Both the position numbers and the translations under genes were made by a program. The notes beneath the pieces were generated by a model, which had not been told where the DNA came from, did no database searches, and saw only the letters and a program-made list of their open reading frames with translations. From the NCBI GenBank assembly GCA_028689115.1, contig JAQTWV010000001.1:535539-599538 (forward strand): a DNA stretch of 64,000 bases. Direction: 5' to 3'. This document shows, one piece after another, positions 1-64,000 of the stretch. Source of the stretch: Candidatus Altimarinota bacterium. Lineage in GTDB: Bacteria; Patescibacteriota; Gracilibacteria; BD1-5; UBA6164. Position 1 is the stretch's first letter, and each line of letters opens with the position of its first letter.

Positions 1-178
1 TCTGCAAGTCAATTATAATAACTATAATTTGATACAGTATAAGAAAATAAGGTTTTAATTATAACTAAAAAAAAGAGAACAAAAAAAACAATAATAGTAT
101 GTATTTGTGTCCATCTACTTATTATTTTTTTTATATAGTAATTTGATTTTAAGTTCTTTAAAAAATTGTTATATTGCA
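1..178. other. Left-edge intergenic stretch
   Basis: AT-rich sequence beyond the stop of the murL-like gene. I see no open frame of useful length, no RNA-like structure and no convincing terminator. Confidence 0.4.
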
Positions 179-1534
179 TTATATATTTTTTAATATTATT
201 TCTTTTATTTTTTGTGGTATTATATCATCATCATAAATTGTCGCAAATTTTTCTTCTAAATCTTTGAAATATTTTTCGTCATATTTTCAAGAAATATTTT
301 TCACAAATTCATTTAATATATCGCTTTCATCATTTTTATATAATTTAAGAGACTTATAAAATACTAAAACAACTTCTTCTACTTCTCAAACACATTCAAA
401 AGGTTTAAATGCACTTATTCATAAAAGTTCTAAAAAAGTTTGTTTTAAATCTTGTTTTAAAAATAAATCTTCTCAAAATATAGATAATATTTCATCATTT
501 GATAAATAAGGTCTCAAAATAGCAAAAACAAAAGCACATTTAGGACAAGAATTACACCATATAGTTTGTTTTAATCTTTTTGTTTCATCTATCTTAAAAT
601 TATTATTACAACTTGAAAAAACTCCAAAAAATTTCTTACAATTTTTTGCAAAATATTCTCAAATCTTGATTTCATACCATCATCTAAGAAGTGAAAAATA
701 AGCTATATCTTTTGATAAATAATTATCTAAATAATCTTTAAAATCATTCTCAAATTCTAAACTTTTTGAATATTGATGATTTATTTCAAAATCATTCCAA
801 AAAGTATTTCAGACACTTGCTGATTTTTCATTTGATAAAACAAGATATTTATAATCATACAAATAAGAAGTAAAAGCCAAAACAAAGGCTATAATTCAAG
901 TTATTGGAACATGTCAATTATAATTTCACTCATTATTTAAAACTAGCAAACTTGGACTTATTTTTCTAGTTATGAGTAGTATTTTTTTATCTAAAACTCT
1001 AGCACAATTTTGTTTTATATCGTCTATTTTTCCAAAAACAACTAGATCATAATCTAGTTTAGATTTAGTAAATAAATCAATACTTACAAGAGAATCCTTT
1101 CATCATCAAAGTGGTATGAGCGATTTTTCGCTAAGCGAAAAATCTATTTTTTCATACCTTGTAACTCATATATTTTCAAATTGAAATAAATTATCTGGAC
1201 TAATTTTGTTTATAAAAAGAAATTCTCATAATCCATTTTTATAAAATTTTTGCCAAAAATGTATTTGCTTTTCATCTAATATTCATGATTTAACAAATAG
1301 TTTTTCAGTTGGAAACGATTTGTAGTAACTTATTCAAATAGCTATATGAAGAGAAAAAAGAAAGTTATTTATTATATGCTCATTTAAATTTTTTCTCACG
1401 AAAAAATCTACTGAAGAAAAATTTATTTCTTCAGTAAAAAAATAAGACTCATCAAAACTATATTCAAACTTAGCTAATAGATTTTGCTTATCAAAACTAA
1501 ATTTTTCAAAATAAAATGATTTAAATTCTCTCAT
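179..1534 (-). CDS. murL: MurL-like UDP-MurNAc-L-Ala-L-Glu epimerase
   Basis: A 451-residue protein resembling MurL, which inverts the terminal L-glutamate of UDP-MurNAc-L-Ala-L-Glu to D-glutamate in an ATP-dependent cytoplasmic step, bypassing free D-Glu and MurI. Seen: the loop IPLGGGKDSLVS near residue 143, a PP-loop-type ATP site whose three glycines are three consecutive UGA codons, and a C-terminal cysteine cluster WCNSCPKCAFVF; both are as I remember them from MurL. Length matches the family, about 450. ATG at 1534 is the first start in frame and is divergent from rpsO. MurL usually works with the ligase MurD2, which is not in this window. Another PP-loop enzyme remains possible. Confidence 0.7.
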
Positions 1535-1636
1535 AGATTAGGTTCCAAAATTATATGTATTATAATATTTTTTTAAGTAAAAATATCAAATTTATATTTA
1601 AGTAAAAAAAGTGATTTCTAAATTTTTAGATTAAAT

Positions 1637-1664
1637 TTGCAAATATAAAAAAAAATTATATAAT
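1637..1664 (+). promoter_or_regulatory. rpsO promoter
   Basis: -35 TTGCAA at 1637-1642, a 16-bp spacer and -10 TATAAT at 1659-1664. Predicted start near 1671 gives a 60-nt leader. The same TTGCAA/TATAAT pair recurs before aspS and the gene at 18429. Confidence 0.65.
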
Positions 1665-1670
1665 CCCCTT

Positions 1671-1733
1671 TGTTAATTTACTGGTGTATTTTCCGGTTTA
1701 TTACAAAATTTTATATTCGTAAAAAATACTTTT
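1671..1733 (+). promoter_or_regulatory. rpsO leader with small hairpin
   Basis: The 5' UTR of the S15 gene. ACTGG and CCGGT at about 1680-1697 can form a short hairpin with one G-U pair. Leaders of S15 genes often bind S15 to repress translation; that this one does so is inference. Confidence 0.3.
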
Positions 1734-2003
1734 ATGACAGTTACTAAAGAAATAAAAAGTAAAATCATTTCTGATTTTGCAAGCAAAAAAGGTGATACAG
1801 GATCTAGCGAAGTACAAGTAGCTATTTTAACTGCACAAATTGAAAACCTTAAAGAACATTTATTAGAACACAAAAATGATAATCATTCTAGAAGAGGTAT
1901 CTTAATGATGGTTGCAAAAAGAAGAAAACTTCTTGCTTACCTAAAGAAAAAAGATGCTACTAAATATGCTGAAGTTATTGAAAAATTAAACTTAAGAAAA
2001 TAA
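1734..2003 (+). CDS. rpsO: 30S ribosomal protein S15
   Basis: S15 binds the central domain of 16S rRNA early in small-subunit assembly and forms a bridge to the 50S subunit. The 89-residue product has the family length and clear S15 signatures: [17 protein letters not shown] in the first half and [20 protein letters not shown] in the second. All its glycines use GGN codons rather than UGA, so the gene reads normally even with the standard code. A monocistronic unit with its own promoter and a terminator 2 nt after the stop; the pnp gene often found next to rpsO is absent. Confidence 0.98.
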
Positions 2004-2004
2004 T

Positions 2005-2033
2005 AAAAAAACTCCCATTTGGGAGTTTTTTTA
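2005..2033 (+). terminator. rpsO terminator
   Basis: ACTCCC-ATTT-GGGAGT stem flanked by A and T runs. It lies against the convergent rel stop at 2034-2036 and may serve both genes. Confidence 0.85.
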
Positions 2034-4274
2034 TTATTTTCAAACCTTTAAAATTTCAGAAGATAGAAGAGATTCCCTCAAATGAGATTTAACTCTATCA
2101 ACAAATCTATCGATAAGTAGATAATCATAATCAAAAATACTTAGTCACAATGAAATCTCAGTATGTAAATTTCATAATTTTTTAGTATTAATAGATTCTA
2201 TATTTATTCACATATTATATATAATGTCACTTATTTCTTTTAATATTCAAATTTTGTTTTTTACGACTAATTTTATATTCATTATAAGTGATTCTGGAGT
2301 TTCTCAATCAATATAAGCTGGTAATAATCTATCCTTATTTACATCAGCTAAAACCTTACAATTTCTTCTATGAATTGTAAAAACTCATTTATTATTTATA
2401 TGTGCAACTATATCATTTGTTATTTTTCTTCTAGAACAATAACACAATTTATAATCAAGTCCTGATTCTCAACCTATAATTAAATTTGTTTTTGTAACCT
2501 TTGTTTCTTCATCAGAATTTTGAGAATATATTTCTTTTTTAATTCAATCTCAAATTCAATTTTCAATTGCAAATTTTTCTCTTACATGCAATGGTGAACC
2601 TTTAACAATTTTTTTAATAAGTGCAGCTGGCGGCATAGAAAAATCTCATATTTGTTCCAAAAGAAGTAATCTTTCTTCCATATTTAGATTTTTTCAATCA
2701 AGAGTTTTTAAAATAGTTAAATCCTTATCTATTTTTCAAAGTCATGTTTTTTCTAAATATTTACTCATTATTTCTTTTCCTCTTTCTCTATGAAGCTCTT
2801 GATCTTCTTTTTTAAGAGTAGCTTTTATCCTATTTTTTGCTTTAATAGTTTTTACAAATCAAATCCGAAACGGGTTTGGTTTTTTATTTTTATCAATTAC
2901 AATTTCAACAATATCTCAATTATGTAATTCTTTATCAAGTGGATAAACACTATCATTTACTTTAGCAATTGAAATATGATTTCATAATTCAGTATGGACT
3001 GCATAAGCAAAATCAATAGGAGTAGATCAAGAAGGTAGATTAATATGATCTCATTTAGGAGTAAAAACATAGATTCTATCTTTAAAAAAATCTACTTTTA
3101 ATGATCAAACAAAATCACTATCTTGGATATTATTTACAAGTTCTTTAAGTTCTTTTACCCAGTCTATATCAGTAGCAATATTACTTCCCTTTTCTTTGTA
3201 TTCAAAATGTGCAGCAACTCATAAATCTGAATATTCTTTCATCTTATAAGTTTTTATTTGAATTTCAGTAGCCTGTTTTCTATTTGCTTCAAAAAGTCAC
3301 ATTATACTTGTATGTAAACTCTTGTATCAATTTGGCTTAGGTAAAGCAATATAATCTTTAAATCTCTTTGGTAATGGAGTCCAAGTATTATGAATTATTC
3401 CTAGTACTCTATAACAATCCGATTCATTTTCTACAATTATTCTAATACCAAATAAATCAAAAAGTTCATTTGCTTGAGTAAGTCATTTTTTAAGTAGTTT
3501 TTTATGAATAGAATAAATTGATTTAACTCTATAATCGACTTCAAAATTTTTTAAACCATTTTTATTTAAAAGAATTGTTATTTCTTCTTTTACATTTTTT
3601 ACAAATGCTTTCCTTTGTGGTTCTAAATCTTTTAATTCTTTTTTTAATTTTTTATATTCTGTAGGATTTAGTATTTTAAAACATTCTTCATCAAGAGAAT
3701 TTTTTATATGATATAGTCATAATCTATCTGCAATTGGAGAAAAAATATTTAGTGTTTCAAGTGCTATTTTTTCTCTCTTATCTTTTCTAGGATGATGAAC
3801 AAGTGTTCTCATATTATGAAGTCTATCTGACAATTTGACAAATATAACTCTCAAATCTTCAGCCATTGCAACAACCATTTTTCTCAAACTTCAAACATCT
3901 CTTTCTTCTCATTTATATCTTATCTTTGATAATTTAGCTAATCATTCACAAAGAAATGCTACTTCATCTCAAAATTCTTTTTTTATATCATCTGATGTTT
4001 TAAGAGTATCTTCAATTACATCATGTAATAAACAAGCTTGAATAGTATAGATATCTGGATTTAAATCTAAAAGTATTTCAGTTGCTTCAACTGGGTGTAT
4101 AATATATGGATCTCCAGATAATCTATTTTGTCACTCATGTGCGTCACGAGAATATAGATATGCTTTAAAAATTTCAGATTTTATGTACTCAAAATTTAAG
4201 TTTCTCATATATAAAGAAACTTTTTTAACTATAGCGTCGACTTTTGCATCTATTTTTATATACCTCTCATCCAT
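2034..4274 (-). CDS. rel: RelA/SpoT-type (p)ppGpp synthetase/hydrolase
   Basis: Long RSH enzyme of 746 residues that makes (p)ppGpp from ATP plus GDP or GTP and degrades it. Domains in order: HD hydrolase with the metal motif HDVIEDT near residue 86; synthetase with [18 protein letters not shown] and PNGYKSLHTS around 240-310; TGS domain (VFTPKGD, near 395); a Cys/His segment (CYCSRR, HRRNC) and a C-terminal ACT-like domain. With the hydrolase histidines intact it is likely bifunctional, so Rel rather than RelA. The start at 4274 (MDERYIKID) follows a TTTACA-N16-TATTAT promoter. It is the only RSH protein in the window. Function is from family knowledge; both active sites look complete. Confidence 0.93.
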
Positions 4275-4305
4275 AAAAATATTTAAAACAATAATTATAA
4301 ATAGC

Positions 4306-4333
4306 ATAATATCATATATATAAAATTTGTAAA
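4306..4333 (-). promoter_or_regulatory. rel promoter
   Basis: On the - strand: TTTACA (4333-4328), 16-bp spacer, TATTAT (4311-4306), about 25 nt before the start codon's A-rich leader. Confidence 0.5.
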
Positions 4334-4413
4334 TATTTTATTATAATATTTTCTTGTCATATCAAAAAAAAAGGATACTATTTAAAAGTATTTAATATTT
4401 ATAATAATATAAT

Positions 4414-5229
4414 ATGAAAAAATATAATCTTAAAAATGCATTTACACTTGTTGAATTACTTGTTGTTATTACTATATTGGCAATTATATCTGTAGTTGCT
4501 TACCAAAATTTTGGTTGAGCTGTAGATAAAGCAGTTTCTGGTAGAAAAATAAATGATGTTTCAACTATAGAAACAGCACTTCAACAATTTAAAGTTGATA
4601 ATAATTATTATCCATCTAGTGATATAACATCAGCAACTAATATGTGGTGATATAATTCAGCAGTTGAAGCAACTCAATCAAATACACTTGATGTAACAAT
4701 GAATGGTGCTGAAATTGTAAGCATAGATGCTGCAGTTTGAGGATGAAGAGTAATGAATATTGATAATTCTCAACAAATTTGAGCAAAGTGAACTATTTCT
4801 CAAACAACTCTTACAAAAAAATACTTAACTAAAGATTTATTTGATCCAGAAGTTGGAGATTTAAAAGAAAATACAAATAATAAAAAATTAATAGAATACT
4901 GAATTGGTAGATATGTTTATGCAGTTTATAAAAAACCAACTTGAGCAAACTGGTGAGCTGATAATAAAACTGGTTCATATTACAATATAGCTTATACTAT
5001 TAAAAAAGAAGCTAGTGATATTTACGTTACAAAAATAGTTTGAGATTATGATAGTGGTTCATGTTTTGATGCTGCTGCTAATTGTCCAAATACTTTAATT
5101 TGAAGTAGAAATAATGTTTTAGTAAATGAACAAGAACAAGGTAAATCTTCTTCATGAGCTACATTACCTAGCTTTGGTTCATCATCATCAAATCAATGAG
5201 TTCCATACTCAGCTAGTGAATTTGAATAA
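4414..5229 (+). CDS. Type IV pilin-like protein
   Basis: A 271-residue class III-type prepilin. A short leader MKKYNLKNA is followed by the hydrophobic helix FTLVELLVVITILAIISVVA, with Phe at mature +1 and Glu at +5 as needed for processing and subunit packing. The residue before the cut is Ala, not the usual Gly. The remainder is a globular pseudopilin-like domain rich in Asn, Ser and recoded Gly, with a cysteine pair CFDAAANC near residue 215 and a Ser/Gly-rich tail. No pilus assembly genes (PilB, PilC, PilD) lie nearby. It could be a major pilin, minor pilin or pseudopilin; a second protein with the same leader type is at 52575-54197. Confidence 0.85.
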
Positions 5230-5230
5230 T

Positions 5231-5265
5231 AAAAAAAATTTGAGATTAATCTCAAATTTTTTTTA
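5231..5265 (+). terminator. Pilin terminator, probably bidirectional
   Basis: Palindromic stem AAATTTGAGATT/AATCTCAAATTT with A and T flanks. It contains the stop codon of the convergent methyltransferase gene. Confidence 0.8.
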
Positions 5266-5917
5266 TTATACTTACAAAATTTTTCTTTGTATCAAAAACT
5301 CAGTTTTCGATTATTTCAAATCAAGTTTTTTTAAATAAATATTCTAGTTCATCAAGAGTGAAACAATGATAAAATCTAGGATAATCTCAAAAATAAATAT
5401 TGTAATCCATACTTCAAAATTCATTTTCACTATCATTTATAATATCTTTTTTATATTTATCATGATTTATAGGAGAATTTAAAAACCAATTTGTAAAAAA
5501 CACTTTTCATTCAGGTTTTAAAAGTGAATATATTTTTTCTAAAACTTCAACTCTTTCTTCCAATGTTTGAAGATGATGAAAACTAGCAATTAAAAAAATG
5601 AAATCAAATTTTTTATCTTTAATCTTATCTAAATTTAACATATCTAAGTTTAAAAAATCTTTGTTTGGATAAGATTTTTTTGCTTCTTCTAACATTCAAA
5701 TAGATAAATCAACTCAAAGATAATTTATATCATCTATATCAAAATTAATAGAAAATTGTTCTAACAATCTAGCACTTCCACATCATATATCTAAAAAATA
5801 TTTTCATTTATAATCAGATAAAAAGTCAGAAATAAAATAATATATTTCTTCCCATCTCATATTTTTTCTACTTTCAGAAAATCATTTTGATATATTATCA
5901 TAATCAACTTTATTCAT
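5246..5917 (-). CDS. SAM-dependent methyltransferase
   Basis: Class I (Rossmann-fold) methyltransferase of 223 residues. Motif I FLDIGCGSARLLE sits near residue 42, followed by GVDLSIGMLEEA with the acidic residue expected to bind the ribose of SAM, then DFIFLIASFHHLQ (motif IV) and LLKPEGKVFFTNW. The arrangement is that of the UbiE/Methyltransf_11 group. Substrate cannot be told from sequence; neighbours (a pilin and an RNA gene) give no hint. The reading frame ends inside the shared terminator hairpin. Start ATG at 5917 is the only one that keeps the N-terminal helix before motif I. Confidence 0.8.
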
Positions 5918-5923
5918 TTTATA

Positions 5924-5954
5924 TTGACAAATTATTTTTTTAAAATATTATAAA
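5924..5954 (+). promoter_or_regulatory. Promoter of the predicted RNA gene
   Basis: Perfect consensus -35 TTGACA at 5924-5929 with TATTAT (spacer 16) or TATAAA (spacer 19) as -10. It points into a region with no open frame, which supports an RNA gene starting near 5962. It lies next to the divergent methyltransferase start. Confidence 0.55.
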
Positions 5955-5961
5955 ATTCCTT

Positions 5962-6121
5962 TTTGAGTTGGTGCATATGCAAGTACCTTGCAAATGTAAA
6001 TATTATACCTATCACAAGGTATAGTGTTAGCTTTGTAATTTATGTCAGTACTTGATATTTAAAGCAGAGTCCCAAGTTCAAAAAGTACCAATTATAAGCC
6101 CTGCACTTGTGCAGGGCTTAT
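5962..6121 (+). ncRNA. Candidate structured RNA, family unknown
   Basis: About 160 nt with no reading frame but a strong upstream promoter, richer in G and C than its surroundings. Seen folding: a closing helix GTTGGTGC (about 5966-5973) with GTACCAAT (about 6085-6092), containing G-U pairs; an inner hairpin of about 11 pairs, AATATTATACC with GGTATAGTGTT, again with G-U pairs that work only in the + strand; and a terminal 13-bp GC-rich hairpin acting as terminator. Long rod, internal bubble and size recall 6S RNA, but I cannot match a known family. SRP RNA and tmRNA signatures were looked for and not found. Confidence 0.5.
6094..6121 (+). terminator. Perfect GC-rich hairpin between RNA gene and argS
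   Basis: 13-bp perfect stem ATAAGCCCTGCAC/GTGCAGGGCTTAT with a 2-nt loop, 4 bp from the convergent argS stop. It has CCTTTT on the + side; it may end both transcripts. Confidence 0.65.
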
Positions 6122-6125
6122 CCTT

Positions 6126-7868
6126 TTACATCTTATTTGGCATTTCAATACCCAATACAGAAAAAGCATCTTTTAAAGTAATAGTAAAAAGTCTTACCAT
6201 TTTTAATCTCAAAATCTTTTTTTCAAAATCATCTTCATTTAAAATATGAACTGCATTATAAAAACTATTAAATGTTTTAGTTAGATCATAAGCATATTTA
6301 CAAAGAATATGTGGCATATTTTTATTAAAAGTATCAACTAATACTTCCCTGTAATTTCATAATTGTTTTACTAATTCTATTTCTTCTAAACTTTCAAAAA
6401 TAGAATTTACTTCCATATCAAAATTTTCTCAAAAATTTTCTATTATACGAATAGCTCTAACATAAGCGTATTGTATATATGGTCCACTATTTCATTCAAA
6501 AGTCATAAATTCATCCCAATCAAAAATCATATCAGTTTCTCTAGATTTTTTTAAATGACCGTATTTTATAGCTCAAATTCAAATCATCTTACTAAGTTCA
6601 TTTAACTCTTTTTCTTCTAAATCATCTCTTTTTTCTAAGATGATTTTTTTTGCTCTAGACTCTGCTTCATCAAGTAAATCTCAAAGTTTAATTATGTTTC
6701 ATTTTCTAGTTGAAAAAGCTCACTCTTTTCAAGAGATAAATCAATTATAAGCATGAAATAATTCGCTTTCTCATAACCATCAAGCATTTTTAGCTATTTC
6801 AAAAGCTTGTTTAAAATGAAGTTGTTGTCTTACATCTACAAAATAAACTATTTTTTCTGGATTCCAATTTGAAGTTCTATATTTGATACAAGCTAAATCA
6901 CTAGCTAGATAACCATGAGTTCCGTCTCTTTTTTGTAATATACAACTTGGTAATTTATCATTTTCAAAAATAACTCAAACAGAACTATCATCGTTTTGTG
7001 TTGCGATTCATTTTGAGATTAACTCTAAAACAATTGAATGCATATCAAAAACTAAATCAGGAAAATCTTCCATTTTTGGAAGTCATAATCATTCATAAAA
7101 ACTCTCTCCTATATTGTAATCTGGTTTTACATTTAGTCTTGCTAAGTTTTTATTCATAGCTTCTATAGAGTATTTTGTAAATTTAGACCAAAGCACTATA
7201 GATTCAGGATTTCATTCTGATAACAATTTAAATTCATCTCTTGTTTGTTGCTCTAAAGTTTCATTTCATTCTACTTCTTTTGTAATTTTTACATACAATT
7301 CAAGTAAATAATCAACTGCATTTTCTTTTAATTTATTTTCATCTCACCATAATTTATAAGCTGTAATTAGCTTACCAAAGATAATTCACCAATCCCCTAT
7401 ATGACTATCAGAAATAACATCATAACCAAATTTTTTGTATAGATTTATCATTGCTTGACCTATGTTTGGTGTACACATATGACCTATATGAAGAGGTTTT
7501 CAAACATTTACTCATATATAATCAACTATTATTTTTTTACCATTTCAAATATCGCTAAATTGAGATGCAAAATCTAGATTATGTAATTCAAAAAACTTTT
7601 TAGTAAATATATCTTTTGAAACTTTTATGTTTACAAAAGCTCATTCACTACTTACATCAGTTATCTCAGAAATAGTTTTTAATAAAGGTAATATTTCACT
7701 AGCTATTAAGTTTGGATTTTTTTTCAATTCTCTAGATAAGATACCACAATTAAAAGCGAAATCTCACATTTCCTTCTTTGGTGGAATAGTTAAATTTATA
7801 TCATCTAGTTCAATAGAATAATTTTCCTTAATTATTTTCAATATATTTTGTTTCAAAGCTTTTTCCAT
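6126..7868 (-). CDS. argS: Arginyl-tRNA synthetase
   Basis: Class I synthetase of 580 residues charging tRNA-Arg. The signature PLHIGHMC (HIGH motif) is near residue 125. FSTRKGNIIKL, the KMSKS-equivalent loop as it appears in many bacterial ArgRS, is around residue 375. The C-terminal helical DALR anticodon-binding domain ends in DAFSVLGIEMP, the usual ArgRS tail. The N-terminal Add-1 domain that contacts the tRNA D-loop is present. No leader structure precedes it, unlike aspS. It is convergent with the predicted RNA gene and lies 90 bp downstream of the phosphate permease, separated from it by a terminator. Confidence 0.95.
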
Positions 7869-7910
7869 TTTTTCATTATTTCAAATAAAATCTAGCAATA
7901 GTATACAAAA

Positions 7911-7945
7911 AAAAAGTAAAAAATAAATTATTTTTTACTTTTTTT
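7911..7945 (-). terminator. pit terminator
   Basis: AT-only hairpin AAAAAGTAAAAAATAA/TTATTTTTTACTTTTT between the permease stop and argS start. Weak in GC but long and perfectly paired. Confidence 0.55.
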
Positions 7946-7958
7946 AAAATAGAATTAT

Positions 7959-9296
7959 TTAGATGAATAAAAAATTAAATAAAAGAAATATTAATCAAGA
8001 AAGAACTGAAACTATTGGAACAGTAATTAACCAAGCTGCAATTATCTTTGTAAGCATTTTTCTCTCAACAAATTTTTCTTTTTTATTATGTTCTCTTTTA
8101 TGAAGATATTCTCTTAAGAATCATACTCAGAAAACTCAACCAATCGCTATATGAGTAGAACTAACTGGTAATCATAATTGACTAGCTAAAATTACAGTAA
8201 ATGCAGCAGATAAAGCAATACAAAATGCTCTAATTTGATCAAGTTCAGTAATTTCTCAACCAACAGCTTTTATAATTTTTGGTCAAAATAACATTAAACC
8301 AAAAGATAATCAAGTTCCTCATAAAAGCATAATCCAAAAAGGAATTCAAACACTTCAATTTACCCCAGAATTTACTATAGTGTCATAAATAGCAGCCAAT
8401 GGACCAATTGCATTTGCAACATCATTTGAACCATGAGCAAAACTTAAAAGAATTACAGATAAGATTAAAGGAATATTAAATAATTTTGCAATTGTTTTTC
8501 TTTCATTTGATAACTTATGTGATATTTTTCAAATATATGCTCTAAGGAAAAAATAAGTTAAAAATGCTATAAACAATCAAATATGTGATGCAGTAATAAA
8601 ATCTACGTTTACTAAATTTTTAAGTCATTTAAGTATAATATATGTTGTAAAAGACCGTGCCATTATAGAAACAAAAAATGGAACCCATTTTTTAGCTTGG
8701 ACTAATTTATCTTTTCTATTTAAAATTAGATATTTAATAAAAAATAAAAATATAGAGGCAATAATTCATCATAATAGTGGTGATATAAACCAACTAAGAA
8801 CTATTTTTCACATAGTAGGCCAAGAAACAATATTAACTCACATTGCAGCAATTCATGCTCACATTACTCAACCAACAATAGAATGTGTAGTAGAAACCGG
8901 TGCTTTAAAATAAGTTGCAAGATTTAGCCATAATGCAGCAGAAAACAATGCTGCAAGCATTATAAACATAAAAACAGCTGAATTATTAATTAAAGATATA
9001 TCAATAATTCAATCTTTAATAGTTTTTACTACTTCTCAACCAGCTATAACAGCTCAAGCTAGTTCAAAAATTGCAGCAATAATAATTGCTCATTTTAAAC
9101 TTAAAGCACCTGATCAAACAGCAGGTCAAACACTATTTGCTACATCATTTGCTCATATATTAACAGCCATATAAATTCAAAGAAATACAGCAAATATTAA
9201 AAAAGCATCGGCAGTAAGTCATAGATTAGTTCAAACTAATAAATGTACTCATACTAATGCTCAAATTATATATAATATAAATAAAAAATACTTCAT
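7959..9296 (-). CDS. pit: PiT-family inorganic phosphate permease
   Basis: Polytopic membrane protein of 445 residues, probably a cation-coupled low-affinity phosphate transporter of the PiT/Pho4 family. The two inverted signature repeats are present: GANDVANSVGPAVGSGALS with PVSTTHSIVGG in the N half, and HGSNDVANAIGPLAAI with PVSSTHIAIG in the C half; these line the substrate path in the family. About ten hydrophobic segments. Many of the glycines in these motifs are UGA. There is no PhoU-like partner next door. Sodium or proton coupling cannot be told from sequence. Confidence 0.92.
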
Positions 9297-9431
9297 ATAT
9301 TTTTTTATATAATAAATATTACAAAAAGTAATAATGTATATTAAAATACATAACTATATAATACTTATAGAATAATAATGTCAAAACCTTATATATTTAC
9401 AAAATATAAATATAAATTATATTATAGAAAA

Positions 9432-9459
9432 TTGACTTTATTATTTTTTTATATATAAA
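9432..9459 (+). promoter_or_regulatory. Promoter of the ATPase gene
   Basis: TTGACT at 9432-9437, spacer 16, TATAAA at 9454-9459. The rest of 9297-9431 is AT-rich and holds nothing else I can support. Confidence 0.45.
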
Positions 9460-9510
9460 CTAAGTAAATATAATTAAATACAATTATTATATAATTTAAG
9501 TATAACAAAA

Positions 9511-10680
9511 ATGCAATTATTTGAACAATTATTAAAAAGAAACAAAGATTATATATTAAGTAAAGAAATCACAAGAAATTATAATGTTTTTCTTAAAAAA
9601 ATAGTTAATAGTATAAATAAAGAAAAAATCATCATAATAAGTGGTATGAAGTATATATGAAAAACTGAAGTTATTTCTGACTTCATAAAAAAAACTAAGA
9701 TAGAAGATAGATTTTTTTATTTTAACAAAGATCTAGATAATCAAAATATAATAAAAAATAATATAAACTTAGAAAATCTATTAAATATACAAGTTAACTA
9801 TAACAAAAATACAAGATATATCATATTACAAAATATAAGTCATATAGAATGAATCAAGGATTTCTTATCAAAAATACATAAAGAAAACTATAAGATAATC
9901 ATAATTTGAAACGATATAAAGATACCAAATATAACAGAAATAGAAATAAAGAATGTAATTTCAGAAAATATAAAAAATGATACATTATACTGAAATATAT
10001 GAAATTTATCTAACTTAACTACTACAAAAATCAAAGAAAACTATATTTCACTTATAAAAGATAGTATAATTCTAAACAAGATAGTTTGATTAAAACTTGT
10101 AAAAAATGTATTTTTGTATAATTATATGTTAACAAAAATAGCAGAAATAGACTATTTTTTAACTCAAAGAGAATTACATAGAATAGTAGAAGACAATAGC
10201 TCTGTTGCTCTTAAAACTTTTATGGATTATATAGAGTTTTCATTGCAAGAAAAGATCATATATAAGATAGAGTTATATGATCTGAAAAAGGAGAAAGTTA
10301 TAAACAATAGAAATAAGTACTATTTTTGCGATAATGGAATAAAAAATAGTTACTGAAATTTTATGTTAGACAAAAATAAATTGATAGAAAATCTAGTTTT
10401 TATACAACTTAACTATAATGATTTTAGTATATTTTGATGATTAAACTGATTATTTGAATTTAGTTTTATAGCAAAAAAATCTGATAAAACTATATATATA
10501 CATATATGCAAAGAAACAGAAAAAAGTGAAATCAAAAAAGAAATCAATAAATTATTAAAAGTTCCATGAGAAAATAAGAGATATCTAGTTTTAGAAGATT
10601 TAGAAAATCTATGAGTTAAAAAAACTATATATGGTAATTTAGAGATAGTCTCAGCCGAAGAATTGATAAAAAAAATTTAG
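9511..10680 (+). CDS. Orphan P-loop ATPase, DUF4143-type
   Basis: A 389-residue protein resembling the AAA-like ATPases with a C-terminal DUF4143 region (COG1373). Seen: a Walker A loop ISGMKYIGKTEV near residue 43, a hydrophobic strand ending in RYIILQNIS as a likely Walker B equivalent without the classical acidic pair, then a winged-helix-like middle (SLIKDSIILNKIV, LTKIAEIDYFLTQRELHRIV) and a nuclease-like C-terminal half. Proteins of this family are common, variable and mostly of unknown function; some sit near toxin or defence genes, but here it stands alone with its own promoter and terminator. It is Lys/Ile/Asn-rich like its surroundings, so no sign of recent transfer. Confidence 0.6.
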
Positions 10681-10702
10681 AACGAAGTTCTAAATTTTTT
10701 TT
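10673..10702 (+). terminator. ATPase gene terminator
   Basis: AAATTTAGAAC-GAA-GTTCTAAATTT hairpin with a T run; the TAG stop codon is inside the 5' arm. Confidence 0.8.
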
Positions 10703-10727
10703 ATGGTTTTGGAGTTTTCTTATTTTA

Positions 10728-12989
10728 TTAATTAGTTTTAAAATTTGTTATTTTATTAGCTACTTCCTCAGCAATTTTTTTAGCATTTTCATCTGTAATA
10801 TTGCTTCTTCATTTTTCAGTAATTAATTTTTTTACAAATTCATCTATAAATTGTTCTCTAGTAAGTAAGTTGGTTTCTGAAATATGACTAGCAACAGCTT
10901 GTGCATCAGTTACTCATATTATTTTACCACTTGTATCTTTTGTATATAAATTATTATTTAATCAATCATTTTTTATATTCAAATTAATTGTTTGTGTTTG
11001 ATTTGTATTTCATGTTGATTGAGTTTGATTAGCTCAATCTTTTTGTCTTCTTAACCACTCATTATATTGTGATGTATTTCAACTCATTGCAGTTGGGTGT
11101 CAATCTGCAAAAATATCTGCATTTTCAGCTCTTTTATTTGTCAATTGTTCATCAATATATTGATTTAATTTAACAAATGATTCACCATTTCATTTTATAT
11201 CAGAAACTTTTTTATCTTTATATATTCAATTTGGATCTAATTTTTTTGCTACTTCTAACAATGAAGATATCAATTCTTCTCTATTTGATGCAATATTTGC
11301 TTCTCAAGCATTAACTAATGCTTTTTTTACTGCAGGTCATATATTATTTAGATTTCAACTATTTAATGCATTTCTAATTTCAGTTGAATCAACTGAAGTC
11401 TTATCATTTCAAAACAATCAATGTTTTTGCATAAATTCAGATGATTTTTTTCATGGTAAAGTATTTGTATAATAATTTGAAGCAGCACTTCATATTTGAC
11501 TCATACTTTGCATACTTTGCCCACCAAATATAGGTGCATATTGTGGCGCTTTTGTAATAAGTCCTCAAACTTGTGTACCAAATGCATGAAGTGGTTCAAC
11601 AATAGCCTTTGTCATTTCATTTGATCTAAGAGCTGCCATAACCGCTCACCATAATACAACTATACCAAATATTTTCATAATAAGAGTTCATATAACTCAC
11701 AATGTATCATTTCATGCATTTTTCATAAATCATGTAATATTTTGTGAATTTGCAGGTGAACCAATAATTGAAAGTGAAAATCATCAATCTCAAGTTCATT
11801 GTGTTCATCATATAGTTATTTTACTTCATTTATCTCAGTCTTCCTTTATAATAACATTATCTACACCATCTTTATTTCCTCATCAAGTCATTCAATTTCA
11901 TACTACATACATAAATAATAAACCAAATGTAAGTGCTAACATAGAAAATACAGGAACCATAGCTAATGATATAAATTGTTTTATATTAAATTTATCAAAA
12001 AATTCTCATCATCCACTTGTTTTATCAAAAAAATACATTAAACCAAATATTGGTGAAATCATTATATATATCCAAATATAAATTCATCTAACCATCAAAA
12101 CTAATCATAGTGCTATCATTAAGATAGAATATACAACAACAAAAAGAACATCAAATAATAATTTAACAACTAAATCTCACATTGTTTTTATACCAGTTAA
12201 ATCATTTGCATTCATATTTGATATATTTTCTAATCATAATACTCAATAAGTATAAGTAGCTATAATACCAAAAATAGAATCTGATGATTTTCAAGAATTT
12301 AATACATCACTTAAATTTGTTTTTAAATCCTTATCACAGTAAATAAATCATTTTTCTTCAACTGTTGAATCAGTTGCAGTAGAATCATTTTTTCAAATTG
12401 ATTTTAAATTTACTGTACAACTTTTTGGAATAGTAGTAGTTGCTAAAGTCTTACCAAATGTAGGAAATGTTTCAAATGGTAAATTTAAAGCAGATATAGT
12501 TAAAACAGCAGAAAGTGAAAGTATAAACTGAACTAAAAACCAAGAGAATGGAACAATCAAGATTCAAACTATAAATTTAGGCAATGCTTGTTTAAGAGCA
12601 TATTTTTCTTGTCATTTTCAAATTATATTCATAAATGCTATCCATATAAGGATAAAAGCAAAAACTAAATAAACCACATTTGAAATAAGAATCCAAATAT
12701 CTTTAAAATAGGTATTTAATCAAAATAAGCTACCATTTATCCATTCAGGTGATAAAAATATAGTAGTTAAATATGTAAGTAAAGATAAAAATACTGCAAT
12801 TGTAGCTCATATCCAAGACATAGCACTTCAAGCTGTAGCTTTAGCTTTTTCAAAAGCAGTATTTGTTGCAGTAGCAGCATCAGCAGCAAACACGCTATCA
12901 CTCAACACAAAAAACAAAGAAACTCACACTATAATCCATAGTATATTTCTTTTATTAGCTCTGAATTTATCTAAAAGTTTAGAAAACAT
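10728..12989 (-). CDS. Large polytopic membrane protein, VirB6/TrbL-like layout
   Basis: Unrecognised 753-residue protein. It starts with a signal-like helix ending LSDSVFAADAA, followed by roughly eight to ten hydrophobic segments up to about residue 500. A soluble segment follows the third or fourth helix (FETFPTFGKTLATTTIPKSC...). The last 250 residues are hydrophilic with Asn/Thr/Gln-rich stretches and a charged end (TREQFIDEFVKKLI). This general plan, a signal peptide then clustered membrane helices and a long soluble tail, resembles VirB6/TrbL inner-membrane channel proteins of type IV secretion, but I see no diagnostic motif and no ATPase or other secretion gene beside it. Monocistronic. 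Treat the resemblance as a hint. Confidence 0.7.
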
Positions 12990-13101
12990 ATTTTATATTG
13001 TTAAACTTAAATATAGGTTTTTATCTATTTAAAGGCAAAAACTTTTAACTAAATAAATCATATCATAAATTATTTTTTCTTGCAAAAATTTAAATACAAA
13101 A

Positions 13102-13135
13102 AAACTCCAGAAATAATTCTAGAGTTTCTTTTTTA
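13102..13135 (-). terminator. gatB terminator
   Basis: Imperfect hairpin AAACTC/GAGTTT with AGAA/TTCT inside. It overlaps the gatB stop (13119-13121). Confidence 0.6.
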
Positions 13136-14552
13136 GTAATTCATTAAATATTTTTGGATTTCATGTTCATTTTGAAGCTTTCATACATTGACCTACTAAA
13201 AATCAAAATATGTTTTCATTTCCAGCTTTATAATCAGCAACTTGTGTTGCATTATCAACTAAAACACTATCAACAATAGCTTCTAACGCTCAAGTATCAT
13301 TTTTTTGTCTTAGGTTATTTTCATCTACTATTATATCAGTTTCTCAACCATTATTAAATAATTCTTCTATAACTTGTTTAGAATTTGTACTTGATAATTC
13401 ATCTCTATTTACTAAATCTATAACTTTTGCTAACTCTTTTATATCAAATCTTAGATCTGTTATATTTTTAATTGTTTCACTTTCATTCATCATTGCAAGT
13501 AAAACAGAAGTAATATAAGCACAAGATTTTTTAGAATCTCAAGTTAAATCTACTAAATTATCAAAATATTCGCTAAGTTCTCTTGTTGTAGTCAAAATTC
13601 TAGCATCATCATCACTTAATTTATAAACTCTCAAATACTTAATTCTTTTTTCTATTGGTAATTCTGGGATTTGTTTTCTAGCTTCAGCTATAAATTCATC
13701 ACTTAAAACAACAGGTAATAAATCTGGTTCAGGAAAATATCTATAATCCATAGCATCTTCCTTACTTCTTTGACTTACAGAAGTTCAAGTATCATCATTC
13801 CAACCTCTTGTTTCTTGATCTATAACTCAACCTTTTTCAAGTATAGAAATTTGTCTTTTTGTTTCATGTTCTACAACTCTACCAATTGCAGCAAAAGAAT
13901 TTACATTTTTTGTCTCAGTTCTAGCTCAAAGTATAGAGCTTCATTCTGGTGCTATAGATATATTTACATCACATCTTAATTGTCATTTTTCCATATCAGC
14001 ATCAGAAACTCATCCTGCTCTCATAAGTTTTTGAAGTTCTCTTAAAAATTCCATAACTTCATCTTTATCATGAAAAACTGGATCTGTAACTATTTCCATA
14101 AGTGGACTTCCTGCTCTATTAAAATCAAGAAGAGTTTTTCATCATGCATGAATAAGTTTTCAAGCATCATTTTCTAAATGCATATGATGTATAGCAAAAG
14201 TTCTTTCAGTTCAATTTACAAGAGTTTTTACAAATCATTTTCAAACTATTGGTTCATACATTTGAGTAATTTGGTATGCTGTCGGATTATCAGGATAAAA
14301 ATAAGTTTTTCTATCAAACTTAGAAATCTTATTTACATCACAATTCATCATCATACCTCAGATAAGTCCAAGTCTAACAACTTCTTTGTTTAAACTAGGC
14401 AACATTCATGGAAATCACATACAAACATTACAAACATTCATATTTGGTTCTTCAGCTAATGCTACTGCATTTTTACATGAACAAAACATTTTAGTATCAG
14501 ATTTAATTCTAACATGGATTTCAAGTCATATCGTTGGAGTATATTTCGTCAT
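13119..14552 (-). CDS. gatB: Asp/Glu-tRNA amidotransferase subunit B
   Basis: GatB, 477 residues (full family length), is the kinase/transamidation subunit of GatCAB, which converts Asp-tRNA(Asn) and/or Glu-tRNA(Gln) to the amidated forms. Seen: IGLEIHVRI at the N-terminus, the zinc-type cysteines CSC and CNVCMGFPG, the catalytic-core stretch [25 protein letters not shown], and [14 protein letters not shown]; the YqeY-like C-terminal domain ends ...[20 protein letters not shown]. GatA and GatC are not in the window. Its presence suggests that Asn-tRNA or Gln-tRNA is made indirectly, so the AspRS at 56212 may be non-discriminating. An unusual inverted repeat lies in its upstream region. Confidence 0.95.
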
Positions 14553-14590
14553 TATTATATTTTTTAAATGTTATTTATATTGGATATTTT

Positions 14591-14688
14591 TAGTTTTCTT
14601 AAATTTCTTACATAAATTCAAAAACTTGACCAATCTAAAGATTGGGACTCAAACAGTTTTCATTTATTTCAGAAAATTAAGAAAACTA
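14591..14688. promoter_or_regulatory. Long inverted repeat enclosing a hairpin upstream of gatB
   Basis: TAGTTTTCTTAA at 14591-14602 and its exact complement at 14677-14688 enclose about 75 nt. Inside is a hairpin CCAATC-TAAA-GATTGG with flanking TTGA/TCAA pairs (about 14627-14653). Read on the - strand the outer arm also competes with a nearer partner GAAAACT, so two folds are possible. It ends 39 nt before the gatB ATG. Candidate leader RNA; no known family recognised. The rest of 14553-14867 holds only the hpf promoter. Confidence 0.4.
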
Positions 14689-14758
14689 TTTAATTTATTA
14701 TATACATTATATTTATATCTAATTATATATATTTTTCAACAATTTTTTTAAATTTTAT

Positions 14759-14786
14759 TTGCATTAAATTTTTAATATGCTAAAAT
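14759..14786 (+). promoter_or_regulatory. hpf promoter
   Basis: TTGCAT at 14759-14764, spacer 16, TAAAAT at 14781-14786. Predicted leader of about 75 nt before the hpf ATG. Confidence 0.5.
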
Positions 14787-14867
14787 GTTGTCATAAAAAT
14801 GTTTTAATATGAAGCCTTATAAAAATATTTAAAACCTTTTTTGAATTTATATAATAATAAGTGTAAT

Positions 14868-15170
14868 ATGGAAATACAAGTAAAAATACATGTAAATGCA
14901 GATGAAGCTAAAGATGTAACTGAGAGATTAGTAAAACACAATCTAGAAAATAAATTAGATAATTATTTAAAAAAATTTACAACTAAAGATGATGCAGAAG
15001 GAACAATTGATGTAAAAATAGATAAAAATAAAAAAGAATTATTTGATTGAGTAGTTTCTGCAACTCTAGATGGTGAAAAATTTAGATATTCTAGAGAAGA
15101 TTACAAAAATTTAGATGATTTAGTTAATCACTTATTTGATCATTTTAAAGAAGAATTATCTGCTAGATAA
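14868..15170 (+). CDS. hpf: Short-form ribosome hibernation factor HPF/YfiA
   Basis: A 100-residue member of the sigma-54 modulation/S30AE family that binds the decoding channel of idle 30S subunits and silences ribosomes in slow growth. Seen: an N-terminal strand IQVKIHVNADEAKDVTERL, a lysine-rich helix LENKLDNYLKKF, then TIDVKIDKNKKELFDGVVSATLDG and the closing helix NLDDLVNHLFDHFKEEL, the beta-alpha-beta-beta-beta-alpha order of the fold. It lacks the C-terminal dimerisation domain of long HPF, so it would resemble HPF-short or YfiA. I chose ATG 14868 over an upstream TTG at 14841 because MEIQVKIH begins the first strand of the fold. Confidence 0.85.
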
Positions 15171-15180
15171 TTACAAAAAA

Positions 15181-15212
15181 AAAGAATTTGTTTAAAAACA
15201 AATTCTTTTTTT
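15181..15212 (+). terminator. hpf terminator
   Basis: AAAGAATTTGTTT/AAACAAATTCTTT stem with a long T run; convergent with the hemW-like gene. Confidence 0.85.
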
Positions 15213-15216
15213 TTGT

Positions 15217-16332
15217 TTAAAAAATGATTTTTCAAAGTATATAATCCATAACTAAAACTCCAGAATTTGTTAAAATTAATCTATCATCAACTATTTCCAA
15301 AAAATCATTTTCAACAAAATAATTAATTTGCTCATTATTTAATTTTTCATAAATTCATTTTTCAATTCAAGAAGTTCTAAGTGAAAACATTATTTTTTCC
15401 AAAAAAATATCATCCGTACTTAATTTTTCAATTTGTATATTCTTTTTATTATAATAATCCATAAAATTTTCACTATTTGAAAAACGAATATTATTTATAA
15501 AACCAAAAGCTCCAAGTCAAAATGCTAGAGTTTCTTTATGTGTCCAATATCCATAATTATGCTTACATTCATATCAAGGCTTTGCATAATTTGATATTTC
15601 ATATCTAGTGAAATTTTCACTATTTAAATATTTTTTTATAATAGAATATTCTTCTAAATAGTCATCTTCACATATTCAATTTTGTTTCCATGAATTTGGA
15701 TAAGTTATATTATCAAATTTTGATTCTTTTTCATCTGGTATTTCATAATATTCTTCCAACATATAAATAGAAATATGTTTTATAAAATCATACTTTTTAA
15801 GTAAAAACTTTATATTTTTTAATACTTCTCACCTAGAAACATATGGTAATCAAATAATAAAATCAACTGAAAAATTGTTCCATCATACTTCTTTAACTAA
15901 ATCTAGTGAAGTAAAAATATCTCATTTAGAAGCTCTTCAAATTTCTTTAAGAGTATTTTCATTTAAGCTTTGAACTCACATACTTATCCTATTTATGCCT
16001 AGTTTTTTCCATCAAATTAAATTTTCTTTTGTTATATTTTCTGGCGTTGTTTCTATATTTATTTCTATGTTTAGAGAGAAAGTATATTTATTTTTTAGTG
16101 TTTCTAATATTTTTTGAAATTGAGAAATACTCAAAGTTCATGGAGTTCATCATCAAAAATATATAGTATCCAAGATTAGATCATTTTCCTTACAATCGTT
16201 TATTTCATTACATAAAAAATCAACATAAGTTTGAATTTTTATTTTTTCAAATCATGAAAAAGATGCAAATCTACAATATTTGCATTTACTAGTACAAAAT
16301 GGAATATGTATGTAACAATTTGTATTTTTCAT
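15217..16332 (-). CDS. hemW: HemW-like radical SAM protein
   Basis: Radical SAM enzyme of 371 residues in the HemN/HemW group. The 4Fe-4S motif CTSKCKYC (CxxxCxxC) follows CYIHIPF, and the SAM-binding GGGTPG motif is near residue 65 with all glycines recoded. Then IETTPENIT, GINRISMGVQSLNE and a C-terminal winged-helix-like HemN_C part ending LTNSGVLVMDYIL. HemW-type proteins (CxxxCxxC, no extra cysteine after the cluster) are heme chaperones rather than coproporphyrinogen oxidases. No heme pathway gene is present here, so the real substrate is open. It is the last gene of a - strand run from 18309, but a terminator-like palindrome separates it from the binding-protein gene. Confidence 0.8.
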
Positions 16333-16343
16333 TTTTTATAAAT

Positions 16344-16373
16344 TAAGACCTGTCTCAATTGAGACAGGTCTTA
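16344..16373 (-). terminator. Perfect 30-bp palindrome (copy A)
   Basis: Perfect palindrome with half-site TAAGACCTGTCTCAA, between the binding-protein stop and the hemW start. It can act as terminator. Its near-twin lies at 18844-18881. Confidence 0.6.
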
Positions 16374-16376
16374 TAA

Positions 16377-17732
16377 TTAATTACAATTAGCTCAAAGATT
16401 TGTGAAAGTAAGCATTTTATTTACCTTACACAAAATAGAATCTTTAAATTGTAAAAATATATCTTCATTATTTACATTTGTATCTAAAAGTGAAACTATA
16501 TTTTTATCATAAATATTTTTTATTCATTTATCAAAACTTGATAATTCATACTCTTCATTATAAAAATCTCACAATATTATAGTATAATCAGGATCAACTT
16601 TTTGTTGTAATTTATCAGATTCTAGAGATAACAATGCTGGTAATTGATCTGTATTGTAAGATAAAAAACTAGTAGCTCAAGCATCACTATATAAATATGC
16701 AATTATACTATTTGCTAATGCTATATTTGTACTATCTTTATTTACAACAAAATAATTATAATCAGCTAGAGTTGTTCAACCACCTGAAAAATAATGAGGA
16801 AAAGGTGTAACTTGAAGCATACTTTTACTAAAACCACTTTCTTTTATTTTTTTAAGCATACTTGGATATCAAACTACCATAAGCACTTCTCATCTTGAAA
16901 AAAGATAAATAGAATCTTTTTTAGTATCTTTTAATTCCTGAAATCTAGAGTTATATCAATTATATCAAGTAGTATCACCATACAATAAATATGAAGAAAT
17001 AGCTGATTTTAAAACACTTTGGTTAACATTTGAAATTCAAGTTACTCATCATTCTAACATAAAAAATTGAGTAATTATATCTTGTGCATCAAAAACTGTA
17101 GAACCATTTCATATTCAAATAGGAATTAAATCACTATATTTATTTTTTAAATCAGAAACTATATTGTTTAAACTAGCTAAATTTTTTAAATCACTATCTT
17201 TTGCGTATTTTCTATTATAATAAATTCAAAGAGTTTCATATCAAACAGGCATTCATATTAGAAATTCTGTAGTTCAAGCAGAATCAGAATAAGTAGAGAT
17301 TAAATCATCACTAAAAAAACCTTTATATCTTTTTCTAAAATCATTTGGATTTATAGTTGCAGGATCTAATCATAAAATTTGATTTGTGAAAACTGTATTT
17401 TTTTCATTATTATTTAACACAAAAAGGTCTGGTCATTTTCAAGAAGTTAGTGCAGACATCAAAGTATACGTGTAATCTTCATATGATGTGAAATTTTCAA
17501 CTACTATTTCTCTATTTTTATAATCAGGATTTACATTTTTAAATCAATCAATAAAACCAAGAGAATCTGTCATAGAATTTCAAAATGTCCAAATTTTAAA
17601 AACTTCTCAAGAAGCTCCAGTTTTTACAGATTCTTTATTTTTATTAGTTATTGTTATTAATAAAAAAACAATTGATAATAAAATCAAGCCTCCTATAACT
17701 CAAAAAACAAGTTTATTTTTATTAAATTCCAT
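16377..17732 (-). CDS. Extracellular solute-binding protein, family 1 type
   Basis: A 451-residue exported protein with an uncleaved-looking N-terminal membrane helix (LVFGVIGGLILLSIVFLLITI) and no lipobox cysteine, so probably membrane-anchored. The rest resembles sugar-type binding proteins of ABC importers: a first lobe with IGTFGNSMTDSLGFIDGFKN, a hinge-like stretch SALTSGKGPDLFVLNNNE, and a second lobe with GMPVGYETLGIYYNRKYA and a characteristic middle part where such proteins contact ligand. No permease or ATPase gene follows it, which is odd for an importer; it could be a sensor or surface receptor. It shares a - strand run with the HIT and small membrane genes (4-nt gaps). Confidence 0.75.
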
Positions 17733-17736
17733 TTAA

Positions 17737-18054
17737 TTAAATATTAGATAATAAGTGTAAATGTAAGTGCATAACTTCTTGTCAGCCTAGTTTTCAAACA
17801 TTGAACTTTAGTTTATATCACTCTGAAATTCATAAGTCTTTTGCGACTTTTTTTGCAACAAAAAACATATTTGCAATCAAAGTAGAATCAGATTCATCTA
17901 AATCATTGATAGTTGCAATTTCTTTTTTAGGAATAATAAGTAAGTGTATCTTTGCTTCTGGTTTTATATCTTTTATAACTATTATTTCACTATCTTCGTA
18001 AATTATATCACTTGGTATTTCCCTATTTATAATCTTTGTAAAAATTGTACTCAT
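17737..18054 (-). CDS. HIT-family nucleotide-binding protein
   Basis: A 105-residue histidine-triad protein acting as a nucleotidyl hydrolase or transferase (HinT-like, AMP-lysine or related nucleotide adducts). It begins MSTIFTKIINREIPSDIIYE, very close to the usual HinT start, and ends with the triad QEVMHLHLHLL (HxHxHxx). The central HLLIIPKKEIATINDL strand is also typical. About 10 residues shorter than E. coli HinT at the C-terminus. It follows the small membrane gene after 3 nt and precedes the binding-protein gene by 4 nt, so the three are probably one transcript; no functional link is evident. Confidence 0.9.
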
Positions 18055-18057
18055 AAA

Positions 18058-18309
18058 TTAGTATGTTACTTCATTAAAATAAGCATCTTTTTCTAAAAAT
18101 TTAATATCAGTTGATTTATTATCCATAAAAATAATTATAACATAACCTAAAACTGATAAAACAATTAAAAAAATAAGTAAAAAGTTTGTTACTTTTACAA
18201 TGTAGTTTGAAAAATTCTTAAATTTATAAGAATGTATTTTTGCAACAATAAAAAATCCCCAAATTAAAACAAGTAACAAAGTATAAATTCATAAATAAAT
18301 TAGAGTCAT
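18058..18309 (-). CDS. Small membrane protein, unknown
   Basis: An 83-residue protein with two hydrophobic segments (IYTLLLVLIWGFFIVA and FLLIFLIVLSVLGYVIIIFM) joined by a basic stretch HSYKFKNFSNYIVK, and a short acidic tail. No family recognised. First gene of the run that continues with hinT-like and binding-protein genes, with a 3-nt gap. The ATG at 18309 extends the frame through one UGA compared with a start further in. Confidence 0.6.
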
Positions 18310-18363
18310 AAATTTATTTTATTAATAATTAACATTAAAAATATTATAACTCATATTTTTTAT

Positions 18364-18392
18364 TTGCAAATTTTAAAATAGTTTGGTATAAT
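18364..18392 (+). promoter_or_regulatory. Promoter of the gene at 18429
   Basis: TTGCAA at 18364-18369, spacer 17, TATAAT at 18387-18392. Leader of about 30 nt without a Shine-Dalgarno. Confidence 0.6.
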
Positions 18393-18428
18393 AAGTATAA
18401 ATAAAGTTTAAAAATTAAAAATAAAAAT

Positions 18429-18803
18429 ATGGCAGTAATTAATTACATGTGAAAAGATTTTAGTGTAAGCGATGAAATTCAAGCACAATACCATGAGCTT
18501 GTAAAACTAATACTTGAAACTGAGTCTATGGATGACGATGAAAAACAATATTGGTTTGATATAATGCCATCAATGACTGATGACCAAATTGATAGATTAT
18601 TTAATATTCTAGATACAGAAAAGAAAAAACTTGATGCATTAGAAGATAAATATCAAAAAGAAATTAAAAAATTAAATGAAAAACATTTAATTGAATGGCA
18701 AGAATTTCAATTAAAAGATTCTAAACAAAAAATTAAAACAGCTCAAGATAATGATGCTGAAGATGATGCAGATGATGTGTTAAAAATGTTAAACGATTTA
18801 TAA
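18429..18803 (+). CDS. Acidic coiled-coil protein, unknown
   Basis: A 124-residue, highly charged cytoplasmic protein. An N-terminal part MAVINYMGKDFSVSDEI contains the only glycine, a UGA codon; it is followed by acidic helices, then a Lys/Glu-rich heptad stretch (about residues 60-105: KKKLDALEDKYQKEIKKLNE) typical of a coiled coil, and a very acidic end DDADDVLKMLNDL. I do not recognise the family. It is monocistronic, with a strong promoter and terminator, which suggests it is well expressed. The start at 18429 is chosen because of promoter spacing and the sensible N-terminus; a later ATG at 18528 would need the standard code. Confidence 0.75.
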
Positions 18804-18834
18804 AAAAATATTCTCCTAAAGGAGAATATTTTTT
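18803..18834 (+). terminator. Terminator of the acidic coiled-coil gene
   Basis: AAAAAATATTCTCC-TAAA-GGAGAATATTTTTT hairpin. Confidence 0.85.
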
Positions 18835-18843
18835 ATTGTTTTT

Positions 18844-18881
18844 AAAATAAGACCGGTCTCAGTTGAGACCGGTCTTATTTT
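18844..18881 (-). terminator. 38-bp palindrome at the rpoC end (copy B)
   Basis: Half-site AAAATAAGACCGGTCTCA around a 2-nt centre, perfect apart from that centre, 9 bp beyond the rpoC stop. Probable rpoBC terminator, and nearly the same core (AAGACC.GTCTCA) as the palindrome at 16344. Confidence 0.7.
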
Positions 18882-18889
18882 ATTTTTTA

Positions 18890-22912
<4,023 letters not shown>

Positions 22913-22967
22913 TATGATTATAATTAGAGATTAAAAATTTTAAGAGAAAAATAATTATTATTTTTAA

Positions 22968-26426
<3,459 letters not shown>

Positions 26427-26550
26427 ACAAAAATAGAGTTAAAAAAAATAAAATTTAAGGACAGGAGTTACGCAATCATTTTATCCTTTTTTCCACAACA
26501 CTAAAAATGCCCTACTTTGTCAGAGAAACACAATCAAAAGTAGCGCAATT
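26427..26550 (-). promoter_or_regulatory. rpoB leader
   Basis: About 124-nt 5' UTR on the - strand. CTACTTTTG and CAAAGTAG (within 26513-26542) form a hairpin near the predicted start. A minimal open frame ATG ATT GCG TAA follows further down. Possibly an attenuation or autoregulation element; not matched to a known family. Confidence 0.35.
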
Positions 26551-26556
26551 GGGTAG

Positions 26557-26585
26557 ATTATATGAATATAAAGCTAAAAATCAAA
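26557..26585 (-). promoter_or_regulatory. rpoBC promoter
   Basis: On the - strand: TTTGAT, 17-bp spacer and TATAAT (26562-26557), pointing to rpoB. Confidence 0.45.
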
Positions 26586-26702
26586 TGTTTTTTTGAGATT
26601 TTTTTTATTTAATTTTGAAAAAAAATCTTTTAAAATAAAATAGTAAAAATATATTTAAAAAATAGTAAAATGTGAACAGAATTTAGAAAAAAAAATATAA
26701 AT

Positions 26703-27836
26703 ATGATTAATGAAACTGAAAATATTACTAAGCAAAAAAAGCCTAATAATATTGTTTTTAGATTATTTAAATTATTAATATGGATTTTTATAATTTTAAT
26801 TATCTATATTTACTTTTGATATAGTTCTTTTCAAAACAAGATTATTGTAGAAAATGATTTGATATTAGAAGTAAAAACATGAGATACATTTAAAAATCTA
26901 TGAGAGAAAATAGAAGAATTAAACAATATGTATTATTCTTATTATATAAAAAATAATAAGCCGGATTTTGAACTACAAATTTGAACTTACAAGATAAATG
27001 CTTGAAGTGATATAGTACAAACTATAGAATCCCTAAAAACACCTATAACATCTGAAATAAAAATAACAATTTTAGAATGATGGAATATATATGATATAGA
27101 TTTTTGTTTATCAAGTCCAGAAAAAACAATTAAAATTGAAGATTGAAAAGAAGAATGATGATGTTTATATAAAATAGAAAATAATAAAAAAATATTTATC
27201 AAAACACCACTCATAAACGCGTGAGAATACATAAATTATGTAACAAATCCTGAAAAAATAAAAGCACTTTCTGATTTCTTTGCATTTATAGATAATCAAA
27301 TAACTCTAGAGTGATTCTTATATCCAGACACGTACACTATTGATAGTAGTAGTTTTAAAATAAATACTTTTGTAATTAAAGAATTAGAAACATTTGAAAC
27401 AAAGGTTTATAATAAGATATTATCAGATCTAGATAATAAAACTGTAACTGAACTGATAAATCTAGCTTCAATAGTAGAAAAAGAAGAAAGAAATCCTACT
27501 GAAAAATCAACAGTCGCTTGAATACTTAAAAAAAGACTAAATTCTGATTGGATGATTTGAGCTGATATAACAGTTTGTTATCCACACGAACTAACAAGTC
27601 AAGAATGCAAGTTAGTAGTTAGTAAATATATAAATGAAAAATCTGATTACAATACTAGAACTATGACTGGATTACCAAAAACACCAATTTGAAATCCAAG
27701 TTATGAAACCATATATGCAACTCTAAATGATAAAAAAACTTCATATTGGTTTTACTTACATGATATAAATACTTGAAAAATATATTATGCAGAAACAAAT
27801 GCAGAACATGAAAGTAATAAAAAATATATGTATTAA
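26703..27836 (+). CDS. mltG: Endolytic murein transglycosylase MltG
   Basis: MltG (YceG) cuts nascent glycan strands in the periplasm and sets strand length. The 377-residue product has one N-terminal membrane helix (LLIWIFIILIIYIYFGYSSF), then a LysM-like region, then the catalytic domain with EGFLYPDTYTI, LASIVEKEERNP containing the catalytic glutamate (near residue 260), KKRLNSDWMIGADITVCY and RTMTGLPKTPIGNPS. All family hallmarks are intact. An in-frame ATG at 26670 would add 11 residues; I kept 26703 for its A-rich context, but cannot exclude the longer form. Divergent from rpoB. It complements the murein genes at 179 and 37442. Confidence 0.93.
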
Positions 27837-27870
27837 AAAACAAAATCCAAAGCTTTGGATTTTGTTTTTT
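27835..27870 (+). terminator. mltG terminator
   Basis: Perfect palindrome, half-site AAAAAACAAAATCCAAAG, with T tail. Confidence 0.9.
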
Positions 27871-27898
27871 TGTTATAAATAATAATTTATGATATAAT
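27870..27898 (+). promoter_or_regulatory. Cyclase gene promoter
   Basis: TTGTTA at 27870-27875, spacer 17, TATAAT at 27893-27898, just past the mltG terminator. Leader about 25 nt. Confidence 0.5.
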
Positions 27899-27925
27899 AA
27901 AATAAATAATTTTTAAAAATATTAA

Positions 27926-29065
27926 ATGGAACATATAGATACTATAAAATGAGCAGTTGTTTTTACAGATATAAAAGATTTTACACTGAAAACTTCATTA
28001 TTAACTCAATTTCAAATTTGAAATTTTTTAAATAAACAAGATGAAATAGTATTACCTATAATTACAAAATATTTTTGAAAAGTAATAAAAACAATTTGAG
28101 ATTCATATATGATAGTTTTTGAAAAAGCTGAAAATGCTGTTTTATCATCAATTGAAATACAAAAAAAACTAGAAGAATATAATTCAAATATAGAATTAAA
28201 TCTATATAAGTTAGAATTAAGAATAAGTATAGATTATGGTAATTTAGAAAGAGAAATAAATTTAAATTGAGAAGATTTTTTTTGAGAAACTGTAAATATA
28301 GCTTCTAGATTACAACAAAAAACTCCAGAAAATAAGATATTTATAACTTGAAATATACAAAAAAATATAGAAAACATAGAAAATATAAATTGCTTATATT
28401 TATGAAAAACAAGTTTTAAATGAGTATTATATGAAGTTGATATATATGAAGTATTATACGAAAATAAAATAATATTAGATTTTAAAAATGGAAAAATAAA
28501 ATCTAAAAATATAGATGATTTTTTATTAACACAAGATTTAAAACAAAAAATAAATGAAATAGATAATACTATTTTTAAGTTTTCATCAGTTGCAGCTATT
28601 GTTTGAATTCAACCAATTCCTTTTTTAGACATTTATAGTGTATTACCTTTTCATATATATTTACTAAAAGAAATAGCAAAAAAATATGGTATAAAAATAA
28701 CTCAAAATGAATCAAAAGAAATAATGACTACGGTTATATGAAGTGTTTGAAGTAGCTATATGTTATCACAATGAGTTGTATGATTATCAAAAATTTGAAC
28801 ACTTTGATTATGATGATATCTAATGATGCCTCTAAATTTTGGATTAACATACGCTATGTGAAAAATACTAAGCTTATATTTTTACCAAAAAAGTCAATGA
28901 GTTAAAGCTACAAACTCTGAAATTAAAGAATTATTTAAATACTCTATTAAATCTGGTAAAAGCATAGCAAAAAAAGATAAGAATAAAATAATAGAAATAT
29001 GAAAAAAATATAAAGATTCATTTTTAAAAAAATTAGAAAAACATTATCCAAACAAAACAAAATAA
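27926..29065 (+). CDS. Class III nucleotidyl cyclase fused to a DUF697-like membrane domain
   Basis: A 379-residue two-part protein. Residues 1-185 are a class III adenylate/guanylate cyclase catalytic domain: FTDIKDFT with the two metal aspartates in the usual places, GDSYMIVFE with its invariant GD (Gly is UGA), LRISIDYGNL and GETVNIASRLQ with the transition-state Asn and Arg. Residues about 220-330 resemble DUF697: PIPFLDIYSVLPFHIYLLKE, a helix, then a glycine-rich hydrophobic pair GSVGSSYMLSQGVVG and GTLGLGGYLMMPLNFGLTYA. DUF697 is normally joined to GTPases, so this pairing is unusual. All catalytic residues look present; ATP or GTP preference is not clear. No cNMP-binding receptor is seen nearby. 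Confidence 0.8.
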
Positions 29066-29086
29066 AAAGCCTATAGGCTTTTTATT
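29061..29086 (+). terminator. Cyclase gene terminator
   Basis: Perfect palindrome, half-site AATAAAAAGCCTA, with T tail. Confidence 0.85.
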
Positions 29087-29114
29087 TTGTTTTTTTTCTC
29101 ATTTTTTATATAAT
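29087..29114 (+). promoter_or_regulatory. Promoter of the TSP3/DUF2339 pair
   Basis: TTGTTT at 29087-29092, spacer 16, TATAAT at 29109-29114; leader about 25 nt. Confidence 0.45.
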
Positions 29115-29145
29115 AAATTTATATATATTTTTAAACATTTTAAAT

Positions 29146-30438
29146 ATGAAAACTAAGGTATTTTTAATATTTTTTTTAATGTTTTTTTCAAGAGCATATG
29201 CAGATGTTCCAAGTGAACTAATTCAAATTACTGATAATTTTGATAAAAATTGTTTTGAATATTCTAAACAATTAAATAAAGATGAATTAAAAGATAATCT
29301 TCTTAATTGAAAATATCAAACATATAAAGTAAATATAAATTCTATAAAAGATTTAAAAATTATTCAAAATTGATACTTAATTCCCTTCAAAACACTTTAT
29401 AGTGAAAGTAATTATATAAATTATTCATGAGATTTTTCTATTGTAGAAAAAGAAGCCAATGATAATAATAGAAATACATTCAAATCTATTGATACACTTG
29501 ATAATAGCGAAATAATTTTTGAATTAGATAAATTACTTTTAGCAAATACTTTTGAATTGAACTTCAAATATGATGCTAAACAAAATTATATAGATCTTTA
29601 TATATCAAGCGATTGAAAAAAATATTTTAAAGTTGATAAATCAAACATAAGTGATTTTGATATTAAATTTGTAAAGCTAAAAATAGAGTGTTCTAAAGAT
29701 ATGTGTATAAGAGAAAAAATAAAACTTTATGAACTAAATTTTATAGAAGATAGGAAAATAATTGTTTTAAATTCATTTTTTGATAATGATTTACAATTTT
29801 ATTCAAATTTTAATTGTACTGATAAAAAATATACAAGTGAAGCAAAATATTATGATGATTATTCAATTAGTTCTGAAACTCAAAATATAAACCTAGATTT
29901 AGAAAAAAATCCAACTTACAACATATATACAACAAAAGATTTTGATAAGGATGAAATAGTTGATGAATTAGATAATTGTCCAAACACATATAATAGAGAC
30001 CAAAAAGATAGTGATGCAAGTTGAATTTGAGATGCTTGTAGTGATAAAGACAAGGATTCTATAATATGAGAAAAAGATAATTGTCCTACAATTTACAATC
30101 CAAAACAAGAAGATGATGATAAAAATTGAGTATGAAATGCTTGTGAAAAAGATAGTGATAATGATTGAGTTTTTGATACTGTTGATAACTGTTTAAATGT
30201 TTCAAACCCAAATCAAGAAGATGATGATAATGATAAGATGTGAAATGCATGTGATAATTGTAAAGCAAAATACAATTTTGATCAAAAAGACGTAGATAAG
30301 GACTGAATTTGAGATACTTGTGATGAAAAAGATGATAGATATGTGGAATCAAATAAATGATTTTTTATAGGATTACTTATATGTATAACTATAATTTTTG
30401 GTGTTAGTATTGGTTTTATTATAAAAAAATTAAAATAA
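29146..30438 (+). CDS. Surface protein with thrombospondin type 3 calcium repeats
   Basis: A 430-residue exported protein. It has a cleavable signal peptide (VFLIFFLMFFSRAYA, cut before DVPSEL) and an unrecognised ectodomain to about residue 265. Four or five thrombospondin type 3 repeats follow, of the form DKDxDGxxDxxDNCPxxxNxxQxDxDxDGxGDAC, visible as DELDNCPNTYNRDQKDSD and EKDNCPTIYNPKQEDDD. It ends with a membrane helix IGLLICITIIFGVSIGFII and basic KKLK. The aspartate-rich repeats bind Ca and make a rigid rod; the cysteines pair within repeats. The glycines in the repeats are mostly UGA and fit exactly. Likely holds a domain away from the cell surface. Operon with the next gene (16-nt gap). 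Confidence 0.85.
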
Positions 30439-30454
30439 TTATTAATTATCTATT

Positions 30455-33400
30455 ATGACAAAATTATTAAACCGTATTGCTCTCCTAGTTTCTATCCTTA
30501 TGTGATTTTTTATCACATTTTCAATTTACTGACTTTTTTGATGATTTAGGTATTTTAGTTGAGAAGATGTATTTGTATTTATTATTGTTACTATAACTAT
30601 CTGATTATTTTTCAAAAAATTATATTTATGAGAAATATTTATAAAAGAAAAACTAGATTTTCTTGCAAATCAACTAGAAAAAAGATTAATTGAATCTAGA
30701 TTTACTTATACAAGTAAGGAAAAAATACAAGAAAAATCAAGTGGAAATTTAAATGAATATGAAAAAATTAAAGAAGAAATAAATAATTTACCACAAGAAA
30801 CTTTTGAACTAAAACAAGATAAATTAGCTGATTTATTACCAGAACTTGAAAATGAACCAGAAATAAAAACTAGTTTAAAAACTAATTTAATACCAAAAGT
30901 TGAAAAAATAGAACAAGAATCAATTATAATGAAAAATATAAAAGATTTTTTCAAAGAAAATATACTTGCAAAAATTGGTTCTATTTTGGTATTTTTATGA
31001 GTATTATTCTTACTAAGTTTAATTTGGAATACTCTTCCATCACTTGGAAAAATAATTATTGGTTTTATTATTTGATTTAGTATTTATTTTACATGAGTTA
31101 TACTTGATGGGAAATGACTAAAATGAGAATCTAGAATCCTTCTATGAACATGAATACTTATAAATTTCTTAGTTATACTTTGAGGTAAATATGTACTTGA
31201 TTGAAATGTAAATTCTACTCACTTTTTCTCTACTTGAGTTACATTTTTATTTTTGATATTAAATACTATTTTTTGAGTAATAACATCAATTGCATATAAA
31301 TCAAAAACTCTACTTACTTTTTCATTTATATTTGCCTACCTAAACCCATTTTTAATTTGATGAAATAGTGATACTCCATATACACTTATTGGATATTCTA
31401 CAATTGTATCAATTTGAGCATATATAATTTGATCTAGAGAAAATAACAATGTATTAAAAATATCATCTTTTGTACTTTGAAATGTATTATTTTTATCAGC
31501 ACCATTTACAAATGAAATCTGATGGATAGCTAAATTTATAGCTATGTGAGTTTGGTCATTTGCTATAATTTGGAACCTATATTTAAATAATTATTCTAAA
31601 ATAAGTAGTGTTTTTGTAGCTTCATTTGTATTTTTAATATTATGATTAATGTTTTGAAGTAGCCAAAACATTATAAATTCAAGTTTATGTTTCGTAACTT
31701 ATATAATCTCGATATTATTTTTCTTTTTTGTATGAATTACTCTATTCGTAAAAAAAGCAATAACTAGCATTGCTCACATCATTTTCTTCCCTATTTTAAT
31801 AATTCTAGGATTATTATTTACTTGAAATCTATACTTTGCAGAATTTAGTTTATGAATAATTGTTATATCTTACTTAATTGCATTTAGTTTAATTTGAAAT
31901 ACAAGTAGAAGTGAAAATTCTACATCAAGTGATGTAAAATACTTTATGTTCTCATTGTTATGAGTATTTATATTTATATTTAACTGATATTTATCATTTA
32001 CACTAAAAGATATAAGTTTTGTTAGTTTTGTAAGTGTATTAATTGTAAGTTTTGTATTTTTGATAAGTTCTTACATATTTTCATATAAATCTAATTTAAA
32101 TAATTTATATGCAATCTGAACTTTTTGATCAATATTTATATTACTTCCAGTTATAAATATAGATTTCTTTATCTTAAAAAATAATTTTGGCTGAGTTTTA
32201 AATAAAGAAGAGTTAGTATGATTAATCAGACCATTATCTATAATCGCAATAAGTGCATTTGCAATACTTAATACACTTTGGCCATTTTTCAATAAAAAAT
32301 TAATAGAAAATAAAGCTAATATTCTAAATTTAATTAGTTGATTAATAGCTTGAGTTATATTTATATGATTTGAATTATTTAGATATTGAAATGAATATTT
32401 TCCATGAGTAACGCTATGACTTGCATTTGCTGGACTTGCTGTATATTACACTATACTTTCATTTATATTTATATCTAATATTTGAATTGAAAATATAAAA
32501 AATGAAGTCGCTTACAAAAATAGTTTGTTTGGATATTTATTTATAGCAATTTCAGTTTTTTCACTTGCTATTGCATTAATATTTTCAAAAAGTCCAGAAG
32601 TTGTATCTCTAGTTTGGTTATTTGAAGCTACAATCTTGTTTTACTTTTTTTCTAAAACAAAAGAAACTAAGATTTACAATACAGCAATTATACTTTTTAT
32701 AGTTTGAATAGTTAAACTGATAGATTTACAGTTTATTGTAAATTCTGGTGAATTATTGTTTTTGGTACCGATTGCTCTAATAATTATTTCTTTTGTATTA
32801 AATATAAAATACTTAGATTATTTAGAAAATGGTACAAAAAAAAGTGTTCATGATATAGTTCATATTATTTGAATGCTTGTAGTTTCAAGCATAATTGTAA
32901 AAATAGTTCCACAAACTAACCATGGTTGGTCTACTCTATGAATAGCAAGTTTTGTAACTATTGCATGACTTATATACAATAATTTTAAATCTAAAATACT
33001 AAAAACATTTTTCATATTTCTAGCTTGATTCTTTATGATGTATCAAATATCAAGTTTTGATTATATAGCATTTAGATTAAAAGAAGATGTTTTAAGACAC
33101 TTAATTATACTACAATACGCTTCTACATGACTTATAGCAGCAATAACTATTTATTGGAATAAATACAATAAAACTCAAATTTACAATACAATTTTAAACG
33201 CATTTATATCAATTTATTTACTTATAATTTTATCAGATTATATTTACAATATATTTGAAAATACATTTGCAATCACGATTTTCTGGTGAATAATTTCAAT
33301 TTATTTACTTATAAGATGAATAAGTAATGACAAAATAAAAATAAGAACAATTTGATTGTACCTACTAAGTTTAGTGCTAGCAAAAATATTTTTATACGAT

Positions 33401-33880
33401 ATATGGTATGGTTTAGACAATGCTGTAAGTAGAGTTGTAGTATTTATCTTACTTTGAGTTTTACTTATATTTGTTTCTACTAAATATTCTAGAAAATATT
33501 GAAATAATTTAGTTTGAGAATTTAACTTAAATAATTTAAGTAATTCAAAAAATGAAGAAAAACCTAGTACAAAACAAGAGGTAAACAATGAAGATATAAC
33601 TTCTCAAATCAAAAATATAGATTTAAAATGAATAACACAAGCAAGTTTCAAGATAAACTGAAAAGCAGCTTTTAGTACAAAAAGTAAAAATATACTTCAA
33701 ATAATAATTTATGTTTTAAGAAAAACTTGATTAAAAGAATTTGAAGCCAACGAATTGAAACCATTTTATGATTTTATAATAGCTAATTACCACAGTGATT
33801 TAAGTACTCGTGACTTAAATACAGTACAAAATGCATTTAAAACTTTTGTAGAAGCTGGTTGAGAAGTTGTGTTGAAATAA
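30455..33880 (+). CDS. Giant polytopic membrane protein, DUF2339-like
   Basis: A 1141-residue protein with two N-terminal membrane helices, a Glu/Lys-rich cytoplasmic linker (residues about 70-165), then roughly thirty hydrophobic segments in closely spaced pairs, and a soluble C-terminal domain of about 90 residues (ITQASFKINGKAAFSTK... to VEAGGEVVLK). The plan, a charged coiled linker followed by FFKENILAKIGSILVFLGVLFLLSL and a long array of helices, is that of DUF2339 proteins, whose function is unknown. The membrane-only composition and absence of motifs give no activity. It follows the thrombospondin-repeat gene by 16 nt and is closed by a terminator. Confidence 0.7.
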
Positions 33881-33919
33881 ACAAAAAAAATACTAAGCTT
33901 CGCTTAGTATTTTTTTTGT
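33881..33919 (+). terminator. Terminator of the TSP3/DUF2339 operon
   Basis: 18-bp perfect stem, half-site ACAAAAAAAATACTAAGC, loop TTC. Confidence 0.9.
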
Positions 33920-33956
33920 TTTTCTTATTAAATAAGAAATGATTAAAAACGATATA

Positions 33957-34238
33957 CTATTTTCCTAATAGTTTTTTTGATTTGTCATACAATTGTTTGA
34001 AATCCATTTCAATATCATCAAAAAAATTACTTTTATCCAATTTATAAGCCTCTTCAAACATATTATTTAAGTCTGTAAAATAGGCTGGAAGTTTGGTTTC
34101 TTCCCAATTTTTCAATTGTTTTAGATCAGGATTATTTTCCACAAAATGATTAAAATCCTTTTCATTATCGAAAGTTTTTTTAAAACTTACGTCTGTTCCG
34201 TTTACATTTTTGTAAACTCTTACTTTACCTTTAAACAT
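33957..34238 (-). CDS. Small soluble protein, unknown
   Basis: A 93-residue protein without UGA codons (its three glycines use GGN), so it reads through under the standard code too. Sequence starts MFKGKVRVYKNVNGTDVSFKK and is rich in Asp, Phe and Lys; the second half is helical and acidic (FEEAYKLDKSNFFDDIEMDF). No family recognised. It has its own promoter region with TATAAT near 34313 on the - strand followed by an imperfect repeat CCTTAT/ATAAGG that could be an operator. Not linked by short spacing to its neighbours. Confidence 0.65.
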   Translation of the reverse strand: MFKGKVRVYKNVNGTDVSFKKTFDNEKDFNHFVENNPDLKQLKNWEETKLPAYFTDLNNMFEEAYKLDKSNFFDDIEMDFKQLYDKSKKLLGK

Positions 34239-34361
34239 AATCTTATAGTTAAGAGATAAAATACTTGAAAAAACGTTAAGAAATAAATATTTTGCCTTAT
34301 AAATAAGGTTAGATTATAATATACTTTTTTTATAAAAAATCAAGTGCTATAAGTTGTTATA

Positions 34362-34877
34362 TTATGAAAATAACTTATCAAAATGATCTTTAACTATTAT
34401 ATAAAACCATTTAGTATAAGCATCAGGATTTTTTTCTATATCAATTTTTAAATCATTTGGAGAAATCCATTTATAATCCATAGCTTCATCTGGATTTAGA
34501 TTTGGCTCTAAATCAAAAAATCATTTATAAACATGTAGATATTCATGTTCTGTTAATTCATTATCAAGCTCTGCTTTATAAATAAGCTCAGTTTTTTTAG
34601 TAAGTTCAGTATCAAATCACATTTCTTCTTGAAGTCTTCTATGAATTGCATGTTCTAAATCTTCTCAATCTCTTGGATGAGAACAACAAGTATTTGTCCA
34701 TAGTCAGCCAGAATGATATTTTTGCATATCTCTTTGTTGAAGCATAAGTTCTCATTTTGAGTTGAAAACCAAGATAGAAAAAGCTCTATGAAGTAGAGCT
34801 TTTTCGTGTACTTCCATTTTTTCTCAAACTCAAATTTCTCTATCAAATTCATCAACAATTATTATATTTTCCTGCAT
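34362..34877 (-). CDS. idi: Isopentenyl-diphosphate delta-isomerase, type 1
   Basis: Nudix-fold enzyme of 171 residues interconverting IPP and DMAPP. Seen: HRAFSILVFNSKGELMLQQR, the active-site stretch HSGGLWTNTCCSHPRDGE containing the catalytic cysteine and metal histidines, and the Nudix-like RRLQEEMGFDTEL; then EHEYLHVYKGFF and DEAMDYKWISP with the catalytic glutamate region. Type 1 length is normal. No other isoprenoid genes are here, as often in CPR genomes, which suggests precursors are taken up and only rebalanced. It lies 12 nt downstream of sufS and is the last gene of that run. Confidence 0.92.
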
Positions 34878-34889
34878 TATTTTATTTTA

Positions 34890-36089
34890 TTAACTATTTT
34901 TTAGATTTGATATTACATCAAAAAATTTATCTATATCTTTTTTAGTATTATAGATATACAAACTAACTCTAAGAGAATTTGCATATCCAAACTTAGTAAA
35001 AAGCGGGTGTGCACAATGCTTTCAAGCTCTAACTGCTATACCCTTTTCAGCCAATATTTCAGCTATATCATTTGAATGATAATTATTAAAAACAAGTGAA
35101 AAAACTCAAACCCTATTTTCTTTTTTATAACTTCACATAAGTTCTATATTTTCAAAACCTTGCAATCTTTCTAAAAAATATTCCATTAAATCATCTTCTA
35201 TTTCTTCTATTTTTTTAAATCAACCTATACTTTCTATGTATTGAAATGCTTTTAAAAGTGAAACTGCTCAAGTTACATTTGGTGTTCCAGGTTCAAATTT
35301 ATCTGGAAGTGAAGATGAAGTAAAACTATTACAAGTTACCTCTCCAATTGCTCAACCTCATGAAAAACTAGGAGTTAATTCATTTAATAAATCCCTTTTT
35401 CACCACAAAACACCTATTCCACTATCTGCCATAACTTTGTGACCAGTAAAAAACAATACATCACAATTTATTTCTTTTACATCAACTCTCATATGTGGAA
35501 CACTTTGACTAGCATCAACTACAAAAAGTGTATCTTCCCTTTTTCTTCTTCATATTTCTGATAAATTAAAGATTTGACCAGTTACATTTGAAACATTCGT
35601 AAGAGAAATAATTTTTACCTTATCGTCATATTTTTCATCAAAATCAGCTAAGTCTAAATCATAATTATCTGTAATTCAAATAAACTCGACTTCTATACCT
35701 ATTTCTTCTTTTAATATAAGCCAAGGAACAATATTTGCGTGATGTTCAACTATACTTAAAAGTACTTTATCTCAAGCTTTTAAATATTTACTTCTAGCTA
35801 AACTTGAAGTAAATAAATTTATGGCATAAGTAGAATTGTAAGTATATATTATCTCTTTAGTATCACTAATTCATAAAAACTTAGCTATAATTTCCTTTGA
35901 TTTTTTATATAGTTTTTCTGAATTTTGAGCTATATCATACATACCTCTATGTATATTACTATAATCATTTTCTAAATAATGTTTTATTCCATCTATCACA
36001 AAACTAGGTTTTTGAGTAGTAGAAGTAGAATCAAAAAATACTAGATCTGGGTTATTTTTAAAAATCGGAAAATCTTTTTTTAAACTCAT
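34890..36089 (-). CDS. sufS: Cysteine desulfurase, SufS type
   Basis: PLP-dependent class V aminotransferase of 399 residues that removes sulfur from cysteine for Fe-S clusters. Begins LKKDFPIF...YLDSTSTTQKP-like (seen as VFFDSTSTTQKP), then YSNIHRGMYDIA, VEHHANIVPW, the cofactor-binding DASQSVPHM and the PLP lysine in FTGHKVMADSGIGVLWG, and the persulfide cysteine in RAGKHCAHPL. All catalytic residues are intact and the group II (SufS) spacing is right. No SufBCD or SufU lies next to it. Second gene of a run with the lipoprotein (1-nt gap upstream) and idi (12-nt gap). Confidence 0.93.
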
Positions 36090-36090
36090 A

Positions 36091-37374
36091 TTATTTTTGT
36101 TTAAGTGTTATATTTAAATAAAATTTATCTCCAAAAAATGAAGCAACTCTAGTATCAATTATATCATTGTAAATCACCTTATCTATATTAAAATCTTCGT
36201 AATAAAACGGCTTTCTTATACTTAAATTAAATTGTTTATTTTTATTTACTTGCATTCATGAACTCCAATAAAATTTAGAATAATTATCAAAAATAGTATA
36301 TTCATTTTCAAATTCACTAAATACAATAAATTTAATAAATTGTTCCTTTAATTTCAAATCATAATTTGATGTTTTTTCTAAATCAATATAGTGATTATTA
36401 TAATCTTTTTTTAAATTACTTAATGTTCAAATTAGCATAATTTTTCAATCAAAATCAAGTTCGTTATATGCTAATTCCAATTTTTCTATATATCAATTTA
36501 ATTCAATATTAGAACTATCTTTTAAACTTAACAAATAAGAAAAATAAGCTAATTCATTATTTTTAAATCAAAAAATTCAAGGTAAATCTTCTATTTTTTC
36601 ATCAACACTAGTCAAAAAATTATCAAGTTCTCATAACTTATTTAAATAAATCAAAAACAAAAGTTTATCCTTATTTTCAAATGATTTATAATTTAAAACT
36701 AGATCATTATAGATAGTATTTTTAAAATCAGTATTAATTAAAATCCCTGATTTTTCTAAATTTGAAAGTAAAAAATATTTATCTATATATTCTTCTTGAT
36801 TAAATAAATCAAAAGTATAAATATCTTTATCTAAATCAATCAATTTTTGATAATCAGTATTGTAAGTAATATTAGGACTTATTTTCTGCTTCTTATTTTT
36901 TGAATATAGTTCTATGTAATTTATAAACAAATACTTATAAATATCATTTTCACTATTCTTAAAAATTGCATCTTCTAAAAATGTCATCTTATTATTTGCA
37001 AATAAATAAGATATTTGCGAATTTTCATAGTCTTTTAAATTTTTATCAAAATCTACATTAAAATCAGAAATAGTTGGTGCTGACTTAGCATTAGAATCTT
37101 GAATATACTGAAATTCTCTAAAATCATTTTTTATTGCTAAATTTATATCTCAAGTTCAAGAATAATTTGATAGATAATTTGAAATTTGAGTATTATATTT
37201 ATCTAGTTTTTCATTTATAATAATTTTTTCTTCTTCACTAAAAGAATTTATTTTATTTTCAATAGTTTCTTTTTTATTAATAGATTCATCTACAATATTA
37301 TCACTATTTTGTGAACATCAAAAAAATATGAATAGACATACAAAAAATACAAAAATACTTATCTTATTTTTCAT
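36091..37374 (-). CDS. Predicted lipoprotein, unknown
   Basis: A 427-residue secreted protein with a lipoprotein signal: MKNKISIFVFFVCLFIFFGC, cysteine at the expected lipobox position, then an Asn/Asp/Ser spacer. The body is rich in Lys, Asn, Asp, Tyr and Phe with helical repeats of roughly 35-40 residues (DKYFLLSNLEKSGILI, LAYFSYLLSLKDSS) suggestive of an alpha-solenoid, though no TPR consensus is clear. Not recognised. It is directly upstream of sufS with one base between them and follows the terminator of the murein gene pair. Confidence 0.75.
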
Positions 37375-37409
37375 AAAAATATTTAAAATTACTAATTTAG
37401 TAATATTAT

Positions 37410-37443
37410 AATAAAAAGACTAGGAATTTCTAGTCTTTTTATT
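37410..37443 (-). terminator. pbpC terminator
   Basis: AATAAAAAGACTAG-GAATTT-CTAGTCTTTTTATT hairpin ending at the pbpC stop. One of a local family of CTAG-stem terminators. Confidence 0.8.
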
Positions 37444-39310
37444 ATTTTAAGAAAAATCATAAATCTTGTAATTTTTGTTCTTCAAAATCGGATAATTTTT
37501 CTCATAAATCTCTATTGTCATATATATTATCTGCTATTCTAGAAAAATATTTTTTTTCACTTTTATCATAATCCAATTCTTTTCTAAAACATCTTTCATC
37601 TAAACAATAACTCTCATTTTCAACTCAGTCAGAAATCTCATAATTATGCTCTTTTATATATCAAAGTCTTATTGCTTCTTCTACTATTTGGTGCCAAATA
37701 TAACCAGCTCAAGTTATACCAGTAACTCAAATCATTGATGAATTATCATTATTTCAAACCCAAACTCAAATCACAAAATCACTACTATATGAAACTACTA
37801 AATTATCTCTAAAATTACTACTTGTACCAGTTTTTACTGCTTGTGGAATAGAAGTATTTAGTATAGAATTTACTCAAAAACTTATATCTCTATTATCAGG
37901 ATCTGACAATATATTATACAACAAAAATTTGTTTGGATCTTTAAAATCAAGCAATTTAGCATAACTATAAACTAAATCTTTAAGTGTGATACTTGGATTT
38001 CATAATACTAAACTATAACCATAAAAATCAGGAGATTCTGGCAATTTAAAACCATATTTTTTATAAAAATCATATACATTTTCAAGTCACAATTCTGAAG
38101 CTAGTCTAACAGTTGCATTATTCAAACTATTTCAAAGTGCATTTTTAAACCTCACAAGTCAGTATTCTTTAAGTGAATAATTATTACTTATGTAGGTTTT
38201 ATCATCACTAAAAGAATTGTATTCATTTTCTATATCCAAAAGCATTGTATTAACTCAAAATCAATTTTCAAGTGCCATTAAATACAAAAATGGTTTAACA
38301 GAGCTTCAAGCTTGTCTTGGGGAATTTATAACATTTACTTGTCAATCAATTTCACTACTATAAAAATCTCTACTTCATTCATAGATAAGAACTTCATTAG
38401 TTTTTGGATTTATAGCAAAAACTGCAGCATTTGTTACATTTTTATTTTTTAATTGTTTTAAAGTATCGTTTACTACATTTCTAGCAAAAAGACTTAGTTT
38501 AGAATCAATAGTTAACTTATCTCAAACGGGATTTAATTCGGAACTTGCAAAAGGAAAATTATCTATATTTTCTTTTTTGTTTAGTTTATTTATCTTTCTA
38601 TCAAATGTAAAACCTAGTTTATTTTTTACTTTTTCAAAATACAAATTAAATTCTTTGTCATAAATAGACTTTGTACTTGGATTATTTAACAAACTTATAA
38701 GTAAAACAATTTCTTCATTGCTTAGTTCGTTTAAATCTTTTTTTCAAAAATACACTTCAATTGCGGTTCAAACTCCATACAAATTATTTCATAAATATAC
38801 ATTTTGTAAATATTGACTTAAAATTCTATCTTTTACAAATTCTATATTTTCAAAAGTTGAAAGTGTGTTTGGAAAATAAGGTAAACTATAATAAAAAGCC
38901 AAAGTTGCTTCTCTAAGTTTTTGTAAATATGTTCTTTTACTTTTCTTAAAAAAATGATTCTTTATATATTGTTCTGTTATAGTACTTGCTCCTGAAACTA
39001 CTTTTTTATTTATTATATTAGCTTTTAAAGCTCATAATTTAGAAAAAAAATCAACTCAAAAATGAGAATAATAATTTTTATCTTCGATTAATAATAAATC
39101 TTGTACAAAACTAGAATTTAAATCTAAATCTACTACTTTTTTATAACCAAATTCATTTGCTTTATCAGTTATCACAATTCAATTTCTATCTTTTAAAAAT
39201 ACATTTCAAGGTTCATCTTTTGCTTCATAAAAAATAACTGGAAAAAAGCAGTAAGACAAAAAGCTTACTGCAATTATTCCAGTTATAATAAAAATATATT
39301 TTTTATTCAT
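37442..39310 (-). CDS. pbpC: Penicillin-binding protein 1C-like
   Basis: Bifunctional murein synthase of 622 residues anchored by one N-terminal helix (YIFIITGIIAVSFLSYCFF). Glycosyltransferase 51 domain: LLIEDKNYYSHFGVDF and SGASTITEQYIKN, containing the catalytic glutamate. Transpeptidase domain: active-site SSVK in GSSVKPFLYLMALE, SLN in NSLNNATV, and KTG in KTGTSSNFRDN. It lacks the C-terminal BiPBP_C domain of E. coli PBP1C (770 residues), which explains the shorter length. Its ATG overlaps the stop of the alpha-2-macroglobulin gene by one base; that pair is a known association in bacteria and points to coupled translation. Confidence 0.92.
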
Positions 39311-42300
39311 TATTTCACTTCAATTAAACTAAAAATTGAATTTGCTCTAAAAGTTGGATCATACATCAAATATCAAGTTACAGGTGGATAAGTATATGTT
39401 CCTGCAAATTCTGGTCTAAAATAATACTCAAAAACAGCAGTTTTTCACCAAACATAACTTGCATTTGCCATAATTACGTCACTTTTAATTTCACTATAAT
39501 CCCAACTCCAATTATTTGATACGCTAGTTACAGAGCTACTTTCAGTTTTAAATTTAGAATTTATAACTCTAAAACTTCATGGTAGATAATCCTCAATTGT
39601 TAGATTTCTTCTTACTTTTTCATCTGGGAAGCTAACAGTTACCTTTGTTTTATATAATTTAGTTTTATCAAAAACATTAGTAGTAACTTTAACTAAAACA
39701 GAGTCGCAATCTATCTTATGTTCTTCATAATAATAATATTCATTACTACACTTATCAAGCAAACTTTCATTTTTTACTTCAAAAATTTCTCTTTTTATAG
39801 ACATACCATTAGATGAAGCAGGAATTTTCAATTTATCAATTGGATATTCTTTTAATATAAAATCAACATAAATCTTGCTTTCACTATTATTTCAAACAGA
39901 TAAATTTAATAAATCTCATTCTGAAATATTTTTCAAATTGTATTCTAGTTTTATGAGACTTAGATTATCTCAACCTAAATCATATTTTTTATTATCGGAA
40001 AAATTTCATAATTTAAATGAAAATTTCGCTTTATTATTAAGTTTATTTTTTTCTAAATATTTATAAAAAGCAATAAATGCATTATTTTTAGATTGTGTAG
40101 AATAATAATAACTAGACCAATCATAAGTATACAAATCTGCAATTAATGTCTCAATATAAGAATTATATGTTTCATCATTTAAATCAAGTAATAGAGAGGC
40201 AAATATAGCTTTATCTGATAATTTATCCCAATACCAACTTGAACTATCACTATTAATCTTTGTTTTAATTAATTCAATATTTGATTTAATTATCTTTAAA
40301 TCTTTATTTTGTGAATAGAAAAGTCAGTAAGTATAAGCTAAAAGTGCATGTCTATCTAAATCTTTAGTTTTTAGAGTAAGACCTGGTTTTTTTCAAGCAT
40401 ATTTTAGTGCCCAATATATTTCAGATTTTTCATCTTCATCACTACTTGTTTCATAATTTTTTTCTAAATATGCAGTTGCATTTTCTATTATTTTTGCATC
40501 AACTTCAATTCCAGAATTTTTCATATAAATAAGACTTCTAAGAACATATGGAGTTATATGTAAATCTGAACTACTATTTCCTTGCCAATAAGCAAATCAT
40601 CAATCAGCAGTTTGCATAGAAGAAATTCTATCAACTCAAGCTTTTATATTTTTATCAACATTTTCTAAATCAAAAATATCTTTAAATAAATTAGAAAATT
40701 GTTTGATGATTACATTTGGAATAGTACTTGACGTAGTTTGTTCTATACATCCATAAGGATAAATAGCCAAACTTGAAACTATTTTTTCTATTCCTGAAAG
40801 CCTAGAATTTGAAAATATTAATTCGACTTTAGAATTTTCAAGTGAAGTATTTTTACCAATAATTGATTGTAAATTAAGTGAAGAATAAGATTCCATAGTT
40901 CATGATTTCAAAGTTTGAGTTATCAAAATAGGAGAATCTTTTATCGTAATCTTATTTTCTATCTTATCGCTATTATCAGCTGTATTTCAAAGTGCAGAAA
41001 TAGTATAATCTATAATATCTACGCTAGAATTAGCAATTATATTCCAAGAAACATTCTTACTTGTACCAGCTTTTAAAGTAAGTAATTTTTCAGGATTTGT
41101 TACTTCAACTCATTTTGTAGTTAAAATAACTTTGAAATCTATATCTTCTTTTGAATTATTAAAAACATTAGCACTTATAGTTGATTTATCATTATCTCTC
41201 AAAATAAGTGGAGTTTTATCTTCTATCGTTACATTTTTTCTTACTTCTATAAATTTTTCAGAATATCAGAAAAAGTTGTCTACAGAATTTGAAATAACCA
41301 TTACTCTAAAATTCGTTAAATTATCTGGTAAATCAAACGAAACTTTTGCTTTTCAATCTTCATCAGTTATAACACTTGGATTATAATAAGCCGTATTTTT
41401 AAATATATTTCTAGTACTAACTGCACTATCTCATCATTTAAAATCTCAAAATCAACTTCAACCAACTATTCATAATCTAGAAAAATAATAATTTTTCAGC
41501 ATTGCAATATTTGTAATACTTGTTTGTATACTAAATGGTAGTTTTACAAATATTTTTTCAAGAGTGTTTAAATCTACATTTCACATCAAACTTATAAGAG
41601 AATCATCAACTACCATAACTGTTAATTCACTTTTTACAGCATCATCTAATCCATCTTTTACTTCTAAATCTAAGTTTACTTTTTCTCTTGGTTTATAAGT
41701 TTGTTTATCAGTTTTTATATCAATAAATGATTTTTTATCAGTTTTATCAACAACAACTTCTGTGTATCAAACCTTGTATTCTGGAATCTTATTTTTTGTA
41801 GTATCTACCATCATTACTCAAATATAAGCATTTGGAATAAATGTATCATCAACTACAAATTCCTTAAAAAATACATTTCAAACCACATCTATATATTCAG
41901 AAGACACAACTCAATTTTTTTCTATTGTCCAAAGTATTTTAGAATTTGAAACTGGTAATCTAATCAAAACTTTTGCAGTCTCTCATAGTTTATAACTTGA
42001 TTTTTCAGATATAACTCTAAGTTTATTATCATTTTCTATTGGATTTGAAGCATTAGAATTTTCATAAGTTATAACAGGAAAATATTTAGAAGTTATAAAT
42101 TCTCTTAGATATAACCTTTTTGTTATTTTGTTTTCATCAAGTGGAGGACATTTTTCATTATCACTACATTCAGCTACTTGTTCAACATAGTTTTCAATAT
42201 AAAGAGTTTTTTCATCATTAAATTTTTTTACTATTTCATCAAGTGATGATTTTTCTATTTTTTCATCAGCATTTAATCATAAATATTCTCAAACAGAATA

Positions 42301-45066
42301 GTTTTTAACCATACCATATTCAAATATATATTCAGCATTTTTATCAAGTTTATATGATAACTCCAGATTTCAATCAGAATTTAGAGTAAAATTTTTATCA
42401 TTTACATAAAATACCCTATCAACTATTTCATTTATAGTTTCTATATTTCTGTCAAAACCATTTACATCTTTTATTTTTTTACTTGTATACTCTTTTCTTT
42501 TAACTATAAAAATATATTTATCATTATAATCTTTAGTCCATTTTCAGACATTTAATTTTCATGTTATATCTATATATCATCCGACTTTTAAAAATTTATC
42601 ACTAGAAGTAAATTCTAGACTTGATTCATTGTTATATTTTTTATAATCATTTGGCAATTTTGCAATAACAGAATTTGAACCAGTAATTGTGTCTCAAGCT
42701 TCATCAGTAACACTTACTTCAACTATATATTTATAATCAGAGTAATTTGAAGAAAAATCTATATCTACATTAAATTTTCACATTCAAGATGAGTCTAGAG
42801 TTCAAGTTCATTCTGTATAAAATTCCTTATTTGGTTCCCAATAACATCCATAATAACAAGCATCCCAATAATCATCCTCATAATAATATTGTTTATAAAC
42901 TTTATATGTAAAATTTGCATTTTTTACTCTTGGGCCTGAAAAATAACTTGAAGTTACATTTCAAGAAATACTAAATTTTCAAATATAATCTTCACTTGTA
43001 TAATAATCATACTTTTGAACTTTTGTCTCTTTTATATCAACATAATCATTGTTTAATCATGAAGTTGTAAGAGAAATATCATTTTTAAATTTAGGATTTT
43101 TAAAAACTTCTACATCAAAACTAGAATAACTTATAGTTTTATCACCTTTATTTAAAAATATAGTATAAGTTCATAATGGGAAATCTGATCTAAGATTTAA
43201 AGTATCATTATAACTTCAAAATTCATTAACATTTATTTTTTTACTAAGTACTTCTTCACCTTTTGTATTTAATATTTTTAAATCAAAATCTTCATCACTT
43301 TTTGGAATTGATAAATCTAGTGATTTTCTAAGAATAAGTTTTATATTTACTACTTCAGTAGGTAAATATAATTTTCTATCAGTATAAATATGAGTGAAAT
43401 AATCAGGAGTTTCTCACCATCTATCTAAATTTATACTATTACTATCATAAGAATAATAATTAGTAGTATAACCAAAGTTCCATGGAGCAATTCAAGAATT
43501 CCAAGTAGATACAAGATAACTTTGGTTTGCAGTAGAATTAGCGTTTACAAGAAATGATTTATAAGTTTTTGTCCAATCATATTCCCAATTATCTTCAAAA
43601 GTTCTTATAAAATAATCACTTACTAAATCTTTTAGATTTACTTTTAAAATACCATCAGGTCAAGTTTCTCAAAGATAAATTTTTTTAGAAAAAATATCTT
43701 TATCAATTACAGAATTATATTTAACATCAAAATCATTTTTTGTATCATTATAAATTTTTTCTATTTCTGCAAAATCATTTAAATAAGCTTCTATTTTTTG
43801 TCATCACAATGGATTTCAATCAAAATCATTTACAAAGAAAAATCATTCTCAATTTCTAGAAGTTTTCATCGTAATATGAGAATTTACAATTCAAAAAAAC
43901 AATGGTTTATTTACTCTAGAATTATATTCTCTATCTAGTGAATCAGAAAAATAAACAACATATAATCATTTTGGATCATTTTCATTTATAAAGTCACTAA
44001 ATGAAAAATCTTTTTTAATTAACAAATTTTTATTTATATCTGCTTCTTCTTTAAAAATTATATTTTTTTCTATACATTCAAAAGTTTTTAAAGTTGAAAC
44101 AGAATTTTTAAAAAAGTCATCATTTACAGTTTTATTATCACTACTTGATAAAACTTCTATTTTTCAATAAGTTTCTTCTGGGACTCTACATATTTTTATC
44201 TTAGTTTGAGTTTTTGACGTATTATAATCAAGTACTTGAAATTTAGGAAGATTATTTTTTGTATAAATTGATAATGGCTCAACAATTTTCATTCAAAAAT
44301 ATTTATTTTCAGGTGTTTTAAATGAAAATTCACTATTTTTAGTTTTTTCTCAAATACTAGTATCAAATGGAATTAATCTAATTTTATAATCTTTTAATGG
44401 TTCTAATGCAAGATTTAATATTGCTTTATTCTTGTATAAATATACATCTTCTAATGCAATATCCATCTTTGGTTCAATTTCAAGTAATTTAACAAGTCTA
44501 GCTTTTGCATCATTTCTATTTTTTAAATATTCAACTGAATTTTCTTCTCAAATATCAGTAAAAAATTCTAGCTCAAAATCTATAACAATTGAAGTCTTAA
44601 AATCATTATTTATATTAAAAAAAGTACCTATACTAAATTTAGGATTTAAGTATTTTTTATTACACTCTTCTCTTTTAGTATCAAGAGAATCATAAAATAC
44701 ATAATTATTTTTAAAATAATTGTTTGTCTCTTTTATAACAATTTTACAATTATCTAAATTTAACTCTAAATTTTTTAAATCATATTTTTGACTACATTTT
44801 TTATAAATTTCATCAAAAAACATCTCATTAAAAAACATATTATTTTTTGAAATTTTTGATTTATCAAAATTTAATACAGTTTTACAATCTTCAAAGCTTT
44901 TTTCAGAACTTGGATCTGAAATAATACTAAGTATTTCTTTGACTTGTTTTTTTGCAAAATAATTTAAAACAGGCGTTATAGAATATCAAACCAAAAATAT
45001 AATTATTGATATAAAAAGCGCTAAAATATACTTTTTTGAAACTTTAAGTTTAAACTTTTTAAGCAT
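39310..45066 (-). CDS. Bacterial alpha-2-macroglobulin
   Basis: A 1918-residue envelope protein of the YfhM type, thought to trap proteases that breach the outer layers. N-terminal membrane helix YILALFISIIIIFLVGYSI, a unique N-terminal region, a series of beta-sandwich macroglobulin domains (TDRKLYLPTEVVNIKLILRK; TDKQTYKPREKVNLDLEV), and the thioester site YGCIEQTTS near residue 1440, followed by the alpha-helical toroid (ITPYVLRSLIYMKNSG). The CxEQ thioester is intact, so it should be able to bind attackers covalently. Longer than E. coli YfhM (about 1650). There is a large insert rich in Tyr and Asp. Cotranscribed with pbpC, which is downstream with a one-base overlap. Confidence 0.92.
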
Positions 45067-45114
45067 ATTAATGATTATTAATTTTAAATATCCTAATTAT
45101 ATAAAAAAAATAAT

Positions 45115-45143
45115 AAAAGACTAGTTAATCTAGTCTTTTTTTA
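45115..45143 (-). terminator. Acyltransferase gene terminator
   Basis: AAAAGACTAG-TTAAT-CTAGTCTTTT hairpin; the gene stop TAG is within it. Confidence 0.8.
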
Positions 45144-46143
45144 TTTTTTTTGATGAAAATAATAAAAGTTTATTTATTGTAAAAATAACTGGTAATAGAA
45201 AGAGTATTGTTGATATTAATTGTATAAATCAAATTCCATATGATTTTTCAAATTTTAGATATCAAAAAGATAAATAAATAACAATAGATAATACTAAGAA
45301 TTTAACCCATTCTAAGCCAAGAATAAGTATAGAATTTTTTCATAAAAAATCTAGAAAAGTATTTTGTTTTATTATTTTTGAAATAATTATAATCAAAAAA
45401 ATTCAGAAAAATCAATTTAATAAAAACAATAAAAAATTATTTCAATAAAAATTTGTTGAAAAATTTGTACTATTTACAAAATAAATATTAAAAAATATTA
45501 AAAATGGAATTAAAATTAAATAAAAATAATTTATTTTATCTACAAAATTAGAAATCTCTTTCCTATAACTATGTCCTAATCCATAAAAAAGCATTGCCAT
45601 AAGTGATATTTCCATACTAAAAGGTAACCTAAAAACAACATATTTACTTTCTATAAAAACTAAAAATGATATCAAAAACAAAATAATAACTCTAAATAAT
45701 CTATTTTTTACAAATTTATTCAAAAGAAAATAATAAATACTAACTACAAATAATGATACTAAAAACCAAGTAGGTATATTTGTAAGTATAAATTCGCTAT
45801 GATTTGGAAGATAAGATGCATAAAATATTCACTTAAAAAAGCTATCAAAATCTACAAAAAAAACATTTCATCATAATAATTCCTTAATTTTATAAAAAGA
45901 AAACATTATAATATTAAAAATAAAAAAAGGAATTATAAGTCTAAAAAATTTATTTTTAACAAACAATAAAAAATCACTATGTTTCTCTGAATTAAATAAA
46001 TAACCTGATAAAAAGAAAAAAAGTCATACATGAAATGTAAATAAAAATTTTATTAACAAACTATTATCTGGAAAAAAACAATGTCATAATACTATAAGTA
46101 TAATTCAAATTCACCTTAAATTATCTACCCAAGATATTCTCAT
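45130..46143 (-). CDS. Acyltransferase family 3 membrane protein
   Basis: A 337-residue integral membrane protein of the acyltransferase 3 family (OafA/WecH group), which transfers acyl groups to sugars of surface glycans. Begins MRISWVDNLRGIGIILIVLWHC with the conserved Arg and His of the first helix; next come FTFHVWLFFFLSGYLF and a further eight hydrophobic segments. Shorter than the OafA type and without an SGNH hydrolase domain. Its substrate is unknown, perhaps a cell-surface polysaccharide or a murein-linked sugar given the neighbouring pbpC and alpha-2-macroglobulin genes. Its own terminator suggests an independent unit. Confidence 0.8.
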
Positions 46144-46205
46144 ATTTTAAATCTTTTCAAAATTAAACTTAACTAAAAATATAAAAAAATCTAAAAAATA
46201 CAAAT

Positions 46206-46236
46206 AAAAAAAACTAGAAAAATCTAGTTTTTTTTT
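46206..46236 (-). terminator. DUF1704 gene terminator
   Basis: AAAAAACTAGA-AAAA-TCTAGTTTTTT; virtually the same hairpin as at 47811. Confidence 0.8.
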
Positions 46237-46244
46237 GTTTTAAA

Positions 46245-47762
46245 TTAAAGTAATTCCAAAATTTGTTTTCTAATTATTTCAACTTCAGAATCAACATTTA
46301 AAAAAGTTGATTCATCTATTAATCAAAATCTGAAATCTTCTTCTTGCAGTCAAGCCAAAGTTATATTTTCTCAAAGTAGTTTTTTATAAAGTATTTTTCA
46401 TATCCAAAGTGGATATTTAAGCTCAGTTTCATCAATTCATAAACTTGCTCTAAACTCTTCAACAAGTCAAATATCTTCAAAAGATAGTTTTGCAAAATAA
46501 AAATCTTTTAAAAAATTTTGTCTATCAACATCGCTTGCACTTTGTAAATAATCTACAACTTGAGTTTGTCATCTAGTATAACTTACATCTTTTCTATTTG
46601 CTCACTTTTCTTTTAATGAAACAAATCTTTTGATTCTAAGTAATAAATTAAGTGAATCTTTTTTAATTTGCTCTTCTGATATTCAAGGGTTTTTAGTTAA
46701 TTTGTAATATATTTCTATAAATTTTCTTGTATCGTCTCAATCATAATTTTCTGCAAAAAATCCAACTATATGATTAGGACCTGGTTCTATTTTTAAACTT
46801 TCAAGTTTTTTATCAAAAAGTAACTCACTTAATTTTGCAAATCATTCCTCAACCTCTACATATCAGTCTCATGCTGTATTTAGAGTTTTGGTTCAATTAT
46901 ATCACCTGATAGCATGAACACCTATTTCATGATCAAATAATTCAAATATTCTTTTTAGACTTGTTAGTTCTAACTTAGACTCAGGTAAAACTATTTTATA
47001 ATTATATTTTCAATTCTCACTTTCATTTTCATCATCAATTTTCAAAACACTAAAATTTAAAGCATTTTCAACTGAGATTTTTACTGTACTCAAGCCATAT
47101 AAATCAACTAAGATTTCAAATAATTCAATAACTTTTTGTTTTGATATATAAATCTTAGAAAAATCTACTTCAATAGTTGATTCATTTTTTTTAATACCAT
47201 TTTTTGTATTACTTTTTAATCATGATACTAAACCAAGTTTTAAGCTAATAAAATCTTTTTCTTCATCAGATAATCTATCTCATTTTGAATTAATTAATCT
47301 TTGTAATTTATCTAAAATAGCTTGTTTTTCTGAATAAATATCTGAAATTTCTGGTCAATAAACCATATCTTGTAGTTTATTAACTCTTCTTAAATAAAAA
47401 ACTCTTTGTTCATCTGTTAATTCAAATCATGCTTTTTCAGCCTCTAAATAAACACTACTCTTAAACATAATATATTTAATTCAAACAGAGTTTAGAGAAT
47501 TCAACAAAAATTTTTTTTCTACATCAGATAAAAATGAATCATTAATTTCTTTTTTTAATGATTTAATCTTAATTAATTTTTCCTCAAAAATCTGAATATT
47601 TGAATTTATATCTTCAATAGTAACTATTTTTTTATCCTTAAAAAAACTAGTATTTAAATAATTATCTTCTTCTTGGACATATTTTAAAATTCATCACATT
47701 GGTGAAGCAAAAGGAGACTTAATAGTATTAACTGATTTCGTATAATCTAAAAAATTACTCAT
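46245..47762 (-). CDS. DUF1704 metallopeptidase, MATCAP-like
   Basis: A 505-residue cytoplasmic-looking protein with no signal peptide. The C-terminal half carries FDHEIGVHAIRGYN near residue 277, an HExxxH-type zinc site, and about 25 residues later GYVEVEEGFAKL, which supplies a third ligand glutamate; this is the arrangement of DUF1704, the family that includes the mammalian tubulin tyrosine carboxypeptidase MATCAP. The N-terminal half is helical and acidic (coiled-coil-like from about residue 20 to 130). The substrate in bacteria is unknown. Both metal-binding elements are intact. It stands alone between terminators. Confidence 0.7.
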
Positions 47763-47810
47763 CTTTTTAAATTTATAATATAATTATTTTTATAATAGCA
47801 CATATTAACA

Positions 47811-47837
47811 AAAAAAACTAGAAAAATCTAGTTTTTT
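47811..47837 (-). terminator. htpG terminator
   Basis: AAAAAAACTAGA-AAAA-TCTAGTTTTTT hairpin overlapping the htpG stop. Confidence 0.8.
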
Positions 47838-49779
47838 ATTTCAAATAATTTGATGCAAATTTATTTGTAAGAGATACGAATTCTCAAATATTTTCAAGTT
47901 CTCATCATTCTAGTAAAATAGCTTGATAATAAGCGTATTTTATAGCATCATTTAATTTAGTTGATTTAATATCGGCTTCAAATTCTTTTTTCATCAAATC
48001 AATAAGTTGGTTATTAGAATTTAATTCTAAAACTCTTTTTTGAACTGGTACTTGTTGTCACATAGCTTTCATCATTTTTTCAAGTTGTGGGTCTATACCA
48101 TTTTTAGGGGTTTTCAATGCTCAAATTGCATCTCAAAGTTTTTCATTTAAAACTACATTTTCAATTTTTTCATCTCAAATTGTAGATTTTACTAGATCTA
48201 AAAGTGATTTGAAATCCGCTTTTTTCTCATCCATTTTTTTCACTTCTTCTTCTGTTTTTTTCTCTAATTCTATATCATTATTAGTTATAGAAACAAGTTT
48301 TGAACCTTTATATTCAGTAAATCCAGAAACTAGAAATGAATCAATAGGATCAGTTAAAACTAAAACATCTACATTTTTTTCTTTAAATTGAGCCATATAT
48401 GGAGAAGCCATTGCTTCACTATCAGTTTTTGCAATTATATAATATATAGTTTTTTCATCTTTTTCTTCCTTTTTTCAATCAATTTCTACTTCTATTTTTT
48501 TACTTGTAGCTTTTTCTAAATATTCATCTAAGCTAATAAGAGAAGAATTATTTATTCACTTAAATAATGAAACTCCTGAAATTTCCTCTTTTAAATCATA
48601 TTCATAATGAATTCATTCTTTTACTATTTTTCCATAATTTGCCCAAAATTTTGTATATTTTTCTCTATTATCTTTAAGTGTTTTTCATAACTCATTTATA
48701 ACTTTTTTAGTTAATGCTTTTTTAATTTTTTCTAAAACAGAATTATCTTGAAGCATTTCCCTACTTATATTTAGTGGTAAATCTGAAGTTTCAACAACTC
48801 ATGAAATAAATCTAAGCCAAATAGGTAAAAGTCCTTTTGCATGATCTAAAATAAGTACATTTTGCACATATAACTTAGGACCATATTCTAAGTTTGGATC
48901 AGATAAGTTTTGATACATATTTAAATCACTTGGTGCAAACAATATAGATTTATAACTTACCATTCATTCTGCATTGTTATGAATAGTAAAAAGTGGTTCA
49001 TTCCAATCATTACTTACACTTTGATAAAAATCTTTGTATTCTTTTTCTGAAATATCCTTTTTATCTTTTTTCCAAATTGGTTTTGTTTCATTTACTTGTT
49101 CAAAATCCATAATTTTAGGCTCTTTTGCTTTTTCTTCATCAGTTCTAGAATCATAAGCTCTCATCATAATTGGAACAGGAACATAATTACTATATTTTTT
49201 TATAAGTTCTTTTAATTTCCAATCTTCTAAAAGTGAAATATTTGCTTCATTTATATGAAGAATTATTTTAGTTCATCTAGTTTCTTTTTCTATTTCTTCT
49301 ATATCATAATTAGATTTTCAGTCACTTGTCCATCTATGAGCTTTTTTATCAAGAGCAGATTTACTTTCTACATCTACACTATCAGCAACCATAAATGAGC
49401 TATAAAAACCAACTCAAAATTGCCCAATTAAATTGTGAGCTGAGTCTTCTTTTGCTTTAGCTAATTTATCTATAAATTCTTTTGTACCTGATTTAGCAAT
49501 TGTTCATAAATGAGAAATTAATTCTTCTCATGTCATACCTATACCATTATCCGTAATTGTAATTGTTTTATTTTCTTTATTTGATTCAACTGTAATTTTA
49601 AATTCATTATCATCTCATAAAAAAGTAGTATCTGTCAATGATTTAAGTCTAGCTTTGTCTATTGCATCAGCACAGTTAGAGATTAATTCTCTCAAAAATA
49701 TTTCTTTATTAGAATAAATACTATGAGTTAATAATTCTAAAATCCTTCAAGTTTCCGCTTCAAAATTGTGTTTTGACAT
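47836..49779 (-). CDS. htpG: Hsp90 chaperone HtpG
   Basis: Bacterial Hsp90, 647 residues (E. coli 624). The GHKL ATPase motifs are clear: [55 protein letters not shown]; the middle domain has [12 protein letters not shown] with the catalytic arginine, and a C-terminal dimerisation domain follows. HtpG is unusual in streamlined CPR genomes. It sits behind a CIRCE-like site, so it is probably a heat-shock gene under HrcA; no hrcA gene is in the window. The upstream neighbour is a cation efflux gene. Confidence 0.97.
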
Positions 49780-49810
49780 ATTTTTAAAAATTATATTTTA
49801 AATTTAAAAA

Positions 49811-49837
49811 ATAGCACTTAAAAAGTTTAAGTGCTAA
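49811..49837 (-). promoter_or_regulatory. CIRCE-like operator of htpG
   Basis: TAGCACTT and AAGTGCTA separated by exactly 9 bases, matching the HrcA target CIRCE (TTAGCACTC-N9-GAGTGCTAA) except for the inner C/G pair, replaced by T/A. It directly follows a -10-like TATTAT, so bound HrcA would block the start. It is also a perfect 11-bp stem with T tail and may terminate the efflux gene. Confidence 0.65.
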
Positions 49838-49841
49838 TATA

Positions 49842-49869
49842 ATATTGTTTTTTAAGATTTTGTAAAGTG
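49842..49869 (-). promoter_or_regulatory. htpG promoter
   Basis: On the - strand TTTACA, 16-bp spacer and TATTAT immediately upstream of the CIRCE-like site, giving a start inside the operator. Confidence 0.45.
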
Positions 49870-49874
49870 TAATT

Positions 49875-50759
49875 TTATTTTTTTTCATTATGTTTACAAT
49901 CATCGTATGGATCCATATGAACAAGTATTTCCCAAGAATGGTTTGTATCAATTTTTGGAATATGTGATTCTATATGATCAGAAATCCTATGAGCATCAAC
50001 CAATTTTATTTCAGGATTAAAAACTACATGAACTTCTACAAATTTAGTATTTCAAGATTGTCTAGTTCTAAGTTCATGAAATGAACTTACAAGTTTTTGA
50101 GATGTTATTATCTCTTTTATTTTTTCTACTTCATGTTTATCAAGAGCTACATCCAAAAGTAATAAAAATCCTTTTTTTATAAGTTCAAAAGCACTATAAA
50201 TTATATAAATAGCAATAAATATTCATATAATTCCATCAATATAATTTATTCAAGTTAAATAAATTAATCATAATCAAACTAAAATTCAAGCATTTGAATA
50301 TAAATCAGTTTTATAATGAAGAGAATCTGATTTTATAACTAAATTATTTGTTTTTTTAGCCACATAATCAAGAAACATAACTAATCAAAAAGTAATAAAA
50401 ATAGAAATGCACATAACTAAAAGTGATGTTCAAAGATAAGTAATTTTTTCATTATTTATTATTTTTATAACTGATTCATATAATATATAAGCACCAGATA
50501 GCGTAATAACTAATCATTCAAAAAGAGCTGCAATTGCTTCAATTTTTCATCTACCATAATTAAATTTTTTATCTGGATTTTTTTCAGAATTTGAAACAGC
50601 AAGATAGTTAAATACTGAAACAAACATATCAAGCATAGAATCTATTGCACTAGATAATACAGCAATAGAACCGCTAATAATTCAAATAGTAAATTTGATT
50701 ATTAAAAGTGATAAGGCTGTAATAGTGGAAACAAGGGTTGCAATCTTTATTAAAGACAT
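49875..50759 (-). CDS. Cation diffusion facilitator
   Basis: CDF-family metal exporter of 294 residues, most like FieF/MntE types. Six hydrophobic segments; the family hallmark is the pair of metal-binding motifs SSAIDSMLDMFV (helix II) and SDSLHYKTDLYSNA (helix V, HxxxD), plus a C-terminal cytoplasmic domain with LRTRQSGNTKFVEVHVVFNP, a His-containing dimer interface and DHIESHIP. It lacks the His-rich loop of zinc-specific members. Probably exports Zn, Fe or Mn; the metal cannot be told. Upstream of htpG in the same direction but likely separate because of the intervening promoter. Confidence 0.9.
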
Positions 50760-50871
50760 ATTTTAAATTTAAAGAATTAATTTCAATTATAATACTTATT
50801 TTTTTTAAATTAGAAATTGATTTTTTACAAAAAAATATTACTATAAAATATATAGTTAATAAAAATATAAT

Positions 50872-51786
50872 ATGAAAGAAAAAATCATAGAAATAAAAAA
50901 TCTTACTAAAAAATACAAAGATAATGAAGTATTAAAATCAATAAATCTAGATATTGAAGCTGGTGATTTTTTTGCTTTATTGTGACATAATTGAGCCTGA
51001 AAAACTACAACAATTAATATACTTACAAATCTAGTAAGAAAAACGTCTTGAGAAGTAAAAATATGATGAATAGACATAGAAGACGATTTTGAAACTGCTA
51101 GAAGACTTATATGAGTTGTACCTCAAGAATTTAATTTTGATATATTTGAAAAGGTAAAAAATATACCAGTTATTCAAGCTGGATACTACTGAATAGATAA
51201 AAAAACTGCCCGTCAAAAAACAGAAATAATGCTTAAAAAACTATGACTTTGGGAAAAAAGAGATGTAAAAGCAAAAGAATTAAGTGGTTGAATGAAAAGA
51301 AGACTCATGATTGTTAGAGCTTTAATTCACGAACCAAAGATACTAATTCTTGATGAACCAACTGCATGAGTTGATGTAGATTTAAGAAAAAGTATGTGGG
51401 AATTTATAAATGAATTAAATAAATCTGGAATTACTATATTGCTTACAACTCATTATTTAGAAGAAGTAGAAGCATTATGCAAAAAAGTAGCAATCCTTGA
51501 TAAATGAATAATAGTAGAAAATACTACAGTAAAAAATCTACTATCTAAACTAAAAGAAGAAACAATTATATTATCAGTAGATAATGAAGTAAAACTAGAA
51601 GCTGAATTTATAAAAAAATACAATGCAAAAATATTGGAAGAAAATGAAATAGAATTAACTATATATGAAAACATAAGTTTAAATGATATCTTTGAAGAAT
51701 TGACAAGTCAAGGAATAATAGTAAAAAGTTTTAGAAATAAAACTAATAGACTTGAAGCATTATTTATGAAATTAATAAAAAAATAA
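50872..51786 (+). CDS. ABC transporter ATP-binding protein
   Basis: ATPase subunit (304 residues) of an ABC-2-type exporter. Walker A GHNGAGKTTT near residue 39 (all three glycines are UGA), Q-loop PQEFNFDI, signature LSGGMKRRLMI, Walker B ILILDEPTAGVD and the H-loop TTHYLEEVE are all present and complete. The C-terminal tail (SQGIIVKSFRNKTNRLEAL) is the usual DrrA-like end. It overlaps closely with the permease gene (3-nt gap). Substrate unknown: drug, lipid or polysaccharide export are possible. Confidence 0.95.
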
Positions 51787-51789
51787 AAT

Positions 51790-52545
51790 ATGGTAGATTT
51801 AATAACACTTGTAAATAAAGAAGTTTCTAGATTTTTTAGAGTTTGGAAACAAACATTGTTACCACCAATTGTAACAATAGTTTTATATTTGCTTATATTT
51901 TGAAAATTTGTTTGAAGCCAAATTTCAATTGTAGAGTGAATAAATTATATAGAGTTTATATTTCCATGACTACTCATGATGTCAGTAATTATGGCAAGTT
52001 ATCAAAACTCTAGCACTTCATATTTTTGATCTAAATTTCAACACTCAATAGAAGAGCTTTTTGTTTCACCAATTAGTCATATAAAAATATTGATATGATT
52101 TTGTATTTGAGCTATTCTTAGAGGTTTTCTAATTTGAATCCTTGTATTTTTCGTATGATTAATAATGGTTGATATACATATTTATAATTATTTTTATTTA
52201 TTTTTGTTTACATTTTTGAGTTCTACATTATTTGCACTTTTATGACTTTTTAACTGAATATTTGCAAAAAGTTTTGATGATATAGCAATAATACCATCTT
52301 TTGTAATAACTCCTTTAATTTATCTAGGTTGAGTGTTTTATTCTACTTCTCTTCTTTCTCCAATTTGGCAAGAAATAAGTTTTTTAAATCCTATTCTCTA
52401 TATGGTAAATTGACTTAGATATGCTTTTATATGATTTACTGATGTAAATATATTTGCTTCTATAAGTATATTATTAATATTTATAATAATTTTTATTTTT
52501 ACAAACCTATATCTACTTAAAAAATGATATTGAGTTAAAAACTAA
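51790..52545 (+). CDS. ABC-2-type transporter permease
   Basis: A 251-residue permease with six hydrophobic segments, a partner of the upstream ATPase. Typical ABC-2 features: an amphipathic N-terminal stretch (MVDLITLVNKEVSRFFRVWKQTLLPP), the EExF-like loop GSKFQHSIEELFVSPIS that couples to the ATPase, and the conserved end FLNPILYMVNGLRYAF. Resembles NodJ/DrrB-type permeases. Terminated by a strong hairpin shared with the convergent pilin gene. Confidence 0.92.
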
Positions 52546-52576
52546 AAAATCCACTTTCGTGGATTTTTTAGTTTTT
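52537..52576 (+). terminator. ABC operon terminator, bidirectional
   Basis: Perfect 18-bp stem, half-site AAAAACTAAAAAATCCAC, loop TTTC. It ends at the stop codon of the convergent pilin-RCC1 gene. Confidence 0.9.
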
Positions 52577-54197
52577 ATAATCATTGCATATCAACTGGAG
52601 TATAACTTGATGTTGCTGTTCAATCTCAAAATTGACCAGAATCATTTATTCACCAACATTTTACTACTCATCAATTTAACAATGCACATACATGTCACCA
52701 ACCTCAAGCTATATTTACAACATTTGATAATCATGGTATAGAAACTGGTGTTGTTTTATCTACATTTGTACCATCTCATAATTGTCAGAAAAAATTAATT
52801 CACCAACTTTTTACAGTTCAATCTGTAAGAATTGTCGAAAAATTTCCATATCATCATGTAATCTTTTCAACATTTGCTAATCAAGTTACACTTACTGGAA
52901 TATTACTATTTGTAGTAGTTCAATTTCACAATTGACCTGACCAATTTGCTCACCAACATTTTACTGTTTTATCACTAAGAACTGCACAACTTGATTCATC
53001 TGATACAACAAATACTGAAGTTGCATTTGAAATTCATGAAACACTTACAGGAACAGAACTTTGATTATTTGTTCAATCTCACAATTGACCTGACCAATTT
53101 GCTCACCAACAATATACAGTTCAATTACTCAAAACTGAACAAACATGATCATCTCATGCAGAAATACTAATAGCATTAGTAATTCAAGGTACATCATTAT
53201 AAATTAAAGAATTAGTAGAAATTGTTCAATTTGCTAATCTTCACATATCATTTGCTCACCAACATTTAACATCTCAATTAGTTAAAATTACGCAAGAAAA
53301 ATCTCTTCATACACTAAGTTTTTCTACATTAGTTAAACCTGATACTTGAACTGGTGTTGACGAATTAGTACTTCATCAATTTCATAATTGTCATCAATCT
53401 CATCTTCACCAACATTTCACTGTTTTATCACTAAGTATAGCACAATTAGTAGTATCTCAACCATCTACATAAGTAGCATCTGTTATTCAAATAACTTCAA
53501 CAGGAGCCATAGATAAAGTTGTAGTTCAATCTCATAATTGACCATAATTATTTCTTCAAACACACTTTACTTTTCAATTAACTAACAAAACACAAGTATG
53601 ACTTCAAAAAGTATCTCAAATTTGCATAGATGCTAGTAATTGAGAATTATTATTTGTAGCAGAAATATCATAAGGTAAATAAGCACCTCCATCAACTACA
53701 AAATCTCAAGTACTATTTTTTACTATACTTGGACTATCTCAAGTTTGCATCATATAATAATTTCATTTCACTACTGCACTATTTGTCTATTCATTTATTG
53801 TAGATATTTGTGTAAATTTATATGCTCACGTACTTGTTCATCATTTTGCATATGATAATACATAATTTCAACTTGTTGCTGGATCTTTAAAACTATTTCC
53901 ATCTTCTTTTAGTTTTGTGAAATTTGGCGTTCCTTGTATTGCATTTGTTGCTATACTATTTATTGTAACTGCATTTGTTGCTTGATCTGATATAAAATTT
54001 GTTACTACTTCTCATTTTATCTCTTCTATTCCTATCTTTTTAATTATATTATTTATATCACTTACTCTTTTACTATCTCTTGCTCATGAACTATATCAAC
54101 TTAAATTTATAAATGCTATCGTTCATAAAATTGCTAGTATTGTTATAACTACTATTAACTCTACCAGTGTAAAGGCCTGTTTTTTATACTTTTGCAT
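52575..54197 (-). pseudogene. Pilin-like protein with seven RCC1 repeats, interrupted by TAG
   Basis: A 540-codon frame. It begins with a class III prepilin leader and helix, MQKYKKQA/FTLVELIVVITILAILG, then a pilin-like domain, then from about residue 190 seven repeats of roughly 50 residues of the RCC1 type, such as VKCWGANWSGQLGDGT...PVSVSGI, predicting a seven-bladed propeller. Most blades carry two cysteines. One in-frame TAG at 53787-53789 (after STINE, near residue 136) stops it, and TAG is a true stop elsewhere here. The frame after it is otherwise open to 52575 with repeats intact, so the break is recent, a sequencing error, or read through. Without readthrough, 53787-54197 gives a 136-residue truncated pilin, and a downstream ATG near 53753 could start the repeat part. 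Confidence 0.8.
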
Positions 54198-54214
54198 ACT
54201 TTTTTGTAAAAAAT

Positions 54215-54250
54215 AAATACTAATATTTTAATTATTAGTATTTATTTTCT
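54215..54250 (-). promoter_or_regulatory. Hairpin in front of the pilin-RCC1 gene
   Basis: AAATACTAAT/ATTAGTATTT pairing some 20-50 nt before the ATG. It could be a leader hairpin or part of an operator. Confidence 0.3.
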
Positions 54251-54282
54251 TTTGTAAATTATTTTATTTTTTTTTGATTGAC

Positions 54283-54322
54283 ATAGCATATAATAGTATT
54301 TTATAATACTATTATATGCTAT
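54283..54322 (-). terminator. der terminator
   Basis: Perfect 17-bp stem, half-site ATAGCATATAATAGTAT; it includes the der stop codon. Confidence 0.8.
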
Positions 54323-55695
54323 TTAACTTTATCTTTATTTTTTCATCTTCATTTATACTCAATTATAATTGGAGTACCAAAAAATCAAAAATTATCTCTT
54401 ATTCTATTTTCAAGATATCTTTTATAAGAAAAATGGAAATGTTCTGGATTATTTACAGTAAGTGAAAATTTTGGTGGATTAACATCAACTTGACTTCAAT
54501 AATATATTTTTGGACTATGTGATTTTCTAGTTCAAGTAGGTGGATGTTTCAATACAACTTGTTCAAGGAAATTATTTAACACTCAAGTTTTTACTCTTTT
54601 AAATCTTTCAAGTTTTATATTTCTAGCACTATCAAGTATTTCTTCAAGTCTTTTTTCTTTAACTGCAGAAGTAAAAACAACTGAAGCCCAAGGTAAAAAT
54701 TCAACTTTTGATTTTAAGTATTCTATATATCTATTCATTATAGAATCCTTATCTATTCCTGGTTTTTCTAAAACCATATCCCATTTATTTACAACTATAA
54801 TCAAACCTTTATTTTCTTCTAAAACTCTTGATATAACTGCTAAATCTTGATGAACTATTCAATCAAATCAATCCATAACAACAGCTATAACATCAGCTCT
54901 TTTTATAGCTCTTTCAGTTCTCATAACTGACCAATCTTCTACATTTCAGATTCAAACCTTACTAAGTCTTCTAATTCAAGCAGTATCAATTAATACAAAA
55001 TTTGTATCGTCATATTTAAATTTAGTATCTATAGAATCTCTAGTTGTACCTGCCATATCCTTTACCATAACTCTATTTTCTCAAGTTATAGCATTAACAA
55101 GACTTGATTTACCAACATTTGGTCTACCAATTAACGCAAGTTTTACATAAGTATCATCTATTTCTTCATCTTTATAATTAAGTCATTTACTAGTTAAAAA
55201 ATTTGCAACAAATGATTTAACTTCTCTTATTCATGAATTATGTGATACTGAAATTGGAAAAAAATCAAGCGCATTTGCAAATCATGCTAGAGAATAAGCT
55301 TCCATTTTTTTAGCATCATTATCAGCTTTATTTGCAACCAAAATAAAATTAGTAACTTTAAGTTCTCTAATTATTTTTAAAACTTGTTCATCAAGTTCTG
55401 TGATTCTATCGTATTCTATAAGCCAAATTAACAAATCACTTTCTTGTATAGCTTTTTTAGTTCTATCTGAAATATCTTTTGCAATTTCATCAGATTTTTC
55501 CATAAGATCAAGTCATCCTGAATCTGACAAAATATAAACAAGATCATTATCCATATCTTTATATTCAAACTCACTTATATCTCTAGTAGTACCTGATTCA
55601 TCGTGAACTATAGCTATTTTATGACCAGTATACATATTGAAAAAACTTGATTTTCATACATTTGGTCTACCTATTATTGTAACATTTCCTAACAT
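54319..55695 (-). CDS. der: Ribosome assembly GTPase Der (EngA)
   Basis: Der has two consecutive GTPase domains and a KH-like C-terminal domain and acts in 50S subunit maturation. The 458-residue product shows [12 protein letters not shown] (residues 9-20, second glycine UGA) and DSGG plus NKAD for the first domain, [20 protein letters not shown] and NKWD for the second, and a C-terminal region with [16 protein letters not shown] and [13 protein letters not shown]. Normal family length and complete nucleotide-binding motifs. Monocistronic; divergent from a small unknown gene. Confidence 0.97.
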
Positions 55696-55857
55696 TTTTT
55701 TACTTGATTTATATATATATTTTTAACTCTTGAAGTATATTGATATTTTACAAATTACAAGTTTTATTTATATATAACAAAATATATATATCAAGTTTTT
55801 GATTTTATTTTATATTTATGTTAAAATTTATTTATATAATTAATTAAATCACAAAAT

Positions 55858-56184
55858 ATGTCAGATAGTGAAGTAACAAGAGAAGATAAAAGTACATTAG
55901 AGTTTCTTAAAAAAAAGAATCTCTTATTAAGTGAACTTTTGTCTGAAATAACAGATTATTATAGTATCTATGATTCAATTAATAATACTAAAAATTTAGA
56001 AGAATTAGAAAAAGTAATTGAAGCAAATTCAGATAAAGAATCTGTAGAATATACTGAAAATACAAAAAAACAAGAAATAAGGTTACCAGTAAATGAAGAA
56101 ATAAAAAATATAAGAATTGAAGAAGAAAAAGATGAAGTATTAGAACCAATACCAAAAATAAAATTAAATTTACAAGCAATATAA
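55858..56184 (+). CDS. Small acidic protein, unknown
   Basis: A 108-residue hydrophilic protein with no glycine at all and therefore no UGA. It begins MSDSEVTREDKSTLEFLKKK and is mostly helical and acidic; EELEKVIEANSDKES and EEIKNIRIEEEKDEVLEP are typical stretches. It ends in a more hydrophobic tail KIKLNLQAI. No family recognised. Own TATAAT-like box before it and a terminator after it; between der and aspS, which are on the other strand. Confidence 0.6.
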   Translation: MSDSEVTREDKSTLEFLKKKNLLLSELLSEITDYYSIYDSINNTKNLEELEKVIEANSDKESVEYTENTKKQEIRLPVNEEIKNIRIEEEKDEVLEPIPKIKLNLQAI

Positions 56185-56210
56185 AACTCCAGATTAATCT
56201 GGAGTTTTAT
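56181..56210 (+). terminator. Convergent terminator
   Basis: Perfect 30-bp palindrome, half-site ATAAAACTCCAGATT, between the small acidic gene and the aspS stop; serves both strands. Confidence 0.85.
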
Positions 56211-56211
56211 A

Positions 56212-57993
56212 TTATTCTAATTCTTCTTTTATTTCTATATGTAATTCGTCAAGTTGTTCTTGATCTATAACGCTTGGTGCATTCATCATCAAATCTTGAG
56301 CTTTTCATGATTTTGGAAATGCATAAACTTCTCTGATATTATTTTCATCTTTCAATATCATCATAAATCTATCCATACCTATTGCAAATCATCCATGTGG
56401 AGGAACTCAGTATTGAAATGCTTCATACATAGCACCAAATTTATCCATAACTTCTTGTTTTTTTCTACCAACCATTTCAAATGCTTTTACAAGAGAATCA
56501 ACATCATGATTTCTTATAGAACCTGAAAGTATTTCAAAACCATTACAAGCTAAATCATATTGAACTGATTTTATAGATAATAAATCATCATTATTAAATG
56601 CTTCAATTCAACCTTTTGGCATAGAAAATGGATTATGAGCAAAATCTATTTTTCCATTTATATCACTTTCTTCAAACATTGGAAAATCTGTTACCCAACA
56701 AAATGATAATAATTTTTTGTCTGCTAATTCAAATTTATCTCTTAAAGCTAGTCTAACTACATTTAATATTTTTACTGCTTTTATATATTCATCTGCTGAA
56801 AAGAAAATCATATCACCATTTTTTGGTTGTAATCTAGCTTCCATTTCAGAAATTTCTGCTTCTCACATAAATTTCAAAATTGGAGATTTTTTTCATCCTT
56901 CTTCATTATCATCATAGATAATATAAGCAAGTCATTTTGCTCAAGCTTTTTGAGCAACTTTTGTTAAATCATCTATTTCACTTCTAGTCATTGTTTTACC
57001 TTCTAATTTAATAGATTTTATAACTCAACCACTTGTTGCAACAGATTTAAAAACACTAAATTCACTATTTGTAAAAATATCAGTTAAATCAACAAATTTT
57101 AATCCAAATCTCAAATCAGGTTTATCAGTTCCATAATTTTCCATAGATTCTTCATAACTCATAGAATAGAATTTACTATCCATTACAGTTTTATCTGAAA
57201 GAGCTCAAACAACATCCTTAATATATCATTCAACAACTGCAAAAATATCAGCTTGTTCAACAAAACTCATTTCGCAATCTATTTGATAAAATTCGCAAGC
57301 ATGTCTATCAGCTCTAGGATCTTCATCTCTAAAACAAGGAGCTATTTGAAAATATTTATCTATTCAACCAACCATTAAAAGTTGTTTATATTGTTGAGGA
57401 GCTTGAGGAAGAGCGTAAAATTTACCTGGGTGTAATCTAGAAGGAATAACAAAATCTCTAGCTCATTCTGGTGAACTAACTGTAAATATAGGAGTTTGAA
57501 CATCTAAAAATTCATGAGCTGTAAACCAATTTCTAGTATAATTTAAAAAACTAGATCTAAACATAACATTATCTAGAGCTTTTCTTCTTCTTAAATCTAT
57601 ATATCTATGTTTGTATCTTATTTCTTCATTTGCAAGTTCTCAGTGGTCATCAAGTTCAAAAGGAGGAGTTTTAGATTTAGATAGTAAAACTGTATTTTTT
57701 ACTATTATTTCTATATCACCAGTTGATAAATTAGGATTATTTTGTCATTCTGGTCTACTTCTAACTATACCTTCTATTTGAATAACATATTCACTTCTAT
57801 AATCTGAAGCATTAGCGTGTGAAGTAGCATCATCTTCTGGATCAAAAACTACTTGAGTTAAACCATATCTATCTCTTAAATCTATAAAAATAATACCTCC
57901 ATGGTCTCTTCTATTACTTACCCAACCAGATAATTTAACAGTTTCTCAAACATTTTTTAAATTTAGTTCGCTACATTTATGAGTTCTTAACAT
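56212..57993 (-). CDS. aspS: Aspartyl-tRNA synthetase
   Basis: Class II synthetase, 593 residues, of the bacterial AspRS type. N-terminal OB fold ([23 protein letters not shown]), motif 2 [11 protein letters not shown], the bacteria-specific GAD insertion domain ([20 protein letters not shown]), and motif 3 [12 protein letters not shown] with the ATP-binding arginine. The flanking [12 protein letters not shown] and [17 protein letters not shown] segments are also conserved. With gatB present it may be non-discriminating and charge tRNA-Asn too. Start [11 protein letters not shown] matches the family. Expression is predicted to depend on the T-box-like leader upstream. Confidence 0.97.
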
Positions 57994-58201
57994 ATTTTTT
58001 AATATAAGGTTATAAATAATAAAGCACAAAGATATTTTAAAAAATATCTTTGTGCTTTTGGTTCAAAATTATTTTGAAAGGTGCCACCTAAAGCAATTCT
58101 TAATTTTATTTTTTTACGAAGTATTTCGACTTCGCGAGGTTCTAATAAGACAAAGTCTGTTCTTCCTCGAGCTCACAGTTGTTTGCTGTTCTAACGCTTA
58201 T
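57994..58201 (-). promoter_or_regulatory. T-box-like riboswitch in the aspS leader
   Basis: Leader of about 208 nt on the - strand. Antiterminator: helix A1 GCTTTAGG (58094-58087) with CCAAAAGC (58061-58054), the 7-nt bulge TGGCACC (58086-58080), helix A2 TTCAAAA with TTTTGAA. The bulge UGGC complements the 3' end GCCA expected of tRNA-Asp (discriminator G73). The 3' arm of A1 is also the base of an 18-bp terminator (58021-58058), so the two folds exclude each other. A stem III-like hairpin CGAAGT/ACTTCG lies at 58117-58134. A stem I of about 60 nt with CGAGG/CCTCG is possible, but I could not place the Asp specifier with confidence. Uncharged tRNA would allow read-through. Confidence 0.75.
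58021..58058 (-). terminator. Regulated terminator of the T-box leader
   Basis: 18-bp stem, half-site AAAGCACAAAGATATTTT, followed on the - strand by a T-rich run; competes with the antiterminator. 345 bp (57994-58338) lie between aspS and ppk2; besides this leader they hold two promoters. Confidence 0.75.
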
Positions 58202-58207
58202 ATTTGC

Positions 58208-58235
58208 ATTATAATTTTATTAAAAAAAATTGCAA
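58208..58235 (-). promoter_or_regulatory. aspS promoter
   Basis: On the - strand TTGCAA (58235-58230), spacer 16, TATAAT (58213-58208). Start near 58201. Confidence 0.6.
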
Positions 58236-58279
58236 GAATATTTTAAAAAATATTTTTACATATAATCAAGTCATTTTTC

Positions 58280-58308
58280 TTGAAACTTACAAGTACATAT
58301 AGTAGAAT
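58280..58308 (+). promoter_or_regulatory. ppk2 promoter
   Basis: TTGAAA at 58280-58285, spacer 17, TAGAAT at 58303-58308. Confidence 0.45.
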
Positions 58309-58338
58309 AATATTATATTTAATTTTAATAAACGCCAT

Positions 58339-59499
58339 ATGACAAACTTGTTTTACGAAATATTTAATAAAAAAATAGAATTAACTCCTGAAGTTATTAA
58401 AAAATTTATTGATGAAGCTGATAAATTATTTACAAAATTTAAAGTTGATAATGATGTAGATAATCTAAGAGTATTAAAAAACAAAATAGAACATTTACTT
58501 GAAGATAGAGTTAAAAATCTAACTATTAAAGAGAAAAAAGAATATAGTGAAATAAATGATTTTTTAAATAAAATTGATAGTTATTTAGAAGAATTAGTAA
58601 AGTTATCAGAAAAAAAAGAATTAATAGATGTAGTTGCTGAACTTGAAAAATCATATAAAAAATGTGATGATATAAAAGAAGAAGATAAAGAAAAATATAG
58701 AAAATATTGTATTAAAAAAACTACAGTAGAATACGAAAAAGAAATAATCGAACTACAAGTTGAATTATTAAAATTACAAAAATATATAAAAGAAACAGGT
58801 CAAAAATTATTAATAATTTTTGAATGAAGAGATGCTGCTTGAAAATGAGGTACAATTAAAAGATTTAATGAATACTTAAATCCAAGAGGTGCTAGAATTA
58901 CTGCTCTTGAAAAACCAAGCGAAATAGAAAAAACACAATGGTATTTTCAAAGATATATTAGTCACTTACCTGCTGGATGAGAGATGGTATTTTTTGATAG
59001 ATCATGGTATAATAGAGCTTGAGTTGAACCAGTTATGGGATTTGTATCAAAATCAAAATATGAACAATTCTTAGAAGATGTTCCTAAATTTGAAAAAATG
59101 CTTGCTGAATCTGGTATAAAAATAATTAAATTTTATTTTTCTGTTTGAAAAGATGAACAAAAAGCTAGATTTGATTCAAGAGAATATAATCCATTAAAAC
59201 AATATAAATTATCACCTATTGATCAATTTTCACAACAATTATGGGATAAATATTCACTTGCTGAATATCACAATTTTAAAAATACTCATCATAAAGATGC
59301 ACCATGGATTGTTATAAATAGTGATGACAAGAAAAAAGCTAGATTAAATGCTATAAAATACGTATTAAATCAATATGATTATCCAGAAAAAATTTCAGCA
59401 AAAAAATTAAAACTAGATAAAAATATCGTTTCAACTTGAAAAGAAAAAGTAAAAAAATTAGAAAGTGAAATTGATGTAACAGAAGATTTGTTTGAATAA
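58339..59499 (+). CDS. ppk2: Polyphosphate kinase 2 family protein
   Basis: A 386-residue PPK2-type enzyme that moves phosphate between polyphosphate and nucleotides. The kinase core begins near residue 150: Walker A EGRDAAGKGGTIKRF, the arginine-rich [14 protein letters not shown], the Walker B region [14 protein letters not shown], then [21 protein letters not shown] near the end. The N-terminal 130 residues are an extra helical, coiled-coil-like extension ([32 protein letters not shown]) not found in short PPK2s. Class (ADP- or AMP-phosphorylating) cannot be told. It could regenerate NTPs in a cell with little energy metabolism. Confidence 0.9.
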
Positions 59500-59526
59500 A
59501 AAAAATATGCCTACGGCATATTTTTT
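59500..59526 (+). terminator. ppk2 terminator
   Basis: AAAAAATATGCC-TAC-GGCATATTTTTT hairpin. Confidence 0.85.
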
Positions 59527-59545
59527 TTTGTAATTTAAATTTTAA

Positions 59546-60175
59546 TTAAAACATAAATACATCTACAACTTTTCAATTTACCATTATATTATCATCTTCT
59601 GATAATATAATTGGCTTGTGATATGTATCATTTGATTCTGGCAAAAGATATATTAAATCAGTATCTTTTTTATATTTTTTAAGTGTAGCTGAACCATTAA
59701 CTAAAAATAAAAATGCATCTCTATTATTTAAAGTTGTATCATCTTTTTTGATTAGAACATAACTTCAATTTTCAATTGTTTTTCATTTTACATCAAATTT
59801 ATTCATAGAAGTTCATTCTACTTTTAATATAAAATAATTAGATTCATCACCTGATATAATTTTTTTAGAAATTGGAAGTACTCAATATCCAGCTTCAACA
59901 GCATCAACTAAAGGAGTTCAAGCATTTGCATAACCTAAAATAGGTATATTCATAGTTGTTTGAAATCAAATACTATTTCAAAGATTTATAGATCTATAAC
60001 CTCTTCATCTAGTTAAAAATCACTTTTTTTCAAGTGCTTCTAAATATTGAACTACTCATCTTTTTGATTTTTGATTAAGTAGCATAGTAAGTTCCTCAAT
60101 AGTAGGAGACTTAGCATTTTCTCAGATATATTTTGTGATTATATCTAAAACATATTGTTGTTTTTCTGTTAGCAT
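59546..60175 (-). CDS. lexA: LexA repressor
   Basis: SOS repressor of 209 residues. N-terminal winged helix (LTEKQQYVLDIITKYI...SPTIEELTMLL...GVVQYLEALEKKG) and C-terminal S24 autopeptidase domain. The self-cleavage bond is Ala85-Gly86 in YANAGTP; the catalytic pair is Ser123 in VEGTSMNKF and Lys166 in GSATLKKYKK. Positions match E. coli LexA (84/85, 119, 156). It probably represses itself through the palindrome at 60197-60213. RecA is not in the window. Confidence 0.92.
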
Positions 60176-60196
60176 ATTTTTTATAAAAATAGTAAA

Positions 60197-60213
60197 TATA
60201 TACTGAGTATATA
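60197..60213 (-). promoter_or_regulatory. Candidate LexA operator
   Basis: Perfect palindrome TATATACT-G-AGTATATA, 22 bp before the lexA ATG. Size and place fit an autoregulatory SOS box; the consensus for this lineage is unknown to me. Confidence 0.5.
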
Positions 60214-60273
60214 CTTAAAATATTATTAGTCAAATATATTTAACAAAAAAAACAAAACCAAAATATTTTGACT

Positions 60274-60654
60274 TTATTTTTTATTATTAGTTAATATATT
60301 ATATATTTTTGTTCTTACACTAGTTTTAAAAGTTTCATCTTCTTCTCTCAATATATCTCTAACATGGATTCTTATATCATTTATTTTATGCTTAATAATT
60401 CTTCTATTATTTAAATTCATAAATAAATAAATTATAGATTTTCTCATCTTTATAACATGCCTTATTTTATTTGGTGAAACAACTAGTAATACTCAAACTA
60501 CCAAAATAAATATTCAAACAAGAAGTGAACCTGGAAAAAGTGGTAATATAATAGGAACAAGTGATACCACAATAAAAAAAACACCAAAAAAAAGCCTAAT
60601 TACAAAAGGTAATTTTTGTGCAAATCTAAGTGATTTTAAAATCTTATACTCCAT
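60274..60654 (-). CDS. Small membrane protein, PGPGW-like
   Basis: A 126-residue protein with two hydrophobic segments in the middle (FFGVFFIVVSLVPIILPLFPG and LLVGIFILVVGVLLVV) and long basic cytoplasmic ends (IKMRKSIIYLFMNLNNRRIIK). The PLFPGSLL turn between helices resembles PGPGW-type small membrane proteins of unknown function. It is 98 bp upstream of lexA on the same strand; the LexA operator lies between, so it is probably separately transcribed. The end is short and polar (NILTNNKK). Confidence 0.6.
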
Positions 60655-60807
60655 ATATTAGCTTAAAATAAGTCAAAAAAATTATATAATATATTATTTG
60701 AATATTTATAAAAAACAAGTGAAAAGAAATTATTTAATTTAAGTTTGATTTAAAAACATTAATTGATAATATTCTGCAATATTTTATAAGATAATAATTT
60801 TATAGAG

Positions 60808-61704
60808 ATGAAAATATGGATTTTGGACAATGATAAAAATAGAAATGCTAATTGAGTAAAAAGACTTTTAGAAGAAGCAACTAAAAGAAACCTAGATTTA
60901 GAATATGTAGCTATTGAAGATATAGAATTAATAATTGATTGAAGTTTGGAAGAGAGACTTTTTATTAAAAATGAAAAAACTAAACTTCCTGATATAGTTA
61001 TTCCTAGAATGGATGCATCATATCAAATAAAATCTATCATTGATTTTTTAGAAAATCAGTGAGTAAACATAATAAATTCAAATAGTGCTAGATTACTTGC
61101 TAATGATAAATTTTTATCATTACAAAAATTGGCAACAAATAGACTACCAGTTCCAAAAACTATACTTTTAAAAGGTATGCCAAATATAGAATTTATAGAA
61201 AAACAATTAAATTATCCTATAATTCTAAAAAAACTTGATTGACATGCTGGAAAATGAATAATCAAAGTAAATGATAGTGGTGAACTTGAAGATATACTAG
61301 AAATGCTTGAAGAAAGTTTAGTAAAACTAAATAAAGTTTTATTACTTCAAGAATACATTTGAGAAAAAGCATGACAAGATTTAAGAATATTTTTAGTAGG
61401 TTGAAGAGTAATTGCTTCAATGCTTAGAAAATGAAAAGACTGAGATTTTAAAGCTAATTTTTCATGAGGTTGAAGTGTATATAATCACGAAGTAAACTCA
61501 AAAGAAGAAATACTTGCAATTGAAGCAGCAAATCTTATATGACTTGATATAGCTTGAGTTGATTTACTTTTTGACAAAGATAATGGTTACAGGATTTGTG
61601 AAGTAAATGCCTCTCCTGGATTCAAATGATTAGAAATAGCTACTGGTATAAATATAGCTTCTGAAATACTAAATTATATAGAAACTAGATATTCTATAAA
61701 ATAA
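60808..61704 (+). CDS. RimK-type ATP-grasp ligase
   Basis: A 298-residue ATP-grasp enzyme of the RimK/LysX/MptN group, which adds amino acids (often glutamate) to a carboxylate. Seen: LQKLATNRLPVPKTILLK, the B-domain LKKLDGHAGKGIIKV as glycine-rich ATP loop, EYIGEKAGQDLRIFLVGGRVIASMLRK and the metal-binding end VDLLFDKDNGYRICEVNASPGFKGLE with the conserved Glu and Asn. Close to RimK in length. In RimK the substrate is ribosomal protein S6; here the acceptor is unknown. Confidence 0.85.
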
Positions 61705-61713
61705 AAATCTTGA

Positions 61714-61754
61714 AAAAAATAATTAATTGCATAATATGCAATTAATTATTTTTT
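61714..61754 (+). terminator. Ligase gene terminator
   Basis: Perfect palindromic hairpin, half-site AAAAAATAATTAATTGCATA, just upstream of the PhnA-like gene. Confidence 0.75.
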
Positions 61755-61767
61755 AATTTCTTTAAAA

Positions 61768-62016
61768 ATGGCAAAGAAAAAAGATTTTAGTTGGTTAGAA
61801 GATGACAATGAAGAAACTACTATTGAAGTTTTTGATTGTAATGGTAATAAATTAGAAAACTGAGATAGCGTTATGGCTATAAAAGATTTACCTGTAAAAG
61901 GTGGTCAAAATATAAAAAGATGAGATAAATTCAAAAATATAAAATTAACAGATGATGCTGAACTTATAGAATCTGGAAATATGGTTTTAAGAACAGAATT
62001 TTTTAAAAAGGCGTAA
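61768..62016 (+). CDS. PhnA-domain protein
   Basis: An 82-residue protein matching the C-terminal domain of PhnA/YjdM: a strand EVFDCNGNKLENGDSVMAIKDLPVKG, then IKRGDKFKNIKL and a closing LRTEFFKK. The N-terminal zinc ribbon of full PhnA is missing, replaced by MAKKKDFSWLEDDNEE. Despite the name, PhnA is not needed for phosphonate use and its role is unclear. Monocistronic with its own terminator. Confidence 0.8.
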
Positions 62017-62050
62017 AAAAAACAATTCTCGAAGAGAATTGTTTTTTTTT
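62015..62050 (+). terminator. phnA-like gene terminator
   Basis: 16-bp stem AAAAAAAACAATTCTC/GAGAATTGTTTTTTTT; convergent with the TPR gene stop. Confidence 0.9.
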
Positions 62051-62921
62051 ACCAATCTTTTTTATTATCTTGATTTAATAAACTATTGTTAAAAAAAGCA
62101 TCAAATAAATCAGACCTTCAATCTCACTCATAAACTTTATTAAATCACTCACTATTATAATCTTGTTGTTTTTGTAACATTTTTTTATAATCAGAAATTG
62201 CTTTAAGTTCTTCTTGGCTTAGATTATTATCTCATCATTGATTTTGAGTTGAACTAGCATTTTTATCTTGTGAAGTACTTCAAGAATTTGATTGAGTTGA
62301 ATTCTCTTTTGAACTATCACTATTTTGACTTCATGATCAAGATTTATTTTCACTTCAAGTTCATGAATTATCTTGACTGCCAGAACCAGAAGAGTTTTCA
62401 GAACCTGTTCAAGAGTTATTTTCATCTCAATTTTTTTCTTGTTGTTCTGATTTATCATCTTTATTTTTTTTCTCTTCTTCCTCTAATTTTTTTAAAACAA
62501 ATTCTAGATTTGCTCTTGTTTCTTTGTCTTCCCTTATATTTAAAGCACCGCTATAAAATAAAACAGCTTTTTCATAAGAAGCTTTTTTAATTGTATCATC
62601 ACTTTTTTCTCACACTCTATAATAAGAATTTCATAGATTATGATTTATTCTAAATAATAAATCATTTGAATTTGTATTTAGAATTGATTCATAATTAATT
62701 ATTGCTCATGAAAAATCACTATTTTTATAAGAAATATTTCACTCATTGTATTTTCAAAAATCATCTCACGCTTTTTTAAAATATTTTAAAGATTGTTCTA
62801 AATCATCTTTTATAAAATATTTCTCTCAAATATTATTGTAATAATACGACCTTAAAGAGGAAAAATTTACAAAAAATAAAAGTAAAATAAAGAGTATGAT
62901 TATAGTTATTTTTTTATGCAT
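62049..62921 (-). CDS. TPR protein with Ser/Gly/Asn-rich linker, BatC-like
   Basis: A 290-residue protein: N-terminal membrane helix ITIIILFILLLFFVNFSS, then TPR-like helical repeats (LEQSLKYFKKAGDDFGKYNEGNISY, SYEKAVLFYSGALNIREDKE) up to about residue 160, then a long low-complexity stretch of Ser, Gly (mostly UGA), Asn and Gln, and a charged tail with LSQEELKAISDYKKMLQKQQ. This resembles BatC/BatE-type TPR proteins that sit beside von Willebrand A proteins, as here: its ATG overlaps the upstream VWA gene by 8 nt. Substrate or role unknown. Confidence 0.75.
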
Positions 62922-63930
62922 TTTTATTTTTTACAAAATAAAATCTATCTTCAAACATATAAAACACCAAGTATAAAATAAAGAAGAAAAAACTTATAAA
63001 ACTAAGAGTTCTAGAAAAATCTTGTTTTGTGGTAGATGCTTTGTTTTCTATAACCTTTGTTTCTATCTTTGATATATCGTTTTCAAATTTTTTTATGTCA
63101 GCCGAGCTTGAAAATGTCTCATATCTAGCATCAAAAATACTAGACAATAATTTCATATTATCACTATTGTATTTACTTACTACATAATCTCAAAGATAAG
63201 TTTGATATGAAACTCTTCCAAAAACATCAACTCAAGTTATGATTTTTCCACCTTTTTCAGTTCAAATTCATCACAAAAATACTTGTATTTTATCACTTTT
63301 AAGTTTAGATAAATAATCATTATCTATAGAATCAGTTCATTCTCAACCATCACTTAAAAAAATCAAAGCTCCAGATTTATCATCTGTGAAATTAAATCTA
63401 TCAAATCACAATTCAAATGCCTTAGTAAAATTTGTTCATTGAGAGATTAAGTTTCTATAATCTACGTTTTTTAGAACACTTGAAAATAGATTTAAATCAC
63501 TTGTAAGTGGTACACTTGAAACTGCATCTCAAGAAAAAATAACTAATCCATATCTATTATTTAAATTGTTTGTTATATAATCACTTATAGATTGTTTTGC
63601 AAAATCAAGTCTAGTGAAATTATCATTTCCTCAAATATCAGCAACCAACATAGACTTACTTACATCAAGTACAAAAACTATATCAATTCAGTTTTGTTTT
63701 AGAGAATTACTAACTCATGATTTTATACCAAAAATAGAAAAAAGAATAATTAAAAATGACAGGATTAAAAATATATATTTTACAAAAAAATACTTATGAA
63801 CTGATAGTTTTTTAAAGTTTAAATTAACAAATACTTGTTTTTTATATCAATTATAAGCAAGATAAAAAACTATAATTGAAATAATTATATAGAGAAAAAC
63901 TGACAGAAAATTTAGGTTTGTAATTTCCAT
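62914..63930 (-). CDS. Membrane protein with von Willebrand A domain, BatA/BatB-like
   Basis: A 338-residue protein with two N-terminal helices (FLSVFLYIIISIIVFYLAY; YIFLILSFLIILFSIFGI), a VWA domain with the intact metal site DVSKSM (about residue 87) in DIVFVLDVSKSMLVAD, TNFTKAFELGFD and ALIFLSDGGEGTDS, and a C-terminal helix FISFFFFILYLVFYMFED. This is the BatA/BatB plan; Bat operons are linked to envelope stress or aerotolerance in other bacteria. Cotranscribed with the TPR gene (8-nt overlap) and 3 nt downstream of another membrane protein gene cut by the window edge. Confidence 0.85.
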
Positions 63931-63933
63931 TTT

Positions 63934-64000
63934 TTAATCAAAGTTATTTTTAATTTCTGGTTTTCTAAAAGTGTAAAACATAAATACAAAAAGTAATAAT
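63934..64000 (-). CDS. C-terminal end of a membrane protein, partial
   Basis: Only the last 21 or so residues are visible: a hydrophobic segment LLLFVFMFYTF followed by RKPEIKNNFD and TAA. The gene runs off the right edge. Its stop is 3 nt before the VWA gene start, so it belongs to the same operon; in Bat loci a second VWA or DUF58 protein would be expected here, but nothing in these residues proves it. Confidence 0.6.
   Translation of the reverse strand, partial: LLLFVFMFYTFRKPEIKNNFD

Follow-up and report, generated by a model that had tools for sequence, protein, structure and literature searches.

A probable T-box riboswitch with class III-like architecture, a transcription terminator and an asparagine specifier upstream of aspS in a Gracilibacteria genome

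Four classes of T-box riboswitches have been described, in which binding of the tRNA is augmented by the IDTM, by stem II or by both (PMC10482949). They are known mainly from Firmicutes and Actinobacteria, with few representatives in Chloroflexi, Deinococcus and some Proteobacteria (PMC2494555); major phyla are claimed by TBDB (PMC7778990). No report linking T-box riboswitches with Gracilibacteria, Parcubacteria, Patescibacteria or CPR was found in the open-access literature searched (subscription papers and the TBDB taxon list were outside the scope). The initial annotation of the locus, made without database searches, had likewise known of no T-box from Gracilibacteria.

The locus lies in a window, i.e. 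the whole stretch of DNA that was analysed, of 64,000 nucleotides from a Candidatus Altimarinota genome. The leader of aspS is most probably a T-box riboswitch that controls this gene by transcription attenuation with tRNA-Asn as ligand. It extends from 58198 to 58021 on the minus strand and comprises a short stem I, stem II, stem IIA, an antiterminator and a terminator (Table 1). The initial annotation had placed it at 57994-58201, which was slightly off: the functional leader begins at about 58198, the terminator ends at 58021, and 57994-58020 is the stretch immediately 5' of the aspS start, outside the functional leader. Helix A1, the UGGCACC bulge, helix A2 and a terminator reusing the A1 3' arm, all claimed there, were confirmed on the minus strand; these motifs and the mutual exclusion of the two helices are shown. 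The short stem I also held. It consists of a 3-bp base helix, a K-turn-like GA/GA internal loop, a 4-bp helix (ACAG/CUGU) and a 7-nt apical loop, CAAACAA, and is too short for a tRNA-elbow module. The internal loop of stem II contains AUUAGA in this copy. The window holds a single GGTGGNACC; shuffles of the window gave an expectation of 0.00. Only two copies exist in the 1.23-Mb assembly, each just 5' of a synthetase gene, namely aspS (UGGC) and glyRS (UGGA); some matches in other genomes of the family were chance occurrences inside coding genes. The promoter call TTGCAA-16-TATAAT (58235-58208) is weak evidence alone; chance would yield 2.9 such sites in this region. The identity of aspS is supported by a close homologue that matched the NCBIfam aspartate--tRNA ligase.

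Table 1. Features of the aspS leader and associated genes (window positions)
Feature	Position	Strand	Basis or remark
-35 box TTGCAA, predicted promoter	58230..58235	-	Consensus scan, 10/12 matches, 16-nt spacer
-10 box TATAAT, predicted promoter	58208..58213	-	Transcription would begin just before stem I
Stem I	58170..58198	-	RNAalifold without guidance (20 leaders); pairing counted in 82 distinct leaders
Specifier triplet AAC (Asn codon), apical loop positions 3-5, followed by A (58180)	58181..58183	-	Conserved loop position
Stem II with purine-rich GGAAGAA / UAGUAGA-type internal loop, S-turn-like	58135..58169	-	Conserved in aligned relatives
Stem IIA hairpin, F-box-like CGUAA at 3' end	58114..58134	-	CGUUA in most relatives; pseudoknot partner not shown
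Antiterminator helix A1, 5' arm GCUUUAGG	58087..58094	-	Pairs with CCAAAAGC
T-box bulge UGGCACC	58080..58086	-	UGGC complementary to GCCA-3' of tRNA-Asn and tRNA-Asp (both G73)
Antiterminator helix A2 and loop, UUCAAAAU-A-AUUUUGAA	58062..58078	-	UUCAAAAU (58078-58071) pairs with AUUUUGAA (58069-58062)
Antiterminator helix A1, 3' arm CCAAAAGC	58054..58061	-	Common to antiterminator and terminator
Intrinsic terminator, 17 bp, -19.4 kcal/mol	58021..58058	-	Alternative to A1; A1 3' arm is its 5' foot
aspS, aspartyl-tRNA synthetase	56212..57993	-	593 aa under code 25, 16 UGA=Gly
gatB, amidotransferase subunit of the indirect Asn-tRNA route	13122..14552	-	Over curated cut-off; converted from G000:C3:548660-550090

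The closest described system is the class III T-box of Nocardia farcinica ileS (PMC10482949). Both have a short stem I that lacks a tRNA-elbow module, a K-turn-like junction, an apical-loop specifier with a purine after it, and a stem II with an S-turn-like loop, after which come an antiterminator-type element and a UGGN bulge. Stem II, the S-turn-like motif and stem IIA with its F-box-like sequence are conserved among the relatives; the IIA/B pseudoknot helix was not demonstrated. Class III leaders carry a Shine-Dalgarno sequestrator and mostly control translation initiation, whereas the leader described here ends in a transcription terminator, and because of this terminator it was named class III-like rather than class III. 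The predicted apical loop, mostly of 7 nt, also differs from the 5-6 nt of class III, and the CPR leaders precede aspS, ileS, valS, ilvA, ridA and other genes, which they are taken to regulate.

With class I (B. subtilis tyrS type, RF00230) the leader shares the antiterminator/terminator switch, the stem II S-turn and an F-box-like motif, but it lacks the long stem I, the internal-loop specifier and the IDTM. RF00230 gave no match at the locus at the gathering threshold (93 bits) and none at E values up to 10. In the 288 genomes of the class, no match exceeded the threshold, and weak matches were obtained in 34 genomes. We read this miss as a limit of a model built on T-boxes with a long stem I and not as biology. 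As the Rfam model falls short of its threshold, the leader is considered a divergent subtype, a possibility that the initial annotation had raised. Among the strongest weak RF00230 matches, in other genomes of the class, are L304, L306 and L307, which resemble long class I-type T-boxes, carry an apparent arginine specifier (CGC) and precede argininosuccinate synthase-like and ornithine carbamoyltransferase-like genes.

Of 99 genomes, 98 contained an AspRS relative, and the named contigs that encode a near-identical AspRS belong to Candidatus Gracilibacteria. Many aspS genes of the family are preceded by the same type of leader, and several are without a recognisable T-box. An alignment of 20 leaders, taken from aspS and isoleucine-related genes, was folded by RNAalifold without a supplied structure. 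The fold contained stem I, the lower part of stem II, stem IIA, A1 and A2, with both-sided changes in 20 of 27 pairs. Since MAFFT alone misaligned the variable stem I helix, a covariance model was built from this alignment. It matched in 81 of the 288 class genomes (E <= 0.01) and in 59 of 380 genomes of the phylum (E <= 0.001). In 82 distinct leaders, 94% of the pair cells were standard, and both sides had changed in 31 of 35 pairs; helices 1 and 2 of stem I were paired in 97.8-99.2% and showed both-sided changes. The covariation score reached 0.644, compared to 0.21 for shuffled and <=0.12 for slid controls. Because the alignment of 82 leaders had been fitted to the structure, the unguided fold of 20 leaders is regarded as the independent test. 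Covariation of the A1/A2 helices and conservation of the bulge in relatives, both of which the initial annotation had expected of a genuine T-box, are thereby shown.

The aspS leader was the best match of the model (162 bits), but it was part of the training set. Terminators were searched with a relaxed scan and controls, as a strict scan (58/100) had missed clear AU-rich terminators. A terminator-like hairpin overlapping A1 was present in 70 of the 82 class leaders and at 46 of 410 random control positions; in the wider phylum set it was detected in only 7 of 18.

The specifier, which the initial annotation had left unplaced, was identified as bases 3-5 of the apical loop of stem I, which in most leaders has 7 nt. 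In all readable synthetase leaders this triplet agrees with the downstream gene: AspRS was preceded by AAC (21 leaders) or GAC (one), IleRS by AUC (24) and ValRS by GUC (4). Further leaders with AUC precede IlvA (4) and RidA (5). These counts are position-based, and a handful of other leaders were unreadable at the expected place. The covariance model contained no gene information, and the gene identities of representatives were checked by NCBIfam. Concordance of specifier and gene is thus shown; for aspS the match is to asparagine, by way of the indirect pathway.

The variable base of the bulge follows the tRNA as well, AUC being combined with UGGU in 53 of 53 leaders and AAC with UGGC in 24 of 25. 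Discriminator bases in the organism's own genome are G73 in tRNA-Asp and tRNA-Asn, U73 in tRNA-Gly and A73 in tRNA-Ile; a bulge C therefore faces G73 (Asn/Asp) and a bulge A faces U73 (Gly). The match of the bulge C to the discriminator G of tRNA-Asp, as initially proposed, held. Since tRNA-Asn carries G73 too, the UGGC base fits both tRNAs alike. The sole mismatch is in genome G019, which has UGGU. An A73 partner had been predicted for it, and this prediction failed: G73 is present in both tRNA-Asn and tRNA-Asp of this genome, which leaves a U-G wobble as the only possible pair. The same genome contains a tRNA called SeC(tca) with U73 (L290), probably a glycine tRNA reading UGA.

An asparagine specifier upstream of aspS can be understood from the amino acid metabolism of the family. 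In bacteria of this sort that lack AsnRS, a non-discriminating AspRS loads Asp onto tRNA-Asn, and GatCAB amidates it (PMC4206432). AsnRS was found above the cut-off in none of 48 family genomes and GatB above the curated cut-off in 46 of them; absence and presence are shown at these cut-offs. The motifs RRDHGG and RPEG are signatures of non-discriminating AspRS. Both are present in the AspRS encoded by aspS, which from its sequence alone appears to be non-discriminating. Control of aspS by uncharged tRNA-Asn is coherent because AsnRS is absent, GatB is present and AspRS is apparently non-discriminating. The T-box interpretation of the initial annotation was thus retained with one change, namely that in nearly all relatives the specifier points to tRNA-Asn and not to tRNA-Asp.

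In the proposed mechanism, the GUU anticodon of uncharged tRNA-Asn would pair with AAC in the apical loop of stem I, and stem II would brace this contact. The free GCCA end of the tRNA would pair with UGGC of the antiterminator bulge and stabilise A1/A2, by which the terminator would be prevented and RNA polymerase could enter aspS. Charged tRNA would be unable to pair with the bulge, and the terminator would form. The additional AspRS would charge Asp onto tRNA-Asn for amidation to Asn by GatCAB. It is inferred, without binding, transcription or expression data in support, that the leader binds the tRNA, that it rejects the charged form, that regulation runs in this direction and that tRNA-Asn is preferred over tRNA-Asp as main ligand. 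As one relative has GAC (Asp), some species may respond to a tRNA other than tRNA-Asn.

Three other explanations were considered. First, the T-box could read tRNA-Asp through a specifier located elsewhere, e.g. GAC in the terminal part of stem II (ACAGACUUUG). In favour of this are the nature of the gene, aspS, the G73 of tRNA-Asp, the GAC in the apical loop of one relative, and the GAC in stem II of the aspS leader itself. The stem II triplet was rejected as specifier for want of conservation, since relatives have GAUUUA, GAGAAG, GAAUAA and other sequences there. In the apical loop, by contrast, AAC hardly varies, and the leaders of ileS and valS carry AUC and GUC, respectively, at this position. 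This explanation is regarded as highly improbable. Second, the leader could be a degenerate remnant which now acts only as a constitutive terminator. It does depart from the consensus, with AUUAGA for AGUAGA, CGUAA for CGUUA and an A-A mismatch in A1. However, helices, specifier and bulge are intact in all six genus members with a leader that was read, and the aspS leader gives the top match of the model, albeit as a member of its training set, which leaves very little room for a remnant. Third, an ordinary leader-peptide attenuator or a plain intergenic terminator with a chance T-box-like motif can be virtually ruled out: the terminator is real and AT-rich leaders fold readily, but the leader has no ATG and only one GTG frame (about 20 codons) without an Asp run (read by eye), and the shuffles, the covariation, the motif set and the specifier-gene concordance contradict chance. 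Accepting the T-box reading, we turn to the other leaders that were recovered.

A second T-box leader with the specifier AUC (Ile) is located in the same genome outside the window (L113, G000:C3:250055-250203). Downstream of it are a small ORF whose family is unknown and a gene with a CYTH domain; in other members of the genus (L114, L115), too, the leader is followed by a CYTH-type gene. In many isoleucine leaders (L098, L111, L112, L114, L115, L121, L122 and others) the bulge UGGUACC is replaced by UGGUAAC. Isoleucine-type T-boxes were also observed 5' of NUDIX-like, MazG-like and NTPase (DUF84) genes (L122, L123, L126, L131, L132, L116, L100, L133, L134), of which only L122, L131 and L133 were checked with Pfam. 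Such house-cleaning enzymes are not usually tied to amino acid supply. Valine T-boxes (GUC) occur in other Patescibacteria (L175, L176, L178, L180, L181, L191). All precede ValRS except L175, which precedes a small DUF1232-like gene, and four of the six have the 10-nt apical loop AUU(A/C)AUGUCA. Near one ValRS locus of a Patescibacteria genome, a c-di-GMP-II riboswitch was detected above the Rfam threshold (L180:2433-2516, minus strand).

Glycine leaders precede glyRS, the identity of which was confirmed by NCBIfam, and a small membrane-like protein. They carry GGA (once GGG) in the apical loop and a UGGA bulge, and the hairpin beneath the apical loop covaries in a manual alignment. The glyRS leader of the organism itself (L001:1427-1600, outside the window) has an apical GGA, a UGGA bulge and no visible stem II; only about 75 nt are available 5' of its antiterminator, so there is no room for the IDTM. 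Like class II (B. subtilis glyQS), the CPR glycine leaders precede glyRS, read GGA and have no recognisable stem II; they differ from it by the apical-loop specifier and, in this genome, by the lack of space for the IDTM. As the IDTM, stem II or both augment binding in the published scheme (PMC10482949), a glycine leader with neither would be new. This point is less certain, since it rests on manual inspection and an uncertain alignment.

A bolder reading, towards which the evidence tips the balance only slightly, is that T-boxes form a widespread, unreported system in Patescibacteria with two new architectures, i.e. a class III-like leader with termination and a minimal glycine leader without IDTM and stem II, and that the aspS copy monitors tRNA-Asn, on which the indirect AspRS-GatCAB route acts. 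The occurrence of gene-matched specifiers across the Candidate Phyla Radiation bears on the question of an ancient origin versus lateral spread of T-boxes. The glycine leader would show how little RNA is enough for tRNA recognition. T-boxes in the CPR would mean that very small genomes retain direct control by amino acids, and the aspS leader bears on how the supply of asparagine is monitored in a bacterium without AsnRS.
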